This document shows, in pieces, positions 1 to 64,000 of a DNA stretch of 64,000 bases. This DNA comes from Actinomycetes bacterium (GTDB taxonomy: Bacteria; Actinomycetota; Acidimicrobiia; Acidimicrobiales; Ilumatobacteraceae). The DNA lies in the NCBI GenBank assembly GCA_021414085.1, contig JAIOPC010000017.1, positions 124,001 through 188,000 on the forward strand, in the 5' to 3' direction. Position 1 is the stretch's first letter. Each line of letters opens with the position of its first letter. Under the pieces are notes generated by a model. That model searched no databases. It was not told where the DNA came from and saw only the letters and a list, made by a program, of their open reading frames with translations. A program made the position numbers and the translations under genes.

Positions 1-891
1 CGACTGTTGGTCATGCTGCCGTGGTTGATGGAGCGCGGCGAAGCGTCACTGGCAGAGATGAGCGAGCGCTTCGAGGTCACAGAATCGGAACTGGTCAAAG
101 ATCTCGAGCTCGCCGCGATGTGCGGGCTGCCGCCGTTCGTCGACGAAATGGTCGACGTTTTTATCGATGACGGCACCGTGTTTGCCGGTGTGCCGCGACT
201 GTTCACGCGACCACTGCGGCTGACGGCGCCGGAAGGCTTTGCGTTGCTCGCCGCGGCGCGAGTAGCGATGCAGTTGCCGGGGGCCGACGCCGGGGGAGCG
301 TTGGCTCGGGCGCTCGCGAAGTTGGCAGCTGCGCTCGGCGACGACGCGGTGGTGGTCGACTCGCCGCAACCACCGGCGACCGCGGCCGTTGCCGAAGCGG
401 CGACGAAATGCGAACGGCTGCGCATTCACTATTGGTCGCCCGCAGCGGATCGACGCAGCGACCGCGAGATCACTCCCCGGCGTGTCTTCGTTGACGGCGG
501 CGCTTGGTATGTGATTGCCGACGATCACCTCAGCGGCGAATCGCGCACGTTTCGGATTGATCGCATTGAACAGCTGGAGGCAACCGGGGTCATCGATGAG
601 CCACGCGACGTAGAAGTTCCGGCGGGAGGCACATGGTTTGCCGACGCCGATTTACCGACCGCTCGTTTGCGCGTTCCGGCGTCGGAGACGTGGGTGGCCG
701 AGCGTTACCCGACGCGTTCCGTGACAGCCATTAAGAACGGTTGGGAGTTGGTCGTCAGCGTCGCGAGCGAGCACTGGCTGGAGCAGTTGTTGCTGCGATT
801 GGGCGCCGATGCGAAAGTCGTGGACCCTGCGGAGTGGAAGGACCTTGGTGCGCGCGCGGCGCGCGCACTTCTGGCTAACTACGGCTCGTGA
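1..891 (+). CDS. pafC: PafC-like WYL-domain transcriptional regulator (5' partial)
   Basis: The frame is open to the left edge and begins mid-motif ('RLLVMLPWL'), which matches the start of the PafC helix-turn-helix region, so a few codons are missing upstream of the window. An N-terminal HTH-like part ('LAEMSERFEVTESELVKDL') is followed by a WYL-type domain around residues 130-200 ('IHYWSPAADRRSDREITPRRVF', 'YVIADDH', 'FRIDRI'). PafB and PafC act together in mycobacteria as activators of LexA-independent DNA-damage genes; pafB would be expected just upstream, outside the window. The gene converges with the exonuclease gene with a one-base gap. Family assignment is good; the DNA-damage role is inferred from the family. 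Confidence 0.8.
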   Translation, partial: RLLVMLPWLMERGEASLAEMSERFEVTESELVKDLELAAMCGLPPFVDEMVDVFIDDGTVFAGVPRLFTRPLRLTAPEGFALLAAARVAMQLPGADAGGALARALAKLAAALGDDAVVVDSPQPPATAAVAEAATKCERLRIHYWSPAADRRSDREITPRRVFVDGGAWYVIADDHLSGESRTFRIDRIEQLEATGVIDEPRDVEVPAGGTWFADADLPTARLRVPASETWVAERYPTRSVTAIKNGWELVVSVASEHWLEQLLLRLGADAKVVDPAEWKDLGARAARALLANYGS

Positions 892-892
892 C

Positions 893-1486
893 CTACGGCG
901 TCGGCACCCACGCCGGCAGTTGGTCGACAGTGGCGATGCTGTGCGCCTGCAGCAGAAAGGGAAGCACCGCTGCAGTGGCGTCGGCATCGGCGAGAGCATC
1001 GTGTGGCTTGGCAAGTTGAATGCCGCACCGCTCGCACAAGTCGCCGAGGCGGTGCGACATCGTTCGTTCGGGGTCGAGCTGACGCGAGAGGCGCAATGTG
1101 CACAGCGGATCGTTGAGCTGCAGTTGCACGCCCACGCGCTTCGCGGCCTTACGCAGAAACGCCAAATCGAACTCGGCATTGTGCGCCACAAAGCGGGCGC
1201 CGCTGAGCTTGCTGGCAAGTTCGGTGATAACGGTCGCTGCCGGTGGCGCGGTGCGAACGTCGCGACGGTGAATGCCATGCAGCCACGTCGGCCCCACCCG
1301 AAACCAAAGACGCGAGCGCGGTGCCAGCAGGCTGCTCCAGCGATCGAGCACTGTGCCCGACCCGTCGATCACTACGACCCCGACTTGCAGCACGTGATGG
1401 CGGCGGATCGATAGCCCCGAGGTTTCGACATCGACTACAGCGAAACGCTGTGAGCTGATGGGGCCAGATTCCGAAGGTCCGGACAT
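893..1486 (-). CDS. DEDDh 3'-5' exonuclease, DNA polymerase III epsilon-like
   Basis: About 197 residues with the three exonuclease motifs of the DnaQ superfamily: ExoI 'FAVVDVETSG' (about residues 15-24), ExoII 'HNAEFDLAFL' and ExoIII 'HDALADADATA' with the His and Asp of the DEDDh subtype. These residues bind the two metal ions of a 3'-5' exonuclease. The longer ORF in the track starts at 1579, but the Met at 1486 lies only about 14 residues before ExoI and avoids overlap with the upstream gene. It is a stand-alone small protein, not fused to a GIY-YIG or polymerase domain, so its role could be proofreading, repair or RNA turnover; the sequence does not decide. Confidence 0.85.
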   Translation of the reverse strand: MSGPSESGPISSQRFAVVDVETSGLSIRRHHVLQVGVVVIDGSGTVLDRWSSLLAPRSRLWFRVGPTWLHGIHRRDVRTAPPAATVITELASKLSGARFVAHNAEFDLAFLRKAAKRVGVQLQLNDPLCTLRLSRQLDPERTMSHRLGDLCERCGIQLAKPHDALADADATAAVLPFLLQAHSIATVDQLPAWVPTP

Positions 1487-1535
1487 GTGCAGCACCTTAG
1501 GGCAGGGGTCTGACACCAGAGTCGCTGGGAACCTG

Positions 1536-2909
1536 TTACAGAAGTTCGGCCGCGAGGCTGGCCACGTTGCTGCGCTCACAGGCGCTCAGCGTCAAGTGGC
1601 CGAAACAAGTCTGACCGCCAAAGGCTTGGATCAACACCGCCAGTGCGTTGTTCGACTCGCCGAGGTAGGGCGCATCGATCTGGCTGGTGTCGCCGGTGAA
1701 GATGACCTTGGTTCCCTCACCGATGCGGGTGAGCACCGTCTTCAGAGTCGTCGGCTCCAGGTTTTGAGCCTCGTCGACAACCACAAACTGGCGATGCAGG
1801 CTGCGCCCACGCAGGAACGTCACCGACTCGAGCGACAACTGATTCCGGCCCACCAGCTCGTCGACCAATCGATTCGCATCATGCTGGCTGCGTTGATCGG
1901 TGAGCGCGACGATGGCGTCGTGGATGGCCGACATCCACGGGTCGAGCTTCTCGTCGAGACCGCCGGGCAGGAAGCCCACGTCGGCGCGACCCACCGGCAC
2001 CAACGGTCGATACACAGCCAGTCGCTCGTACGCGCGTTGCTCGACCACCTGCTCGAGACCGGCCGCGATGGCCAGCAGCGTTTTGCCGGTGCCGGCGCGT
2101 CCATCGAGTGCAACGACACTCACATCCGGGTCGAGCAGCAGCTCAAGGGCGAACCGTTGCTCTTTCGATCGCGGCCGCAAGCTCCACGCTTCTGGCGCGT
2201 TATGTGGCAGCAACGCCATCTCGGCATCGACGCGACGCACAAGTGCGGATTGCGATCCGCTACGCAAGACAGCGAATGCGTTTTCGAGAAGAGCATCGGC
2301 GCCAGCGACGAGCGAGCACTCGACTCTGCCATCCAGGTACAACTGATCGATCGCGGGGGCGGTTGTCTCGAGCGTCGTCCAGCCAGTTGCACGCGTCACC
2401 GACGAGCGACCGATCGGATGATGCTCGACTGCTTCGAGTCCGAGGTGTGCGGCCTTGATGCGCAGCGCGGCATCGTTGGACACCATGCGGGTTGGTGCGT
2501 GCTGCGACTGTCCGATCGCAGCTCCGATGATGCGATTGTCGGGAACGGCCGGATCGAGACCGTGCTCGATGAGCAGATGCTTCTGTACGCCGTTGATTTC
2601 GATTCGCAACGTGCCTTCGGCGGCCGGATGTCCGACGGTGACAGGGATCGCAAGTGAGCCGCCGGCGCGAACGCGGAGTTCTTCGATCGTGCGCAACGCC
2701 GTGCGCGCCGCGCGGCCAACGTCGTCGAGCCGCGTCTTGAGACTGTCGAGCTCTTCGATGACGGTGAACGGAATGACAACGTCGAGTCCGGCGAACGCAT
2801 CGAAGCAAGTTGGGTCGCCGATCAGCACCGAAGTGTCGAGCACGACGCGAGTGCGCACCGCAGAATCTGCCTGAGCGTGCTCGTGTTGCTGAGGAATGAG
2901 GTCGGTCAA
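1536..2909 (-). CDS. PhoH-family ATPase with N-terminal PIN domain (PhoH2 type)
   Basis: About 457 residues. The N-terminal part carries a PIN ribonuclease signature ('RVVLDTSVLIGDP', 'IPFTVIEELD'), the C-terminal part a PhoH P-loop ATPase with Walker A 'DGRAGTGKTLLA', Walker B 'FVVVDEAQNLEP' and a 'FTGDTSQID' motif. This architecture is that of PhoH2, an RNA helicase/RNase fusion. The ORF track extends to 3980 only because the antisense of the Lys-repeat gene is open. The start chosen is a TTG at 2909, preceded five bases upstream by a strong Shine-Dalgarno (GGAGGA on the minus strand) and placing the PIN motif about 27 residues in. It is divergent from the HU gene. Confidence 0.88.
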   Translation of the reverse strand: MTDLIPQQHEHAQADSAVRTRVVLDTSVLIGDPTCFDAFAGLDVVIPFTVIEELDSLKTRLDDVGRAARTALRTIEELRVRAGGSLAIPVTVGHPAAEGTLRIEINGVQKHLLIEHGLDPAVPDNRIIGAAIGQSQHAPTRMVSNDAALRIKAAHLGLEAVEHHPIGRSSVTRATGWTTLETTAPAIDQLYLDGRVECSLVAGADALLENAFAVLRSGSQSALVRRVDAEMALLPHNAPEAWSLRPRSKEQRFALELLLDPDVSVVALDGRAGTGKTLLAIAAGLEQVVEQRAYERLAVYRPLVPVGRADVGFLPGGLDEKLDPWMSAIHDAIVALTDQRSQHDANRLVDELVGRNQLSLESVTFLRGRSLHRQFVVVDEAQNLEPTTLKTVLTRIGEGTKVIFTGDTSQIDAPYLGESNNALAVLIQAFGGQTCFGHLTLSACERSNVASLAAELL

Positions 2910-3133
2910 CGGTCCTCCACTCGTGTGGCGCGATTGACGGGGACGCAAGCGAAGTTCCGCAACGAATGCAGTTGTAGCGCAGACGTTGATGCCAGTGGTG
3001 GATGCACCGCGCGTGTAAGAATCGCGCTGTGACGCATCGGCTCGAAAAGGGCCCAGGTGTGCCCTCTGGCACTTGTTGCAAATGCAACAACGGAAATGCT
3101 TGAAATGTGCGCCGGAATCCGGTTCGATTTGCA

Positions 3134-3155
3134 TACGTAACAGGTCCGTTACGTA
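3134..3155. promoter_or_regulatory. Perfect inverted repeat upstream of HU
   Basis: TACGTAAC-N6-GTTACGTA forms a perfect 8-bp dyad with a 6-bp spacer, about 30 bp upstream of the HU start and in the intergenic space shared with the divergent phoH-like gene. The geometry suits a dimeric repressor operator overlapping the promoter, or a short 5'UTR hairpin. Which protein binds is not visible from the sequence. Confidence 0.55.
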
Positions 3156-3186
3156 AAGAAGACCGATACCCGGAGGTATCAAGTCA

Positions 3187-3471
3187 ATGACCAAAGCAGA
3201 GCTGATCGACGCAATTGCGAACGAGTCAGGCGTCAGTAAGTCCGACGCAGAGAGTGCAGTCGGCGCGTTCTTCAACATCGTGATCGCGTCCGCGAAGGCG
3301 GGCGACAAGGTCACGTGGCAGGGCTTCGGGTCGTTCAGCACCTCGAAGTCTGATGCGCGAACTGGTCGCAACCCGCAGACGGGTGCACCCGTCAGCATCG
3401 CGGCGTCGACGCGTATGAAGTTCACCGCGAGCAGCACACTCAAGGCCGCACTTAATCCGGGCCGCAAGTAA
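3187..3471 (+). CDS. hup: HU-family histone-like DNA-binding protein
   Basis: 94 residues, the normal HU core length, with the N-terminal dimerisation helices ('MTKAELIDAIANESGVSKSDAE'), the turn 'VTWQGFGSFS', and the DNA-binding arm region 'RTGRNPQTGAPVSI'. A good Shine-Dalgarno (GGAGGT) precedes the ATG. HU bends and compacts DNA as a homodimer. Mycobacterial HupB carries a long Lys/Ala/Pro-rich tail on the same chain; here the HU core ends cleanly ('ALNPGRK') and a separate Lys/Ala-rich gene follows 56 bases downstream. The two are very probably co-transcribed and end at one terminator. Confidence 0.95.
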   Translation: MTKAELIDAIANESGVSKSDAESAVGAFFNIVIASAKAGDKVTWQGFGSFSTSKSDARTGRNPQTGAPVSIAASTRMKFTASSTLKAALNPGRK

Positions 3472-3527
3472 CAAGTTCCCCTCATCAACCAAGCAAGCAA
3501 CACCAGAGCAATAGGAAGGAATACCAA

Positions 3528-3764
3528 GTGACACCGATGAAGAAGAAGGCAGCTCCTAAGCGTAAGAAGGCAGCTGCAAAGAAGGCTCCGGCCAAGAAGA
3601 AGGCAGCAGCAAAGAAGAAGGCTCCGGCCAAGAAGAAGGCTGCAAAGAAGAAGGCTCCGGCCAAGAAGAAGGCTGCAGCTAAGAAGAAGGCTCCGGCCAA
3701 GAAGAAGGCTGCAAAGAAGAAGGCACCGGCAAAGAAGAAAGCTGCTGCCAAGAAGAAGGCATGA
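3528..3764 (+). CDS. Lys/Ala/Pro-rich histone H1-like repeat protein
   Basis: 78 residues made almost entirely of Lys, Ala and Pro in repeats of the form 'APAKKKAAAKKK'. It starts at a GTG preceded by a strong Shine-Dalgarno (AGGAAGGA). The composition matches the C-terminal tail of mycobacterial HupB and the H1-like domains of eukaryotic linker histones, which neutralise DNA phosphate charge and compact the nucleoid. The gene lies directly downstream of HU and immediately upstream of a rho-independent terminator, so it looks like a split-off tail of HupB expressed in trans. The underlying DNA is repetitive, and copy number may vary between strains. Confidence 0.85.
   Translation: MTPMKKKAAPKRKKAAAKKAPAKKKAAAKKKAPAKKKAAKKKAPAKKKAAAKKKAPAKKKAAKKKAPAKKKAAAKKKA
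3550..3760 (+). repeat. Short tandem repeats encoding the Lys/Ala tail
   Basis: Near-identical units such as AAGAAGAAGGCTCCGGCC and AAGAAGAAGGCTGCA are reiterated through the H1-like gene. Such in-frame repeats can expand or contract by slippage without frameshift when the unit is a multiple of three, as here. Confidence 0.75.
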
Positions 3765-3781
3765 GCTAACGCTCGTAGCGA

Positions 3782-3815
3782 ACGGGGGGCTTCGGCCCCC
3801 CGTTTGCATTTTTGG
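3782..3815 (+). terminator. Rho-independent terminator after hup and the H1-like gene
   Basis: ACGGGGGGC-TTCG-GCCCCCCGT is a perfect 9-bp stem closed by a UUCG tetraloop, followed by the T-rich stretch TTGCATTTTT. It stands just after the H1-like stop codon and before the Shine-Dalgarno of the next gene. Confidence 0.92.
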
Positions 3816-3848
3816 CGACAAGTCTGCGAAGTTCGGAAGAGGAGTGTG

Positions 3849-4625
3849 ATGAAGGCGATCTGTGACGACCTGCTGGCAGAGCATCAATCGCTCGACGAGT
3901 TTGTCGCGGCGTTGGAAGAAGAGCGTTGGTCGCTCTCGACGCCGGCAGCCGGTTGGTCGATCCGAGACCAGATCAGTCATCTGTGGTTTTTCGATCAGCG
4001 CGCCGCAATGGCGTTGCGCGATCCGGCCGAGTTCGCCGCCGACACCGAGCGGCTGATCGCTGCCGGCGGAACGGCCGCGTCGGTTGTTGCTGGCCGCTCA
4101 ATGCCAGGTGCCGACTTGCTGGCCGCGTGGCGAGTCGATCGCTCGTTGCTGCTCACGCTCGCCCGCGACGTCGACCCCTCGTCGCGCATTCCGTGGTACG
4201 GACCGGCGATGGGGGCACGATCGTTTATCACCGCTCGTCTGATGGAGACATGGGCACACGGTCAAGACGTCGTCGACGCCTTGGGTGCGACTCGCGCGCC
4301 CACAGCGCGGCTGAAGCACGTCGCACACATCGGTGTTCGGGCTCGCCCGTTCAGCTACTTGATCAACGGCTTGGCGTTGCCGGAAGTACCAGTTCACGTC
4401 GTGCTCACCGCCCCCGATGGATCGCTTTGGGAATGGGATGGCCCGGCTTCCGACTCTGTCCGCGGGAGCGCCCTCGACTTCTGCCTCGTCGTGACGCAAC
4501 GGCGCCACCTCGCCGACACGTCGTTGCAGATTGACGGCGCAGCCGCGACCGAGTGGATGGGTATCGCTCAGGCATTTGCCGGTGAACCCGGCAACGGCAG
4601 GGCGCCGGGTCAGTTTCGCAGCTGA
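3849..4625 (+). CDS. TIGR03084-type DinB/maleylpyruvate-isomerase-like metalloprotein
   Basis: 258 residues. The N-terminus ('LLAEHQSLDEFVAAL', 'WSIRDQISHLWFFDQRAA') has the helical-bundle pattern of actinobacterial proteins annotated as TIGR03084, related to DinB and mycothiol-dependent maleylpyruvate isomerase. His residues in 'ISHLWFF' and 'WAHGQDVVDAL' are the likely metal ligands. The start at 3849 is chosen because GGAAGAGGAG lies just upstream; the track start at 3804 lies within the terminator hairpin. Members are proposed thiol-S-transferases or metal-binding enzymes; the substrate cannot be told. Confidence 0.8.
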   Translation: MKAICDDLLAEHQSLDEFVAALEEERWSLSTPAAGWSIRDQISHLWFFDQRAAMALRDPAEFAADTERLIAAGGTAASVVAGRSMPGADLLAAWRVDRSLLLTLARDVDPSSRIPWYGPAMGARSFITARLMETWAHGQDVVDALGATRAPTARLKHVAHIGVRARPFSYLINGLALPEVPVHVVLTAPDGSLWEWDGPASDSVRGSALDFCLVVTQRRHLADTSLQIDGAAATEWMGIAQAFAGEPGNGRAPGQFRS

Positions 4626-4636
4626 GCGCCAGAGCG

Positions 4637-5404
4637 CTAGAGGTCGCTGATTCGTTTGAAGATTTCGGCGGCCGCCATCCCGTACGGTTCACCCAGGTTG
4701 GCGAGTCGCGATCGAATGCGCAACCGGAACGACTCCAACTGATCGGGGTCGACGGCCTTCATCGTGCTCTCGAACTGACTCTCGTGCGCTTCCAACGCAT
4801 GCAGCTTGCGATCGACCCACGCGTCGATCTCCTCGACATGGTCGGGCTCGTCGGCTTCCCACAACAGCAACACGGCGGGCCGGTGAGCTGCCAGCTCTTG
4901 TTCTCTGAAGAAATGTGGATCGCGAGCCGCAACGATTCCTTCACACGCCAGGAGCCCGGCGTGGCGATGATCGGGATGAAGGCGATAACGCTTCCACGGG
5001 TCGTGGCCGAGAACGACTTGCGGCTTGATGGTGCGGATGGCCCGTGCCACTTGACCGCGCATCGGCAGGCCGCTCTCAAGTTCACCATCTACCTGGTCGA
5101 GAAACGTCACCGTGCCGGCTTGATCGCCGCTCAGACGTCGTGCGGCCTCGCGCTGTTCGCGCTGGCGTGTCGCGACAAGTGCGTGCACGTCCGCGTCTGG
5201 GTTCCATGTGCCCTTTGATCCGTCGGTGAGGATGAGGTGGTGAACTCGACAACCGGCGTCGGCCCACTTTGCAAGCGTTGCTCCGCAGCCGAACTCGACG
5301 TCGTCGGGGTGCGCGCCGATAGCCAACGCGGACTTCGGTGTCGGCAGGTTGCGAGTCGTCACCGACGGCGCGTGGTCGGGCTGACCGGGTTCGTTTTCAG
5401 CCAT
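4637..5404 (-). CDS. PIG-L family N-acetyl sugar deacetylase
   Basis: 255 residues with the PIG-L/LmbE zinc motif 'IGAHPDDVEFGCGATLA' (about residues 30-46), followed by 'LTDGSKGTWN' and the downstream His-containing 'RYRLHPDHRHAGLLA', which supplies the third ligand region. Family members remove acetyl groups from GlcNAc-linked substrates, including GlcNAc-inositol (MshB) and mycothiol conjugates (Mca). This copy has neither neighbour typical of mshB, so the exact substrate is open. Its start overlaps the 3' end of cofC by 46 bases, suggesting co-transcription. Confidence 0.85.
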   Translation of the reverse strand: MAENEPGQPDHAPSVTTRNLPTPKSALAIGAHPDDVEFGCGATLAKWADAGCRVHHLILTDGSKGTWNPDADVHALVATRQREQREAARRLSGDQAGTVTFLDQVDGELESGLPMRGQVARAIRTIKPQVVLGHDPWKRYRLHPDHRHAGLLACEGIVAARDPHFFREQELAAHRPAVLLLWEADEPDHVEEIDAWVDRKLHALEAHESQFESTMKAVDPDQLESFRLRIRSRLANLGEPYGMAAAEIFKRISDL

Positions 5405-5988
5405 GCAGGAAGCACCTCCTCGACAAGCGGATGCAGTAAGTCATCGGGGGTATCAATGTCGCGCGCCAGCTGTTGATCGCGACGCACGACGGTGCGCTGG
5501 CCGCTGGCAAGCGCCAATGCCAGGTGGCGCTGAAACGACCCGGCTCCATAGCTGAATGCAAAGCCGAGTGCCGTCGATACTGCCACGACGTTGGTGCCAT
5601 CGCGATGAGCATCGGGCACCAACGTGATTGCGTCCGGCAAAATCAGTGCGGCGAGGTCGTGCGCCAGTGGCAGGTCGCCATGAGCGACCGCGACGTGGGT
5701 GACGCCTTCGCGCCCGAGCTGCTCGACACTGCGCGACACGGCGCCGTTAAGGCCTGCGCCCGGATGCCACAGCACCTTCGCGCCGCGGTCGACGGCCCAC
5801 TTGGCTACTTCGTCGTCGTCGCACGCGACGTAAACCGGCAGCTCGCCAGCCGCCGCCATCACGCGGTCGGCAGTCCAACGCGCCAGCGCCTTGCGCTGAT
5901 CGGGGGCGAGCACAGAGGACAGCCGAGCCTTGGCATCGGCGAACGCCTTGACCGGCACGAGCACGGCATGGCTTTGGCGGCCCTTCAC
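5359..5988 (-). CDS. cofC: 2-phospho-L-lactate (phosphoenolpyruvate) guanylyltransferase CofC/FbiD
   Basis: About 209 residues, the usual size for CofC. Visible features are the N-terminal 'VPVKAFADAKARLSSVL' nucleotide-binding segment, 'AHGDLPLAHDLAAL' and the C-terminal 'ARDIDTPDDLLH'. The enzyme makes the GDP/GMP-activated lactate or PEP moiety of coenzyme F420. A GTG at 5988 is the best start; earlier Met codons would run into the divergent gpsA promoter. Its presence fits the F420-type LLM oxidoreductase further along the window. Confidence 0.85.
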   Translation of the reverse strand: MKGRQSHAVLVPVKAFADAKARLSSVLAPDQRKALARWTADRVMAAAGELPVYVACDDDEVAKWAVDRGAKVLWHPGAGLNGAVSRSVEQLGREGVTHVAVAHGDLPLAHDLAALILPDAITLVPDAHRDGTNVVAVSTALGFAFSYGAGSFQRHLALALASGQRTVVRRDQQLARDIDTPDDLLHPLVEEVLPAWLKTNPVSPTTRRR

Positions 5989-6052
5989 GCTGGCATCGTA
6001 GAGGCACTCGTGAACATCCAGGTCGTCTGCTGACCGGCCTACGCTGTGCCAC

Positions 6053-7048
6053 GTGACGATGAAGGTGGCGGTGATTGGGGCTGGCTCGTGGGGGACCACC
6101 GTCGCCGCGCTTGCTGCGGTCAACACGCCGACCGTTTTGTGGGCGCGCCGCCAGGAGTTGGCCGACGAGATCAACACACGTCACGTCAACAGCGACTATC
6201 TCCCGCAGTTCACGCTGCCCAACGAGTTGCAGGCGACCGCGTCGTTGGCGGAGGCCGTGGGTGGCGCCGATGTGGTGGTGATGGCTGTCCCGTCACACGG
6301 CTTTCGCGATGTTGCCGCCGCAGCCGCGACGCACGTACGCGCGTGGGTGCCGGTAGTCAGTTTGACGAAGGGACTGGAACGCAACTCGCTGAAGCGAATG
6401 AGCGAGGTGATACGTGACGAGATGCCCGGTCATCCCGTGGCTGTACTGACTGGGCCAAACCTCGCCAAAGAGATTCTCAGTGGGCAACCTGCCGCCAGCG
6501 TCGTCGCTATCGACGAGTTCGACATTGCTACGGAGCTGCAGCGCATCTTCAGTCGACCGTCGCTGCGCGTGTACACGAACAGCGATCTCGTCGGCTGCGA
6601 GCTCAGTGGCGTCGTCAAGAACGTCATCGCTATCGCTGCCGGTATGGCAGAGGGCATGGGTTTCGGCGACAACACGCGGGCGACGTTGATCACCCGCGGC
6701 CTGGCCGAGATGACCCGGCTGGGAATCGCAATGGGTGGCCACGCGGCCACGTTCGCTGGCCTGGCCGGAATGGGCGACCTGATCGCAACGTGTTCTTCGA
6801 AGCAGAGCCGCAACAACATGGTCGGCTTTCAGCTCGGCGAGGGTAAGACCATCGAGGAAGTCCTCGCCGCGATGAACATGGTGGCAGAGGGTGTGAAGAG
6901 CTCGCCAAGCGTGCTCGACCTGGCGCGACGTCACGGTGTCGACATGCCCATCACCGAGCAGATCGTCGCTGTCTGCCATCAGAGTCGTTCGGCGCGCGAT
7001 GCCTTGGGCTCGCTGATGCAACGTGGCCGCAAGAGCGAGCTGGACTAG
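6053..7048 (+). CDS. gpsA: Glycerol-3-phosphate dehydrogenase [NAD(P)+]
   Basis: 331 residues with the N-terminal Rossmann motif 'VAVIGAGSWGTTVAALAA', 'PVVSLTKGLER', 'AVLTGPNLAKEI' and the catalytic Lys segment 'GVVKNVIAIAAGMAEG' followed by 'TRGLAEMTRLG' and 'GLAGMGDLIATC'. The cytosolic enzyme reduces dihydroxyacetone phosphate to sn-glycerol-3-phosphate for phospholipid synthesis. A GTG at 6053 or the ATG two codons later can serve as start. The gene is divergent from cofC and followed three bases later by the next ORF. Confidence 0.96.
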   Translation: MTMKVAVIGAGSWGTTVAALAAVNTPTVLWARRQELADEINTRHVNSDYLPQFTLPNELQATASLAEAVGGADVVVMAVPSHGFRDVAAAAATHVRAWVPVVSLTKGLERNSLKRMSEVIRDEMPGHPVAVLTGPNLAKEILSGQPAASVVAIDEFDIATELQRIFSRPSLRVYTNSDLVGCELSGVVKNVIAIAAGMAEGMGFGDNTRATLITRGLAEMTRLGIAMGGHAATFAGLAGMGDLIATCSSKQSRNNMVGFQLGEGKTIEEVLAAMNMVAEGVKSSPSVLDLARRHGVDMPITEQIVAVCHQSRSARDALGSLMQRGRKSELD

Positions 7049-7051
7049 TTC

Positions 7052-8227
7052 TTGATCACTACCGGTGTCACAGGTGGTCGTTGGCGCGCTTCGATCACCC
7101 CCTTCGGATCGCTCGTGCCGATGGACAACGGCCTGCCGCGGCTGGATTGGCACATCGCCGCCGACGACCGCTGGCATTCGCCCGAACGCGAGTCCACGGT
7201 TCGTCAACGGCGCATCGACGGCACCGCTGTTGTCGAAACGCGGGTGCGCGTTCCAGATGGTGACGCGGTGCAACGTGTGTACTCGGTTGCCGACCAGGGC
7301 GGGATGACCGTCATCGAGGTGGAAAACGAGTCGCCGCTTCCGATCGCGATCGCGTTCACGCACGGCAATCTGCTCTCGCTGCGTCCGCCGCTGGCGCCGA
7401 TTGAGGGAATCTCGCTTCCAGCAGGCAGCGTCGCGTTTCCGATTGGACATCGCGCCACGTTGACGGTCGCGATATCTCATGTCGAGGGTGCGACCGCCGG
7501 AGTGCTACCGAGTGGATTGCCGACCGCCGAGGCCGTTGCTCGGGGCTGGTTGACTACCGTCGAGCGCGCCGGCCGGCTGCTGTTGCCCGACGCCGAACTC
7601 AACGAGCGCGTCGTCGCGACTCGTTGTGAGTTGCTGCTGTGCGGCCCACCGCTCCCTGAGGATGACGCAATTGGCTTCATTCTGGTCGTCGACCAACTTG
7701 TCAGAATGGGCGAGCGTGCCGAGCAGTTTGTACCGCAGCTCGCGAACGCGCTGGAGCTGCTGGCGAAGTCACCCGAACGCGACTGGACGCTCGCGGCTGC
7801 GCTCCCCGCAGCCGATCGCGTGTTGGCCGCGGCAGGCGAGGAGCGCGCACGTCGCGACCTCGCCGCAATCGCCAAGCGTTTGCAACCGGTCGGCGATCTA
7901 CCGCTGGCCGTACCCGCCGACTCGGTGCGCGCCCTCGCGTGGACCGAGCAACGCGTGGTCGCGCAGCGAGGGGGACAAGCGCAGTTGCTGCCGGCCGGTT
8001 TGCCGGCGAACTGGTTGGGGAACAACTTCGAAGTGTTCGACCTGCCGACCAACGCCACGGGCACGATCTCATTCGCTGTGCGTTGGCACGGCGAACGCCC
8101 GGCAGTGCTATGGGAGCAAACCCCAGGCGCGGATGGCCCGGCAACGCTGACATCGCCAACTCTCGCGCCCCAGTGGACGGGCGCGGAGGTTGCCGGCGAG
8201 GCCTTATGGGACAAGTACAATCGCTAA
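7052..8227 (+). CDS. Conserved hypothetical protein, 391 aa
   Basis: I do not recognise this family. It begins at a TTG three bases after gpsA and reads as a soluble protein: an N-terminal half rich in beta-strand-like segments ('RWRASITPFGSLVPMDNGLPRLDW', 'GMTVIEVENESPLPIAIAFTH'), a middle helical part ('FVPQLANALELLAKSPERDWTLAAAL'), and a C-terminal beta part ('TGTISFAVRWHGERPAVLWEQ'). No signal peptide, membrane segment or catalytic motif is evident. The layout (beta-sandwich, helices, beta-sandwich) is reminiscent of glycan-acting proteins, but that is only an impression. Codon use matches the neighbours. Confidence 0.75.
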   Translation: MITTGVTGGRWRASITPFGSLVPMDNGLPRLDWHIAADDRWHSPERESTVRQRRIDGTAVVETRVRVPDGDAVQRVYSVADQGGMTVIEVENESPLPIAIAFTHGNLLSLRPPLAPIEGISLPAGSVAFPIGHRATLTVAISHVEGATAGVLPSGLPTAEAVARGWLTTVERAGRLLLPDAELNERVVATRCELLLCGPPLPEDDAIGFILVVDQLVRMGERAEQFVPQLANALELLAKSPERDWTLAAALPAADRVLAAAGEERARRDLAAIAKRLQPVGDLPLAVPADSVRALAWTEQRVVAQRGGQAQLLPAGLPANWLGNNFEVFDLPTNATGTISFAVRWHGERPAVLWEQTPGADGPATLTSPTLAPQWTGAEVAGEALWDKYNR

Positions 8228-8280
8228 CAAAAATCGGAGCGGGTGGTGATCCAGCCGCTGAATGGCTACGAAGAACTCAT

Positions 8281-9126
8281 ATGGCAATCTCGATCGAAAA
8301 GTTTCAGGAGCAGGGTGGTCGGGTGCAAACCGACGACCTCGACTTCGAGTCCTTCCGGACTAACCCGCTGCACCCCGACGTGCTGCGCTGCCTTGGCTAC
8401 ATGCACGACATCGAGTATCAGACCGTGCTGTACATGCGTGAGCTGTTGGTTACCCCGGCTTGGAAGGATCCGCAGTTCACCGCCTTCCTCACGCTGTGGA
8501 ACTACGAGGAGTATTGGCACGGTCAGGCGCTTGGTCGCGTGCTCGCCATGCACGATCGCCCGGCGCACGATCCACGACTGCACGCGATGCGTAAGTGGAA
8601 CAAGCGGACGCTGTTCTGGAGCCCACTGGTGTTCTGGTCGCTCGGCACGGCGGTGAAGAAGTTCCCAGCCGTGCATATGACGTGGGGTGCGATCAACGAG
8701 TGGACCGCCAACGCGGCATACAACCGGTTGGCGAAGATTGCCGACCACCCCGTGCTCACCGAGTTGCTGGGCCGCATCATGCGCCAAGAAGGCCGTCATG
8801 CCGCGTACTACGCGAGCTACTCGCGCGACATGCTGGAGAACGACCGTCGTGCGCAGAAGGTGACGAGTTGGTTCCTGCGCCATGAGTGGGCCGTCGTCGG
8901 CAGTGGCGATGTTCCCAAGATCGAGACTTCGTTCGCCGCGGCGTATCTATTCGGTTCCGGCGACGGCGCCGAGTTGATCGATCGCGTGGAAGATCGCATC
9001 GATGCGCTCCCTGGTTTGTCCGGCCTCAATCTCGTGCGCACTGCCATCCGCGAGGCCACCGAGCACGTGATCGCCGAGGAGGGCTCAGTCCCTGGGCTTC
9101 CCGAACCGGCCAGCGTCGCCAGCTAA
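8281..9126 (+). CDS. Ferritin-like di-iron protein
   Basis: 281 residues. Two EXXH-type motifs, in 'NYEEYWHGQAL' and 'RQEGRHAAYYA', separated by about 100 residues, mark a four-helix-bundle carboxylate-bridged di-iron site, as in ferritin-like and acyl-ACP desaturase-like proteins. Helical segments around them are hydrophobic-amphipathic ('FTAFLTLWNYEEYW'). The ATG at 8281 is chosen because the longer ORF runs through the previous gene in another frame. Substrate is unknown; a desaturase, oxygenase or oxidase role is possible. Confidence 0.75.
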   Translation: MAISIEKFQEQGGRVQTDDLDFESFRTNPLHPDVLRCLGYMHDIEYQTVLYMRELLVTPAWKDPQFTAFLTLWNYEEYWHGQALGRVLAMHDRPAHDPRLHAMRKWNKRTLFWSPLVFWSLGTAVKKFPAVHMTWGAINEWTANAAYNRLAKIADHPVLTELLGRIMRQEGRHAAYYASYSRDMLENDRRAQKVTSWFLRHEWAVVGSGDVPKIETSFAAAYLFGSGDGAELIDRVEDRIDALPGLSGLNLVRTAIREATEHVIAEEGSVPGLPEPASVAS

Positions 9127-9131
9127 GGCTG

Positions 9132-9815
9132 TTAGGGCTCGAGAATGGCGATGTCGCCGACGGCGATCTCGCCGGGTTGCAGCACCGTTGCGTAGACGCG
9201 GCTGACTGGTCCGCGTTCGTGGTGGACCGTTTCGAACTCGCCATCGACGAACCACTCTTTGATCTTGAAGCACGGCAAGGCGTACGCGCCGATCTCGCAC
9301 AGCACCCCTCCGATTTGAAGGCGTACTCCCGCCCGGACCTGCTCCCATGGCAAACCGCTGAGGGTGATGTTCTCGCCAGCTCGGCCCGGGGCAACCGAAT
9401 GCCCCTGCGCGTGCAGTTCAGCGATGACTTCGGCGCTCCATATACATAGGGCCTGCCACGGGCGGCCGTGGTTCGCCCGGTTGGCCTGTGCATCGCCGAC
9501 GACACCGCGCCACTCGACCGTTGCCCGGTCGATTGCCGCCTTGGGCAACCCTCCGCCGGATCGATGCAAGCCAGCCACCGTGCCCTCGGCGCGTTTGGGC
9601 AGCTGACCGGCGGCGCGCAGCGCTGTCCCGGCCGCTGTCCACGCCTCCCATACTCGGACCAGGTCGTCGCCCAAGTCGCCGGTGAGCGTGGGGTACAGCG
9701 GCGCCAGCGCGGAGGCATCGCGGCCGTCTCGATAGAACTGCCACACCTTGTCGAGATTTGAGACGGTGCGTTCAGCGTCGGTAGTCGTGAACGTGTGCGG
9801 ACCGATGGAGAACAT
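9132..9815 (-). CDS. MOSC-domain protein with N-terminal helical extension
   Basis: 227 residues. The C-terminal about 140 residues hold a MOSC core ('HGRPWQALCIWSAEVIAELHAQGHSVAPGRAGENITLSGL' in part; 'IKEWFVDGEF'; 'GDIAILEP') with a Cys in 'AYALPCFKI' at the place of the conserved MOSC Cys. MOSC domains bind Mo cofactor sulfur or carry sulfur in YiiM/MARC-like proteins. About 80 residues of predicted helix precede it. The ATG at 9815 is used because the longer ORF overlaps the selD start. Convergent with the di-iron gene. Confidence 0.8.
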   Translation of the reverse strand: MFSIGPHTFTTTDAERTVSNLDKVWQFYRDGRDASALAPLYPTLTGDLGDDLVRVWEAWTAAGTALRAAGQLPKRAEGTVAGLHRSGGGLPKAAIDRATVEWRGVVGDAQANRANHGRPWQALCIWSAEVIAELHAQGHSVAPGRAGENITLSGLPWEQVRAGVRLQIGGVLCEIGAYALPCFKIKEWFVDGEFETVHHERGPVSRVYATVLQPGEIAVGDIAILEP

Positions 9816-9837
9816 GGACACACCGTAGGCTGGCCGC

Positions 9838-10866
9838 GTGGCCGACGTCCGAGCAGATGTTCTCGATCCTTTCGCCGACTTGCGTTTGACGGAATGGACG
9901 TCGTGCGGCGGGTGTGCTGCGAAGTGGGGTGCGTCGCTGCTCACTGATCTGGTGCGCGATATGCCTGCGGGTCTCGACCCGTCGTTGCTCGTCGGCCTCG
10001 CCCCGTTCGACGACGCAGCGATTTATCAGGTCTCGCCCGATATCGCGCTGGTGAGCACGACCGACTTCTTCCCGCCGCTCGTCGATCATCCGGCCGACTT
10101 CGGTGCGATCGCGGCAGCCAACGCGTGCAGCGACGTGTTCGCCATGGGTGGGCGAGTGGTCGTGGCGGTCAACGTTGCAGCGTTTCCCGAACACTTCCCG
10201 CGCGAAGCAATCGTTGCGATCTTCGATGCGGCTGCCGCCGTCGTAGCGGAAGCAGGTGGCACGATCGCTGGCGGGCACACGATTCGAAACCCGGAACCGA
10301 TTTTCGGACTTGCCGTGCAAGGCGTCGTGCATCCGCAACGTGTCTTCCGCAAGGGCGGCGCACTACCTGGAGACGTGTTGATGCTGAGCAAGCCGATTGG
10401 TACGGCGCTGGCCCTCGCTGGCGGTTCGGCGGACGACAAGGCGGCGGCTATCGCGGGCATGCGTCGACTGAATCGCGCTGCCTCCGAAGAGTTGCAGGCG
10501 CTCGGGTCGGCAGTTCACGCGGTCACCGACGTCACCGGCTACGGACTTGCCGGGCACGGGTGGGAGATGGCCGAGCGCGGCAATGTGCAGGTGATCGTCG
10601 ACACCGAGGGCATCGTTGCGTACCCCGGTGCGCGCGAAGCAGCCGAGCGCGGTGTGCGCACCGGCGGCGATCCGCGTAACCGCGACTACGTGCAGTTGCA
10701 TGTGCAGTCAACGGCGAGTGCTGCTGGCGAAGCATTGTGCATGGATCCCCAAACATCGGGCGGCTTGCTGGCAGCTATCGACCCTGCTGCAGTCGGATCG
10801 CTTGCCGACAACTGGTGGCGTGTTGGCGACGTGGCAGCTGGACCGGCCGCCATCGTGTTGCGCTGA
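9838..10866 (+). CDS. selD: Selenophosphate synthase (selenide, water dikinase)
   Basis: 342 residues, the normal SelD length. The N-terminal motif is 'SCGGCAAKWG': the essential Cys (E. coli Cys17) and the Lys three residues later are both present, while the second Cys of the E. coli 'GCGCK' is Ala. Further family signatures are 'DDAAIYQVS', 'TTDFFPPLVDHPADFGAIAAANACSDVFAMGG' in part, 'TIAGGHTIRNPEPIFGLAVQG' in part, 'DVTGYGLAGHGWEMA' and 'DPQTSGGLL'. SelD makes selenophosphate for selenocysteine, for selenouridine in tRNA, and for the labile Se of some Mo hydroxylases. Two further selenium-linked loci occur in this window. Its stop overlaps the rnhB start (ATGA-like). Confidence 0.96.
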   Translation: MADVRADVLDPFADLRLTEWTSCGGCAAKWGASLLTDLVRDMPAGLDPSLLVGLAPFDDAAIYQVSPDIALVSTTDFFPPLVDHPADFGAIAAANACSDVFAMGGRVVVAVNVAAFPEHFPREAIVAIFDAAAAVVAEAGGTIAGGHTIRNPEPIFGLAVQGVVHPQRVFRKGGALPGDVLMLSKPIGTALALAGGSADDKAAAIAGMRRLNRAASEELQALGSAVHAVTDVTGYGLAGHGWEMAERGNVQVIVDTEGIVAYPGAREAAERGVRTGGDPRNRDYVQLHVQSTASAAGEALCMDPQTSGGLLAAIDPAAVGSLADNWWRVGDVAAGPAAIVLR

Positions 10867-11537
10867 TGGCCGGGCGCGCGCCTACCCGAACGTTCGAGAA
10901 CGAGTTGGCCGCCGCGGGTCATGAGATCATCGTCGGTATCGATGAGGTTGGCCGCGGTGCATGGGCTGGGCCGCTGATGGTGGGTGCCGCCGTGCTACCC
11001 CGCGGCAAGCGGGTGAACGGCGTGCGCGATTCAAAGATGCTGAGCGAAGCCAACCGCGAGTTTTTGTTCGACCGCATTGCCGGATGGTGCGAGGCGTGGG
11101 CGGTTGGTGCTGCCAGCCAGCAGGAGTGCGACGATCTCGGAATGACCGCCGCGCAAAAGCTGGCGACTCGTCGTGCCATCGATGGCCTTGGAGTGCTGCC
11201 CGATGTTGCGGTCGTTGATGGCAAGTGGAACTTCGTCTCACCGTGCGTCGCGAAGGTCGAGATGATGGTGAAGGCCGACCAGAAGTGCCTGTCGGTCGCG
11301 GCGGCCAGCATCCTTGCCAAGGTCACGCGCGATCGCCTGATGCGTGAAGCCGCAGAAGACTTTCCGCACTGGAGCTTCGACACCAACAAGGGTTACCCGT
11401 GCACGATGCACAAGGCGGCACTGCAGGCATACGGCCCGTCGGCGATCCATCGCCGAACGTGGGTGTTCATGGACAACTTCGTGCCGTGGCCCGGAGTACC
11501 AAGGGTGATCAACCCCGAACAACCAACGCTGTTCTAG
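10866..11537 (+). CDS. rnhB: Ribonuclease HII
   Basis: 223 residues with the RNase HII active-site strand 'IVGIDEVGRGAWAGPL' (Asp-Glu), a downstream Asp in 'AVVDGKW', and 'KADQKCLSVAAASILAKVTRD', plus the C-terminal 'NKGYPCTMH'. The enzyme incises at ribonucleotides in DNA-RNA hybrids and in genomic DNA. The ATG at 10866 overlaps the selD TGA by one base, so the two genes are translationally coupled, although their functions are unrelated. Confidence 0.95.
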   Translation: MAGRAPTRTFENELAAAGHEIIVGIDEVGRGAWAGPLMVGAAVLPRGKRVNGVRDSKMLSEANREFLFDRIAGWCEAWAVGAASQQECDDLGMTAAQKLATRRAIDGLGVLPDVAVVDGKWNFVSPCVAKVEMMVKADQKCLSVAAASILAKVTRDRLMREAAEDFPHWSFDTNKGYPCTMHKAALQAYGPSAIHRRTWVFMDNFVPWPGVPRVINPEQPTLF

Positions 11538-11728
11538 ACGTCAAGCAGTCCTCGTGCTCGACAGTTGCGCTCCTCGCGTTCGGCCTTTTCTTCGCGATCG
11601 GCGCGTCGGCCTTCGTCAGCTGTCTCAGTGGCGCGGTGTCCATACTTTCCGCGCAGACTCCGAACGAAGTCCGGGTCCACTCGGCGCACGACCACCTTTG
11701 AAACCGGCTTGTGTGTGGTTTCGTCCAT
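11534..11728 (-). CDS. Small charged hypothetical protein, 64 aa
   Basis: Not recognised. The peptide is highly charged ('VSKVVVRRVDPDFVRSLRGKYG', 'DREEKAEREERNCRARG'), with a helix-forming second half. It overlaps the 3' end of rnhB by four bases in convergent orientation and fills an otherwise empty interval. There is no clear Shine-Dalgarno in front of the ATG. The regular amphipathic pattern and lack of low-quality codons make a real gene plausible but not certain. Confidence 0.4.
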   Translation of the reverse strand: MDETTHKPVSKVVVRRVDPDFVRSLRGKYGHRATETADEGRRADREEKAEREERNCRARGLLDV

Positions 11729-11789
11729 ATGACGAAGCGTAGGTGTGAACTGACTCGCCGAACGCTTGACTTCCGTCTTGGTAGGAGAT

Positions 11790-12944
11790 TCAGGCTTGTT
11801 CGAGGGCTTGTGCCAGATCGGCCACCAAGTCGGCGGCGGTCTCGATGCCGACGCTGAGGCGTAGCAAGTTGTCGGGGACTTCGAGTGGTGAGCCTGCCGC
11901 CGATGCGTGCGTCATCTGGCCGGGGTGCTCGATCAGGCTCTCGACAGCGCCAAGGCTTTCGCCGAGCGTGAACAACTCGGTTGCCGCAGCGACGCGTAGC
12001 GCGGCAGCTTGACCAGCGCGCAAGGTGAAGCTGACCATGCCGCCGAAGTCGCGCATCTGTTTCGCTGCCGCGCGATGGCCGGGATGATCGGGGAGTTGCG
12101 GGTACAGAACGCGCTCGACTGCCTTGTGGCCGATGAGCACGTCGACGATCGAGCGCGCGTTGCTGCAGTGGCGCTCCATTCGTACAGCGAGCGTCTTCGC
12201 CCCACGCAAGGCGAGGTAGCAGTCGAAGGGTGATGGCACCGCGCCAGCGGCGTTCTGTGTGAAGCGCAGTCGCTGCGCGATGTCGTCGTCGTTGGCGGCC
12301 GCGAAACCGCCGACCACGTCGCTATGGCCACCGAGGTACTTCGTCGCCGAGTGCACGACGAGATCGGCGCCGAGCGAAAGTGGCTGCTGCAGATACGGAG
12401 TAGCGAACGTGTTGTCGACGACCACGACCGCACCGCGCTCGTGCGCGAGCGCGCAGATTGCTTCGATGTCGAAGCAACGCAACAGCGGATTGGTCGGTGT
12501 CTCCAGCCACACCAATTTTGTGTCCTTCGGCCAACTCGCCGCGAGTGCATCGACATCGAGAAGGTCGACCGCTGTCCACGGCAGGTGCGTGTGCACCTTG
12601 CTGATCAGTCGATACGTGCCGCCGTATGCATCGTTACCGAGCAAGACACGATCACCGGCTTTGAACAACCGCAGGATGTTGTCCTCGGCGGCCAGGCCAC
12701 TCGCGAACGCGAGACCGTGCGTGGCGCCTTCAAGCGCGGCGATCTGCGTTTCGTACGCGGTGCGTGTCGGGTTGCCGCTGCGGCTGTATTCGAAGCCCTT
12801 CGTGTTGCCGACGCCATCTTGTGCGAACGTCGTGCTGAGGCTGATCGGTGGCACGACGGCGCCGGTCGTCGGGTCAGGCTCCTGGCCCGCATGAATGGCG
12901 CGGGTGTCGAAGCCCCACGACTCTTGCGCTTCGATCTCACCCAC
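11790..12944 (-). CDS. metB: Cystathionine gamma-synthase / gamma-lyase (PLP)
   Basis: 384 residues of the Cys/Met metabolism PLP family: 'TRAIHAGQEPDPTTGAVVPPI' (in part), 'YSRSGNPTR', 'DNTFATPYLQQPLSLGADLVVHS' (in part) and the PLP-Lys motif 'HSATKYLGGHSD'. Members catalyse gamma-replacement with O-acyl-homoserine or gamma-elimination of cystathionine; sequence motifs alone do not separate them. It follows cbs with an 8-base overlap, which favours a reverse transsulfuration pair (homocysteine to cysteine) in which this would act as gamma-lyase, as in the mycobacterial cbs-metB arrangement. Confidence 0.9.
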   Translation of the reverse strand: MGEIEAQESWGFDTRAIHAGQEPDPTTGAVVPPISLSTTFAQDGVGNTKGFEYSRSGNPTRTAYETQIAALEGATHGLAFASGLAAEDNILRLFKAGDRVLLGNDAYGGTYRLISKVHTHLPWTAVDLLDVDALAASWPKDTKLVWLETPTNPLLRCFDIEAICALAHERGAVVVVDNTFATPYLQQPLSLGADLVVHSATKYLGGHSDVVGGFAAANDDDIAQRLRFTQNAAGAVPSPFDCYLALRGAKTLAVRMERHCSNARSIVDVLIGHKAVERVLYPQLPDHPGHRAAAKQMRDFGGMVSFTLRAGQAAALRVAAATELFTLGESLGAVESLIEHPGQMTHASAAGSPLEVPDNLLRLSVGIETAADLVADLAQALEQA

Positions 12945-14349
12945 GGTTCACCGCCTCGAAGTACGTGAGCAAGTCGGTGCGGGTGAGCACGCTGAGCGGG
13001 CGGCCGCCGGACAGCACCAGCAATGCAGGTGCGCGATCGAGCATCTCGACCGCCAGCTTCACGGCTTGCCCGGCACCGATCGTCGGCAGCTTCGGACCCA
13101 TCACGTGCTCGACCGGCGTCTTCATCACCGCGGGGTCGCGGTAGACGGCTTCCATCAAGTCGAGTTCGTCGACAGCGCCCGACACTTCGGCAGCAGCGAA
13201 CGGCGGAGTGTTCTTGCATACAGGTATTTGGCTGATGCCGTTGGCGCGCATCAGGTCGATGGTTTCGCGAACTGAGGTCGCAGGGTTGACGTAGAGCAGC
13301 GACGGGGTGTCGCCGCGAGTGGCGAGCACGTCGGAGATGCATTCGTCGCTCTCGCGCAGGAAACCAAAGTTGGCCATCCACTTGTCGTCGAATACGCGCG
13401 ACAGATAGCCGCGCCCGGAGTCGGGGTTGAGCACAACCACGATGTCATCGGGCTTGGCTGTCTTTGCCACGCGAATCGCGGCGGCGACGGCGAGGCCACC
13501 GGAGCCGCCGATCAGGATTCCTTCCTCGCGGCTGACCTGACGTGCGACCAGGAAGCTCTCCTCGTCGCTGACCGGAACCACTTCGTCGTATAGCTCGGGT
13601 GCCCAGGCGGCGGGGTAGAAGTCTTCGCCGACACCTTCTACTAAGTACGGCCGTCCCGAACCGCCGCTGAACACCGACGCGTCGGGGTCGGCGGCGACGA
13701 TGCGCACGTTCGGGTTCTGCTCTTTCAGATAACGCGCCGTGCCGGTGATGGTGCCGCACGTGCCGGCACCGGCAACGAAGTGGGTGATGCGCCCGCCGGT
13801 TTGCGCCCACAACTCGGGGCCAGTTGTCAGCTCGTGCGCCAGGGGGTTGTTCGGGTTGGCGTATTGGTTGGGGCGAAACGCATTGCGCTCGATGGTCAGG
13901 CGCTCGGCGACCTTGTAGTAGCTGGTCGGATCCTCTGGCGGCACGGCCACCGGGCACACCACTACCTCTGCGCCATACGCGCGCAGCAGGCTGACCTTCT
14001 CGGGGGCGACCTTGTCGGTCATCACGAACACGCACTTGTAGCCACGCTGTGCGGCCACTATCGCCAACCCGACGCCAGTGTTTCCGCTGGTCGGCTCGAC
14101 GATGGTTCCGCCCGGCTTCAGCAGCCCGTCGCGCTCGCCAGCGAGGATCATCTCCAGCGCCGGCCGATCCTTCGAGGAGCCACCCGGGTTGCTGGTTTCC
14201 ATCTTCATCACCAGCACGCACGGCAGGTTGTGCAGTTCGGTGATCCTCTTCAACACCACCAGTGGTGTGTTGCCAATCAGGTCGATCACGCTTTCGGCGA
14301 TCTGTGTGCCGTGCAGTCGCGCATCGGCGGCGTCGTTGCCCCAGGCCAT
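12937..14349 (-). CDS. cbs: Cystathionine beta-synthase with C-terminal CBS-domain pair
   Basis: 470 residues. The catalytic part has 'VIDLIGNTPLVVLKRI', the PLP-Lys motif 'NPGGSSKDRPALEMI', 'TSGNTGVGLAIVAAQRGYK' and the phosphate-binding 'GAGTCGTITGTARYLKE'. From about residue 340 two CBS repeats follow ('SVRETIDLMRANGISQIPV', 'GQAVKLAVEMLDRAPALLVL'), usually regulatory adenosyl-ligand sites. The enzyme condenses serine and homocysteine to cystathionine. The Met at 14349 fits the family N-terminus better than the upstream one at 14391. It is divergent from the O-antigen-ligase-like gene. Confidence 0.93.
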   Translation of the reverse strand: MAWGNDAADARLHGTQIAESVIDLIGNTPLVVLKRITELHNLPCVLVMKMETSNPGGSSKDRPALEMILAGERDGLLKPGGTIVEPTSGNTGVGLAIVAAQRGYKCVFVMTDKVAPEKVSLLRAYGAEVVVCPVAVPPEDPTSYYKVAERLTIERNAFRPNQYANPNNPLAHELTTGPELWAQTGGRITHFVAGAGTCGTITGTARYLKEQNPNVRIVAADPDASVFSGGSGRPYLVEGVGEDFYPAAWAPELYDEVVPVSDEESFLVARQVSREEGILIGGSGGLAVAAAIRVAKTAKPDDIVVVLNPDSGRGYLSRVFDDKWMANFGFLRESDECISDVLATRGDTPSLLYVNPATSVRETIDLMRANGISQIPVCKNTPPFAAAEVSGAVDELDLMEAVYRDPAVMKTPVEHVMGPKLPTIGAGQAVKLAVEMLDRAPALLVLSGGRPLSVLTRTDLLTYFEAVNRG

Positions 14350-14405
14350 GCCCGCAGAGTACCGGCCACACGAGTCGAGTCGGTCCGACAACTTAGGGTG
14401 AGCGC

Positions 14406-16175
14406 GTGGAACCGGATCGGCAGGCCGGGAGTGTGCACCTTGTGCATCGTGTGAACTCGGCTTCGTTGCTGATCATTGGCGGCGTCGTTGCCGTTGATCC
14501 GCTTGGATTGTGGCCGTTCGGTCCCTTGCGCTGGCTGGTGGTTTCCACCTTGGGCGTCGGTGTGGTGGGCATCTGTTTGCGGCGTGCCTCGACGCGCCTT
14601 GACGGTCGCACCCTCGCGCTTTGGCTGTTGCTACTCGTGTGCCTGACTCTGAGCGCTGTGACGAATGGCGATGTGTGGATAGCGCTAGTCGGAACCGACA
14701 CCCGCCACTTTGGGCTGGCAACTTGGCTGCTCTGCTGGGGTTTGTTCTGCGCAGGGCAACAACTGCGCGGTCATGAGACACAATTGCTGCGGGCTGGCAC
14801 CGTGGCAGCGTTGGCCGTTGGCTTGTGGTGTGCCTGGGAAGCATTGTTCGGCCCTCCGATTGCACTTGGCATCAACAGCGGTCGCCTCACCGGTCCGTTC
14901 GGTTCCGCCGCGTTGGTGGGTGGCGCAATGTGTCTGCTACTCCCGTTGGCGGTTGCGTCGGCGCTAGACCGACGGACCTCGCGCGGGTGGCGTGTCGCTG
15001 CCGCTATTGCTGTCACGTCGGGCGTTGCTGCGGCGATCGGGAGTGGTGCGCGCGCAGCGTGGGTCGGGCTGGTCGTTGCAGCAGTGATCGTGGCGTGGAA
15101 AGTCGCTGCGGCGCGTCGGCCGCTCACGATTGTCGGTAGTGGTCTCGTCGTGGTGATGTTGGTGTGCCTTCCGTTGCTGGGGTCAGTGTTCGAGCGCAGT
15201 CATGGCTCCTCGAGTCGCCTCGATGAGTGGAGGGTCGCTACACGTGTCATTGCGAACCATCCGCTGCTCGGAGTTGGCCCTGAGGGATATCGCATCGTGG
15301 TGAGTGAAGGTGTCGATGCCGACTACGAGCGCGCCTACCCGCGCGACAACGTGCTGCCCGACCGAGCTCATTCATCGCTGCTCGATGTAGCGCTGGCCGG
15401 TGGCCTCTTTGCTGCGGCAGCGTACGCAGGGCTTCTGGTCGTCATCGGTCGTCGCGTAGTCGGTCGGCTTGCTCATGCCTCGCCTGCGCAAGTTGCACTG
15501 TCGGCATCCTTCTTCGCGTACTTCTCCGCGCAGTTGTTGCTGTTTCCAGTGTTCGAGCTCGACCCGATTACGTGGTTGCTGGCGGGCGTTGTCGTCGCCG
15601 GTGCCGTGCCTGCTCGCGCGCGCACAGCCTTGACAGTCCATTTGAAAACGGCCGCGGCAGGGGTCGTCGCACTCGCGTTGATGATCGTCGGAGTGCTTGA
15701 CGTCGCGGCCAACCGGCTCGCACACGACGCGGTCAATGCGTCGGCCGTCGGTGATGACGCGGACGCCCGGGACCTCGCGGAGCGTGCAACACGATTGCGG
15801 CCGGACTCCATCTCGTACCGGATGATCGCCACGCAGGTGATGTTGGCAGCTGACACTGTCAGTGCCACCGACTTGTCACTGTCGCACGCAGCGTCCGCCC
15901 TGGATTGGTCGCGGCGCGATCCCGTCGCGGTTGACCTGTGGGCATCGAGTTTGCTGCAGCGCGCTTCGCAGACGGGAGACGAGGCCGATGGCCGCGCCGC
16001 GTTGACGGCGTGGCAGGAACTGGTCGAACGCGACCCAAATCGGACTCGCTGGCAGCTGCAGTTGGGAAGAGCAGCAGCGCTGGTCGGCGAGGTCGATGTT
16101 GCTCGGGATGCGTGGGAACGAGCAGCGGCGCTTGGTTCTGCGCAGGCCGAGGAACTTGTGGAGGAGTTGCCGTGA
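14406..16175 (+). CDS. O-antigen ligase/Wzy-type polytopic membrane protein with C-terminal TPR-like tail
   Basis: 589 residues. About ten to twelve hydrophobic segments cover residues 20-430 (for example 'LALWLLLLVCLTLSAV', 'LLPLAVASAL', 'VAAAGVVALALMIVGVLDVAA'). The large periplasmic loop contains the Wzy_C-like segment 'RLDEWRVATRVIANHPLLGVGPEGY' and 'DRAHSSLLDVALAGGL', typical of O-antigen ligases/polymerases. The last 150 residues are soluble and helical with a TPR-like pattern ('DARDLAERATRLRPDSISYRMIA'). It would act on lipid-linked glycans at the outer face of the membrane. Its stop overlaps the sigma-factor GTG (GTGA), suggesting an operon. Confidence 0.85.
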   Translation: MEPDRQAGSVHLVHRVNSASLLIIGGVVAVDPLGLWPFGPLRWLVVSTLGVGVVGICLRRASTRLDGRTLALWLLLLVCLTLSAVTNGDVWIALVGTDTRHFGLATWLLCWGLFCAGQQLRGHETQLLRAGTVAALAVGLWCAWEALFGPPIALGINSGRLTGPFGSAALVGGAMCLLLPLAVASALDRRTSRGWRVAAAIAVTSGVAAAIGSGARAAWVGLVVAAVIVAWKVAAARRPLTIVGSGLVVVMLVCLPLLGSVFERSHGSSSRLDEWRVATRVIANHPLLGVGPEGYRIVVSEGVDADYERAYPRDNVLPDRAHSSLLDVALAGGLFAAAAYAGLLVVIGRRVVGRLAHASPAQVALSASFFAYFSAQLLLFPVFELDPITWLLAGVVVAGAVPARARTALTVHLKTAAAGVVALALMIVGVLDVAANRLAHDAVNASAVGDDADARDLAERATRLRPDSISYRMIATQVMLAADTVSATDLSLSHAASALDWSRRDPVAVDLWASSLLQRASQTGDEADGRAALTAWQELVERDPNRTRWQLQLGRAAALVGEVDVARDAWERAAALGSAQAEELVEELP

Positions 16176-16755
16176 AGATGGAACCAGAATCTGCACCGCG
16201 GAGTGTGGAGGATATGCAGATCGCGCTTGATCAGCCGGCCGCGAACCCGAACGCGGTTGCCGAGGTTGCCACGCGCTTGACGTTCGAGGACTTCTGGCGC
16301 TCCGAACACGTCTCCGTTGCACGCGCCTTGGCGTTCACCCTCGGCGACGTGCAACTCGCAGCCGAGGCAACTGACGAGGCGATGGCGCGAGCCTTTCAGC
16401 ACTGGGCACGCGTCGGCACGCTCGACAGCCCGGCCGGGTGGACGTATCGCGTTGGCCTCAACTGGAGTCGCTCTGTTCTTCGCCGCATACATCGCCGGCC
16501 ACCCTCGTGGTTGGCGCAACCGAACACGCATCACGATGCGCCGATCGTCGATCCCAGCATCGCGGCCGCAATTCAGCTGTTGCCTGCGGGCCAACGCGCA
16601 GTGATCGCGTGCAGGTTGCTACTGAACTATTCAGAACAACAGACCGCGACGTTGTGCGCGTCCGTCCGGGCACCGTCAAGAGCCGACTGTCGCGTGCCGT
16701 CAGCCAACTCTCTACCTCTCTCTCCCATCTCAATCCCAAGGAGCAGCAATCATGA
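16172..16755 (+). pseudogene. ECF RNA polymerase sigma factor with one-base frameshift in region 4
   Basis: Sigma region 2 is intact ('FEDFWRSEHVSVARALAFTLGDVQLAAEATDEAMARAFQHWAR' in parts; 'SPAGWTYRVGLNWSRSVLRR'). Region 4 begins in the same frame ('LPAGQRAVIACRLLLNYSEQQTATLC') but the recognition helix continues in the minus-one frame as 'VRPGTVKSRLSRAVSQLSTSL'. Adding one base near 16658 (TTGTGC-G-GCGTC) would restore a textbook 'LCGVRPGTVKSRLSRA'. The second frame ends at a TGA that overlaps the ATG of the next gene (ATGA), which confirms it as the true 3' end. Either a real inactivating deletion or a sequence error; no slippery heptamer for programmed frameshifting is seen. Confidence 0.82.
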
Positions 16756-18701
16756 ACCACCCCGACAAGAACGAGGCTGCGGTGTCCGACATCGTTCGCC
16801 ACGTCGTTGATCTACTCGAAGTACCGACTTCAGGGTTAACAGCAGTTAGCGAACACGGCACGGCTCGGCGGCGCCGCGCTCGTGCCGCGGTGGCAAGCGC
16901 CTGCGCCGTGGTATTGGTCGGCGCGGGCGTGCTGGCGGTACAGCAGCTGAGCTCAACTAACGATCGCGCGACGAGCCCGGGTGTTGCGCCAGACTTGGCG
17001 CCCGACTCAACCACAACTGGCAGCGGCTTGCCCGTGCAAGATGCCGCTGGGGTGCCTGTCACGCGCGTCGATTCGGCGTTCGTGTGGAACACGGTGTTGC
17101 CGGGAAGCGCGGAGGCGATCGGCAGTCTGCTCTTCGGAATCGGCGCTACCGAAGGAGCGCCCTACCTGGCGTGGTCAACCGCGCCCGGTTTCAACGCCAG
17201 CTACGACTACGTGCCGACGCTTTATCGATCCGACGATGGCATTCACTGGACAGCCGCCGGCGACAGCACGTTCACCGAACCGGACGTGACTCGCCGCGGG
17301 TTGGCGGTGCAAGGCGACACGATGTTTGCGTTCGGCACAGCCGCCGCAACGGCTGCGATTCCTAAAGGTGGCGCGGGTGATGCCGTAGTCGACATCAGTA
17401 CCGACCAAGGTGCGACATGGCAACCGCAGGTGCTGCCCATTGATCTTCGTGGTCTTGCCGCCACCGATGGTGTGCAGGGCGTTGGCCTCAACGGCGCGAT
17501 GGCCGCTGCCGATGGCGTCGTTGTTGTCGTCGCGCAACCGTCCGTTGTTTGGGAAGCGCAGAACCAGGGCTACATGATCATCACATCGCAAGGTGCTTAT
17601 CGGATCACTTATCCGACGTGCGACAACGCCGTTGGATGTGTTGCGACCACAGTGTCGTACAACGGAGCAACGGCTGATACCGCGTCGGCTGGGGCGACCG
17701 ACGACACCCTGCCCATCATCAGCGACTTGATTCCGCTCAGCGAACTCGGCATCGACCCAGAGACCGTGGAGGCCGCTCGCACCCCGCGGGTTTTTGTGAG
17801 CGTCGACGGTGTCACGTTCACCGAGGCGACACTTCCGCCGCTGCCCGATGACGTCATGGCAGGTGACGGATTCGCGATACAGGCGACTGCGGCTAACGGA
17901 ATGTTCTACCTGACGATTCCCGTCAGTACGTTCGATCCCGCAAGCGCTTCTGCCATGTATGGCAACAGCCAACTCGTCTATCGCTCTGCTGACGGCATGA
18001 CATGGGAACAGGTTGGCGACGTCAACTCGTTCGCCAGTGGCCAGAGCTTCTTGGGTGTGCTGCCCAACGGCACGATGGTCGCTCAGTCATACACCTCGAC
18101 GGGTTCGTCCGTCATCGCTACCTCCGCTGACGGAGTCACCTGGGTGGTCCACGACCTCACCCCACTGATCGAGCCGAGCGATGGCGAGATCGTTGCCATC
18201 AATCTGTGGTCAGTGATGGTCGGCGCTCAGGGCATCACAGCCAGCGGAGCTGTTTACAACGATCCGATTGCGGAGGCGGGTGGTCGCTCGATCGAACGTG
18301 ACAGCGTGCGATTGGAAGTTCAATCCAGCACCTTCAGCCAGCCGCGGGCCTACGACAGCGAGAGTGGGGACGAGTTCGCGCAGTCGAGTCTGCGTTACAT
18401 GAACGATGGCGGACTCGACGTGATGGCGGACGATGGATCGGTGTTGGCAAGCTTCACTCCCAACGAATTGCAACAACTGCAGAACAGCCAAGAGGGGCAG
18501 CTGTTCACCAAAGTGCTGTTGCACTCCGATGATGGCGTGAATTGGTCGCGCGAGAATTTGGCCGAGCTCGCCGGGTCCAACGATGCCAACCTGGGATTCT
18601 TTCAACAGCTCGATGACAAAGTGCTGATCAACCTGATCGACCCTTCGCAGCGCACCGACGACCTGGCCTTGACGATGGTGCTAGTCGGCACCCGCAAGTA
18701 A
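16752..18701 (+). CDS. Membrane-anchored protein with extracellular BNR/beta-propeller-like region
   Basis: 649 residues. A short cytosolic N-terminus with an amphipathic stretch ('VSDIVRHVVDLLEVP') and a basic cluster ('RRRRARAA') leads into one membrane segment at about residues 39-60 ('VASACAVVLVGAGVLAV'). The rest is exported and shows repeated 'YRSDDGIHWTAAGD', 'STDQGATWQPQ', 'YRSADGMTWEQVGD', 'HSDDGVNWSREN' units, the Asp-box/BNR-like pattern of beta-propellers. It is coupled by ATGA to an ECF sigma factor, so the N-terminus may serve as its anti-sigma or sensor partner; that is inference from position and topology only. The function of the propeller is unknown. Confidence 0.8.
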   Translation: MNHPDKNEAAVSDIVRHVVDLLEVPTSGLTAVSEHGTARRRRARAAVASACAVVLVGAGVLAVQQLSSTNDRATSPGVAPDLAPDSTTTGSGLPVQDAAGVPVTRVDSAFVWNTVLPGSAEAIGSLLFGIGATEGAPYLAWSTAPGFNASYDYVPTLYRSDDGIHWTAAGDSTFTEPDVTRRGLAVQGDTMFAFGTAAATAAIPKGGAGDAVVDISTDQGATWQPQVLPIDLRGLAATDGVQGVGLNGAMAAADGVVVVVAQPSVVWEAQNQGYMIITSQGAYRITYPTCDNAVGCVATTVSYNGATADTASAGATDDTLPIISDLIPLSELGIDPETVEAARTPRVFVSVDGVTFTEATLPPLPDDVMAGDGFAIQATAANGMFYLTIPVSTFDPASASAMYGNSQLVYRSADGMTWEQVGDVNSFASGQSFLGVLPNGTMVAQSYTSTGSSVIATSADGVTWVVHDLTPLIEPSDGEIVAINLWSVMVGAQGITASGAVYNDPIAEAGGRSIERDSVRLEVQSSTFSQPRAYDSESGDEFAQSSLRYMNDGGLDVMADDGSVLASFTPNELQQLQNSQEGQLFTKVLLHSDDGVNWSRENLAELAGSNDANLGFFQQLDDKVLINLIDPSQRTDDLALTMVLVGTRK

Positions 18702-18726
18702 CCCGTCGCCGCCTTAGATCGTGTGA

Positions 18727-18769
18727 ACGGACGCCCGCTCAGTCTCTGGGAGAACTGGCGGGCGTCCGT
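18727..18769. terminator. Hairpin between convergent genes, likely bidirectional terminator
   Basis: ACGGACGCCCGC and GCGGGCGTCCGT form a perfect 12-bp stem around a 19-base loop, placed between two convergent stop codons. No T-run follows on either side, so termination may be partial or Rho-assisted. Confidence 0.6.
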
Positions 18770-18798
18770 CACCGAGTGAGTGACTCGTCGAGTCGGGG

Positions 18799-19749
18799 TT
18801 ACGGCGCTGTGTAGGCCCAACTGAACCGGAAGTACAGGTCGTCGTTCAGCGCTCCGTTCGAACTGGCTATCACGCGGAAGTACCGATCCGAGAACGCCGT
18901 CCGCCCGGAGTCCGATCCCTCAAGTTGAGTGACGCCGCTGTGGGCGTCGAGGTAGAGGCACACCTTTCCAGGAGGGGCTGTTGGAGCCGAAATTGAGCCG
19001 GTGCAGGTTGCGTCGCTTTCGGCCGAATCTGGGTCGGCGGCAAAGTTCACGAGATCGCTGGTGAGGACGTTCGGGGCACGAGCGGGAAGCTCGACCAATA
19101 TCTGGACGTCTTCGTTGGTTACAACGACCGTGTGATCGAACATCTCCCATCCGGTCACCGTCTTACCAGAGGGCACGAAGGCAGTACCGAGCGCGACGGA
19201 AGTCGTGTACCCGACGACGTCGATCAGGATTTCGGTGATCGGGCCAGCGACTCCGTAGGCGTCGAACGTAATGTCGATCTTGCCAGCATTTGGCCCTGAC
19301 GCTGGCAACGACACCAACACTGCGTTGGGCACCGTTTCGCCAGCGTTCACGTTCAACGACGACGTCGTCGGCGCGCCTGTCGCGTTGCCAGGGCGAATCG
19401 ATATGAATCCGTTCGCCCCCGTGCCAGTTGCGGTGACGTTGAGTATCACGCCAGTCGCCCCGGTCGGTACCACCGTTTGGGCGCCGTTGGTTGTCGGTAC
19501 AGAACCAGTCACCTGCAGTTTCTGGGAAACTGCTGACACGAACGGCCCATTAAGACCGACGTTGACCGGATCGCGGGTGTCAAGGATGCGCACGGGGTCA
19601 ATGAGCACTGTGTTGCTCTCTGGGGGGCCTCCAGCGGCATCGACGAGGAACAGTCCTCCACCACCCAAACTCACCGCCACGGCCGCTCCGATCGCTGCCC
19701 AGCGCGTTCTTACCAACCGGTCCACCCCATCAACCGCGTGCTTCGCCAT
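18799..19749 (-). CDS. Secreted protein with RILDTRDP-type beta domain
   Basis: 316 residues. The N-terminus is an export signal: basic start ('MAKHAVDGVDRLVRTR') then a hydrophobic stretch ('WAAIGAAVAVSLGGGGLFLVDAA'). The mature part begins with 'VLIDPVRILDTRDPVNVGLNGP', a segment I associate with surface proteins of Acidimicrobiia and other soil actinobacteria, followed by beta-rich sequence ('GVILNVTATGTGANGFISIRPG' in part, 'ITEILIDVVGYTT'). The C-terminal 120 residues are a second beta-rich region with one Cys pair. It probably acts at the cell surface; ligand unknown. It is a monocistronic gene between two plus-strand units. Confidence 0.78.
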   Translation of the reverse strand: MAKHAVDGVDRLVRTRWAAIGAAVAVSLGGGGLFLVDAAGGPPESNTVLIDPVRILDTRDPVNVGLNGPFVSAVSQKLQVTGSVPTTNGAQTVVPTGATGVILNVTATGTGANGFISIRPGNATGAPTTSSLNVNAGETVPNAVLVSLPASGPNAGKIDITFDAYGVAGPITEILIDVVGYTTSVALGTAFVPSGKTVTGWEMFDHTVVVTNEDVQILVELPARAPNVLTSDLVNFAADPDSAESDATCTGSISAPTAPPGKVCLYLDAHSGVTQLEGSDSGRTAFSDRYFRVIASSNGALNDDLYFRFSWAYTAP

Positions 19750-19887
19750 GTTGAATCCCCATTCAGTTTCGATCCGGCCCGATGTGAGCGCGAGCCCACA
19801 GCATGTTGCGGAGACTCGCCCCCGTCAACCCCAGCCTCGGAACTTGTCGGCATCCACCGCTGCGCTGCGTGACACCCCCTGAGTACC

Positions 19888-21288
19888 GTGGCATCCGTGA
19901 GCGCTTCGGGACAGGTGTGGCAGGTGGAACAGGTGCTCGCGCTCGCACCCAAGCCGTCGTCGGTCACCGCCGCCCAACCGCTTGCCGTTCCAACTCGCTG
20001 GGCGGGTACGGGTTGCGATGCCCGCGCAGTCTGGGGCCGGTGCACCGGCGGCAGCGCCGAGCCGTACGAGTGCGTCGTCGATCACGTCGGCGTCGCGTTC
20101 AAGTGCAGTTGCCCCAGCCGCATCTTCCCGTGCAAGCACGCGCTCGCGCTGTTGCTGCTGTGGGCGCGAGGGCAGGTGCCGTCGGGTGATCCGCCGGGCT
20201 TCGCTACCACGTGGGTTGCGAATCGTCCTGACCCCGCGTCGAAAGCGCCACCACAAGTCGCAGCTGCTCCAACACCCGACACCGCGCCTCACAAGGAGTC
20301 AGCACCGGCTCCGGTGCCCGAGCGCGATCCGACGACAACTCGAGACGATCGCGTTGCACGCATGGCTGCCGGACTTGCCGAACTCGATCGTTGGCTTGAG
20401 GATCGCGTGCGCACCGGGCTAGGCGACCCAGTGCTGGCGCAGTACGCGACGTGGGATGAGCTGGCTGCGCGTTTGGTCGATGCGCAAGTCGGCGGGCTGG
20501 CGAATCGCGTGCGTCGGCTTGCAGGCATGGTCGGCGCACATCCCGATTGGCATCAACACGTGCTCGCCGAGTTGGGCACACTGCATCTGTTGGCGTCGGC
20601 CGGCCGACAACTTGGTTCGTTGTCGCCGAAACTTGCCGACTCTGTTGCGGCGACTATCGGTTGGCAGGTTCGCCAGGCCGACGTGATGGCGGGCGTGCCG
20701 CACACCGATCACTGGGCGGTGATGGGTCGCAGCGACACTCGCGAAGATCGCATCGAGGTGCGCCGCATTTGGCTGCGGGGCATGCGCTCCGGCGATTGGG
20801 CGATGGCGCTGTCGTTCGCTGCGTACGGGCAAAGCCTCGACGCAACGTTGCCGGTTGGCTCGGTCGTGCATGCCGATCTGTTTCGGTATCCCGGCGCGCT
20901 CGGCCTGCGCGTGTTGCTCGGTCTACGCCATGGCGAGTTGGCGTTCGACGGCGACGCGCTCGTCGCGAGCTCAGTCGCCGAAGCGTGTGCGCAGGTCGGT
21001 GCTGCGATCGCCGCCGAGCCGTGGATCGAGCGCTATCCCGTGTGTGTACTTGCCGCGCCGGCCCGTCGTGGCAATCGTTGGTTCCTCACCGATGGCACCG
21101 GCTCGGTGCCGCTGGTCGAAGGCGTCGTCGGTATCGGCGCGTTGCTTGCCTGTAGTGGCGGGCAATCGATCGCGATCACTGCCGAGTGGACGCCGTACGG
21201 GTTGGTGCCGCTCACGGTGCATCTCGCCGATCGTGTGGTCGATGTCGGCCCAACCGCCGACCCGAGTTTCTTGGCAGCCAGCGCATGA
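19888..21288 (+). CDS. SWIM zinc-finger protein of the Yeh-type MoxR/VWA cluster
   Basis: 466 residues with the SWIM motif CxCx(n)CxH at about residues 72-85 ('KCSCPSRIFPCKHALALLLL'). SWIM fingers bind DNA or protein. The remainder is helical then mixed alpha/beta without recognised catalytic residues. Start is a GTG at 19888 (another GTG three codons on is possible). It is the first gene of a coupled chain SWIM / DUF5691 / MoxR ATPase / DUF5682 / VWA, which corresponds in content to E. coli yehQ, yehL, yehM and yehP. The stop overlaps the next ATG (ATGA). Confidence 0.85.
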   Translation: MASVSASGQVWQVEQVLALAPKPSSVTAAQPLAVPTRWAGTGCDARAVWGRCTGGSAEPYECVVDHVGVAFKCSCPSRIFPCKHALALLLLWARGQVPSGDPPGFATTWVANRPDPASKAPPQVAAAPTPDTAPHKESAPAPVPERDPTTTRDDRVARMAAGLAELDRWLEDRVRTGLGDPVLAQYATWDELAARLVDAQVGGLANRVRRLAGMVGAHPDWHQHVLAELGTLHLLASAGRQLGSLSPKLADSVAATIGWQVRQADVMAGVPHTDHWAVMGRSDTREDRIEVRRIWLRGMRSGDWAMALSFAAYGQSLDATLPVGSVVHADLFRYPGALGLRVLLGLRHGELAFDGDALVASSVAEACAQVGAAIAAEPWIERYPVCVLAAPARRGNRWFLTDGTGSVPLVEGVVGIGALLACSGGQSIAITAEWTPYGLVPLTVHLADRVVDVGPTADPSFLAASA

Positions 21289-22097
21289 GTAACGCGGTCG
21301 ACGAGTACTGGAACCAGATGGTCACGGTCGCGCTGCTCGGCACCGATCGCCGCGAGCCACCATCGCCACCAACTGGCGGGCTCGCCGACATCGCGGCCGA
21401 CGATCCCCAGCCGACTCCATCGCAGCGACTGCTGCAACAGGTCGCCGCCACAACTGTCGTGCGGCGCTCCGGGTTGCTTCCGGGTACGTCGATCGCGACG
21501 GTCGCGCCACCGGCGGAAGATGCCCGCCCGATTACTCCCGCGGCGGCGACGAATACGTGGCGGCGCATCGTGGCCGACTGGCCGGTGCTGGAAGACGAGT
21601 GGGTGCTCACCGTCGTGCGTGTAGGCCGTCGCTTGGCACCGGAGCTCGTCTCGCCCTCGCTTGCTCGGCATCGCACCGACGCAACACGTCACGCTCGCGC
21701 GATGGCGGCTGCCGGTCCGCTGGGCAACTGGATGATCGACTGGTCACCCCGGCTCGCGTGTACCGCCAAGCAGTCGGCGGCCACGGCAGCTGCAATCGAG
21801 ATGGCCGCGGAACTGCCGCCGCTGCCGATCGTTCCTGAGCTTGAGGCGCTGCTGAGTGCGAAGCCCGCTGACGTGGCGCGCATTTTGGCTGGCGGATTGG
21901 CGAGTGCGCAGTTCGGCACGCCGCATCGTGCCGTTCTGGTGAACCTGCTGGCACGCATCTCGCCCGCCTCGCTGCCTGCTGTCGCGAAAGCGATTGATCG
22001 TGTCGACCCCTCTTCGCCATCGATCGGCCTTGCGTTTGCACTCGCCGATCTCGCTCACCTTCGCCACCACATGCTCACTGAACTGGAGCTTGCATGA
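21285..22097 (+). CDS. DUF5691-type protein
   Basis: 270 residues, starting at an ATG that overlaps the SWIM stop. The opening 'WNQMVTVALLGTDRREPP' is the signature I associate with DUF5691 proteins next to SWIM and MoxR genes. The rest is alpha-helical and Ala/Leu-rich ('LEALLSAKPADVARILAGG', 'ISPASLPAVAKAIDRVDPSS'), as in helical-repeat scaffolds. No enzyme motif is visible. It probably works in the same complex or pathway as its operon partners. Confidence 0.78.
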   Translation: MSNAVDEYWNQMVTVALLGTDRREPPSPPTGGLADIAADDPQPTPSQRLLQQVAATTVVRRSGLLPGTSIATVAPPAEDARPITPAAATNTWRRIVADWPVLEDEWVLTVVRVGRRLAPELVSPSLARHRTDATRHARAMAAAGPLGNWMIDWSPRLACTAKQSAATAAAIEMAAELPPLPIVPELEALLSAKPADVARILAGGLASAQFGTPHRAVLVNLLARISPASLPAVAKAIDRVDPSSPSIGLAFALADLAHLRHHMLTELELA

Positions 22098-23185
22098 GTA
22101 AGCAGTCACCGCAATCCATCCTGCGACCGCACGCCGAGCAAGAGTTCGCTCACGAACTCGCCGCCCTAGCCAAGGCCGACGATCGCGAGCGACCACCCAG
22201 TTGGAAGCTTTCTCCGTGGGCGGTCGTCACCTACGTGCTCGGCGGCCAACTTGCGGATGGCACGGTGATCTCACCGAAGTATGTCGGTCGTCGTCGTCTC
22301 GTTGAGATCGCAGTTGCAACACTCGCCACCGATCGGGCGCTGCTGCTGCTTGGCGTTCCGGGCACTGCCAAGACGTGGCTCAGCGAACACCTCGCGGCGG
22401 CCATCAGTGGCGACTCCACCCTGCTCGTACAAGGCACCGCTGGAACCGCCGAGGAGCAACTGCGCTACGGCTGGAACTATGCGCGGCTGCTTGCCGAAGG
22501 CCCGAGCGTCGCGGCGCTCGTACCTAGCCCGATCTACCGCGCAATGGAGCATGGCTCGATCGCACGCGTCGAAGAACTGACGCGCATGCCGAGCGATGTG
22601 CAAGACGCGCTCGTCACGGTGCTCAGCGAGAAAACCTTGCCGCTTCCCGAGTTGGGTAGCGAGGTGCAGGCTGTTGCCGGCTTCAACGTCATCGCGACTG
22701 CGAACGATCGCGATCGGGGAGTGAACGATCTATCAGCAGCGCTGCGGCGGCGCTTCAACACCGTGGTGCTGCCGCTGCCGACCGACATCGAGGAAGAGGT
22801 CGCGATTGTGGAGCGTCGCGTCGCCGAGCTCGGGGCTGCCTTGCGGTTACCAACCGTGCCCGCTGCCAACGACGAGATCCGACGCGTGGTCACGGTGTTT
22901 CGCGAACTGCGTGCCGGGGCCACCGAGGATGGGCGCACAAGCCTGAAGGTGCCGACGGGTTCGCTATCGACAGCGGAAGCGATCTCGGTGATCACCAACG
23001 GCGTCGCGCTGGCTGCCCACTTCGGGAACGGCAAGCTCACTTCGGCCGATGTCGCGGCGGGCATCGTCGGCGCGGTCGTGAAGGATCCGGTGCACGACTC
23101 GGTGGCGTGGCGTGAGTACTTGGAAGCAGTGGTGCGCGATCGCTCCGACTGGACCGAGTTCTACGAGGCCTGCCGCGAGTTATGA
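22094..23185 (+). CDS. MoxR-family AAA+ ATPase (YehL-like)
   Basis: 363 residues. Walker A 'LLGVPGTAKTWLSEHLA' (about residues 79-95), a Walker B/sensor area ('IARVEELTRMPSDVQDALVTVLSE' in part, 'FNVIATANDRDRGVNDLSAALRRRF' in part) and the arginine-containing 'LRRRFNTVVLPLP' are the MoxR layout. MoxR ATPases act as chaperones with VWA partners to insert or activate cofactor proteins, and in some systems in defence. It starts at ATG overlapping the DUF5691 stop. Its own stop lies in an ATGA whose ATG now starts nothing, because vapBC follows. Confidence 0.93.
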   Translation: MSKQSPQSILRPHAEQEFAHELAALAKADDRERPPSWKLSPWAVVTYVLGGQLADGTVISPKYVGRRRLVEIAVATLATDRALLLLGVPGTAKTWLSEHLAAAISGDSTLLVQGTAGTAEEQLRYGWNYARLLAEGPSVAALVPSPIYRAMEHGSIARVEELTRMPSDVQDALVTVLSEKTLPLPELGSEVQAVAGFNVIATANDRDRGVNDLSAALRRRFNTVVLPLPTDIEEEVAIVERRVAELGAALRLPTVPAANDEIRRVVTVFRELRAGATEDGRTSLKVPTGSLSTAEAISVITNGVALAAHFGNGKLTSADVAAGIVGAVVKDPVHDSVAWREYLEAVVRDRSDWTEFYEACREL

Positions 23186-23188
23186 CGG

Positions 23189-23218
23189 TTTACAGATATC
23201 TAGAAAGATAGGTAGAAT
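23189..23218 (+). promoter_or_regulatory. vapBC promoter, predicted to give a leaderless mRNA
   Basis: A -35-like TTTACA (23189-23194) and a -10-like TAGAAT (23213-23218) with an 18-base spacer. The predicted start point, about seven bases past the -10, coincides with the vapB ATG at 23225, and no Shine-Dalgarno precedes it. The region is far richer in A/T than the flanking operon. Confidence 0.6.
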
Positions 23219-23224
23219 TCTAGA
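23194..23224. promoter_or_regulatory. vapBC operator with nested palindromes
   Basis: AGATATCT (23194-23201) and the inverted pair TCTAGAA (23199-23205) / TTCTAGA (23218-23224) lie over the promoter and end directly before the vapB ATG. VapB-VapC complexes usually autorepress through such palindromes. Confidence 0.55.
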
Positions 23225-23470
23225 ATGGCACTCAGCATCAAGAACGACAAAGCGGACCAGTTGGCTAGGGAACTGTCGGAGCTGACCGGTGAGTCTCTGA
23301 CCGAGGCGGTCATCAATGCTTTGGAACAGCGGCTGGAGAGTGAGCGGCGGGCGCAGGTTCGACGGAGGTCGCTCGCAGACATCCTTGCTGTTGCGCACTC
23401 CCTGCCGATTCTTGATCACCGGACCACGGACGAGATTCTTGGCTACGACGAAAACGGTCTGCCGTCGTGA
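23225..23470 (+). CDS. vapB: VapB-type antitoxin
   Basis: 81 residues opening with 'MALSIKNDKADQLARELSELTGESLTEAVINALEQRL' (in part), the typical Rv0623-like/PSK-type VapB antitoxin N-terminus that forms the ribbon-helix-helix DNA-binding dimer. The C-terminal part ('SLADILAVAHSLPILDHR', 'DEILGYDENGLPS') is the toxin-binding tail. It overlaps vapC by GTGA. The pair sits inside an otherwise tightly coupled MoxR/VWA operon, with its own A/T-rich promoter, which suggests insertion. Confidence 0.9.
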   Translation: MALSIKNDKADQLARELSELTGESLTEAVINALEQRLESERRAQVRRRSLADILAVAHSLPILDHRTTDEILGYDENGLPS

Positions 23471-23862
23471 CGATCATCGACTCGTCGGCGCTAGTCGCCG
23501 TGCTTCTCGCCGAACCGGGTTGGGAGGAGTTGCAACGACACCTCGAACAACCAGGGGTCTACAGACTGAGCGCAGTCACTCTCGTGGAAGCGGCGATTGT
23601 GGTCGAAGCCCGGCTCGGCATGACTGGCCGCGCCCAACTCGACATGTTGCTCAGGCGAATCGGTGCAGAGGTACGTCCGGTTGATGCTCAGCTCGCCGCG
23701 ACTGCGATTGAGGGTTGGCGACGATACGGCCGCGGGCGGCATCAGGCGAGATTGAATTTCGGGGACTGCTTCTCGTATGCACTCGCTGCCGAATTGGGCG
23801 AGGAGTTGCTGTTCGTGGGCAACGACTTCGCGCAAACGGATGTAGTGGCCGCGATGACATGA
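23467..23862 (+). CDS. vapC: VapC-type PIN-domain ribonuclease toxin
   Basis: 131 residues with the four acidic PIN positions: 'MTIIDSSALVAVL' (Asp), 'VTLVEAAIVVEAR' (Glu), 'NFGDCFSYALA' (Asp) and 'FVGNDFAQTD' (Asp). It starts at a GTG overlapping the vapB stop. VapC toxins cut tRNA or rRNA and are held inactive by VapB. Its stop overlaps the ATG of the DUF5682 gene (ATGA), so downstream operon genes remain translationally coupled to the toxin. Confidence 0.93.
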   Translation: MTIIDSSALVAVLLAEPGWEELQRHLEQPGVYRLSAVTLVEAAIVVEARLGMTGRAQLDMLLRRIGAEVRPVDAQLAATAIEGWRRYGRGRHQARLNFGDCFSYALAAELGEELLFVGNDFAQTDVVAAMT

Positions 23863-26102
23863 CCGCCAGCACAGCCGCTATCGCGCAGGCCGTCCACTCG
23901 TCGGTGGTTCATCTCTTGGGCGTTCGACATCACGGTCCTGGTTCGGCGCGCTCGGTTGTGCGCGTACTCGACGAACTGCAGCCCGACGTCGTATTGGTCG
24001 AGTTGCCCGCCGACTGCGAGAGCACGTTGAAATGGGTCGGTCACCAACACCTTGTTCCGCCTGTCGCGCTGCTCGGGTATGTGGTTGATCAACCCAACCG
24101 AGCCGTCTTCTTGCCCTTCGCCGAGTTCAGCCCCGAGTGGCAGGCGTTTAGCTGGGCCGCGCGGCACAGCGTCCCCGTGCGTGCCATCGATCTGCCGCTC
24201 GCGATTTCGTTGGCCGACAACGCTGGCGAAGGCGCCGCGTCCGGCGAGCTGCGACTTGTTGATCACCCTGTCGGCGACCCACTCGCAGCGCTCGCCGCTG
24301 CTGCCGGCGATCCAGACCCCGAGCGCTGGTGGGACGACGTCATCGAACATCGCGGCGATGGCGCGCCCGCATTCGAAGCGATCGCAGAAGCGATGTCGGC
24401 TGTGCGCGGCGGCCCGGAGGCGGGCTCGCTCCGCGAAGCACGACGCGAGGCGCACATGCGCCAAGCACTTCGTCGAGCGCGCGCCGATGGCTTCGAGCGC
24501 ATTGCGGTGGTGTGCGGTGCCTGGCACGTGCCCGCACTCAGCGAGCCGCTACCGGCGGCGACGATCGATACGCAGACACTGCGCGGGCTCGCAAAAGTGA
24601 AGGTCGGCGTTTCGTGGGTGCCGTGGACGAATCGCCGGCTGGCAGCGACCACTGGTTACGGGGCAGGCGTGCGCAGCCCTGGGTGGTACGCGCACGTGTT
24701 TCGACATCCTGGCGCACCGGGAATCAGCCGCTGGTTTGTCGGCGCGGCGCGCCTGCTGCGCGACCGCGGGCTGTCGGCCAGCCCGGATCACCTGATCGCG
24801 GCCACCCGCACTGCGAGTGCTTTGGCAACGCTGCGCTTGCGTCCGCGGCCGGGGCTGGATGAAGTGCTCGACGCGGCCGACACCGTGATGGCGGGCAGTA
24901 CCGGGTTAGCGCTGATCGATCGTGAGCTCATCGTTGGCGACGCAATCGGCGAGGTGCCCGACGATGCACCGCAGGTGCCCCTTGCGCGCGACCTTGCCGC
25001 GCAACAGCGGCGCGTGCGGCTGAAGCCTTCGGCCGACGCGCAGACGATCGAGCTCGATGTGCGCACGCCCAACGGACGTGCGCGATCGGTGTTGCTGCAC
25101 CGCGTCTGCGCACTCGGCGTGCCATGGGGTTCGGTCGAGGAAGGTCGCGGAACCAGTGGAACGTTTCGTGAGACCTGGGCGTTGCGTTGGGAGCCGGAGC
25201 TCACCATCCGTGTGATCGAGCAGTCGGCCCACGGGACGACCCTCATGACTGCGGCCACGCATCGAATGCTCGAAAGGGCAGCCGATGCGACCGCGCTAGC
25301 GGATCTGGTGCAAGTCCTCGAATCAGCGCTTCTTGCCGATCTTCCCGCGGTTGTGCAACCGGTGGTCGAGCAGGTTGAAGCGCAAGCGGCGCACCACCCA
25401 GATGTGGTGCAAGTCATCGACACCTTGGGCCCGCTTGCGCGCGCATTGCGCTACGGCGATGTGCGCGGTACCGATGCGTCGTCGCTGCGGCGCGTGTTTG
25501 ATGGGGTAGTCATTCGCGTGCTCGCCGGGACGCTGATGGCATGTCGCTCGCTCGATGAGGATGCGGCGGCAGCAATGGTCGAACGGTTGGCCGGCGTGCA
25601 GGCGGCCCTGGCTCTCACCGATCATCCGGCGCGTCGCGGCGAATGGCCAGCGGTGCTCACGCTCGTGGCTGAACGCAGCGACGTGCACGGGTTGGTACAA
25701 GGCCGGGCGACGCGGTTGCTGCACGACGGCGGCACCTGGAATCGCGCGCAGGTCGGCAATCGTGTTTCGCGCGCGCTGTCGGTGGGCACGACGTCGGCGA
25801 CGAGCGCTTCGTTTGTCGAGGGCTTTGTCGCTGGCAGCGGCACGGTGTTGGTGCACGATCGCGAGCTGCTCGACGTGATCGATTCGTGGGTGTGCTCGCT
25901 GGCACCCGACGCGTTCATCGCGATTTCGCCATTGTTGCGACGCACGTTCGGCGCGTTCGAAATCGCCGAGCGCCGTCAGTTAGGCATGTTGCTCGCCAAC
26001 CAGGTCGCCACGGCGGGCGACGGATTCGGTGTCGGCATCGACGAGTCACGCGCTGCCGCAGGGCTGGCGACGGTGCGCCAGATGCTGGGTGTGCCGTCAT
26101 GA
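23859..26102 (+). CDS. DUF5682-family protein (YehM-like)
   Basis: 747 residues. The N-terminus 'VHLLGVRHHGPGSARSVVRVL' (in part), 'VVLVELPADCEST' and later 'RIAVVCGAWHVPAL' show GxxH-type motifs as in the TraB/TIKI/EreA-like fold, so a metal-dependent hydrolase-like domain is possible (inference). The second half is helical and Leu/Ala-rich. It is encoded between the MoxR ATPase and the VWA gene in Yeh-type clusters. The ATG at 23859 is set by the ATGA overlap with vapC; the longer ORF only extends into vapC in another frame. Confidence 0.85.
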   Translation: MTASTAAIAQAVHSSVVHLLGVRHHGPGSARSVVRVLDELQPDVVLVELPADCESTLKWVGHQHLVPPVALLGYVVDQPNRAVFLPFAEFSPEWQAFSWAARHSVPVRAIDLPLAISLADNAGEGAASGELRLVDHPVGDPLAALAAAAGDPDPERWWDDVIEHRGDGAPAFEAIAEAMSAVRGGPEAGSLREARREAHMRQALRRARADGFERIAVVCGAWHVPALSEPLPAATIDTQTLRGLAKVKVGVSWVPWTNRRLAATTGYGAGVRSPGWYAHVFRHPGAPGISRWFVGAARLLRDRGLSASPDHLIAATRTASALATLRLRPRPGLDEVLDAADTVMAGSTGLALIDRELIVGDAIGEVPDDAPQVPLARDLAAQQRRVRLKPSADAQTIELDVRTPNGRARSVLLHRVCALGVPWGSVEEGRGTSGTFRETWALRWEPELTIRVIEQSAHGTTLMTAATHRMLERAADATALADLVQVLESALLADLPAVVQPVVEQVEAQAAHHPDVVQVIDTLGPLARALRYGDVRGTDASSLRRVFDGVVIRVLAGTLMACRSLDEDAAAAMVERLAGVQAALALTDHPARRGEWPAVLTLVAERSDVHGLVQGRATRLLHDGGTWNRAQVGNRVSRALSVGTTSATSASFVEGFVAGSGTVLVHDRELLDVIDSWVCSLAPDAFIAISPLLRRTFGAFEIAERRQLGMLLANQVATAGDGFGVGIDESRAAAGLATVRQMLGVPS

Positions 26103-27319
26103 CTGCCGCGACCAACGCGCGGGTAAGCGATGTCGAGCGGTCGCGGCGCTGGCGGATGGTGCTCGGCGGCATCGACGAGGGCGAAACGGAACAGCCAGGG
26201 ATGACGGCCGTGCGCCTCGATGGTCACGACGCCCGTATTGATGCCGCGCTCGCGGCCCTCTACGACGCGCCGCGCGATCGGCGTGGCGGCGGCTCGCGTG
26301 CAGGCGGGCTCGGTTCCTCGGCGCCAGCCGTCGCACGGTGGCTTGGCGACATCCGTCGTTACTTCCCAACCAGCGTCGTGCAGGTACTCCAACGCGACGC
26401 CATCGATCGCTTGAAGTTGCGGCAGCTGTTGCTGGAGCCCGAGATGCTGCGGGCCGTCGAACCCGACCTTCATCTAGTGACTCTCTTGGTGGAGCTCAAC
26501 CGACTTCTCCCGGACGCGACGCGGGCTACCGCTCGCAAGGTCGTCGCGCAGGTTGTCGACCAGATCGAGCAACGCCTGGCGGCACGCACCAAGCAAGCCG
26601 TTCGTGGCGCGCTGGCCCGATCGCAGCGCACTCGTCGGCCACGGCCGAGCGATATCGATTGGGGTCGAACGATCCACGCCAACCTGCGCCACTATCTGCC
26701 TGATCAGCAAACGGTGATCCCCGAGCGGCTTGTCGGCTACGGACGTCGTCAGCGCAGCCTGGCGCGCGACGTGATCGTGGCGATCGATCAATCGGCCAGC
26801 ATGGCCGACAGCGTTGTGTACGCCTCGGTGTTCGGTGCAGTGCTGGCTTCCATCCCGGCCTTCCGCACACACGTGGTCGCGTTCGACGTTGCCGTCGCCG
26901 ACCTCACGCCCTTGTTGCACGACCCTGTGGATGTGCTGTTCGGTGTGCAACTCGGCGGTGGCACCGACATTGCGCAAGCCGTGGGCTACTGCCAACAGCT
27001 GATCACACGACCCGCCGACACGCTGCTTATCCTCGTGACGGACTTGTTTGAGGGCGGCAACGCAGCGCTACTGCACGATCGCATTGCCGCGCTGGCACAG
27101 GCGGGCGTGTGTGTGGTGGTGCTGCTCGCGCTCAGCGACGAGGGTGCGCCGGCGTACGACCACGCGCAAGCGGCTGCGCTGGCAGAGATGGGCGTGCCGT
27201 CGTTTGCGTGTACGCCCGATGCGTTCCCCGAACTGCTCGCCGCAGCACTTGAAGGTCGCGATGTCGGGCGCTGGGCCAACGAGCACGGCCTCCACACGGC
27301 CGCCGCTGTCGTGGGCTAG
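26099..27319 (+). CDS. VWA-domain protein (YehP-like), MoxR partner
   Basis: 406 residues. The C-terminal half is a von Willebrand A domain with a complete MIDAS first motif 'VIVAIDQSASMADSV' (DxSxS, about residues 222-236), the Thr in 'LGGGTDIAQAVGY' and the Asp in 'ILVTDLFEGGN'. The N-terminal half is helical and charged. VWA proteins of this type work with MoxR ATPases. It starts at ATG overlapping the DUF5682 stop and is the last gene of the cluster. Confidence 0.92.
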   Translation: MTAATNARVSDVERSRRWRMVLGGIDEGETEQPGMTAVRLDGHDARIDAALAALYDAPRDRRGGGSRAGGLGSSAPAVARWLGDIRRYFPTSVVQVLQRDAIDRLKLRQLLLEPEMLRAVEPDLHLVTLLVELNRLLPDATRATARKVVAQVVDQIEQRLAARTKQAVRGALARSQRTRRPRPSDIDWGRTIHANLRHYLPDQQTVIPERLVGYGRRQRSLARDVIVAIDQSASMADSVVYASVFGAVLASIPAFRTHVVAFDVAVADLTPLLHDPVDVLFGVQLGGGTDIAQAVGYCQQLITRPADTLLILVTDLFEGGNAALLHDRIAALAQAGVCVVVLLALSDEGAPAYDHAQAAALAEMGVPSFACTPDAFPELLAAALEGRDVGRWANEHGLHTAAAVVG

Positions 27320-27324
27320 TGCGC

Positions 27325-27426
27325 CTAGAGGGCGCGGCGGCGGAACATGCGGCGACGCATGCGTCGGCGCGGGCCCATCGGGGCAACGAGAAGTGGACGG
27401 CGGCGGGGGAAGAATCGGAAGATCAT
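27325..27426 (-). CDS. Possible Arg-rich micropeptide, 33 aa
   Basis: The reading frame 'MIFRFFPRRRPLLVAPMGPRRRMRRRMF' (in part) fills the gap between the VWA stop and the acyl-CoA dehydrogenase stop. It resembles the basic N-terminal stretch seen on some small actinobacterial proteins. There is no Shine-Dalgarno in front of the ATG. The signal is weak and it could be a chance ORF. Confidence 0.22.
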   Translation of the reverse strand: MIFRFFPRRRPLLVAPMGPRRRMRRRMFRRRAL

Positions 27427-27476
27427 GCGGCCACTGTGCGCCCGAGTTGCTAAGGAAGTGTGAGCGCTCAGAAAAA

Positions 27477-28736
27477 CTATGCCCGCGAGACGGGCAGGTC
27501 TTTGAACGCCGACTTGCTGTCGATGCCCATGTCTTTGGGCAGACCAAGCACGCGCTCGCCGACGATGTTGCGCATGATCTCGTCGCTGCCACCGGCGATG
27601 CGACCGCCAGGCGTTCCGAGGACGAGTGCGCCCCATGCGTAGGTTCCCCACTCGCCGCCGTCGGCGATGAGCTTCGGCCCGAGCACCTTGGACACGAACG
27701 CGCTCAACCGTTGGCCGTTCAACGTGCCGGCCAGCTTGGCGATGCTCATCTCAGGGCCGGGCAACTGACCAGCTTTGATCTTGTCCATCGCGCGTTGGTT
27801 GTTGTAACCGCTCACCCGCTGATGAATGAGCAGGTTGGCGAGTTCGTTGCGCACCAACGGATCGCTATCGAGACCGAGGTGGCGCACCATCTCGATCACG
27901 CGGGTGTACATGTTGACCCCGCCGCCACCGCCACCACCCGCGCCGATTGCAGCACGCTCGTTCATCAGCGTTGTCAGCGCGACGTTCCAACCGTTGTTGA
28001 CATCGCCAAGTCGATGGTCGTCGGGCACGCGCACTTCGTTGAAGAACACTTCGTTGAAGCTCGAACCTCCGGTCATCTGCCGTAGCGGGCGCACCTCCAC
28101 ACCCGGTGCGTGCATGTCGACGATGAAGCCGGTGAGTCCCTTGTGCTTGGGCAGGCTCACGTCGGTGCGCGCGATGACCTCGCCGATATCGCTGTATTGC
28201 GCGCCGGTGGTCCACACCTTCTGGCCGGTGATGACCCACTCGTCGCCATCGCGTTCGGCCTTCGTCTGCAGGCTGGCGAGGTCGCTGCCCGCGCCCGGCT
28301 CGCTGAACAACTGACAACCGACGATGTCGGCGCGGTACATGCGGCGCAGGTAGGACTCTTTCGCCACATCGCTGCCGTGGGCGAGAATCGTAGGAGCCAC
28401 CATGCCGAGCCCGATCGTGAACGCATTCTGGTTGGTTACCTCGTACTGCGCTTCAAGCCGCAGGTAGGCGCGCTCGTAACTGCTGGGAAGTGCGCGACCG
28501 CCGTATTGCGTCGGTCCGCCGATCCAGCCGAAGCCGGCATCGAACTTCTTGGCGCGCCACTCGCACGCCGTGCGCACGTCGGCAAGTTCCGCTTCGCGGT
28601 CCTTCTCCTCGAACACGACAACGCGGTCACTGCCTTCGCCCCATACGAACTTGCGCTCTGCTTCTTTGCGAGCGGCGTTGGCATCGAGGAACCTGCGTGC
28701 CTCGTCCTCAAAGGCTTCGATTGTGATGTCACCCAT
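27477..28736 (-). CDS. Acyl-CoA dehydrogenase (FadE-like)
   Basis: 419 residues with the acyl-CoA dehydrogenase signatures 'CQLFSEPGAGSDLASLQT', 'WVITGQKVWTTGAQYSDIG', 'FNEVFFNEVRVPDDHRLG' and the C-terminal 'GTPGGRIAGGSDEIMRNIVGERVLGLPK' region (quoted in part). FAD-dependent alpha,beta-dehydrogenation of acyl-CoA thioesters; the chain length or substrate class is not evident. A Gly run ('GAGGGGGGGVNM') in the middle loop is unusual. It is divergent from the N-carbamoylase-like gene. Confidence 0.93.
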   Translation of the reverse strand: MGDITIEAFEDEARRFLDANAARKEAERKFVWGEGSDRVVVFEEKDREAELADVRTACEWRAKKFDAGFGWIGGPTQYGGRALPSSYERAYLRLEAQYEVTNQNAFTIGLGMVAPTILAHGSDVAKESYLRRMYRADIVGCQLFSEPGAGSDLASLQTKAERDGDEWVITGQKVWTTGAQYSDIGEVIARTDVSLPKHKGLTGFIVDMHAPGVEVRPLRQMTGGSSFNEVFFNEVRVPDDHRLGDVNNGWNVALTTLMNERAAIGAGGGGGGGVNMYTRVIEMVRHLGLDSDPLVRNELANLLIHQRVSGYNNQRAMDKIKAGQLPGPEMSIAKLAGTLNGQRLSAFVSKVLGPKLIADGGEWGTYAWGALVLGTPGGRIAGGSDEIMRNIVGERVLGLPKDMGIDSKSAFKDLPVSRA

Positions 28737-28807
28737 GTGCGGAACCGTAGCGAGTGGCGGCCGCCAACTCTCGATCGAAGGGGCACGCGCGGACCGCGAG
28801 TATCGTC

Positions 28808-29740
28808 ATGACGATGCCTCGTTTCCTCACCGTTGCCGCTGCCCAAATGGGGCCGGTGCAGCGCGAACACACCCGCGCGCAGGTGGTGCAGCGCCTTATC
28901 GCCATGCTTCGCGACGCACACGGCATGGGAGCCGAGCTGGTGGTGTTTCCCGAGTTGGCGCTCACCACGTTCTTCCCGCGCTGGTTCGTCGACGACATCT
29001 CCGAAGCCGACCACTGGTACGAGCGGGCAATGCCCAACGCCGACACACAGCCACTGTTCGACGAAGCGAGGAAGCTTGGCGTCGGATTCTGCCTCGGTTA
29101 CGCACTCATCGATGCCGACGGTCGGCGATGGAACGTGCAGACCCTGGTGGAACGCGATGGCCGCATCGTCGCCACGTACAAGAAGACGCACATTCCTGGG
29201 CACGAACACAACGAACCCGATCGACCGTTCCAACACGCCGAGCGTTACTACTTCGAACCCAGCGACGAGGGCTTCGGAGTGTGGCGTGCGTTTGGTGGGC
29301 TGATCGGCATGGCGATCTGCAACGACCGCCGTTGGCCCGAGACGTATCGCGTGATGGGTTTGCAAGGTGTCGAGATGGTGTTGTGCGGTTACAACACGCC
29401 AATCCACTACGTCCCCGACCCTAGCCAAGACATTTTGCAGGGCTTCCACAATGCGCTTGTGATGCAGAGCGGCGCGTACCAGAACGGAACGTGGGTAGTC
29501 GGTGTGGCGAAAGGCGGCACCGAAGAAGGCGTCGACTCGCTGACGCAATCGATGATCGTCGCGCCCAGCGGGCAGATCGTGGCGCAAGCGCTGACGACTG
29601 ACGATGAAGTCATCGTCGCCCGTTGCGACCTTGATTGGTGTCAGCGATACAAGGGAACGTTGTTCGACTTCGACCGTTATCGCCGACCCGAGGTTTACGG
29701 CCGAATTGCGTCACAACGCGGTGTCGTGCTGCCCCAGTAA
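28808..29740 (+). CDS. Carbon-nitrogen hydrolase, N-carbamoyl-D-amino acid hydrolase-like
   Basis: 310 residues, the size of N-carbamoyl-D-amino acid amidohydrolases. The nitrilase-superfamily triad is visible: Glu in 'LVVFPELALTTFF', Lys in 'YKKTHIPGHEHN', Cys in 'GMAICNDRRWPET'; the last motif is characteristic of the D-carbamoylase subgroup. The reaction would release NH3 and CO2 from N-carbamoyl compounds. The ATG at 28808 (or the next at 28814) is used rather than the upstream in-frame ATG. Twelve bases separate it from the following membrane-anchored gene. Confidence 0.88.
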   Translation: MTMPRFLTVAAAQMGPVQREHTRAQVVQRLIAMLRDAHGMGAELVVFPELALTTFFPRWFVDDISEADHWYERAMPNADTQPLFDEARKLGVGFCLGYALIDADGRRWNVQTLVERDGRIVATYKKTHIPGHEHNEPDRPFQHAERYYFEPSDEGFGVWRAFGGLIGMAICNDRRWPETYRVMGLQGVEMVLCGYNTPIHYVPDPSQDILQGFHNALVMQSGAYQNGTWVVGVAKGGTEEGVDSLTQSMIVAPSGQIVAQALTTDDEVIVARCDLDWCQRYKGTLFDFDRYRRPEVYGRIASQRGVVLPQ

Positions 29741-29751
29741 AGTTGACGCAC

Positions 29752-31107
29752 ATGCATGCGCAGTTCGCTCCCCGGTTCACGCGCGCTCAGCAGCTGTTGA
29801 TCGCCATACTTGTTCTGCTGTTCGTGGGCAGCGCTGGCTTCATCACGTGGCGGGTGGTCTCGAGGGACGACTCCACATCGTCGGGTTCCGTCGAACTCGC
29901 GCAGCACGTCGTTTCGCTGACCGAGACATCGCTCACCATCGCGTCTGCTGACGGCACGCCGACCGCGACCGCCGCCCTCCCCACCGGCTTCGATGCGATG
30001 GTGGTCGCGGATCAGGGGCGCTGGCTGCTGGAGGACAATCGCGACACCGCGGTGAACTACTTCGACCTCGCCGCGACGCAACCCGAACTACGAACCGTCG
30101 AGTTGCCGTTTCCTGGGTTCGCGATTCATAGCCGAACCGTTCGCGTTGGCAATGATGTCGTGCTGCTCTACTCGCCAGACGGGTTGCTCGGCCTTGCCGT
30201 CGTCAACCTGGTGGACGGCACCGCCTACCCGATTGCATCCGCACGCGAGAAGTACTACGAGGCCGGATCGGTGCGCGACTTCTTGCTGTTCAAGCAGGTC
30301 GATGGTCTCAACACCGTCATCGTTCCGGTCGCCGACCCGACCGCCTTCTGGATCATGAAGGGAGCGGTCGTCGACATTCGTGGCACGACGACGCTCATCG
30401 CGACGGTCGACGGGCTCGCGAACTACGTCACCGTGTACGACGGGCTGAAGGTTGTGGGATTGCGTGTGCAGGTCGAGAACCCAATCATGGGCGGCATGCT
30501 CACCGACACGGGTGCGGTTGTGCTCGAAAAGACCGGCGGCATCACGGTGGTCGACAATCTGACCGGCAAGGTGAAACGCGCGGGTGTGTCAGAGTTTGGC
30601 GCCCAAGGGGCGATACCTGTCGCCGACAATCGCTTGTACGGCTGGGGCGGTGAGGGTTCGTCGATACTCGACGAGGCTGGTCTTCCGCTTGCGCAGGCCA
30701 CCTACGCCTTGGGCACCACCGCCGCGGGCGAGCAGCGGCCGTTGGTTGCAACCGACGGGGGGCTGGGCTGCTTGGTGCTGCAACCTGGCCCGCAGCGTGT
30801 GGCCGCTGGTGCCGGTGGACTGTTGGTATCTGTCGTTGACGGAACGGAACTTCTGCAACTCGCCGCATCGCCGAGCTGGGTTTCGTCGGATGGATGCACG
30901 CTGGTGGGTCTCGATGCAAGCGTCGTCGTCGACGGTCGGGTCGTGGATGTGGGCCTTGATCAGGTGTTCTTCGTGTCGCCTGATCGGCGCAGTGTGCTTG
31001 GTCGCACGGCCAGCGGCGACGGTACGGCGCAGTTTGTACTGCTCGACTTGGCGACCAACCAGACCACCGAGCTGCAGTCAGGTTTCCACCTGTTCGCGAT
31101 GTTCTGA
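29752..31107 (+). CDS. Membrane-anchored exported protein, 451 aa, beta-rich
   Basis: Not recognised by family. One N-terminal membrane segment at about residues 13-33 ('LLIAILVLLFVGSAGFITWRV') is followed by about 415 exported residues in a repeating beta pattern ('GLAVVNLVDGTAYPIAS', 'GGITVVDNLTGKVKRAG', 'VFFVSPDRRSVLGRT'), suggestive of a beta-propeller. No catalytic motif or lipobox. The ATG at 29752 places the anchor at the N-terminus. Same topology as the 649-residue protein near 17 kb, though the repeat motifs differ. Confidence 0.72.
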   Translation: MHAQFAPRFTRAQQLLIAILVLLFVGSAGFITWRVVSRDDSTSSGSVELAQHVVSLTETSLTIASADGTPTATAALPTGFDAMVVADQGRWLLEDNRDTAVNYFDLAATQPELRTVELPFPGFAIHSRTVRVGNDVVLLYSPDGLLGLAVVNLVDGTAYPIASAREKYYEAGSVRDFLLFKQVDGLNTVIVPVADPTAFWIMKGAVVDIRGTTTLIATVDGLANYVTVYDGLKVVGLRVQVENPIMGGMLTDTGAVVLEKTGGITVVDNLTGKVKRAGVSEFGAQGAIPVADNRLYGWGGEGSSILDEAGLPLAQATYALGTTAAGEQRPLVATDGGLGCLVLQPGPQRVAAGAGGLLVSVVDGTELLQLAASPSWVSSDGCTLVGLDASVVVDGRVVDVGLDQVFFVSPDRRSVLGRTASGDGTAQFVLLDLATNQTTELQSGFHLFAMF

Positions 31108-31156
31108 GCCGTTCGCGACAACGGTCGGTCGCTAGGGCTCGCTTTCCGTCGCCGCC

Positions 31157-31172
31157 TTTGACAAAATGTAAA
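31157..31172. promoter_or_regulatory. Dyad element directly before the Mo-hydroxylase gene
   Basis: TTTGACA-AAA-TGTAAA is a near-perfect inverted repeat ending one base before the GTG start of the hydroxylase gene, in an A/T-rich pocket. It could be a repressor operator or part of a promoter giving a very short leader. Confidence 0.4.
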
Positions 31173-31173
31173 G

Positions 31174-33747
31174 GTGACGGTCGACTTCATCCTCAACGGA
31201 ACTCCGGTCACCGTTCGCGCCGATCATCCGCACCTGCTGTCTGCGCTGCGCGAAGAACTCGATGTGACCTCACCGAAGGATGGTTGCTCGCCGCAGGGCC
31301 AGTGCGGCTGCTGCACAGTGATGATCGATGGCAAGGTGCAGATCTCGTGCACGTACGCGGTCGACAAGGTTGCCGGTCGCTCGGTGACGACCCTGGAAGG
31401 TGTCGCTGAGGTCGAACGCACCAAGTTCTCCGACGCCTTCGCTGCGTGCGGTGGTTTGCAGTGCGGCTTCTGTATCCCCGGCATCGTGATGCGTGCGATG
31501 GCGCAGGTGGACAAGAAGGGTGCCGGCTTAGAGCGAGCCGACATGGCGCGCCACCTCGGCGCCCACCTGTGTCGCTGCACCGGCTACGTGAAGGTGCTCG
31601 ATGCGATTGACGCGGTTGCAAAGGGCAAGACGTTCGATGTGTCGTTGCCTGGTGTCATTGGCACAAGCGGCACCAAGTATGAAGCCGCCGAACTCGCGCT
31701 CGGCGACCGCGGCTACGTCGACGACATTCGCCTGCCCGGCATGCTGCATGCCGCGCTGCACCTGACAGAGCATGTGCGTGCCGACATCGTGCGTATCGAC
31801 ACCTCGGCAGCAAAGTCGGCGCCGGGTGTGATTGCCGTCTACACCGCGGCCGATATCCCGGGCGCGCAGTACGTCGGCATCATCTACAAAGACTGGCCGA
31901 TCTTCATTGGCGAAGGTCAGCGCACCTCGTACGCGGGCGACGTGCTGGCGATCGTTGTCGCCGACACCAAGCAGCAGGCGCGTGACGCTGCCAAGCTCGT
32001 GCACGTCGAGTACGCCGTGCAGCGGCCGATCACTGATCCTGTCGCCGCGATCACCGATTCTGAGATCGCTGTGTTTGGCACGAAGGACAACATCTTGTCG
32101 ACGAGCGCGTATCAGCGCGGCGACGTCGACGCTGCGTTGACCGCCAGCCACCACACCGTGCACGAGGTGTTCAACACGCAGCGCATCGAGCACGCATTTC
32201 TCGAACCGGAGAGCACGCTTGCGGTACCGAGCGACGATGGCCGCTTGCACGTGTACTCGGGTGGCCAGGGTGTGTGGGACGACCGCGATCAGATCGCGGC
32301 AATCCTCGACGTGCCCATCGACCAGGTGACCGTCGAGTTGGTCTCCAACGGTGGCGCCTTCGGCGGCAAAGAAGACATGAGCAACCAGGGCCAGACCGCG
32401 CTTGCCGCGTGGCTTTTGCAACGCCCCGTGAAGTGCACGCTGTCGCGCGAGGAAAGCCTGCTGATCCACGCCAAGCGCCATCCGATTCGGTTGGAGTATT
32501 GGGCAGGCTGCGACGCCGATGGCGTGCTGACCGCCTTGCGGGTTCGCGGCATCGGCGACTCGGGCTCGTACGCGAGTGTGGGCATGAAGGTGCTCGAGCG
32601 CGCGGCGGGCCACGCAGGGGGGCCGTATCGCATCCCGAACATCGATGTCGAGTGCATCGCCGTGCGCACCAACAACCCGGTGTGCGGTGCGTTCCGCGGG
32701 TTCGGTGCTAACCAAGCGCAGTTCGCAATGGAGGGCGTGATCGATCGGCTGGCGCACATGGTCGGGATCAGCGGATGGGAGATGCGCAAGCGCAACGTCA
32801 TCCACCCCGGCGACGTGTGGGGGCCGGGGCAGATCATGGACGATGGTTGCGCCGGTGCCGAGGAGTGTCTCGACCGCGCCAAGCCGCACATCGACGCAGC
32901 GCTCGCGGCGGGCAAGGCAGTGGGCCTGGGCTTGGGCTTGAAGAATTCAGGTCTCGGCAACGGCTTGCGTGAGGTGTGCGCCGCCGTCATTCGTTTCCGC
33001 AGCGCCGACAACAAAGTCGAAGTTCGTCACGGCTTTACCGAGATGGGCCAAGGCGTGCACACCGTCGCGTTACAGACAGCCGTTACTGAGTTGGGCATCG
33101 ACCCTGCGCGCATCGAAGTGATCGTTGACACGACCCGGCAGTTGGGTTTCGGACAGACGACGGGCAGCCGCGGCACGTTGATGGCGGCGGCCAGTGTGCA
33201 GAAGGCGTGCGCGGTTGCGCTCGCGGCTGGATGCGCGCTCGATGTCGATCACTACGCCGAGCACGTCGTCGACTGGACGCAGAAGCTCGGCGATCCGAAC
33301 GTCCCCAACCCAACGATTCACGCGGCCTTCGGATACGCCGCCCAACTCGTCATCGCGGACAAGGAGTCCGGAACGATCGAGCGAGTGGTCGCAATTCACG
33401 ACGTTGGCAAGGCCGTCAACCCGCTGTTGTGTGAAGGTCAGATCGAGGGCTCGGTGCACATGGGCCTCGGCTACGCGCTGACAGAGAACTTCCCGAGTGA
33501 CGAGCGTGGCTTTCCGACCAATATGACATTGCGCAGCCTGGGCATTCTGCGGCCCAAGGACGTGCCACCGATCGACGTCGAACTGGTGGAAGTGCCCCAA
33601 CCCAAAGCCGCCTACGGCATCAAGGGTGTTGGCGAAATCGGATTGGTGCCGACTGCAGGCGCAGTCGCCGCCGCCTTGTTCATGGTGGATGGGCAGTGGC
33701 GTAACACGCTGCCGATGAAGCCCAAGGCCACCGACGCGGACGACTGA
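31174..33747 (+). CDS. Fused [2Fe-2S]/molybdopterin hydroxylase, selenium-dependent XDH type
   Basis: 857 residues. Residues 1-150 carry two [2Fe-2S] clusters: 'GCSPQGQCGCCTVMIDG' and 'CGGLQCGFCIPG' with 'HLCRCTGY'. The rest is the Mo-cofactor part, with 'VSNGGAFGGKEDMSNQG' , 'NNPVCGAFRGFGANQAQFA' , 'QTTGSRGTLMAA' and the catalytic Glu in 'GIKGVGEIGLVPTAG'. No FAD domain is present. Fusion, length, and the SsnA-like gene next door match the selenium-dependent molybdenum hydroxylase group (TIGR03311/XdhD type), in which a labile Se on Mo replaces the sulfido ligand. Purine or related heterocycle hydroxylation is likely. GTG start; first gene of a three-gene operon. Confidence 0.85.
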   Translation: MTVDFILNGTPVTVRADHPHLLSALREELDVTSPKDGCSPQGQCGCCTVMIDGKVQISCTYAVDKVAGRSVTTLEGVAEVERTKFSDAFAACGGLQCGFCIPGIVMRAMAQVDKKGAGLERADMARHLGAHLCRCTGYVKVLDAIDAVAKGKTFDVSLPGVIGTSGTKYEAAELALGDRGYVDDIRLPGMLHAALHLTEHVRADIVRIDTSAAKSAPGVIAVYTAADIPGAQYVGIIYKDWPIFIGEGQRTSYAGDVLAIVVADTKQQARDAAKLVHVEYAVQRPITDPVAAITDSEIAVFGTKDNILSTSAYQRGDVDAALTASHHTVHEVFNTQRIEHAFLEPESTLAVPSDDGRLHVYSGGQGVWDDRDQIAAILDVPIDQVTVELVSNGGAFGGKEDMSNQGQTALAAWLLQRPVKCTLSREESLLIHAKRHPIRLEYWAGCDADGVLTALRVRGIGDSGSYASVGMKVLERAAGHAGGPYRIPNIDVECIAVRTNNPVCGAFRGFGANQAQFAMEGVIDRLAHMVGISGWEMRKRNVIHPGDVWGPGQIMDDGCAGAEECLDRAKPHIDAALAAGKAVGLGLGLKNSGLGNGLREVCAAVIRFRSADNKVEVRHGFTEMGQGVHTVALQTAVTELGIDPARIEVIVDTTRQLGFGQTTGSRGTLMAAASVQKACAVALAAGCALDVDHYAEHVVDWTQKLGDPNVPNPTIHAAFGYAAQLVIADKESGTIERVVAIHDVGKAVNPLLCEGQIEGSVHMGLGYALTENFPSDERGFPTNMTLRSLGILRPKDVPPIDVELVEVPQPKAAYGIKGVGEIGLVPTAGAVAAALFMVDGQWRNTLPMKPKATDADD

Positions 33748-33755
33748 GCCAGCCG

Positions 33756-34778
33756 ATGAGCGCCGTCACGCCGGGCATGGTGTGCAGTCACCATCATCTG
33801 TATTCGGCGTTGGCGCGTGGCATGCCGTCGCCCCCACGCCAGCCGACGAAGTTCATCGAAATCCTGGAGCAGATCTGGTGGCGACTTGATGTCGCCCTCG
33901 ACGCGGAGATGATCCGCTGGTCGGCGATGCTTGGCGCAGTCGAGGCGCTGCAGAGCGGCACAACCGCGATTGTCGATCACCACGAATCACCATCGTGTAT
34001 CGAGGGCAGTCTGTCGATCATTGCCGACGCATGTTCCGAAGTCGGTGTGCGCACCAACCTGGCGTATGGCGTGACCGATCGTCATGGTGCCGATGGCGCT
34101 CGTCGAGGGTTGGCCGAGAACGAACGGTTCCTGCGCGGCGGGGGCCGGGGGATGGTCGGAGTGCACGCCGCATTTACGTGTAGCGATGAGACCTTGGCCG
34201 GCGCCGCTTCACTGGCACGCGAGCTCGGCGTTGGCGTGCACATCCACGTCGCCGAAGGACCCGACGATGCAACCGCGGGGGAGCGACTGCAAGCCCTCGC
34301 TCGCGACGATTGGCACCTGGTGCACTGCGTGTATCTCGACCGCGACCTACCGGGGACGATCGCGCACAACCCACGCAGCAACATGAACAACTCGGTGGGC
34401 TATGCGCGCCCCGCGGCGCGGCCAAACAAGATCGTGCTCGGCACGGATGGCATCGGCGCCGACATGCTGGAAGAAGCACGCCTCGCCTACGTGCGTCTGC
34501 GCGAAGACGACGTGCTGGCGACCCCCGACACCGTGTGGCAGTGGCTCGATAACGGGTACGCGTTGTTCCCCGAAGCCCGTGCCGATCGCGTGACCTGGAA
34601 CTATCCCCAGGCTGACAGTGCATGGCACGTCGCATTCACGCCGGGCGTACGGGCCGTACACGTGGAGAGCGACGCAGGCGAGGTGCTGTTACGCCATGGC
34701 CTGCCAACGCGCGTCGACATCAACGAGGTGCGCGCGAAGGCGGCCGAGCAAGCGACTCGTCTCTTCGGAAAGCTCTAA
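33756..34778 (+). CDS. ssnA: SsnA-like amidohydrolase, lacking the N-terminal beta-subdomain
   Basis: 340 residues, about 100 shorter than E. coli SsnA (about 440). Metal-site features of the amidohydrolase barrel are present: HxH in '[16 protein letters not shown]', His in '[11 protein letters not shown]', His in 'GVHIHVAEG', and Asp in '[14 protein letters not shown]'. The stretch '[14 protein letters not shown]' and '[18 protein letters not shown]' are SsnA-specific. The usual N-terminal beta-strand subdomain is absent and no other start exists before the upstream stop. Start ATG lies nine bases after the Mo-hydroxylase stop. SsnA is a marker of Se-Mo-hydroxylase loci and probably acts on a related heterocycle. 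Confidence 0.82.
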
Positions 34779-34788
34779 CGTGCCGGGT

Positions 34789-35799
34789 ATGACGGAAGCC
34801 CTCACGACACCAATGGCGGTCTATCTGCAGGATGCGCATCCGATTCGCGAAGGCATGGCGATTGCGCAATACGCCGAGGCCAAGGGCTTCCACGCGGTCT
34901 GGCAGGCGGAGAGCCGCCTTGTGCGCGAGGCGACCGTGCCGATGGCAGCCTTCGCCAGCGTCACTGAGCGCATCAAGGTTGGTTCCGGTGTTGTCGACTG
35001 TTGGAGCCGCAACCCTGCCCGGCTGGCGGCGACCTTCAGCACGCTTGACGATCTTGCGCCGGGGCGCGTGATCCTGGGCATCGGTGCGTGGTGGGACCCG
35101 CTCGCGAAGAAGGTCGGCATCGATCGCGTACGTCCCCTGACAGTGATGCGCGAGATCGTCACCGTTGTGCGCGCGTTGTTGCACAACGAGACGGTGACCT
35201 TCGATGGCCAGTACGTGCACCTCGACGGCATCGAGTTGGACTACGTCTACCAGGAGCGGCGAGCGAAGGACGTGCCGATCTACATCGGGGCGACCGGTAT
35301 GCAGATGATGGAACTCACTGGCGAGATTGCTGATGGTGTGGTGCTCAACTATTTGGTCTCACCCGACTACAACCAGCGGGCGATCGAAGCGCTCGAGCGC
35401 GGTGCAACCAAGGCCGGTCGCAAGCTGGCCGACATCGATCGCCCGCAGTTAGTGGTGTGCAGTGTCCACGAAGACCATCAGACAGCGCTCGACATGGCGC
35501 GCATGATGGTGACGCAATACCTCGGCCAGCAACCGCACATCATGAAGGCTTCAGGCGTGCCGCAGAGCCTGCTCGACAAGGTGGGCGAGGTGCTCACCTG
35601 GCCAGCGACTCACGAACAGGTGGAAGCGGCCAGCAAATTGGTGCCCGACGAGATCGTCAACATGCTGACGGCCAGCGGCACACCAGCCGAGGCGCGGGCA
35701 AAGGTGCAGGAATACATCGATCACGGCTGCACTTGCCCAATCCTGTACCCGCTCGGCGATGTGCACGCCATGATCGACGCGTTCAGCGCACCGCTGTAG
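34789..35799 (+). CDS. LLM-class flavin/F420-dependent oxidoreductase
   Basis: 336 residues with the luciferase-like monooxygenase barrel pattern: '[20 protein letters not shown]', '[22 protein letters not shown]', '[19 protein letters not shown]', and '[28 protein letters not shown]' (in part). The layout resembles F420-dependent methylene-H4MPT reductase-like proteins. A GTG nine bases upstream could also start it. It follows the SsnA-like gene by ten bases and so probably belongs to the same purine/heterocycle-degradation operon. cofC in this window supports F420 availability. Confidence 0.87.
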
Positions 35800-36699
35800 T
35801 CACAACCAGTCGCGCCGCCGGAACACGCGGTACAGCGCAAAGCTGAGCATGGCCATTGTTCCCAGCGCGAACGGGTAGCCGAAGTACCACTTGAGCTCGG
35901 GCATATGAACGAAGTTCATGCCGTAAATGCCGGCGATTAGCGTCGCTCCGAAGACGATTGAGCCGTAGGCCGTGAGCTGCTTCATCACCATGTTCATCTG
36001 ATTGCTCATTACCGCTAGATGCGCATCAACCGCGTTGCCGACGAGTTCGCGCAGTTCGTCGACGATGTCGACTGCGCGCAGCAGTTTGTCGAACGTGTCG
36101 CGCAGAACGATCAGTGCGTCGCCGTCGACCCATGCCACTTCGCGGCGCAGCAATGCCGAAAGCACTTCTCGCAGCGGAACAACCGCTCGGCGCAACTCCA
36201 GCAGCTTGCGTCGCACGCCGAATAGCTCCGCCTGCACCTTCTGCTCTGCGCGCGTGTTCTCGACGTCGTCGTTGAAGATCCGTTCCTCGATCTCCTCTAG
36301 CTGGTTCTCCAACACGTCAGTGCTGTCGAAGTACCCGTCGACGAGCTCCTCCAGCACTGTCGCCAGAATCATTCCAGGGTCGGCGGCCTTGCCTAAACGC
36401 TGGACGCGTGCGAGCGCGACCGCAGGATCCCACTCCCGGCCTTCCCCGTCGTGTCGACGGACGGAGATGAACCAGTTGTCGCCGACGTACATGTCGATCT
36501 CGGCAAGTGTCCCGCTGAAAGCGACGATGTACGCATGATCGGCGAGGCGCTGCATCGTCGGCCGAGCCGCTCGCCGCCTGGCCTCGTCGAAAGTGCGATC
36601 ACCCAGCCCATGGTCGCGGTCCAGCGCTTCCAGTTCGTCGTCAGTTGCATCGACAACGTCGATCCACTTGGTGCCGTCGAACTGATGGTTGGTGATCAT
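35800..36699 (-). CDS. corA: CorA-family Mg2+/Co2+ transporter
   Basis: 299 residues. A soluble N-terminal alpha/beta domain and long helices ('ILATVLEELVDGYFDSTDVLENQLEEIEERI' in part) precede two C-terminal membrane segments; the first ends with the selectivity motif 'IAGIYGMNF' and the second is 'YPFALGTMAMLSFALYRVF' before a basic tail. CorA forms a pentameric channel in the cytoplasmic membrane. It converges exactly with the LLM gene (adjacent stop codons). Confidence 0.93.
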   Translation of the reverse strand: MITNHQFDGTKWIDVVDATDDELEALDRDHGLGDRTFDEARRRAARPTMQRLADHAYIVAFSGTLAEIDMYVGDNWFISVRRHDGEGREWDPAVALARVQRLGKAADPGMILATVLEELVDGYFDSTDVLENQLEEIEERIFNDDVENTRAEQKVQAELFGVRRKLLELRRAVVPLREVLSALLRREVAWVDGDALIVLRDTFDKLLRAVDIVDELRELVGNAVDAHLAVMSNQMNMVMKQLTAYGSIVFGATLIAGIYGMNFVHMPELKWYFGYPFALGTMAMLSFALYRVFRRRDWL

Positions 36700-36739
36700 C
36701 GAGTTCGATGGTAACGACCCGCACAGCTACGCTGGCCGT

Positions 36740-37195
36740 ATGGGTCAACAAGTCGCTGTCGTTGAACGTCCGAGCACGAAGCCTGGCGTCATCCGGTTCG
36801 AAGCAAATCGCACTCTCACCGGCATGGGCCATGAGGTGTTCCGCACACTCAACGATGCAATCGGGCCCCGCCCGGCGGCCGTGCTCGCACGCACGTTGCT
36901 GTCGTCGGGCAAGGTCACTGCGGTGCACATGTACAGCAACATGATCACCGTCGACCTCGCCAAGCCATCCGACTCCGCGGGCCTCAGCGATCTCGTGCGC
37001 GACATGTACCAGTACTGGAAGCCGGGCATGGAGATGCCGGTGTTCGAAGAGGCCGCCGCCGATCCCGATGCGGCTCCTGCCGCCGCAGCCCCTGCCGGTG
37101 CCAGCGGCCCTGAGGCCGCGTATCTGTCGCTGGTGCCCGCCACCTTGGTCGAGCGCAGCCGGGCTGCAATGGCTAAATGGAAGGCCGAGCACTAG
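36740..37195 (+). CDS. Nfu N-terminal (NifU-N like) domain protein
   Basis: 151 residues. Residues 14-80 ('IRFEANRTLTGMGHEVFRTL', 'RPAAVLARTLLSSGKVTAVHMYSNMITVDL' in part) match the Nfu N-terminal scaffold domain, without the C-terminal CxxC Nfu domain. The C-terminal part has an Ala/Pro-rich linker and a helix ('ATLVERSRAAMAKWKAEH'). Such stand-alone domains may help Fe-S biogenesis, but function is unknown. Start at 36740 is chosen to fit the domain. Confidence 0.75.
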   Translation: MGQQVAVVERPSTKPGVIRFEANRTLTGMGHEVFRTLNDAIGPRPAAVLARTLLSSGKVTAVHMYSNMITVDLAKPSDSAGLSDLVRDMYQYWKPGMEMPVFEEAAADPDAAPAAAAPAGASGPEAAYLSLVPATLVERSRAAMAKWKAEH

Positions 37196-37228
37196 CAAGT
37201 CCGTGTTTCCAGCCTCGCCTTGACGAGG

Positions 37229-37242
37229 CGTACGTATGTTCG
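37229..37242. promoter_or_regulatory. SOS (LexA) box before imuA'
   Basis: CGTACGTATGTTCG differs at one position from the actinobacterial consensus CGAACRNRYGTTCG. It lies just after a TTGACG -35-like hexamer and 14 bases before the imuA' ATG, where LexA would block transcription until DNA damage. Confidence 0.8.
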
Positions 37243-37256
37243 ATTACAGTGTGTGA

Positions 37257-37961
37257 ATGGTCGTCGCTGCCAGTCTCGTCGAACTCGCCGAGCGTGGAGT
37301 GTTGTCTGGTGTTGTTGCACGCGAAAGAACGTTGTCGGTGTTGCCAGCGTTCGAATCGTTGCTACCAAATGCCGCACTTCAACGTGGCAGCGTCGTCGCT
37401 TGTGAGGGTTCGGCAGCGTCGTCGCTTGCTCTGGGGCTAGCTGCCGGACCATCGCAAGCAGGTGCGTGGGTCGCGGTCGCCGGGGTTCCCGACATTGGTT
37501 TGGCGGCTGCTGTCGAGTTAGGCGTGGTGCCTGCGCGGCTGGTGATGGTGACGGAACCGACCGCTGGGTTCAACGACGCGACGTGGGCCGATGTGCTGGC
37601 CGCGATGATCGACGGCTTCGATGTGTTGCTGCTCGGGCCCGGAACCTTGCGGGTACGAACAAACACGGCCCGTCGATTGGTGGCGCGTGCGCAAGCGCGC
37701 GGTGCCGTCATCGTCACCGTCGGCGCCAACGCATCGTTCGCTGGCGACTTGCGTTTCGAAGTGACACAGGCGAGTTGGCAAGGACTTGGTGATGGGCATG
37801 GCGTGGCTCATGATCGGCGGGCGCGTGTGCAGCTCACTGGTCGGCGTGTGCCACGCCCGCGGCACACCGAGCTGTGGCTACCAACGACGAATGGTGCAGT
37901 GGCGGCAACTCAACCGGCGGCGGAATCAGCGTCGGTGGTGGCCCTATGTCCGACCGGGTAG
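37257..37961 (+). CDS. imuA': ImuA'-like mutasome protein
   Basis: 234 residues. The sequence 'LLPNAALQRGSVVACEGSAASSLALGLA' (in part) resembles a degenerate RecA-like P-loop region, followed by 'WVAVAGVPDIGLAAAVELGV' and 'FDVLLLGPGTLR'. This is the layout of ImuA', which helps ImuB and DnaE2 in damage-induced mutagenesis. No intact Walker A is present. It has an SOS box directly upstream and overlaps imuB by 16 bases. Confidence 0.82.
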   Translation: MVVAASLVELAERGVLSGVVARERTLSVLPAFESLLPNAALQRGSVVACEGSAASSLALGLAAGPSQAGAWVAVAGVPDIGLAAAVELGVVPARLVMVTEPTAGFNDATWADVLAAMIDGFDVLLLGPGTLRVRTNTARRLVARAQARGAVIVTVGANASFAGDLRFEVTQASWQGLGDGHGVAHDRRARVQLTGRRVPRPRHTELWLPTTNGAVAATQPAAESASVVALCPTG

Positions 37962-39538
37962 TTCCACGCGTCGCAGTGCTGTGGTGCCCGCATTGGTCGG
38001 TGGTGGTTGCCGGGGCCGCACCTAACGAACCGGTGATGGTGCTGCACGCCAATCGAGTGGTCGCTCATTCGATCGCCGCTGGGGCAGATGGTGTTGCTGT
38101 CGGCCAGCGTCGGCGCGAAGCACAGGCGCGTTGCCCGCTCGTGCGCATCGTGCAGCACGACGCGGCGAGCGATGCTCGTGCCTTCGAAGCCGTAGTCCAG
38201 GCAGTCGCAGCGATTGTGCCGCGTGTCGAAGTCACCGAACCGGGCACTCTCACCTTCTTGGCGCGCGGTCCGTCGCGCTACTTCGGCGGCGATGCCGCGA
38301 TGGCGGCAACCGTCACGCGCATCGCCAACGAAGCGGCCGGTCTCGAAGCAGCTGGTGGCTCGTTCGGGTTGGGCATCGCCGATGGTCGTTTCGCCGCGGG
38401 CGTTGCTGCTCGACGTTCGGCGCGCATGAGTGAGCCCGTGGTGATTGCTGCTGGGCACAAAGCGGTGGCCGATTTCCTCGCGCCGCTGCCGGTGCGCTTG
38501 CTCACTGTTGTCGCCGGAGTTCCAGCTGAGTTTGTGCAACTGCTCGGTCGGCTGGGTGTGCATCACCTCGGATCGCTCGCCGCACTTCCGGAACTGGATG
38601 TGGCAGCGCGGTTTGGGCCGCTTGGCACGTTCGCTTATCGCATCGCCAGCGGCGGCGACGATCGTCTTCCTGGCACGCACGATCCGCCCGTTGGCTTGGC
38701 GGTGCAGCGCATCTTCGAACAACCGGTGCATCACTCCGATGTGCTCGTGTTCGTTGCACGTCAACTGGCGCAGGAACTGGTCGATCAATTGGCTGCCGAC
38801 GGACGAGTGTGTACTCGCTTGCTGGTCGCTGCCGAAACCGAACATGGCGAGAAGAGCGAGCGCGCGTGGTACCGCAGCAATGGGCTGAGCGCGGCGGCGA
38901 TGGTCGAGCGAGTGCGTTGGCAACTGGAAGCTTGGGCGCAGCACGAAACGCTGACGGCTGGCGTCACGCTGCTGCGTCTCGATCCGGTGGAGGTGCGCAG
39001 CGACGATGGCGTGCAATTGGGTTTGTGGGGCGGGCGCACTCAAGCCGACGACTGGGCGGTGCGCGCAGTGGCGCGAATGGTGGCCATCGTTGGCGAGCAG
39101 CAGGTGCTCGTTCCCGCGGTGCAAGGCGGCCGGCACCCGCGCGAAGCGTTCACGTGGGTATCAGCAGTCACCACCGACCTGCTGGAACCCGATGAACGAC
39201 TGGCACCAAAGAGCGCGCCATGGCCGGGGCGGTTGCCGTCGCCCTCGCCGGCCATCGTGCATGCCAGCCCGCAAGCGATCACTGTCACCGACGCGGCTGG
39301 TTGCGCAGTGCGTGTTACGGGCAGGGGATTCGTCAGCGCACCACCGGCCGCCCTCGGGCTGGCGATGCACAGCGAAGCCGTGCAGGCATGGGCGGGTCCG
39401 TGGCCGGTTGAGGAGCGATGGTGGGACATCACACGTTCGCGTCGTATGGCGCGCTTCCAGGTGCTCACCCATTCTGGAAGGCTGCTATTGCTGGTGGTGG
39501 AACGCGGCCAGTGGTGGCTCACCGCTGAGTACGCCTGA
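37946..39538 (+). CDS. imuB: ImuB, Y-family polymerase-like mutasome hub
   Basis: 530 residues. The N-terminus 'PRVAVLWCPHWSVV' and the following 'VGQRRREAQARCPLVRI' follow the Y-family polymerase fold, but catalytic acidic residues are not evident ('AVLWCPHW' instead of a 'DMDAF'-like strand), as in mycobacterial ImuB, which acts as an adaptor between the beta clamp and DnaE2. A clamp-binding-like 'QLGLWGG' segment is seen in 'DDGVQLGLWGGRT'. Start at 37946 is chosen from the family N-terminus. Confidence 0.88.
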   Translation: MSDRVVPRVAVLWCPHWSVVVAGAAPNEPVMVLHANRVVAHSIAAGADGVAVGQRRREAQARCPLVRIVQHDAASDARAFEAVVQAVAAIVPRVEVTEPGTLTFLARGPSRYFGGDAAMAATVTRIANEAAGLEAAGGSFGLGIADGRFAAGVAARRSARMSEPVVIAAGHKAVADFLAPLPVRLLTVVAGVPAEFVQLLGRLGVHHLGSLAALPELDVAARFGPLGTFAYRIASGGDDRLPGTHDPPVGLAVQRIFEQPVHHSDVLVFVARQLAQELVDQLAADGRVCTRLLVAAETEHGEKSERAWYRSNGLSAAAMVERVRWQLEAWAQHETLTAGVTLLRLDPVEVRSDDGVQLGLWGGRTQADDWAVRAVARMVAIVGEQQVLVPAVQGGRHPREAFTWVSAVTTDLLEPDERLAPKSAPWPGRLPSPSPAIVHASPQAITVTDAAGCAVRVTGRGFVSAPPAALGLAMHSEAVQAWAGPWPVEERWWDITRSRRMARFQVLTHSGRLLLLVVERGQWWLTAEYA

Positions 39539-39564
39539 AGCAGTTACTCAATGAGGAGAACGAC

Positions 39565-39966
39565 ATGACCAAGCCCGACCGGAAGCTGCAACATCACCCA
39601 GTGGTCGTTGCTCACCGACGTGGTACTGGCGCGCAGTCACGAATCGCCGATGCGATCACGGCCTTTGCGGGCTCGATGCCGTTTGTCTACATCCACGCTG
39701 TTGTGTTCGCGCTCTGGATGATCGTGGTGGAAAAGGATCCGTGGCCGAAGCTCACGCTGGTGGTCTCGCTGGAAGCCATCTTTCTGTCGGCCTTCGTGAT
39801 GATTGGCCAGAACCGCCAATCTGCATTTCAGCAGGCGAAGGCCGATCACGACTTCTTAGAGCAAGAGCTGGAGCTGAAGACCAACACTGAACTCACGCGA
39901 GCGATTCACGCACTCGCTACCGAGATCCACGGTCGGGTCGTCACCGCACCGCCGACGAAAAGTTAG
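39565..39966 (+). CDS. DUF1003 membrane protein
   Basis: 133 residues with two membrane segments ('FVYIHAVVFALWMIVVE', 'LTLVVSLEAIFLSAFVMIGQNRQ') and a helical C-terminus, the layout of DUF1003. A good Shine-Dalgarno (GAGGAG) precedes the ATG. Function of the family is unknown. The last four bases overlap the convergent response-regulator stop. Confidence 0.9.
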   Translation: MTKPDRKLQHHPVVVAHRRGTGAQSRIADAITAFAGSMPFVYIHAVVFALWMIVVEKDPWPKLTLVVSLEAIFLSAFVMIGQNRQSAFQQAKADHDFLEQELELKTNTELTRAIHALATEIHGRVVTAPPTKS

Positions 39967-40793
39967 GCGGAGATCAGTTCGCGATCGGTGTCGGTGCCGT
40001 CACTCGTGTGATCGACGTGCTGACCGTGACCGACGCGCTCGTCGATATCAATCATGTGTTCCTCGACCGCCCGCAGCAGGTCGTTGCTCAACCGGAACCC
40101 GACACCGCGAACGGTATGGATGAAGCGCAGCTCGGGTGCTCGCTGTTGCAACTTGCGGCGCAGGTTGCTGAGATGCACGTCGACGACATGGGTGTCGCCC
40201 ACCCAGTTCGGGCCCCACACTTCCTCCAACAGTTCTGTGCGTGAGCACACCTCTGCTGGACGACGACACAGTTGCTCGAACAACGCGAACTCGATGCGAG
40301 TGACAGCGACATCGTCGTTGTGAATGCGGATCTCTTTGCGGCCGACGTCCACTGTGAGAGCGCCGAGCGTGATCAACGAAGCCTGCATCGGATCCCAGCG
40401 CGAGTGCAGCTGGCGCGGCCGGCGCAGCAGCGCCTGGCAACGGGCGGCCAATTCGTCGGGGTTCAACATCGTTGAGACCACGTCGTCGGCGCCGGCACGA
40501 AGCGCACGGATGCGGGCATGGTCGGCATCAGGGGGAGCAATGCCGACGATGTACGCATCCGTGAGAGCACGCATGGTGTCGAAGAGGTTGCCGCCCTCAG
40601 GGCTTGGCAGATCAAGGTCGACCAACACGACATCGGGCGAGAACGAGCGGGCCAACGTGAGCGCCGCTTCTTCCTCGGTGGTTGCGCTCACGGAGTAGCC
40701 CCGCGACCGCAGAGCCGCCGAAGCCACCCGCCGCAAGAGCGGGTCGCCAACGGCAAGAAGCACTCGTGGTGCTAGCTGTGCGTCGGGTTCCAT
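39963..40793 (-). CDS. OmpR-type response regulator with degenerate receiver
   Basis: 276 residues. Residues 10-120 are a receiver: the phosphoacceptor-like Asp is in 'VVLVDLDLPSPEGG', but the acidic pair normally near residue 12 reads 'LLAVGDPLLR' (one acid only), and the usual KP motif near residue 107 reads 'STMLNPDEL', without Lys. Residues 140-230 are a winged helix ('EFALFEQLCRRPAEVCSRTELLEEVWG' in part, 'DVHLSNLRRKL', 'FIHTVRGVGFRL'). It appears to be an orphan regulator without a kinase next to it and may work independently of phosphorylation. Target genes unknown. Confidence 0.88.
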   Translation of the reverse strand: MEPDAQLAPRVLLAVGDPLLRRVASAALRSRGYSVSATTEEEAALTLARSFSPDVVLVDLDLPSPEGGNLFDTMRALTDAYIVGIAPPDADHARIRALRAGADDVVSTMLNPDELAARCQALLRRPRQLHSRWDPMQASLITLGALTVDVGRKEIRIHNDDVAVTRIEFALFEQLCRRPAEVCSRTELLEEVWGPNWVGDTHVVDVHLSNLRRKLQQRAPELRFIHTVRGVGFRLSNDLLRAVEEHMIDIDERVGHGQHVDHTSDGTDTDRELISA

Positions 40794-40953
40794 AGTGTGA
40801 GTTCTTCCGCCTAAGTCGTGCCCGGCCAGCGACCCATCGCCACTGCCTCAAACACCGTTCGCAGTGAATATCGGCGCGCACGTAGCGGTTCTAAAGCGGA
40901 GTTTGGTGACCTCGTCGACCGGAAACCGACCCTTCAACGCGTACGGTGGTTAA

Positions 40954-41952
40954 GTGCCCGATCTAACAGCCACGATCCGATCTGCCGTTGTCGCGCGGCG
41001 ACCTGTTGATGCTCGCGAACGCGGGTCGGTTTCGAGATTTGTCGAGCTGTTCGATGGCCTGGCGCGTCCCTTCGACGAGCACGCTTCGAAGGTTCACGTC
41101 ACCGCCTCGGCGATTCTCGTCAGCGACGACCGACGGCGAGTGGTGCTGCATCGCCACAAACGGCTGCAGCTGTGGTTGCAGCCCGGCGGCCATATCGACG
41201 CCGATGAATTGCCCTGGAATGGCGCGCTCCGCGAGACGCTTGAGGAGACCGGATTACCTGCGGTCCTCGTCGACGCCGACGCGCCTGATGGTCCCGCGCT
41301 GCTGCACGTCGACGTGCACTCGGGCGGGCGCGGTCACACCCACCTCGATCTGCGCTACCTGGTCGAAGCGTCGCACGTGAAGCCCACGCCGCCAGCCGGG
41401 GAGAGCCAGGACGTGCAGTGGTTTGCGTGGCACCAGGCGATCGACCTGGCCGACGCCGGGCTGGAGGGCATCCTGCGGGCGCTGCAACCGGGGGAGGCCA
41501 AGGTGCGTGCCGTGCGCAACACCGATGCCGGCGGGTGTGCGCAGGTCTACATGCGGAGCCGAGAGTTCGCATTGCCGACCGTGCCCTCGGTGCACCCGCC
41601 GCGCGAGATTCGCCGGTGGATGGCCGACGAGGTCGTGGGCCGCACCGACATGTGGGTCGCCGAAGTCGATGGCACGATCGTCGGTCTGATGGTGCTGGCT
41701 GCAGATGTCGGCAGCGCCGGTTGGATCGAGCAGCTGTACATCGACCCCGCGTGGATGGGCCGTGGTCTTGGCGATCGGTTCGTGCAGCTCGCCAAGGAAC
41801 GGCTGTCGGCTGGCTTGCAGTTGTGGACGTTCCAGGTCAACGAACCCGCTCGGCGTTTCTACGAACGCCATGGTTTCGTCGCGGCCGAGCTGACCGATGG
41901 CGCCGGCAACGAGGAACGGGCACCGGACGTGCGCTATCACTGGTCGCCATGA
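40954..41952 (+). CDS. NUDIX hydrolase fused to GNAT acetyltransferase
   Basis: 332 residues. The NUDIX part (about 45-180) has a complete box 'GHIDADELPWNGALRETLEE' followed by TGL. After a linker, residues 200-330 form a GNAT fold with the acetyl-CoA-binding 'LYIDPAWMGRGLGDRFVQLA' and 'WTFQVNEPARRFYERHGFVA'. Both catalytic modules look intact, so one polypeptide may hydrolyse a nucleoside-diphosphate-linked substrate and acetylate a related molecule. GTG start. Divergent from the response regulator. Confidence 0.9.
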   Translation: MPDLTATIRSAVVARRPVDARERGSVSRFVELFDGLARPFDEHASKVHVTASAILVSDDRRRVVLHRHKRLQLWLQPGGHIDADELPWNGALRETLEETGLPAVLVDADAPDGPALLHVDVHSGGRGHTHLDLRYLVEASHVKPTPPAGESQDVQWFAWHQAIDLADAGLEGILRALQPGEAKVRAVRNTDAGGCAQVYMRSREFALPTVPSVHPPREIRRWMADEVVGRTDMWVAEVDGTIVGLMVLAADVGSAGWIEQLYIDPAWMGRGLGDRFVQLAKERLSAGLQLWTFQVNEPARRFYERHGFVAAELTDGAGNEERAPDVRYHWSP

Positions 41953-41977
41953 GTTCTTCTTCCTAGGAGGGTTGCAA

Positions 41978-42011
41978 TGCGTACAGTCGCGATATATCGT
42001 GAACGTACGCA
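41978..42011. promoter_or_regulatory. Nested dyad operator before padR
   Basis: The palindrome CGATATATCG (41990-41999) is centred exactly between TGCGTAC (41978-41984) and GTACGCA (42005-42011), giving a 34-bp element with one symmetry centre. It lies 24 bp upstream of the PadR-family gene and is the probable autoregulatory site. Confidence 0.6.
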
Positions 42012-42035
42012 ATAGATCAACCGCCGGGAGGCAAT

Positions 42036-42572
42036 ATGCGAGAAAGATTCCATGACCGTGACCGCAAAGACAGGGACCGCGGTGAGTTCGGCTTTGGCCG
42101 GCGCGGCGGACCACATCACGGTGGGCGCCGTACCCGCCGTGGCGACATCCGTGTCGCGCTACTGGCCGGACTGAGTGATGGCCCGGCGCACGGGTACGAA
42201 CTCATCCAGCGCTTGTCCGATCGGACGGGTGGCCGGTGGAAGCCGAGCCCGGGTTCGGTGTACCCGACGCTGCAGTTGCTCGAGGACGCAGGTTTCGTGT
42301 CGTCGAGCCAGCAAGACACCAAGCGCGTGTACTCGATCACCGAGGCGGGCCAAGCCGAGTTGAAGGAAAAGATGGCGGCAGCCGGTGGCACGCCGCCGTG
42401 GATGGATCCGGAGTCAGCTGGCAGTCACGACGACCTGCGCAAAGCTGTCGGGCAACTCATCATGGCGACCAAGCAGATCGGCATGAGCGACAACCAAGCC
42501 CAGGTCGATGCCACGGTCACCATCTTGAACGACGCACGCAAGAAGGTGTACCAACTACTCGCTGAGGCGTGA
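42036..42572 (+). CDS. PadR-family transcriptional regulator
   Basis: 178 residues. After an Arg/His/Gly-rich N-terminus ('RRGGPHHGGRRTRRGD') comes a PadR winged helix: 'RVALLAGLSDGPAHGYELIQRL', 'PSPGSVYPTLQLLEDAGFVSSS', 'RVYSITEAGQAEL' (in parts). The C-terminal helix is the dimerisation segment. The charged, His-containing N-terminus is like that of YqjI-type PadR proteins, which sense metals, but this is inference. A strong Shine-Dalgarno (GGGAGG) precedes the ATG. A nested palindrome upstream suggests autoregulation; a target operon is not evident. Confidence 0.92.
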   Translation: MRERFHDRDRKDRDRGEFGFGRRGGPHHGGRRTRRGDIRVALLAGLSDGPAHGYELIQRLSDRTGGRWKPSPGSVYPTLQLLEDAGFVSSSQQDTKRVYSITEAGQAELKEKMAAAGGTPPWMDPESAGSHDDLRKAVGQLIMATKQIGMSDNQAQVDATVTILNDARKKVYQLLAEA

Positions 42573-42598
42573 GTCTCGGTGAGTTGGCCTTGCGGGCA

Positions 42599-42612
42599 CG
42601 AACACATGTTCG
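42599..42612. promoter_or_regulatory. SOS (LexA) box before dnaE2
   Basis: CGAACACATGTTCG is a full match to the actinobacterial SOS consensus CGAACRNRYGTTCG. It overlaps a -10-like GATAAAGT and ends 18 bases before the dnaE2 ATG. Confidence 0.9.
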
Positions 42613-42630
42613 ATAAAGTCGCGAACCCCT

Positions 42631-45600
42631 ATGGGCTTCAACAACCCGAACATGCCGTGGAGCGAACTCGAGCGACTGCTGTCGGATCAGCGCGGCAAGG
42701 ATGGGCGAGCGCCGGGCAGTCCATCGTGGAATGCGGGTGGCGACGGGCCAGCTTGGGGTCGCAAGCGTCAGCCGTATGAGCCACCGCCGACGCCGCGATC
42801 TACTGGCAGTCGGGTTCCGTACGCGGAACTGCATTGCCACAGCAACTTCTCGTTCCTCGACGGCGCTTCGCATCCCGAGCAGCTCGCGGAAGAGGCGGCG
42901 CGCCTTGGCCTAGAAGCCTTGGCGCTCACTGACCACGATGGCTTTTATGGCGTCGTGCGCTTCGCGGAAGCAGCGCGCACGGTTGGTCTGCCCACCGTGT
43001 TCGGGGCGGAGATCTCGCTGACCGCACAGGGCCGAGTCGCGCGCGGCGAAACCGACACGCAGCACCAAGTCGACACCGGGATGGTGGTCGACAGCCATGC
43101 CCCCGATCCGCATGGCCAGCACCTGCTGGTGTTGGCCGACGGCCCTGCGGGTTACGCGCGCCTCGCGCGTGCGCTCAGCCTTGGCCATCTCGCTGGCGAG
43201 AAGGGCGCGCCGCAGTTCGCGTTCGACGATGTCGCCGACGCTGTCGGCGGCCACGCATGGGTGCTCACCGGTTGCCGCAAGGGTGCGGTGCCCGCGGCGT
43301 TGGTGAACGATGGACCGCGCGCGGCGGCGCGCGAGTTACAGCGGATGGTCGCCGCCTTCGGTCGCGACCGCGTGCTGGTGGAACTGTGGGATCACGGCAA
43401 CCCTCTCGATTCGGTGCGCAATGATGCACTCGCCGAGTTGGCCGCGCGCAACGACATCGGCTGCATCGCAACTAACAACGTGCACTACGCCACGCCTGCG
43501 CAACGTCGTTTGGCCACCGCCGTTGCTGCAGTGCGAGCGCGCAGCAGCCTCGATGATCTCGATCCGTGGTTGCCCGCATCGGCCAGCGCGCACCTACGCA
43601 GCGGCGCCGAACAGGCGCGCCGCTTCCTGCGCTACCCGGGCGTCGTCGAACTCGCTGCCGAAATCGGGCGGGCTGCCGCCTTCGACCTGTCGTTGGTCGC
43701 GCCAAAGCTGCCGCCATTCCCGTGCCCGCACGATACGCATGGGGTGCAGCTCACTGAGATGGCGTATCTGCGCCAGTTAGCGGAGGAGGGTGGGCGTCGG
43801 CGTTATGGCGAGCGGCCCGCCGCACACGAAGATCTCTCGCTACGCGCACGTGCATGGCGCACTATCGACCACGAACTCGATGTCATCGAAGGGCTCGGCT
43901 TTGCTGGCTACTTCCTGGTCGTGTGGGATCTCGTCGAGTTCTGCAGTCGCGCCGACATCTACTGCCAGGGCCGGGGAAGTGCCGCCAACAGCGCGGTCTG
44001 TTACGCGCTGGGTGTCACCAAGGCCGATGCGGTCAGCCTCGGTCTGTTGTTCGAACGCTTCCTCTCGCCCGAGCGCGATGGTCCACCCGACATCGACATC
44101 GACATCGAATCCGATCGTCGCGAAGAGGTCATCCAATACGTGTACCAGCGCTACGGCCGGCACCACACCGCGCAGGTCGCCAACGTCATCACCTACCGCG
44201 CCCGTTCGTCGGTGCGCGATATGGCCAAGGCGTTGGGTTACGCACCGGGGCAGCAAGATGCGTGGAGCAAGCAGATGGATGCGTGGGGCACGGTCAGCAC
44301 CACCGCTGGGCAACGCGATCACGAGATTCCGGCGGTCGTGCTGGAACTCGCCGCCGAGATCGAAGATTCGCCGCGCCATCTCGGCATTCACTCCGGCGGC
44401 ATGGTGATCTGCGATCGGCCGGTGATCGAGGTATGCCCGGTCGAGTGGGGGCGCATGCAAGACCGCAGCGTGCTGCAGTGGGACAAAGACGACTGCGCCG
44501 CGGCGGGTCTAGTGAAGTTCGATCTACTCGGCCTCGGCATGCTCAGCGCGTTGCACTACGCCGTCGATCTCATTCGCGAGCACCGCGGCTACGACGTCGA
44601 CCTGGCCACCATTCCGCAAGAGGACGATGTGTACGCGATGCTGTGCCGCGCCGACACGGTTGGCGTGTTCCAGATCGAATCGCGTGCGCAGATGGCGACG
44701 CTGCCGCGGTTGAAGCCGCGCCGGTTCTACGACTTAGTGGTGGAAGTGGCGCTCATCCGCCCTGGGCCCATTCAAGGTGGCTCGGTGCACCCCTATATCC
44801 GTCGCCGTAATGGGCTCGAACCGATCACGTATCTACATCCGCTGTTGGAGAATTCGCTGGGCAAGACGCTCGGTGTGCCGCTGTTTCAAGAGCAGTTGAT
44901 GCAGATGGCCATCGACGTTGCCGGGTTCTCGCCCAGCGAGGCCGATCAATTGCGTCAGGCGATGGGTTCCAAACGCAGCCGCGCGCGCATGGAGAAGTTG
45001 AAGGCGCGCTTGTTCGAAGGCATGGCCGAGCGCGGTATCGCTGGCGAAGTCGCCGAAGAGATCTTCATGAAGATGGCCGCGTTCGCGAACTATGGGTTCC
45101 CCGAATCGCACAGTGTCAGCTTCTCGTACCTTGTCTACGCGTCGTCGTGGATCAAGTTTCACGAACCGGCCGCGTTCTGCGCGGCGCTACTCAACGCGCA
45201 GCCGATGGGTTTCTGGAGTCCGCACTCGCTCTGCCAAGACGCGCGCCGCCATGGCGTCGTGGTGAATTCGCCCGATCTCAACGCGTCGAAGGCGCTGGCG
45301 ATACTTGAACCGTGCGCCGACAGCGTTGGTGGTGTTGCAGTGCGCTTAGGTATCGGCTCGGTGCGTGGTCTCGGCAGCGATCTCGCCGTGGCGATCGAGA
45401 GCGGTCGACCGTATACGTCGTTGGAAGATCTAGTGCGACGGGTGCCGGAGCTGAACCTCGCGCAGCTGGAAGCGATGGCGACTGCTGGTCTGTTCGAAGA
45501 GTGTTTCGGAATGGAGCGGCGCCAGGCACTGTGGGCCGTCGGCGCGGCGGTGCAATCGCGGCCCGGACGGTTGGAAGGGATCGTGGTCGGTGAACGGGCA

Positions 45601-46029
45601 CCGAACCTGCCGGGCATGGAACCGATGGAAGTTGCCGTTGCCGACTTGTGGGCAACAGGGATCGCGCCGAATGGTCACCCGACCCAATTCCTGCGCGAAG
45701 CGCTTGCGCATCAGGGTGTCGTCACCGCGGTTGGGTTGTGGGATTGCGAGCCGCGCAGCAAGGTGCTGGTTGCCGGCATCGTCACCCATCGCCAACGCCC
45801 GATGACCGCGCAGGGCGTGACGTTCATGAATCTGGAAGACGAAACCGGGCTGATCAACATCGTCGTGTCGAAGGGCTGCTGGGCGCGCCATCGCAAGATC
45901 GCGCGCGGTGCCCCGGCATTGCTGATCCGTGGTCGCCTAGAACGCAGCGAAGGCGTCATCAACATCAGCGCCGAACAACTCACTCCATTACCCATCGCCG
46001 CCCACCACCCCAGCCGCGACTTCCGTTGA
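42631..46029 (+). CDS. dnaE2: Error-prone DNA polymerase III alpha subunit DnaE2
   Basis: 1132 residues, matching actinobacterial DnaE2. An N-terminal Pro/Gly-rich leader precedes the PHP domain ('YAELHCHSNFSFLDGASHPE', 'LALTDHDGFYG'). The catalytic palm shows 'QGRGSAANSAVCYALGVT' and 'PPDIDIDIESDRREEVI'. The C-terminal half includes 'YGFPESHSVSFSYLVYASSW' and an OB-fold with 'GVTFMNLEDETGLINIVV'. DnaE2 works with ImuA' and ImuB in lesion bypass and damage-induced mutagenesis. Here it is 3 kb from imuB, separated by four unrelated genes, with its own SOS box. No Shine-Dalgarno is seen at the ATG; the leader is very short. Confidence 0.95.
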   Translation: MGFNNPNMPWSELERLLSDQRGKDGRAPGSPSWNAGGDGPAWGRKRQPYEPPPTPRSTGSRVPYAELHCHSNFSFLDGASHPEQLAEEAARLGLEALALTDHDGFYGVVRFAEAARTVGLPTVFGAEISLTAQGRVARGETDTQHQVDTGMVVDSHAPDPHGQHLLVLADGPAGYARLARALSLGHLAGEKGAPQFAFDDVADAVGGHAWVLTGCRKGAVPAALVNDGPRAAARELQRMVAAFGRDRVLVELWDHGNPLDSVRNDALAELAARNDIGCIATNNVHYATPAQRRLATAVAAVRARSSLDDLDPWLPASASAHLRSGAEQARRFLRYPGVVELAAEIGRAAAFDLSLVAPKLPPFPCPHDTHGVQLTEMAYLRQLAEEGGRRRYGERPAAHEDLSLRARAWRTIDHELDVIEGLGFAGYFLVVWDLVEFCSRADIYCQGRGSAANSAVCYALGVTKADAVSLGLLFERFLSPERDGPPDIDIDIESDRREEVIQYVYQRYGRHHTAQVANVITYRARSSVRDMAKALGYAPGQQDAWSKQMDAWGTVSTTAGQRDHEIPAVVLELAAEIEDSPRHLGIHSGGMVICDRPVIEVCPVEWGRMQDRSVLQWDKDDCAAAGLVKFDLLGLGMLSALHYAVDLIREHRGYDVDLATIPQEDDVYAMLCRADTVGVFQIESRAQMATLPRLKPRRFYDLVVEVALIRPGPIQGGSVHPYIRRRNGLEPITYLHPLLENSLGKTLGVPLFQEQLMQMAIDVAGFSPSEADQLRQAMGSKRSRARMEKLKARLFEGMAERGIAGEVAEEIFMKMAAFANYGFPESHSVSFSYLVYASSWIKFHEPAAFCAALLNAQPMGFWSPHSLCQDARRHGVVVNSPDLNASKALAILEPCADSVGGVAVRLGIGSVRGLGSDLAVAIESGRPYTSLEDLVRRVPELNLAQLEAMATAGLFEECFGMERRQALWAVGAAVQSRPGRLEGIVVGERAPNLPGMEPMEVAVADLWATGIAPNGHPTQFLREALAHQGVVTAVGLWDCEPRSKVLVAGIVTHRQRPMTAQGVTFMNLEDETGLINIVVSKGCWARHRKIARGAPALLIRGRLERSEGVINISAEQLTPLPIAAHHPSRDFR

Positions 46030-46145
46030 ATGCGTAAGAATCGTGTGCACCACTGACCGACTGTCCCGCCACACGGGCAATATCCGATCGGTGGTCCGAG
46101 TGATCTCGGGTTGCTGGGGTCGTTCGGTCTCGGCCGAGCCGCCGG

Positions 46146-46499
46146 TCAAGTCGGAATCAGGATTTCACCGCTGAAATCGATCCCATCGTTCGCCGTCGCT
46201 TCGATGGATACCTTCATCGGTCCAGTTCCAGGCGCGATGCCAGCGAAGCCATTTGAGCCGACTAGATGCCCGTCGGCACCGACTGGGATCGGCATCGAGC
46301 TCCCGTCGGGCATGGTGATTGTGACCGTCGAGCCCGGCTTCAGGCCAGCAGCGCGCAAACCTTCACTGAGGGAGCCACACACCAGGGCGTTACCAGAACG
46401 CAGGCACGTTTCTTTGCTCGTCGAATCGGAGCAAGCCGAGGCACCAACGAGAACGAGCACGCCGGCAAAGAGTGCAGACCAGTTCCATCGAACTCTCAC
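46146..46499 (-). CDS. Small lipoprotein
   Basis: 117 residues. A lipoprotein signal peptide ('WSALFAGVLVLVGASACSDS') ends in a lipobox with Cys at about residue 23. The mature chain is small, Gly-rich and beta-like ('GLKPGSTVTITMPDGSSMPI', 'GFAGIAPGTGPMKVSIEA'), with one Cys pair ('TCLRSGNALVCG'). It would be anchored on the outer face of the membrane. Function is unknown; monocistronic, convergent with dnaE2. Confidence 0.75.
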   Translation of the reverse strand: MRVRWNWSALFAGVLVLVGASACSDSTSKETCLRSGNALVCGSLSEGLRAAGLKPGSTVTITMPDGSSMPIPVGADGHLVGSNGFAGIAPGTGPMKVSIEATANDGIDFSGEILIPT

Positions 46500-46677
46500 G
46501 GCTCAACCTCTAACTCTGCTCGGACCTACCGCCAAGTGCATCGTGCCCGACTTGGCCCCGATTGGTCAAGATCGAGGAAGGCCCACGCGAACCCGGCACG
46601 CGTTGTGCGTCGACAGAGGATCTCAGGAAGTCGAAATGGAACAAACCAGTCCCAGACAGGACTTGATCGGTGCCGGA

Positions 46678-46956
46678 TCAGTCGTTCGTGTCGGACACGT
46701 AGCGAAAGCTCGCTGCGATCAGGACAGCGCAGGCGATGAGGCCAGCCGCGATGCCGATCTCGAAGAACAGCCAGTTGAACGACTTCCGAGCTCCAACCTC
46801 TTCTGGAATCAAGGTCAGATTGCTCACAGATCCGTCGCTCGCCGCTCCAACGCTGTAACCGAGCACGGCTCCTAGTCCACCACCGAGCACGAGGAACAGG
46901 AGTGCGTAGGCCTGGAGTCCGATGTTGGCGGTGAGCTTGCGTCCCGTGTTCGTCAT
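46678..46956 (-). CDS. Small two-TM membrane protein, 92 aa
   Basis: Two hydrophobic segments ('YALLFLVLGGGLGAVLGYSVG' and 'WLFFEIGIAAGLIACAVLIAAS', quoted in part) flank a short loop of about 30 residues. The start at 46956 is chosen because the longer ORF upstream is Arg/Cys-rich and unlike a protein. No family recognised. It lies divergent from the VOC gene. Confidence 0.62.
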   Translation of the reverse strand: MTNTGRKLTANIGLQAYALLFLVLGGGLGAVLGYSVGAASDGSVSNLTLIPEEVGARKSFNWLFFEIGIAAGLIACAVLIAASFRYVSDTND

Positions 46957-47054
46957 GGCTTTACATCGACGTTTACTAGCACCACCTTTATCCACTCGCC
47001 CTCGATGCGCACGGCGACCCGATTGGCACTCAGTGTTTGCGCGACAATTCCGGC

Positions 47055-47417
47055 ATGTCCAACGTCGCACGCATTGGTGGGGTCTTCTTTCGCAGCAACA
47101 ATCCGGCGGCGACTGCCGAGTGGTACCGCACCCACCTTGGCGTTCCCGTCGAGCAATGGGACACAACACACGGGGCCACGCTCGGCGAACCCGGTCACGA
47201 GGCGGTGTGGGCCGCCTTTGCTGCAGACACCGACTACTTCGGTCCGAGCAAGCAGCAATTCATGATCAATCTCGTTACGCCCGACATTGTCGCGACTCTT
47301 GAGAGCATGCGCGCCGCCGGCGTCGAAGTCGCTGATCAGATTCAGGAGTCCGAGTTCGGCAAGTTCGCCTGGGCGGTCGACTGCGATGGGCGCCGCGTGG
47401 AGTTGTGGCAACCGTGA
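47055..47417 (+). CDS. VOC-superfamily (glyoxalase-like) protein
   Basis: 120 residues, one VOC module pair: 'ARIGGVFFRSNNPAATAEWYRTHLG' (in part), 'FMINLVTPDIVATLESMRAAGVEV' (in part), and 'AWAVDCDGRRVELWQP', which ends with the Glu of the metal site. Members bind a divalent metal and act on varied small molecules; the substrate cannot be told. The stop overlaps the GTG of the following metallohydrolase, so they form an operon. Confidence 0.85.
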   Translation: MSNVARIGGVFFRSNNPAATAEWYRTHLGVPVEQWDTTHGATLGEPGHEAVWAAFAADTDYFGPSKQQFMINLVTPDIVATLESMRAAGVEVADQIQESEFGKFAWAVDCDGRRVELWQP

Positions 47418-48193
47418 CTGCCGTCGTTCTGCCAGTCGCCAAGCGCTGGTTCGAGCGCACGCGTGTTGACGATGCGATCACGCTGTTGTGGGAGCCGCAC
47501 GTCATCGCCCTGATGCGTTGCAACATCTGGCATGTTCGGGGTCGCGATCGCGACCTGGTGATCGATACCGGGATGGGTGTGTGCAGCCTGGTCGAAGAGT
47601 TGGGCGAGTTACTCGACAAACCGGTGTCGGCTGTCGCCACCCACGGCCACGACGATCACATTGGTGGTCATCATGAATTCGCCGACGTGATCGCGCACCC
47701 ACTCGAAGCACCACTGTTGCAGGCTGGCGCGCTGCACACACTCGACATCGTCGCTGGTTGGGGCGCCGACGTGGTGGCGATGCTCACCGGGTCCGGTTAT
47801 GCGATGGACGAGCCGTACTTCGTCGACGCGCTGCCAGCCGGTTACGTGTTCGAGCAGTATCGCCAACAACCGGCGCGAGTCACGCGGTTGATCGACGAGG
47901 GCGACATCGTCGACACCGGTGATCGCGCGTTTGAAGTGCTGCACCTGCCGGGGCACTCACCGGGCTCGATCGGTCTATGGGACGAAGCGACGGGCACGCT
48001 CTTCTCGGGCGATGCGTTGTACGACGGTCCGTTGCTCGACGAACTCGCCGAGTCGAACATCACCGACTACTGCGCAACGATGCGCCGTCTCATGTCGCTG
48101 CCGGTGAACGTCGTGCACGCTGGCCACGACCCCAGCTTCGGCCGCGAGCGTTTGCGCGAACTGTGTCGCGCATACCTCGACCGACGCTCCTAG
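47414..48193 (+). CDS. MBL-fold metallohydrolase
   Basis: 259 residues with the metallo-beta-lactamase motif 'VATHGHDDHIGGHHEF' (HxHxDH), a further His in 'FEVLHLPGHSPGSIGLWDE', Asp in 'LFSGDALYDGP' and His in 'VVHAGHDPSFG'. These bind two metals. Related proteins hydrolyse glyoxalase thioesters or lactones, which fits the VOC gene upstream (possible two-step aldehyde detoxification, inference). GTG start overlapping the VOC stop. Confidence 0.9.
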   Translation: MTAVVLPVAKRWFERTRVDDAITLLWEPHVIALMRCNIWHVRGRDRDLVIDTGMGVCSLVEELGELLDKPVSAVATHGHDDHIGGHHEFADVIAHPLEAPLLQAGALHTLDIVAGWGADVVAMLTGSGYAMDEPYFVDALPAGYVFEQYRQQPARVTRLIDEGDIVDTGDRAFEVLHLPGHSPGSIGLWDEATGTLFSGDALYDGPLLDELAESNITDYCATMRRLMSLPVNVVHAGHDPSFGRERLRELCRAYLDRRS

Positions 48194-49098
48194 CTAGCGC
48201 GTCGGGCGCGGTTCGTGAGGTAGGCGCCGAGGACGGCGATGCCGCAACCGACGATCGCCAGCACGGCCACCGACTCGTGGCGCACTAGCGAGCCGAGCAG
48301 TAACGAGACGACCGGCACCAGATACACGCTCACCGAGGCGCGGGTGCTGCCCAGGCGACCGGCGTTGTTCGCCATCACTACAAATGCGAGTGCCGTGCCA
48401 AGCACGCCAAGGCCGACCATCGCGAGGAACGGTCCCCAGGCGAAGTGGACTTCGTCGAGCGACGGAATCGCGAACGGTGTGATCAGTACGAATGCGATGC
48501 CCTGTGCCCGCCACAACACAGGCAAGCCGCCGTACTTCTGCTGCAACGGCACTGCCACGTTGAGCGAGAAACCGTAGAGCACGAGCGCGATGAAGATCAG
48601 CCCGATGCCCGACCACGAGTCGTTTCCGCCGCCGCCAGACGCGAGCGCAATCAGCAGCACGCCGGAAAACCCAACCGCTACGCCGAAGACCTGCTGCTTG
48701 GGTGGCAATCGCCGTGCAAGAAAGGCGGCGACGACAGCAACGAACAACGGAGTCGCACCGTTCAGCATCCCGGTCACCGACGACGACACTCGCTCCTCTG
48801 CGAATGGGAAGATCGAGAGCGGCAAGGCCATCCAGATCACGCCGAGCAGCAACACGCGGCGCATGTCGGCGCGCTCCATCTTCGCTCGCCGTGCAGATGG
48901 AAACAGGCTGAGTGTCGCAAACCCGAACCCAACGCGCATTGGCGTGATCAGTGCAGCAGGAAACGCCTCGAGTCCTTCGGCGATGAAGTAGAACGACGTG
49001 CCCCACACAAGCCCCGGCACTGCGAGTCGAAACCAGTCGACCGGCGACATGTGTATCGGTGCATTTGCAACTGGAACGGATGCGGCAGTGGCGGTCAC
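48190..49098 (-). CDS. EamA/DMT-family transporter
   Basis: 302 residues with about ten hydrophobic helices in two EamA halves ('FRLAVPGLVWGTSFYFIAEGL', 'GIGLIFIALVLYGFSLNVAV', 'SVYLVPVVSLLLGSLV', and others in part). The second helix of the first half has the 'PALITPMRVGFG' type motif. It is an exporter or metabolite carrier of the drug/metabolite superfamily. The GTG at 49098 is chosen; the Met at 49050 is an alternative. The start is just downstream of the PfkB kinase stop in the same direction. Confidence 0.85.
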   Translation of the reverse strand: MTATAASVPVANAPIHMSPVDWFRLAVPGLVWGTSFYFIAEGLEAFPAALITPMRVGFGFATLSLFPSARRAKMERADMRRVLLLGVIWMALPLSIFPFAEERVSSSVTGMLNGATPLFVAVVAAFLARRLPPKQQVFGVAVGFSGVLLIALASGGGGNDSWSGIGLIFIALVLYGFSLNVAVPLQQKYGGLPVLWRAQGIAFVLITPFAIPSLDEVHFAWGPFLAMVGLGVLGTALAFVVMANNAGRLGSTRASVSVYLVPVVSLLLGSLVRHESVAVLAIVGCGIAVLGAYLTNRARRAS

Positions 49099-49108
49099 GT
49101 GCTTGAGG

Positions 49109-50056
49109 CTACGGCCGGCGCAACACAGCGCGCAGTTTGGCATCGGGTTCCGGTCGCGCACCGAGATGTTCGATCACCCACGCAGAGATGGTCGTTGCGA
49201 AGCGAGCTGCGGCAACCGCGTCGCCGTGTTCCAGATAGTGGGCGAGAAAGCCGCCTGCGAATGAATCGCCAGCGCCAGTCGCGTCGACAAGGTTGTTGGT
49301 TCCCGCGGGAATGTGCGTTCCGTGCCCGCTTTCCCACACGAGCGCACCGTCGGCATCGAGTTTCAGCATGATCAACGCCTTGGGAAACAGCTCGGCGAGT
49401 CGGGCTGCGATCTCGTCGTTGTCAGTGAGGCCGCCGGTCAACATGCTGCCCTCTTCCTTGTTCGGCAGCAGGATGTCGATGTCGAGATCTTGCGTGACGG
49501 CGAGGAACTGCTCGACACCCATCTCGCCGATCATCTGGAACGAACCGGGGTCGAACGAAAGCGTCGCGCCCGATGTCTGCGCGAGCAGTGCTGCAGCACG
49601 TGCTGCTGCTCGTGGTGGGTCGATGAAGAACGACCAGGCGGTGAGGTGCAGGTGGCGGGCGCGGCGAATAACTTCGCGCGGCAGCTCCTGGGGCAGCAAG
49701 TAGAAGTCGGCGCCGTGCCCCGACACCATCGATCGTTCGCCGGTGTGATCAACGAAGACGGCCACCGACCCCGTGAGGTGAGCTTCGGTTTCCACGAAGT
49801 GCGCGACGACCTTCTCGCGATCCAGGTCTTCCTGCGCCAGTTGCCCGAATCGGTCGCGCCCGATCTTGCCGATGAACTCGGTACTCAAACCGGCGCGGCT
49901 GGCCCACACTGCGACGTTGGCAGCACTGCCGCCGGGCGTCAGCATCACTTCGCCGAAGGTGTCGCCGCCGCGCAAGAGCTCGCGGTTGGTTCGAATGAGC
50001 ACGTCCCAGGCAAAGTCGCCAATGACACACATGGGTGCTGCCGACACGTCGGGCAC
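49109..50056 (-). CDS. PfkB-family carbohydrate kinase
   Basis: 315 residues with the N-terminal ribokinase signature 'GGSAANVAVWASRAG' and the C-terminal PfkB motif 'DATGAGDSFAGGFLAHYLE' with the catalytic Asp. 'FIGKIGRDRFGQL' and 'LLPNKEEGSML' are other family landmarks. It phosphorylates a sugar or nucleoside; the exact substrate cannot be told from sequence. Possibly co-transcribed with the EamA transporter. Confidence 0.9.
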   Translation of the reverse strand: MPDVSAAPMCVIGDFAWDVLIRTNRELLRGGDTFGEVMLTPGGSAANVAVWASRAGLSTEFIGKIGRDRFGQLAQEDLDREKVVAHFVETEAHLTGSVAVFVDHTGERSMVSGHGADFYLLPQELPREVIRRARHLHLTAWSFFIDPPRAAARAAALLAQTSGATLSFDPGSFQMIGEMGVEQFLAVTQDLDIDILLPNKEEGSMLTGGLTDNDEIAARLAELFPKALIMLKLDADGALVWESGHGTHIPAGTNNLVDATGAGDSFAGGFLAHYLEHGDAVAAARFATTISAWVIEHLGARPEPDAKLRAVLRRP

Positions 50057-50069
50057 GGTAACAGCTCGG

Positions 50070-50711
50070 TCAGTCGTTACGTGCGTGCGACACCGAGGCG
50101 GTGGCCGCGATCAAACCGAGCCCGATGAAGACAGTGCCGGCGACCCACCGTTGCACAAAGGGAAGTGTTCGGCCCCGCAAAAGCACTGTGCGCAGGCTGC
50201 TGGCGACCAACGAGTATGTGCCGTCCGTGCAGAACCCGATGCCGACGAACACCAATCCGAGCACCAGTGCTTGCAGTGCCGGCCGGCCACTCTCGGGATG
50301 AATGAACTGCGGCAGAAACGACAAGAAGAAGAGCGCGACCTTTGGGTTCAGCACGTTGACGACGATGCCTTGTGTGAACGCTCGCCGCGGGCTGACGCCG
50401 GGCTGATCGGGGTCGATCGCGGCCGGTGGACGCATCAGCGTGCGTACGCCGACGTACACCAGGTACGCAGCGCCCAGGTACTTCACGGTGCTGAACGCGG
50501 TGGCCGAGGTCGCAAGAACCGCGGAGAGCCCGGCCGCGGCGGCGAGTGCATGTGCGAGGTTGCCAAGCGTGAGACCGGCGACAGCTGCAAGCCCTGCTTC
50601 GCGGCCGTCGCTGACGCTGCGGTTGACGATGTACAACACGGCCGGGCCGGGGATCAGTAACAGCACAATGGACGCGCCAGCGAACGCGAGGATTGTTGCG
50701 GCAGGGGGCAT
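50070..50711 (-). CDS. LysE-family translocator
   Basis: 213 residues and about six membrane helices ('ILAFAGASIVLLLIPGPAVLYIV', 'GLTLGNLAHALAAAAGLSAVL', 'KVALFFLSFLPQF', 'FVQRWVAGTVFIGLGLIAA', in part). The 'PGPAVLYIVNRSVSDGREAGL' region and 'NPKVALFFLSFLPQFI' are LysE/RhtB signatures. It exports amino acids or homoserine lactones. Start at 50711 is from the family N-terminus; a GTG three codons earlier is possible. It follows the DUF3039 gene by five bases. Confidence 0.9.
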   Translation of the reverse strand: MPPAATILAFAGASIVLLLIPGPAVLYIVNRSVSDGREAGLAAVAGLTLGNLAHALAAAAGLSAVLATSATAFSTVKYLGAAYLVYVGVRTLMRPPAAIDPDQPGVSPRRAFTQGIVVNVLNPKVALFFLSFLPQFIHPESGRPALQALVLGLVFVGIGFCTDGTYSLVASSLRTVLLRGRTLPFVQRWVAGTVFIGLGLIAATASVSHARND

Positions 50712-50716
50712 CGCGG

Positions 50717-51025
50717 TTACTCGCTCGGCTGGTCGCCGAGGCCTTCGTTGAATGCCTTGTACATCTCGTAGATCGACTTGCACGCCTCGCACAATGGCAA
50801 CTGCTTCGGATCGCGCGACGGAACCCAGACATGGCCGCACAGTGCTTCGATCGGCGTGCCATAGATGCGAGCTTCCAGCACCTTGGCCGCCGCATTCTCG
50901 CCGGGGTCGGTCTTCACGATGTGAGCATTGGCTGGCTTGCCGGTCTCGAGCACGTGCTCGGTGTCGAGAGTCGTGCCGGTGGTCGTCTCGGTGATCGTCT
51001 TGGTGATTGTCGCCGGGCTGCTCAC
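50717..51025 (-). CDS. DUF3039 protein
   Basis: 102 residues. The second half, 'AHIVKTDPGENAAAKVLEAR', 'YGTPIEALCGHVWVPSRDP' and 'LPLCEACKSIYEM', is the DUF3039 signature of actinobacteria, with a CxH ... CxxC arrangement that could bind one zinc ion. Function of the family is unknown. It is a good lineage marker. Confidence 0.9.
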   Translation of the reverse strand: MSSPATITKTITETTTGTTLDTEHVLETGKPANAHIVKTDPGENAAAKVLEARIYGTPIEALCGHVWVPSRDPKQLPLCEACKSIYEMYKAFNEGLGDQPSE

Positions 51026-51034
51026 ACGGGCAGA

Positions 51035-51907
51035 TTAACCGTCTTCCAGTTCCAGCCCACAGACAGTTTCAACGGCCGCCTTTGGATAATCACTCGGTGC
51101 GTGGTTGCGCGTGAGCGCAAAGAAGATCACGGTGCAAAACCCGGCACTGAGTGCAAGTGCGCCGAGCGAGACCGGAAGGACGACAGCCCAGCCCGCGACG
51201 CGACCGATGACACCGCCGCGCGCGGGTGAGCCTGGCGAGTACAGATCAAACGCCTCTGGAATGGCGGTGACGAGCGCAACGAAACCTGTCACCAACCACA
51301 CGCCGGACCACGCAAACATGTCGGCACCGAACGTCTTGCGAAACGCCTGGTAGGAACGGCGGAAGGCATGGAACATGCCCGACCGATACACGGCCGCGGC
51401 GGGCACTGCGTACGACAGTGCGTAGCCCAATGCGAACGAGGCACCCGTTCGAATGATCGTGTTCAGCGTCGAGGTCTGCGTTGCGCGGTCGAGCCAACCG
51501 AGCACGATTGCCCAGAACAAGAATGCCGGCAAGCGAGGTACGAGGCGACGCCAAACATGACGGCCGCGCTCGCTCACCTCCCCAGTCCATCTCGAGTACA
51601 GCCATGCGGCAACGACGTACTGCACGCACAGAACAATCATCAGCCGAATCGCAATCACTATTGGACGAAAGCGCGCACGCTCGCCCGGTGGTGAGGTCTT
51701 GCTGGCGACCTTCCACAAGATCAGCCCGACGAGACTGCTGATCACGATGCCGATGAGCACGCGCATCAGGAACCGGTCGTGTCGGAGCGTTCTCCATGTT
51801 GCGCGCACGACCGTGAGGCTGTCGCGAACGACACCGCGCTTGCGATGCAGCAAGCGCCGCGCTCGAGTCGGTTCCGAAGATGCTGTTGATTCCTTGCCGC
51901 TGGCCAC
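51035..51907 (-). CDS. Polytopic membrane protein, 290 aa
   Basis: Five to six hydrophobic helices ('FLMRVLIGIVISSLVGLILW', 'LMIVLCVQYVVAAWLYS', 'LPAFLFWAIVLGWLD', 'FALGYALSYAVPAAAVYRSG', 'GWAVVLPVSLGALALSAGFCTVIFFAL', in part) follow a basic N-terminus. The loop 'FRKTFGADMFAWSGVWLVTG' is reminiscent of DUF6159-like proteins, an uncertain match. The GTG at 51907 is used; one at 51934 would overlap the divergent DUF4031 start. Confidence 0.7.
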   Translation of the reverse strand: MASGKESTASSEPTRARRLLHRKRGVVRDSLTVVRATWRTLRHDRFLMRVLIGIVISSLVGLILWKVASKTSPPGERARFRPIVIAIRLMIVLCVQYVVAAWLYSRWTGEVSERGRHVWRRLVPRLPAFLFWAIVLGWLDRATQTSTLNTIIRTGASFALGYALSYAVPAAAVYRSGMFHAFRRSYQAFRKTFGADMFAWSGVWLVTGFVALVTAIPEAFDLYSPGSPARGGVIGRVAGWAVVLPVSLGALALSAGFCTVIFFALTRNHAPSDYPKAAVETVCGLELEDG

Positions 51908-51927
51908 GAATGTGATCGTATGTCGCA

Positions 51928-52203
51928 ATGGCACTGCTGATCGATGAACCCCGTTGGTGGTTCAAGGAGCGCTTGTGGTCGCACCTTGTGAGCGACTCAT
52001 CGTTGGACGAGCTACATGCCTTTGCGGAGCAGGCTGGAATTCCGCGCCGCGGCTTTCACGGCGACCACTACGACGTGCCCGAAGACTTCTACGACGCGGT
52101 CGTGGCCCACGGTGCGGTGCCGACGCCGACACGAGAGTTGTTGCGCAAGCTACGCGCTGCCGGCTTGCGGCTCAGCGCCGCGCAGCGACGCTCGACCAGT
52201 TGA
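51928..52203 (+). CDS. DUF4031 protein
   Basis: 91 residues matching the short actinobacterial DUF4031 family end to end: 'LIDEPRWWFKERLWSHLVSD', 'LDELHAFAEQAGIPRRGFHG', 'DHYDVPEDFYD', 'RKLRAAGLRL'. Conserved Trp, His and Asp suggest a ligand or metal site. Function unknown. It converges with the next minus-strand gene and overlaps its 3' end. Confidence 0.9.
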   Translation: MALLIDEPRWWFKERLWSHLVSDSSLDELHAFAEQAGIPRRGFHGDHYDVPEDFYDAVVAHGAVPTPTRELLRKLRAAGLRLSAAQRRSTS

Positions 52204-52629
52204 GTGGTCGGCCCGTAGCTGCTTCCAGCGCTCCGGCTCGCCAAGCAAATCGCGTGGGCATTGCACGCCCGCCTCGGTGATGATGAACCACTCGATCAGT
52301 GTGACGCCGTACGCCGCGGCAAGAGTGCTGGCTTCCATCCAGCGGTCGAGATCGCCCGGCAGCAGGCAGCCGCCGGGCCGCACCGATGCGACCACCAACG
52401 AGGTCGCGCGGTCGATTCGTTCGGCTGCGCGCGCCATGCACTCGGTCACCGGCAGCACGGAGTCGGCATCGACCGTGCCCGACACAATCGTGATGACGCC
52501 ACCTTGGCCGTGGGCATCGAGTACGAACGCGAGCGTCTCGGCTTGGAGTGGATTGGTGGTGGCGAGGAACAACACGCGCAGCGCATCGGCTGCGCAGCGC
52601 ACTGGTGCTGGAACTTTGAGGTTGGACAT
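52150..52629 (-). CDS. Conserved hypothetical protein, 159 aa
   Basis: Not assigned. The pattern 'LRVLFLATTNPLQAETLAFVLDAHGQGGVITIV' (in part) and 'SLVVASVRPGGCLLPGDLDRW', 'LIEWFIITEAGVQCPRDLLG' looks like an alpha/beta fold with a deaminase or JAB/RadC-like order of strands, but the catalytic HxH or Ser/Asp residues of those families are not evident. A good Shine-Dalgarno (GGAGG) precedes the ATG at 52629. The last 54 bases overlap DUF4031 in convergent orientation. Confidence 0.7.
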   Translation of the reverse strand: MSNLKVPAPVRCAADALRVLFLATTNPLQAETLAFVLDAHGQGGVITIVSGTVDADSVLPVTECMARAAERIDRATSLVVASVRPGGCLLPGDLDRWMEASTLAAAYGVTLIEWFIITEAGVQCPRDLLGEPERWKQLRADHSTGRASLRGAEPQAGSA

Positions 52630-52734
52630 GGCAAGGCCTCCGCGGTGTGCATTTCTTGAACCGGGGGAAGCCGTTCAAGTGCACCGTACGAAGGGGGTCT
52701 CACGCGGTTCGACAAGCTTCGCTACGCTCTCGCC

Positions 52735-53088
52735 ATGGCTCAAGTCACGATCTACCACAACCCGCATTGAAACTCTTCCAGCAATGCCGTGCGCATTGCA
52801 GAGGAACTGGGCGTCGATGCCGAAATCGTGCTGTACATCAAGACGCCTCCAGACGAGGCAACGCTGCGCGGCATCATCGCCAAGTTGGAAGATCCGGTCA
52901 CCGATCTCGTACGCCGCGACAGTCTGTGGAAGAAGCTAGGCCTCACCGATAAGGACGCGAAGACTGAGGATCAGGTAGTGAAGCTGTTGTTGAAGCACAA
53001 ACAGCTACTGCAGCGTCCGGTTGTGGTGACGAAGAAGAAGGCGATTATCGGACGCCCGAAAGAGCGCGTCACGAAGTTGCTCAGCTAG
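52735..53088 (+). CDS. ArsC-family arsenate-reductase-like selenoprotein (TGA at codon 12)
   Basis: 117 residues if TGA at 52768-52770 is read as selenocysteine. The upstream codons give 'MAQVTIYHNPH', then TGA, then 'NSSSNAVRIAEELG': His8, Asn9, Pro10 and residue 12 coincide with the His8 and catalytic Cys12 of E. coli ArsC ('HNPxCxxS.N'). The rest aligns along its length: 'LYIKTPPDEATLRGIIAKL', 'DLVRRDSLWKKLGL', 'LLQRPVVVTKKKAIIGRPKE', including the three arginines that bind arsenate. A hairpin with SECIS-like spacing follows the TGA. An ORF caller sees only the part after TGA. SelD is encoded in the same window. A decayed gene is the alternative, but the rest is intact. Confidence 0.85.
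52773..52803 (+). promoter_or_regulatory. Putative bacterial SECIS hairpin
   Basis: GCAATGC (52781-52787) and GCATTGC (52793-52799) form a perfect 7-bp stem around the loop CGTGC, and CTCT/AGAG extend the helix below a four-base bulge. The apical loop begins 18 bases after the TGA and has G then U near its 5' end, both expected for the bacterial SECIS that binds SelB. Confidence 0.7.
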
Positions 53089-53348
53089 CGGCGTCGTTTG
53101 CCGGCACCGAGTGCCTGCAGTACCAGCAGTAGCAACACCGCGCCGAGCGCGGCGACGAGAATCGATCGCACGTCGAGGGCGTCGTTGAACCCGCGCTTGC
53201 CAGCGGCCTGCATCAGCGCACCACCGATGAGCGCACCGAGCACGCCCACGGCGATCGTGTACAGGCAGCCCGCTTTGTCGTCGCGCACGATCCAACGCGC
53301 CAGTAATCCGGCCAGAAATCCGACGACGATCCACGCAAGCAGGTTCAT
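53085..53348 (-). CDS. GlsB/YeaQ/YmgE-family membrane protein
   Basis: 87 residues and three hydrophobic segments: 'LLAWIVVGFLAGLLARWIV', 'CLYTIAVGVLGALIGGALM', 'ILVAALGAVLLLLVLQAL'. The 'IVVGFLAGLLARWI' start is the signature of the small stress-associated (transglycosylase-associated) membrane proteins. Its stop overlaps the stop of the selenoprotein gene on the other strand. Function is unclear. Confidence 0.92.
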   Translation of the reverse strand: MNLLAWIVVGFLAGLLARWIVRDDKAGCLYTIAVGVLGALIGGALMQAAGKRGFNDALDVRSILVAALGAVLLLLVLQALGAGKRRR

Positions 53349-53357
53349 GTCGACACG

Positions 53358-54068
53358 CTATGCGCGATCGAAGATGAGCACGAACTCCAACAAGCCGTTG
53401 TCTTCGGTGGTGACGCTTGCGAAGGATGGGTTCGGGATGTCGTAGTCGGCGAAGACGATTGGAATCTGCCCGAGCACACCGACACGTCCCGACTGGATCG
53501 TCGCTTCTACGTCGAAGGTGACGGACCTCGTCACACCATGCAATGTCAGGTCACCCGTCGTCGTCGCAGTGATGGTGGTTCCATCGGCGGGAACCTCGCC
53601 GAACTCGATTGGCGCGGTCAACACCATCGTCGCGGTGGGGAATTCGGTGACCTCCATGATGCGCTTCTTGAACTGGTTGTCGCGCCTGCTCTCGTCGCTT
53701 GAGAAGGTTGTCATGTCGACGGTGAACTCGCCGGCGGTGACGCGCGTGCCCTCGACGTTGAAGTTGCCGATGACCTCGGTGGTGCGGCCGTTGGCAGTTG
53801 TGTTGAACCCGTTGATACTTTCGTCGACGCGATAGCCGACCTCGGAGCCCTCTGAGATTGCCCACGCTCCATCGACACCGTCTGTCGACCCGGGCGTCGC
53901 GTCAGTCGTGCCGCCTGCGATCGTGGTCGTCAGTCGGTCCTTGACGTCATTGGAGTCGAACTCGTCGTCGGCCTTGTTGATCACCTTGGCGTAGATGAAC
54001 GACGCCGCGAGAACGAGCACGACGAGGCTGACGAGTACGACAACGAACTTCTTCCAATGCTTGAGCAT
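53358..54068 (-). CDS. YceI-family lipid-binding protein, membrane-anchored
   Basis: 236 residues. One N-terminal membrane segment ('KFVVVLVSLVVLVLAASFIYA') is followed by a linker and a YceI beta-barrel ('WAISEGSEVGYRVDESINGF', 'GNFNVEGTRVTAGEFTVDM', 'GDLTLHGVTRSVTFDVEA', 'FADYDIPNPSFASVTTEDNG'). YceI proteins bind isoprenoid lipids in the periplasm; here the barrel would sit on the outer face of the membrane. Start at 54068 from the hydrophobic anchor. Confidence 0.9.
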   Translation of the reverse strand: MLKHWKKFVVVLVSLVVLVLAASFIYAKVINKADDEFDSNDVKDRLTTTIAGGTTDATPGSTDGVDGAWAISEGSEVGYRVDESINGFNTTANGRTTEVIGNFNVEGTRVTAGEFTVDMTTFSSDESRRDNQFKKRIMEVTEFPTATMVLTAPIEFGEVPADGTTITATTTGDLTLHGVTRSVTFDVEATIQSGRVGVLGQIPIVFADYDIPNPSFASVTTEDNGLLEFVLIFDRA

Positions 54069-54135
54069 GGGCGAGATACTTGCACACGCAATCATTGGTT
54101 TACCGTCGGCCACTCGCACCGGCAAGACTGGGCGC

Positions 54136-55578
54136 ATGAATGTCACCGTGTTGATCTCCCGCAGCGTCCCGACCAAAGTCGATGCCATCGGCGTTCCCGT
54201 AGCCACGGCCGGTGCCGTGCCTCGTTCGCTTGGCCTGAGTCGGGCCGCGCTTGAGAAGGCGGGCTTCGACGGAACAGCGGGACAAACGCTGGTACTGCCC
54301 AATGCCACCGGGCCGGCACAGATCGCAGTTGGCATCGGCAAACCTGGTTCGCTGACGACAAATGTGCTGCGCAACGCCGCGGCCGCTGTTGTTCGGGCTG
54401 CGGGCAAGCGTGCGACCGTTGCGACGACCTTGGCCGATCTTCCTGGTGTCGATGCCACGAAGGCGGCGCAAGCTGTGGTCGAAGGGGCGCTGCTCGCCGC
54501 CTATCGATTCGCCGGCATCAAGAAGGAGCCCAACAAGAGTGCGCTCACTCAGCTCACACTCGTCGTCGGCCAGGCGCGCAGCAACGGCGCTCGCATCGGC
54601 AGCGACCGCGGGCAAGCGACGGCCACGGCGGCGTACCTTGCGCGCGATCTCGCCAACACACCCGCTGGCCACATGGCCGCGCGACACATCGCCGAGAAGG
54701 CTGTGGAGCTCGGCAGCGCCAGCGGATTGACGGTTGAGGTGTTCGACCGCGATCAGTTGCTCGAGATGGGCTGCGGCGGCATGGTGGGCGTCAACGCTGG
54801 CAGCAGCGAGCCGCCGCGCATGGTTCGTCTCACTTACACGCCGCGCAATCCGGTCGGCCATCTCGTGATGGTCGGCAAGGGCGTGATGTTCGATTCCGGC
54901 GGGCTGAGCCTGAAGCCCAGCGACGGCATGCTGGCGATGAAGATGGACATGAGCGGCGCCGCCGCGGTCTTGTCGTCAATGAGCAAGTTGAAGGCGCTGC
55001 ACTGCAAGGCGAAGGTCACGGGTTATCTGATGTGCACCGACAACATGACTGGTGGCGCCGCCACCAAGCTTGGCGACGTGCTGACGTTTCGCAACGGCAA
55101 GACCGCCGAGATTCAGAACACCGATGCTGAGGGCCGACTGGTCCTTGCCGACGGATTGTCACTCGCGGTCGAAGACAAGCCCGACGCGATTGTCGACATC
55201 GCAACCCTGACCGGCGCATGCATGGTTGCACTTGGCACAAAGCTCGCGGGCGTTATCGGCAACAACCAAGGCTTCATCGACAAGGTGCAGGCGGCGGCCG
55301 CGGCTACTGACGAGCGCGTATGGCAGTTGCCGCTCGAGCAGGCCTATCGCAAGTTGCTGGACAGCAACGTCGCGGACATGCGCAACATCGGCGGCCCGCA
55401 TGGCGGAGCGATTACAGCGTCGCTGTTCCTGTCGGAGTTCGTCGGCGATGTGCCGTGGGCGCACCTCGACATTGCTGGCCCGATGTCGGTCGATGCCGAC
55501 GACGGCTGGTTGTCGAAAGGTGCCACGGGCTTCGGCGCCCGCCTGCTGATCGACTTGGCGCTCAACTTCAAGAAGTAA
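54136..55578 (+). CDS. pepA: Leucyl aminopeptidase (M17)
   Basis: 480 residues. The C-terminal metallopeptidase domain has all metal ligands: 'VGKGVMFDSGGLSLKPS' (Lys, Asp), 'MKMDMSGAAAVL' (Asp), and 'NTDAEGRLVLADGL' (Asp, Glu). 'HGGAITASLFLSEFVGDVPW' and 'GPMSVD' complete the domain. The N-terminal alpha/beta domain is divergent. Two-zinc cytosolic exopeptidase of the M17 family. Divergent from the YceI gene. Confidence 0.94.
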   Translation: MNVTVLISRSVPTKVDAIGVPVATAGAVPRSLGLSRAALEKAGFDGTAGQTLVLPNATGPAQIAVGIGKPGSLTTNVLRNAAAAVVRAAGKRATVATTLADLPGVDATKAAQAVVEGALLAAYRFAGIKKEPNKSALTQLTLVVGQARSNGARIGSDRGQATATAAYLARDLANTPAGHMAARHIAEKAVELGSASGLTVEVFDRDQLLEMGCGGMVGVNAGSSEPPRMVRLTYTPRNPVGHLVMVGKGVMFDSGGLSLKPSDGMLAMKMDMSGAAAVLSSMSKLKALHCKAKVTGYLMCTDNMTGGAATKLGDVLTFRNGKTAEIQNTDAEGRLVLADGLSLAVEDKPDAIVDIATLTGACMVALGTKLAGVIGNNQGFIDKVQAAAAATDERVWQLPLEQAYRKLLDSNVADMRNIGGPHGGAITASLFLSEFVGDVPWAHLDIAGPMSVDADDGWLSKGATGFGARLLIDLALNFKK

Positions 55579-55583
55579 AGCGC

Positions 55584-55658
55584 TCAGATCCACCATGCCA
55601 GGCGGTTGTTGCGATCTAGAGCGATCAAGGCACCGGTATCAAGAACAAGTGCGGTCAT
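55584..55658 (-). pseudogene. Truncated VapC-like PIN toxin remnant
   Basis: An ATG overlapping the antitoxin stop (ATGA) opens a frame reading 'MTALVLDTGALIALDRNNRL' and ends with TGA after 24 residues. This is the first strand and Asp of a PIN toxin; the remaining about 100 residues are missing and the pepA 3' end begins immediately. The toxin is therefore a 5' fragment. Confidence 0.75.
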
Positions 55659-55900
55659 CCGTGGAGCAGCGCATCCGCCACGGCGAGCTCGCCTTTGGTA
55701 AATGCACCGTGCTTGCGTTCCCATTCCTTGATGACTGTGCCAAGACCTCTAGTCGACAGTCGGTGACGGGCGGCTTCGGCTATCCAGGATGAGACGTTCT
55801 CTGCGTCGGCTTCGGCTGCGACGCGAATCGCTTCAGCGAGATCAGCGTCTAGCGAGATGGTCAGTCGTTCCACGGCCATCAGGACATCATATTTCTTCAT
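55655..55900 (-). CDS. Ribbon-helix-helix antitoxin-like protein
   Basis: 81 residues from an ATG (55900) that overlaps the stop of the upstream gene; a shorter version from 55879 ('MAVERLTISLDADLAEAIR') is also possible. 'ERLTISLDADLAEAIRVAAE' is a ribbon-helix-helix, and 'SSWIAEAARHRLSTRGLGTVIKEWERKHG' (in part) the toxin-binding part, like VapB/MazE-like antitoxins. The toxin gene right behind it is truncated, so this is an orphan antitoxin, which may still bind DNA. Confidence 0.75.
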   Translation of the reverse strand: MKKYDVLMAVERLTISLDADLAEAIRVAAEADAENVSSWIAEAARHRLSTRGLGTVIKEWERKHGAFTKGELAVADALLHG

Positions 55901-56325
55901 ACTGTCGGCGACCAGGTCAAGGAGATCGCTTCTGCTGCCGCTGCGGGCGACACGCCGACGGCGAGTAGGTGTCGCTCGACGCTTTCCGGATCGTCGCCCG
56001 CACTCATCATCACCTCGGCGAGTGTTCGTCCGCGCTGCAACTCGGTCAGCGTGAACTCGCGTGTTTGCCACTGGTAGTGCATTGCGCGCAGCGAGTCGGG
56101 CATGCGCGCCAGGTGGCGGCCCGCGACCGGTGGAACTTTGCGACGCACTGCCAGGCCACCGGGAACTGGCTGCGACACGCCGAACAACACGCAACGCTGC
56201 AACGCCTTGGTAAACGAGTTGGACGTGCCAATCCCATAGGCAAGGCCGAGCATGCCTGCCGTCTCACTGAGATCCATCTCGTAACCCAAGGGATAGCGGT
56301 CGAGCCCGGTGACCATTCGACGCAA
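55897..56325 (-). CDS. Hypothetical protein at the element boundary, 142 aa
   Basis: Not assigned. The chain 'VTGLDRYPLGYEMDLSETAGMLGLAYGIGTSNSFTKALQRC' (in part) is alpha/beta with a conserved-looking Arg/Gly segment. The frame stays open upstream ('TWALRRMVTG') to a stop near 56352 without ATG, so its original start may have been removed by insertion of the recombinase element. It is followed by the antitoxin-like gene through an ATGA overlap. A TTG at 56325 is the track start; an ATG three codons on is the alternative. Confidence 0.5.
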   Translation of the reverse strand: MRRMVTGLDRYPLGYEMDLSETAGMLGLAYGIGTSNSFTKALQRCVLFGVSQPVPGGLAVRRKVPPVAGRHLARMPDSLRAMHYQWQTREFTLTELQRGRTLAEVMMSAGDDPESVERHLLAVGVSPAAAAEAISLTWSPTV

Positions 56326-56360
56326 CGCCCACGTGGCCGTCGGGGCTAGTATTGCATTCT

Positions 56361-57959
56361 ATGCAGAAGATAACTCAGAAGACAGCACAGAAGTCAGCAA
56401 CAGCGCAGAAATCAGCTCAGACGTCAATAGCAGCTCGTAAGACAGCAGCTGTACAGAAATCAGTTCAGAAGTCAGCAGCAGCACAGAAATCAGCTCACAA
56501 GTCAGCAGCGACGCACAAGTCATTGACGACGCAAGCGCACAAGACAGCGACGACGCAAGCGCGTCGAGCAGGCATCTATGTGCGAATTTCGCAGGACCGA
56601 GATGGCATCAGCGATTCACCCGTCCGACAAGCAGATGACTGCCGTGCACTCTGTCAGCGAAATGGCTGGGAGGTTATTGATGTGTACCCGGACCGCGACA
56701 TCAGTGCCTACGCGAACAAGAATCGCCCAGAGTACGAGCGGCTACTCGCGGATCTTGAACGCGGGCGGATCAACGCCGTAGTTGTTTGGAAGTTGGATCG
56801 CCTTACAAGGCGATTCACCAAGATTGGCGAGGTTGTCCAGGTGCTTGAGAGAACTGGATCAGTCCTCGTGTCAGTGTCCGAGCCGATGATTGACACCAGC
56901 AACGGTATGGGGAAGGGCTGGTTGGGCATGATGGCGGGGATGGCTGAGTCTGAGAGTGACGCCACCAGTCTTCGCGTTCGACGAGCAGTAGAGGCATCGA
57001 TTGCGAGGGGCGATGTGCCAACCGGGGGATCGCGGTGCTTTGGCTACTCGAAAGAGGGCGAGGTGCTGCCGGACGAGGCGAAAGTACTTCGGCGAATGGT
57101 GAAGTTGTTCCTCGGCGGTACGAACTTCAGGCAGATTGCTAAGCGATTCAATGAGGAGGGTCTACGCACCAGTCGTGGCGGTCTGTGGAGTTCGGCCACG
57201 GTTGGGCAACTTCTCAGGTCGCCTCGTATTGGCGGTTATCGCCTGTCGGCGGATAAGAGCGAGCTTGTCGCCGGAAACTGGAAGGCAATCGTCGACGAGG
57301 CAGATTTCGCTGAACTGCGAAGGGCTGTTGCCAATGTCAGTCCGGGGCGCTCGAACGAGGTTGCCCACGTACTCACAGGGATCACCGTGTGCGGGAAGTG
57401 CGGGTGCCGCATGTATGTAGGCAAGTGGCGAATGCCGCATGCCAACCATCGTGTATTCCGGAAGCTCGCGTGCGTGAAGGACGTTGAACGCAAGAACTGT
57501 GGCGGAGTGTCGGCCAGTCTTGATGCGGTCAACGCGCTAGTGAGGTTCGAACTCGGTGGTCACGTAATTCGCCTAAACAAGAAGTCGCGTAAGGGTCAGA
57601 ACGTGACGGCGCTCAAGACTAAATTGCAGACATTCGAGTCACGTAAAGCAGATCTAGTGAAGGCGCGATACGTCGAACAGTCAATCGACGACGCGTCGTA
57701 TCGTGCAGCGAAGACCGAACTGGATTCGCGAATTCTGCAGTTGGAGTCGTTGATCACTAAGGACAACCACGGCCAGTCGACGTTGTTGGCGATGAAGGTC
57801 TCCGACATCAACAAGTGGTGGGAAGAGACAACGATCCGTGACCAGCGAGCGTTCGTTCGTGGATACATCGAACGAATCATCATTCATCCTGCAAAACGTC
57901 GCGGAGGGAACGTGTTCGACGATGACAGAGTCGAAATCATCTGGAAGCCTGCCGACTAG
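56361..57959 (+). CDS. Large serine recombinase with Lys/Gln/Ser/Ala-rich N-terminal tail
   Basis: 532 residues. Residues 1-70 are a low-complexity basic tail of repeated 'QKSA' units. The resolvase domain follows with the catalytic Ser in 'AGIYVRISQDRDG', 'SPVRQADDCRALC', 'VVVWKLDRLTRR' and 'ESESDATSLRVRRAVE' (helix E end). Then a recombinase domain ('RCFGYSKEGEVLPDEAKVLRRM'), a zinc ribbon ('TVCGKCGCRMY ... LACVKD ... KNCGG') and a coiled coil ('LKTKLQTFESRKADLVKARYVE'). It integrates or excises DNA between att sites. The start at 56361 (ATG) is preferred to the TTG at 56352. No Shine-Dalgarno. Confidence 0.92.
   Translation: MQKITQKTAQKSATAQKSAQTSIAARKTAAVQKSVQKSAAAQKSAHKSAATHKSLTTQAHKTATTQARRAGIYVRISQDRDGISDSPVRQADDCRALCQRNGWEVIDVYPDRDISAYANKNRPEYERLLADLERGRINAVVVWKLDRLTRRFTKIGEVVQVLERTGSVLVSVSEPMIDTSNGMGKGWLGMMAGMAESESDATSLRVRRAVEASIARGDVPTGGSRCFGYSKEGEVLPDEAKVLRRMVKLFLGGTNFRQIAKRFNEEGLRTSRGGLWSSATVGQLLRSPRIGGYRLSADKSELVAGNWKAIVDEADFAELRRAVANVSPGRSNEVAHVLTGITVCGKCGCRMYVGKWRMPHANHRVFRKLACVKDVERKNCGGVSASLDAVNALVRFELGGHVIRLNKKSRKGQNVTALKTKLQTFESRKADLVKARYVEQSIDDASYRAAKTELDSRILQLESLITKDNHGQSTLLAMKVSDINKWWEETTIRDQRAFVRGYIERIIIHPAKRRGGNVFDDDRVEIIWKPAD
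56376..56560 (+). repeat. Degenerate 9-15 bp repeats encoding the recombinase tail
   Basis: Units of the form CA(G/C)AARTCAGC recur about seven times, in phase with the reading frame, and encode the 'QKSA' tail. The similarity of codons suggests recent expansion. Confidence 0.65.
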
Positions 57960-57971
57960 CGTCGTCAGGTA

Positions 57972-58478
57972 GTGACTGCAGTTAGCTTCCTCGTTCAGAC
58001 AGTTGCGAGCGTCAGCATCGCTCTGTTGGTAGTCGCTGTTGGCTTCGTCCTGAACGTCTCGGCTGAGCATCGCAAGTGGTTGCGGCAAGCCCGACTAGAG
58101 CTGTATTCCGAGTTCATCGAGAAAGTTCGAATGTTCGACAGGCGGGCAAAGCGAGTGGCCCTGTGGTGGCGTCCGGGTGAACACCCAGACAAACGAATCG
58201 CTGCTCTGCAGAATGAGCAAGTCGCAATCGCTCAGTTGTATGAGCGCATCAGACTGGTCGGCTCGAAGAACCGAGCCTCGGAGGCAGAGACGATCACCCA
58301 GATCGTGGGCAAGATCGTCTACGTCGACGAGGAGGAGCATGGGGCACTTGCCTTCATCGAGCCGGATTCGACGCTCGTCGACGTCCACATCGAGACCTTC
58401 TCCTCGGGTGCTCGAGCGGACCTGAAAGCGGACGGCATGTCGCGGTTCTATCGTTGGCGACAGCGCCGAGGAAATTGA
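57972..58478 (+). CDS. Membrane-anchored hypothetical protein, 168 aa
   Basis: A single membrane segment at about residues 8-30 ('TVASVSIALLVVAVGFVLNV') and a cytosolic, helical, charged remainder ('ARLELYSEFIEKVRMFDRRAKRVAL', in part). No family recognised. GTG start 12 bases after the recombinase stop, so probably co-transcribed cargo of the element. The membrane-plus-helix layout resembles the gene at 59.8 kb. Confidence 0.6.
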   Translation: MTAVSFLVQTVASVSIALLVVAVGFVLNVSAEHRKWLRQARLELYSEFIEKVRMFDRRAKRVALWWRPGEHPDKRIAALQNEQVAIAQLYERIRLVGSKNRASEAETITQIVGKIVYVDEEEHGALAFIEPDSTLVDVHIETFSSGARADLKADGMSRFYRWRQRRGN

Positions 58479-58523
58479 CCGCTCATCTGCGTCATATCCG
58501 GTCGCTTCGGACGTCTTGTCTGT

Positions 58524-58721
58524 ATGAGATGCACCCAATGTTCGTCGCCTGCGGATCTCGTGTTCTGCGATCACTTTCTGTGTCGGAAGTGCATGGAAGC
58601 CGTCAGCCGAAAACTCCTAGCGGTAGTGAGGAGTCAGGAATCTGAAGCTCAGTTCATTGCGGACGTGAGGTCCCGGTACAGCAAGTGCAAACGGAGAACG
58701 GGGCGGCGGCCGCCGATGTAG
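58524..58721 (+). CDS. Small Cys-rich zinc-binding protein, 65 aa
   Basis: The N-terminus 'MRCTQCSSPADLVFCDHFLCRKCMEA' holds CxxC ... CxHxxCxxC, six possible zinc ligands in a RING- or treble-clef-like spacing. The second half is a basic helix ('KLLAVVRSQESEAQFIADVR'). No matching family is recognised. Spacing of ligands argues for a real protein despite its size and lack of a clear Shine-Dalgarno. Confidence 0.5.
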   Translation: MRCTQCSSPADLVFCDHFLCRKCMEAVSRKLLAVVRSQESEAQFIADVRSRYSKCKRRTGRRPPM

Positions 58722-58863
58722 CCCGAATCCGAGCAGAGAAGCGCGTGCTGATGAGGCCGTTGAAGGCGCGCTCGTCTGTACAAGCACTTCAACCCGGCTT
58801 CCTCCGCGCACCCTTGTGTCACGATCGCAAGATGTTGGAAAACGAACGCATCGGTTGAGACCT

Positions 58864-59781
58864 GTGGCTGAGCAACCCAAGTACGTGAGCAACGAGACGT
58901 TCGCCCGCGCCGTGGCACCTACCGCTACTTTGCTCACCGATCTTCTCGCTGTCGGCTATCGAGACTTCAGAATGCAAAAGGACAACGGCCGTTCACGACC
59001 GGCTGCCGCGTCGGAGGCGAGTGATGAGATCACGGCCCAGAACGATTACGCGGGTGTGTGGGACACGCATCCGATTGACACTGCGTACTCCCACATTGGG
59101 GTCTTGTTCACGGCCGCCGAGGACTCGATGCGCGCCTTCACATCGATCATCGTCGGGCTGCCGACGCCGATTTACGCTTACGTGCCGATTACACGCGCAG
59201 CTTTGGAGTGTCTCGCTTTGGCGCACTGGCTCTGTGAGCCTGGCGTCGGCGTCAAGGAGAGAGTTCGACGATCGCTGAACGAACGCATTGAGTCCGCCTA
59301 TCAGCAATCGCTGCTACCGGCGGAACTCAATCCCGAACCGGAACGGCAGGCGCGCATTCTCAAAGCCGAAACACTCGGCTTCACGCCAACGAAGTCGAAG
59401 AAGGGTCGGTTGAAGGTATTCGCACCCGCGTCACCGACTGTGACTCATCGAGTGAAAGCGGTGCTTGGTGACGACGTGTCAGGTCAGGTTGCGTATTCCT
59501 ACGCCTCGGCTATTTCTCACGGAACTCTGTGGGGCTTAGTGATGCCCGCACGACCGGAGCCAGGAACGGAACCAGTCGTCACCGCGCCACTAGTCATCTC
59601 TTCAGACTCAATTGCAACTCAAGCCGTGATCATCGCCCGCGCTTACATCGCGGCATACGATTCGCTTATCACCGTCATGGGTTGGACGGACAGAGAGTGG
59701 CCGGCGGCCCGTCTCGTCGCACTTCAGCGCATGGCAGCTCACATCCAACGGGTGACGTCCGCTCCCAGAAGGAAGGTTTGA
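58864..59781 (+). CDS. Hypothetical element protein, 305 aa
   Basis: Mostly helical, starting at a GTG ('VAEQPKYVSNETFARAVAPT'). Segments such as 'YSHIGVLFTAAEDSMRAF', 'YVPITRAALECLALAHWL' and 'QVAYSYASAISHGTLWGLV' repeat a pattern of His, Glu and aromatic residues as in proteins of the HEPN-like or AbiV-like helical type, but no RxxxxH motif could be confirmed. No family assigned. Followed two bases on by the next gene. Confidence 0.6.
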   Translation: MAEQPKYVSNETFARAVAPTATLLTDLLAVGYRDFRMQKDNGRSRPAAASEASDEITAQNDYAGVWDTHPIDTAYSHIGVLFTAAEDSMRAFTSIIVGLPTPIYAYVPITRAALECLALAHWLCEPGVGVKERVRRSLNERIESAYQQSLLPAELNPEPERQARILKAETLGFTPTKSKKGRLKVFAPASPTVTHRVKAVLGDDVSGQVAYSYASAISHGTLWGLVMPARPEPGTEPVVTAPLVISSDSIATQAVIIARAYIAAYDSLITVMGWTDREWPAARLVALQRMAAHIQRVTSAPRRKV

Positions 59782-59782
59782 G

Positions 59783-60328
59783 TTGAACGAATTTCAATCG
59801 ACCCTCGTAATCGCGCTCGTATCTGCTGCAGCTGCACTCGGTGGCGTGATCGTCGGTAACCACTTGAACAGGTCTCAGCTGCGTGAGTCCTTACGCGAGT
59901 CGGCGATGAATGTTCAGCGCGATCACATTGTCGCGATCATCGTCGCCTGTCGTGAGTGGGCATCCTTGCAACAAATCATGGTGCCGGGTATGGGCAAGAT
60001 GTCGATGGACGATCTCACGGCGTTTGTCGAGACTGATACCGGCAAGCGCCTCGCCACACTCGGACGGGAGATGGCCTCGGCGTTCACGAAAGCGCGGCTG
60101 TTCGTTGTTGATGATGAACTGCGTGTCTTGGTCATCGAACTCTCACAGTTTGTGGAGAACTTCGCAGATGTCGTGAACGGTCCGATCTTGAAGGAGCAGG
60201 CGACCTTCGATCACGTGCTTGCAGGACTTGCTGCTGTCGGCGCTTTTCAGCGCTCGATCACCATGTTGGAGGCGAGGTCGGTGGTTGCGCTCCGTAGCCC
60301 CATTTGGGCGAAGTCGAATCATTTATGA
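59783..60328 (+). CDS. Membrane-anchored hypothetical protein, 181 aa
   Basis: An N-terminal membrane segment ('STLVIALVSAAAALGGVIVGNHL') is followed by a cytosolic helical domain ('DHIVAIIVACREWASLQQIM', 'DELRVLVIELSQFVENFADVV'). TTG start with GGAAGG upstream. It resembles the 168-residue gene near 58 kb in layout. Probably co-transcribed with the 305-aa gene, since only one base separates stop and start. Confidence 0.6.
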   Translation: MNEFQSTLVIALVSAAAALGGVIVGNHLNRSQLRESLRESAMNVQRDHIVAIIVACREWASLQQIMVPGMGKMSMDDLTAFVETDTGKRLATLGREMASAFTKARLFVVDDELRVLVIELSQFVENFADVVNGPILKEQATFDHVLAGLAAVGAFQRSITMLEARSVVALRSPIWAKSNHL

Positions 60329-60880
60329 GGCTGCAATCCATACGGCATATGGATACTTGACAGCCTTGTTAGACTCAAGCGGCTCCAAGCGAGCGTTAGC
60401 GAGCTACTGCACAGCTAGCACCTGCCGCTTGGAAAAAGTACCCCCTGAAAAGTAGGCGTGTACTTCTCCTATGTCTCTACTTATGAACGCTCATGCTTCG
60501 TCCATGTGTGCTTGCACAGAACGATCCGTTTCAATCCTCAATGCGAGTCGTGACTCATCGGCTACAAAGGACTAAATAGAAACTAGGACGACAAATCTAA
60601 TCGGGAGCGTTTGTTCGAGCTGTGCAAGCCAGAGATGGAAAGTAGGCGTGGACACGACGCAACCGTCGAGTAGTCCAAATCCACCATCCAGGCAGCACCC
60701 GAAGCCCCCCGCATTGGCCCCTCAGCGGTCTTCACAGCCGCGAAATGCGCTCCGGGGTACTTGGCACGGGTATGCCGGTAATTTCGCCTCGTAGGGGCAT
60801 CGAACATGAACTGCTTATCGGATTAGAGGGATCAAGAAATCGAAACGTATATAACTGCATAGATTTTCGCTTTGACTCCT
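60329..60880. other. 552-bp gap, no supported gene
   Basis: Only short, low-quality ORFs occur here. The stretch is more A/T-rich, especially towards 60880, and holds a 12-bp direct repeat AAAGTAGGCGTG at 60449 and 60639. It could be a replication, transfer or regulatory segment of the element, or a decayed gene. No tRNA, promoter or hairpin could be supported. Confidence 0.5.
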
Positions 60881-61168
60881 CTACTTTGTCCGCTTTCGGA
60901 CCTTCACGACAATTTTACGATTGTGCGCTGCGTCGCCCAGATGCGGTCCGATGAAGTCCGTGAGATCAAGATTCAAGGCCGACGCAAATTTTACAAGATT
61001 CAGGAGGCTGACGTTCCGTATTCCGCGTTCACAACCGCTGATGTACGTGCGATGGCGGTCGGCCGCCTCCGCTAATTGCTCTTGCGTCAGACCTGCGCTC
61101 TCGCGGTGCGCACGCATTCGATCCCCAAACTCACGGAGCACTCGTTTTTCTGCTGCATCAGGCGGCAC
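60881..61168 (-). CDS. XRE-family helix-turn-helix regulator
   Basis: 95 residues with a Cro/CI-type HTH: 'FGDRMRAHRESAGLTQEQLAEAADRHRTYISGCERGIRNVSLLNLVKFASALN' (in part). The size and full-length HTH are like controller proteins or phage repressors. Starts at a GTG. It is divergent from the lipoprotein gene and probably regulates that or its own promoter. A restriction-modification partner is not seen in the window. Confidence 0.9.
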   Translation of the reverse strand: MPPDAAEKRVLREFGDRMRAHRESAGLTQEQLAEAADRHRTYISGCERGIRNVSLLNLVKFASALNLDLTDFIGPHLGDAAHNRKIVVKVRKRTK

Positions 61169-61210
61169 ACCGTACGTTCTGCCTCAATGACGCCTATAGG
61201 TCTACAGACT

Positions 61211-61717
61211 ATGAGTATCGTTCAGACGATGAGTCTCAGCAGACGCTTAGTGCGACCATCTTCGGTCAGACGCTCGGCTTGCACGCTCGCTGTGGTTGCG
61301 GTTTTCGGTGCTGTTTGCGGGTGCTCGTCTGAAGTTGGCTCCGAGAGCTCATCACCGTCACCTACGACCGAAGTGTCGGTCGCTGATGGCGCCCCGAGCG
61401 CTGAATGTTTGGAGGCGGCGGAATCGCTTTACCCGACGGCGCTCGATGCGAGCAACCTGTATCTGACCGGTGCACCGTTGAAAGCATCACTCGCCGTAGA
61501 CCTCGACGTCGGTATCACTTGGGTAGTCAGTTCCTGCTCTGATCTGGGTTCCGCGGGTGGCTCGGCGTACTACCAGATGCGGAACTCTGCAGGAACCGTT
61601 GCCGAGTGTCTTACCAACGCGAACGTTGTAGCGGCAGGCTTCGACCTAGGGGACTGTGGTTTGTCCATTGTCACCCTTGAGAATGGGTTGAAACGGGTTC
61701 TTGCGGACAATCCGTGA
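61211..61717 (+). CDS. Lipoprotein, 168 aa
   Basis: A basic start ('SLSRRLVRPSSVRR'), hydrophobic stretch and lipobox 'VFGAVCGCSS' mark a lipoprotein. The mature part is Ser/Thr-rich then compact, with Cys in 'SAECLEAAESLYPTALDASN', 'SSCSDLGSAGG', 'AECLTNAN', 'GDCGLSIV'. The ATG at 61211 is chosen; one at 61229 would be as good. Unknown function. Confidence 0.65.
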   Translation: MSIVQTMSLSRRLVRPSSVRRSACTLAVVAVFGAVCGCSSEVGSESSSPSPTTEVSVADGAPSAECLEAAESLYPTALDASNLYLTGAPLKASLAVDLDVGITWVVSSCSDLGSAGGSAYYQMRNSAGTVAECLTNANVVAAGFDLGDCGLSIVTLENGLKRVLADNP

Positions 61718-61810
61718 TGACGATCTTTGGCGATGCAAACCTGTGCGGACAAACTCGTGGCCGGCCCAGGTGCTGCGCGAGTAGCCATCGAGCATGAGTG
61801 TGGCAGCAAC

Positions 61811-62128
61811 GTGAATCCAGCTGGACTGATTTTGTTGCTTGCCATCTTCTCAACGCTGTGGGGGTTCGTCGGCAAGGCGATGGCAGTCGCAAAGAACCTC
61901 GATGAGCGGTCGGGATTTTGGCTCGGCTTCATCTTGTGGTTCGTTGGTCTTATCATCATCGCTGTAACCCCAAGCAGGCAGTCCGTCAGAGGGGCGGTTG
62001 ACGGCGCCGGTGAATCTGCGACGACGGCGCAGGACAGGCTCCGGCGTCTCGTTTCGATGCACGTCGATGGTTTGATCTCGGACGACGAGTTTCAAAGCCG
62101 ACGCACGGCGATACTCGACGAGCTGTAG
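61811..62128 (+). CDS. SHOCT-domain membrane protein, 105 aa
   Basis: Two hydrophobic segments ('GLILLLAIFSTLWGFVGKAM', 'FWLGFILWFVGLIIIAVTP') and a C-terminal SHOCT motif ('LRRLVSMHVDGLISDDEFQSRR'). The GTG at 61811 is used because the longer ORF adds an unlikely Cys-rich leader. SHOCT segments occur on many small proteins, often as oligomerisation tails. Function unknown. Confidence 0.7.
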   Translation: MNPAGLILLLAIFSTLWGFVGKAMAVAKNLDERSGFWLGFILWFVGLIIIAVTPSRQSVRGAVDGAGESATTAQDRLRRLVSMHVDGLISDDEFQSRRTAILDEL

Positions 62129-62168
62129 CAAAGGCACCCGCACCCGGGCGAGTAGCGTCTCTGAGCTG

Positions 62169-63866
62169 ATGGCGATGCACAAGGAAATTGGCTTCGAACA
62201 CAAGGGCATTGGTGAAGTGCTCGCGCACAATCGCCTGATCGTCCCGCTGAATCAGCGGGAATACTCCTGGGAAGACGAGCATGTGCGCGACCTCTTTCAA
62301 GACTTTGCTGGCGCAATCGCAGGCGACAAGGGCACGTACTTCCTGGGGACCATTGTGTTGACCAAAGGTGAAGGAGAGTTCCCCGAGGTTTCAGATGGCC
62401 AACAACGCCTGGCGACGACCACCATTCTCATCGCCGCCATTCGCGATCACTTTGCAGTTCGTGGAGACAGCGAGCGCGCCAGTTCATTGGAGAACGAGTT
62501 TCTCCTAACTACAGACTTCAAGACGACGAACATTGTTCCTCGGCTTCGCCTGAATGTGGACGATAACGAGTTCTTCATGAGGCGAGTTCTCAAACGCCCG
62601 GGAACGAAGGAACGTAACGAGACCGCTGCAACAAAGGAATCACACAACAAACTTCAACGTGCGGCAGAGATCGCCGAGGAACACGTCCGCTCGATTCTCG
62701 CACCCCATAAAGAAGCAGCACACGTCGACCGACTCGTCGAATGGGTGGACTTCGTTCGATCGGGTGCACTCGTCATTCTGTTGAAGGTTCCCGACCACCT
62801 CAATGCGTTCATGATGTTCGAGACGCTCAACGATCGCGGACTCAAGGCGTCGCAGGCAGATCTGATCAAGAACCATCTCCTATCGCACGCGAAGGGCCGA
62901 ATCGCGGAAGCGCAATCCAAGTGGTCGGCGATGACGGGAGTTCTCGAATCCCTTGACGAAGATGACATCACGGTGCTCTTCCTGCATCACTACTTGATTA
63001 CGCAGCAGGGTCCAACCAAGGCGCGAGAGGTATTCGAAAAGGTACGTACTCAAATCGATAGCGAGAGTCGGTCTCTCGACTTCCTCGAGGAGGTGTCGAC
63101 GAGCGCTCTCGACTACGCGGCGCTTTTTAACCCGGATCACAAGAAGTGGAACGAGTACGGAACTGCCACGCGTAAACACATCACCACAATCAACCGTGAC
63201 CTTCGGGTAAAGCAGATTCGCCCGCTCATGTTCGCTGTTGCACGACACTTCGCCGTCTCGGAAGCAAAGCTCGCGTTTCGAATGTTCGTGTGTTGGTCCG
63301 TTCGATTCATCATTGCCGGGGGACGGGGCGGGTTGCTTGATCTCAATTACTCCCAACGTGCCCAGCAGGTCGCCAGTGGCCAGATCAAGACTGCGGCTCA
63401 ACTTGCGGCCTCGATGGCGACCGTCGTGCCGAGCGACGTGGAATTCGCTGAGCGGTTCTCGGAGGCTCGGGTGTCACAGGTTCATCTAGCGCGTTACTAC
63501 CTGCGCGCGTTGGAGATGAAGAAAATGGGTTCGTCCGAGCCTGAGCTAACACCCAGTGACGATGAGCAGGCTGTCAACCTTGAGCACGTGCTTCCGCAAA
63601 ACCCGGGAACTAACTGGCCGCAAATCGATAATGACACGGCCGCGGCCAACTACAAGCGAATCGGCAACATGGTGCTGATGCAGGCCACCAAGAACGTATT
63701 GGTCGGAAACAGCGCGTTTGACGACAAGAAGCCGGTGCTGGCGCAGTCAGAGTTTCTCCTCACTTCCGAAGTGGCGGAGCAGACGACTTGGGGGCCACTT
63801 CAGATTGCCGAACGTCAGCGCAAGCTGGCCGATCTTGCAGTAGAGACATGGCCGACCAAGCCCTAG
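62169..63866 (+). CDS. GmrSD-like DUF262/DUF1524 protein
   Basis: 565 residues. The N-terminal DUF262 part has 'LIVPLNQREYSWEDEHVRDLF' (in part) and the DGQQR motif in 'FPEVSDGQQRLATTTIL'; the C-terminal DUF1524 part has an HNH-like 'NLEHVLPQNPG' and 'KRIGNMVLMQATKN'. Both halves are present, as in single-chain type IV restriction enzymes (GmrSD), which use NTP and cut modified phage DNA. It lies in the element with other small cargo. Target modification cannot be told. Confidence 0.9.
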   Translation: MAMHKEIGFEHKGIGEVLAHNRLIVPLNQREYSWEDEHVRDLFQDFAGAIAGDKGTYFLGTIVLTKGEGEFPEVSDGQQRLATTTILIAAIRDHFAVRGDSERASSLENEFLLTTDFKTTNIVPRLRLNVDDNEFFMRRVLKRPGTKERNETAATKESHNKLQRAAEIAEEHVRSILAPHKEAAHVDRLVEWVDFVRSGALVILLKVPDHLNAFMMFETLNDRGLKASQADLIKNHLLSHAKGRIAEAQSKWSAMTGVLESLDEDDITVLFLHHYLITQQGPTKAREVFEKVRTQIDSESRSLDFLEEVSTSALDYAALFNPDHKKWNEYGTATRKHITTINRDLRVKQIRPLMFAVARHFAVSEAKLAFRMFVCWSVRFIIAGGRGGLLDLNYSQRAQQVASGQIKTAAQLAASMATVVPSDVEFAERFSEARVSQVHLARYYLRALEMKKMGSSEPELTPSDDEQAVNLEHVLPQNPGTNWPQIDNDTAAANYKRIGNMVLMQATKNVLVGNSAFDDKKPVLAQSEFLLTSEVAEQTTWGPLQIAERQRKLADLAVETWPTKP

Positions 63867-63916
63867 TTTCGCTGTCGGCGGAATGCGTCTCTTCGCTGAC
63901 GAACTAGCGTGAAGCC

Positions 63917-64000
63917 GTGGCGGACAAGATCGAACGCGCTGAGGTAGTCGAGAGCGGATTCACCAAAGGCTTGACGGATCTGCCATATGGGTTGCAAGTG
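63917..64000 (+). CDS. Unknown protein, 5' end only
   Basis: A GTG start opens a frame reading 'MADKIERAEVVESGFTKGLT' to the edge of the window, with no stop. Only 28 codons are seen, too short to assign. It is 50 bases downstream of the GmrSD-like gene and may be a partner gene of it. Confidence 0.45.
   Translation, partial: MADKIERAEVVESGFTKGLTDLPYGLQV

Follow-up and report, generated by a model that had tools for sequence, protein, structure and literature searches.

MoxR-type AAA+ ATPases occur with CoxE-like vWA proteins and a third component in the MoxR-vWA ternary conflict systems (VMAP, iSTAND; eLife 2020, PMC7159879). The operon described here resembles these systems in combining a MoxR ATPase, a CoxE-like vWA protein and a third component, but its third partner is a DUF5682 protein rather than VMAP, iSTAND or a beta-propeller. 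PMC7159879 makes no mention of DUF5682, SWIM or DUF5691, none of the papers searched contains both MoxR and DUF5682, and no PADLOC model matches the operon; its MoxR scores just under the bpMoxR cut-off (25.8 vs 27). The unit located between MoxR and DUF5682 recalls two other described systems. Both subunits of Mycobacterium tuberculosis VapBC30 (PDB 4XGQ/4XGR) are matched over nearly their full length, with the active-site acids kept, whereas the pair studied here lies within another operon, overlaps the next gene by 4 nt and is known from sequence. Transposons generating target-site duplications likewise leave an inserted unit between genes, framed by a short word at either end.

The window, i.e. 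the whole stretch of 64,000 nt analysed, contains a gene for a SWIM zinc-finger protein followed by DUF5691 upstream of MoxR, and then these features:

21285–22097, forward strand: DUF5691 protein (PF18944, E 3.4e-18), with ATGA overlaps with the SWIM-protein gene (upstream) and MoxR (downstream).
22094–23185, forward strand: MoxR-type AAA+ ATPase (PF07728, E 3.9e-38), whose TTA TGA end supplies the left ATGAC.
23182–23186, forward strand: left ATGAC, consisting of the third base of Leu codon TTA, the stop TGA and C; it differs in the other two filled sites.
23189–23218, forward strand: predicted vapB promoter, TTTACA, 18 nt, TAGAAT (consensus scan 10/12).
23198–23224, forward strand: candidate VapB operator, two TCTAGA words (23199–23204 and 23219–23224) flanking the -10 (direct reading).
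23225–23470, forward strand: vapB antitoxin, VapB30 type (PF07704, E 1.8e-25; VapB30 chain of 4XGQ, E 8e-18).
23467–23862, forward strand: vapC toxin, PIN ribonuclease by family (PF01850, E 4.2e-14; VapC30 of 4XGQ, E 1.7e-28).
23859–26102, forward strand: DUF5682 protein (PF18934, E 3.8e-241); its start context ATGACC is the right ATGAC (23859–23863) and holds the vapC stop.
26099–27319, forward strand: CoxE-like vWA protein (PF05762, E 3.2e-51), which starts with ATGAC (26099–26103), with nothing inserted there.

Read directly, the MoxR end is TTA-TGA-C, with the TGA stop at 23185. The ATG at 23182 opens ATG ACG GTT TAC AGA TAT CTA GAA AGA TAG, a frame of nine codons and a stop. The vapB/vapC junction is a GTGA overlap (vapB 23225–23470, vapC 23467–23862), and ATGA overlaps occupy the other coupled junctions (SWIM protein/DUF5691, 21285–21288; DUF5691/MoxR, 22094–22097; DUF5682/vWA, 26099–26102). 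The letters, the nine-codon dead end and the ATGA at the other junctions, all reported by an earlier sequence-only reading, were borne out on re-reading.

Judged by its domains, vapBC is an ordinary VapBC30-type type II toxin–antitoxin module, of a known kind, in a new and well-defined place. An antitoxin with an Rv0623-like (PSK_trans_fac) domain, PF07704, is encoded directly upstream of the toxin, and both solved VapBC30 chains match the pair (VapC, E 1.7e-28; VapB, E 8e-18). The vapB product is the sole PF07704 protein of the window genome. The predicted activity of VapC is that of a PIN RNase, kept in check by VapB: its acidic residues D5, E41, D100 and D120 are kept, the first three being present in 42/42 VapC homologs and D120 in 40/42. 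A close VapC donor was not found, the nearest VapC proteins elsewhere being ~54–60% identical. Plasmids carry many relatives, largely rhizobial, with ~51–53% identity for the best among the matches listed and no close donor. A phage origin was discarded, with two weak phage matches only. In the comparison of base composition proposed in the sequence-only reading, G+C of vapBC is mildly low (59–61% vs 65–67%), but GC3 is nearly equal (0.68–0.71 vs 0.72–0.76), so that composition tells little and is weak as proof of recent arrival.

Close MoxR orthologs (E <= 1e-40) were found in 58 of 201 genomes of the family. In ~50 readable junctions of this family, MoxR and DUF5682 are directly joined, with a gap usually of -4 to ~60 nt; vapBC stands at the junction only in G000, the window genome, and in the congeners G001 and G005, whose loci are apparently those labelled L073 and L074. 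Because the family relatives have the two genes directly joined, vapBC is, on this comparison, a genuine insertion into a conserved operon, as had been proposed. The contrary outcome named beforehand, vapBC always being present in relatives, is not what these ~50 junctions show. Nor does vapBC occur at the junction in ~76 other readable loci, mostly from Streptosporangiales. Toxin–antitoxin modules are easily lost, and vapBC could on that ground be ancestral in the operon and lost in most lineages. This is barely credible, since no readable junction in other genera of the family or in distant actinobacteria contains vapBC, and many precise losses would be required.

The boundaries of the unit are shared by the filled sites. 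In all three, the vapB ATG lies 39–45 nt after the MoxR stop and vapC overlaps DUF5682 by 4 nt; the overlapping DUF5682 start after vapC, noted in the sequence-only reading, is indeed there. The nearest empty sites mostly have short spacers of 6–7 nt between the MoxR stop and the DUF5682 start (G003/G009, TGA-GTCACGG-ATGACC; G008, TGA-GCCGCTC-ATGACC; G014, TGA-CCCCTC-GTGACC); among them, an overlap occurs only in G006/G013 and reads GTGAG. Relatives joined directly by ATGA had been predicted: the direct joining is there in ~50 genomes, but the nearest empty sites mostly have spacers and not ATGA overlaps.

Other occupants of the junction are few and unrelated. In G122, from another genus of the family, an unrelated M24-family peptidase lies there (L031:2598-3797; PF00557, E 4.2e-30). 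Nonomuraea soli and Acrocarpospora pleiomorpha (Streptosporangiales; L116, L135) have TnpB-like transposon genes between MoxR and DUF5682, the L135 junction also having a serine-resolvase-like gene; the genes of both loci were judged by eye from translations. With occupants so few and unrelated (M24 peptidase, TnpB-like, serine-resolvase-like), the junction was not retained as a special hotspot. In several Streptosporangiales (L088, L105, L123, L142, L148), the DUF5682 frame apparently has extended stretches of low complexity, either ahead of its N-terminal part or inside it.

ATGAC stands at 23182–23186 and 23859–23863 of the window, with a further tandem copy at 23854–23858 (GATGACATGACC) and another at the uninterrupted DUF5682/vWA junction (26099–26103). 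The repeat is real, and is no more than chance and coding constraint would give. Most of its five letters are fixed, because TGA is the MoxR stop and RTGA the DUF5682 start together with the vapC stop. The left A ends a TTA codon, in whose place most congeners have CTC, CTG or TTG. C follows the stop in 36/107 TGA-ended MoxR genes of relatives, so that a match at the fifth base is nothing unusual. ATGAC is found at the MoxR end in 7/117 relatives, window genome included; DUF5682 has an in-frame RTGAC start in 25 of 80 distinct empty junctions, and in 16 of those 25 the MoxR stop reads TGAC as well, some by direct GTGAC overlap. As empty junctions show both words without an insertion, the simplest reading of the ATGAC pair is a stop and a start codon rather than a scar.

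The sequence-only reading had proposed instead that a mobile unit with its own promoter entered an ATGA overlap and duplicated the five bases ATGAC. The insertion itself is real, ATGAC flanks both sides in the window and GTGAC both sides in G005, but several observations make this origin very improbable. The left word varies among the filled sites (ATGAC in G000, GTGAG in G001, GTGAC in G005), its A comes from the TTA codon in the window, and most letters are fixed by coding. The MoxR ends of G001 (TTGTGAGCC) and G005 (CTGTGACGA) differ from that of the window genome, which is thus the only filled one with ATGAC on the left; on the DUF5682 side, G001 reads AATGACATGACC and G005 GGGTGACC. Close empty sites mostly hold a separate MoxR stop and DUF5682 start side by side, 6–7 nt apart, and not one shared ATGAC; neither the five-base duplication nor entry into an ATGA overlap is supported by this comparison. 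The longest flanking words are 5–8 nt and unrelated between sites: GCCGCGA, 7 nt, in G000 (shuffle P 0.02), CCGTCAGC, 8 nt, in G001 (P 0.007) and GTGAC/GGCGC, 5 nt, in G005 (P 0.70). Only CCGTCAGC, present in G001 as TGAGCCGTCAGC downstream of MoxR and as TGACCGTCAGC where DUF5682 starts, is of mild note, and comparison of flanking words gave no direct repeat common to the three sites. No terminal inverted repeat pairs the two ends of the unit, and no transposase or recombinase gene lies in it, vapBC being its only recognisable genes. Collectively, the unit differs from transposons with target-site duplication in all three respects: transposase, terminal inverted repeats and conserved duplication.

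The proposal that the inserted unit has its own promoter agrees with the prediction upstream of vapB. The -10 hexamer of TTTACA-18-TAGAAT ends 6 nt before the vapB ATG, and among 40 related vapB genes, 27 have TANNNT 5–8 nt before the start (2.5 on average in shuffled sequences, at most 10). In mycobacteria, housekeeping promoters prefer TANNNT as their -10, and leaderless mRNAs are frequent (PMC6448022). With the -10 ending 6 nt from the ATG and the TANNNT spacing kept in relatives, a leaderless promoter is therefore most likely, and vapBC probably brings its own promoter and a leaderless transcript. The two TCTAGA words around the -10 constitute a candidate VapB operator. A dyad is predicted like the promoter and conserved in spacing, and a TCTAGA-like pair also precedes the unlinked vapB genes of G003/G009. 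Across Actinomycetota, VapB30-type antitoxin genes (e.g. L046, L153, L184) have a -10-like TANNNT mostly 6–7 nt before the start codon. This pattern suggests that leaderless transcription may be a family trait of VapB30-type antitoxin genes. The vapB promoter may also drive DUF5682 and vWA.

Whether vapBC entered once or several times was approached with trees. In an operon tree of concatenated DUF5691, MoxR, DUF5682 and vWA proteins, a single branch separates the three filled genomes from the rest (76/83; seen in 82% of bootstrap trees). G011, with a MoxR ~95% identical, was left out, as its contig ends inside MoxR, no DUF5682 was found and the junction is not assembled; without it, the filled and empty states require one change on the tree, and two would be needed with G011 coded empty. 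In the VapC and VapB+VapC trees, the three filled sites are near neighbours and not a supported clade. The operon genes group G000+G001 (99/100), whereas the VapC tree groups G001+G005 (97/95). This conflict between the VapC phylogeny (L073 and L074 vs window 23467–23862) and the operon genes is a hint of exchange at the site, statistically undecided.

The main rival explanation takes up this conflict: VapBC30-type modules would have entered repeatedly or been replaced in place, the three modules being not strictly vertical. Besides the discordant topologies, VapC is very divergent (45–56% identity among filled sites, vs 91–94% for MoxR and 80–82% for DUF5682), and related VapBC pairs occur elsewhere in the congeners G003 and G009. 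However, one clade of three is not rejected (AU p 0.34 for VapC, 0.37 for VapB+VapC), nor is the operon order G000+G001 when forced on VapBC (AU p 0.18–0.20); the boundaries are the same in all three species, and rapid change of a vertically inherited toxin would be explanation enough. Repeated entry or replacement is thus rather unlikely, and it would also be unlikely for three separate insertions to have ended at one and the same base. Because the ends of the unit coincide in all three species, one insertion followed by fast VapC divergence is preferred, and a single origin of vapBC at the junction is favoured, not proven.

The explanation considered probable is a single entry of a VapBC30-type module, by illegitimate recombination rather than transposition, in an ancestor shared by the three species. 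A complete module would have arrived once in the short spacer that follows the MoxR stop and precedes DUF5682, in the ancestor of the window species and the two congeners, presumably by a microhomology-type event. The unit, ~23187–23858, would comprise operator/promoter, vapB and vapC. Its 3' breakpoint would lie at the DUF5682 start codon, with vapC stopping inside the DUF5682 RTGA, which would account for the 4-nt overlap in all three sites; VapC would then have diverged fast. Counting against this explanation are the moderate support for the filled clade, the conflict between VapC and operon topologies, the divergence of VapC and the lack of an identified donor.

In the arrangement resulting from such a single entry, vapB likely has an autorepressed, leaderless promoter to itself, and operon readthrough and vapB-promoter readthrough would both feed DUF5682 and vWA. 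A further step would make vapBC a regulated part of the operon: the autorepressed leaderless promoter and the 4-nt overlap would tie DUF5682/vWA expression to VapB/VapC status, antitoxin loss inducing the downstream half, while the module would be swapped or diversify at the site from species to species. Such a role is improbable at present.

The locus is a clean filled/empty example of a toxin–antitoxin pair inside a tightly packed operon, with the downstream start unbroken, and it shows that a target-site duplication can be mimicked by a stop and a start codon. The MoxR/DUF5682/vWA operon is uncharacterised, and the locus offers a natural variant of it whose last two genes may be served by an additional promoter.
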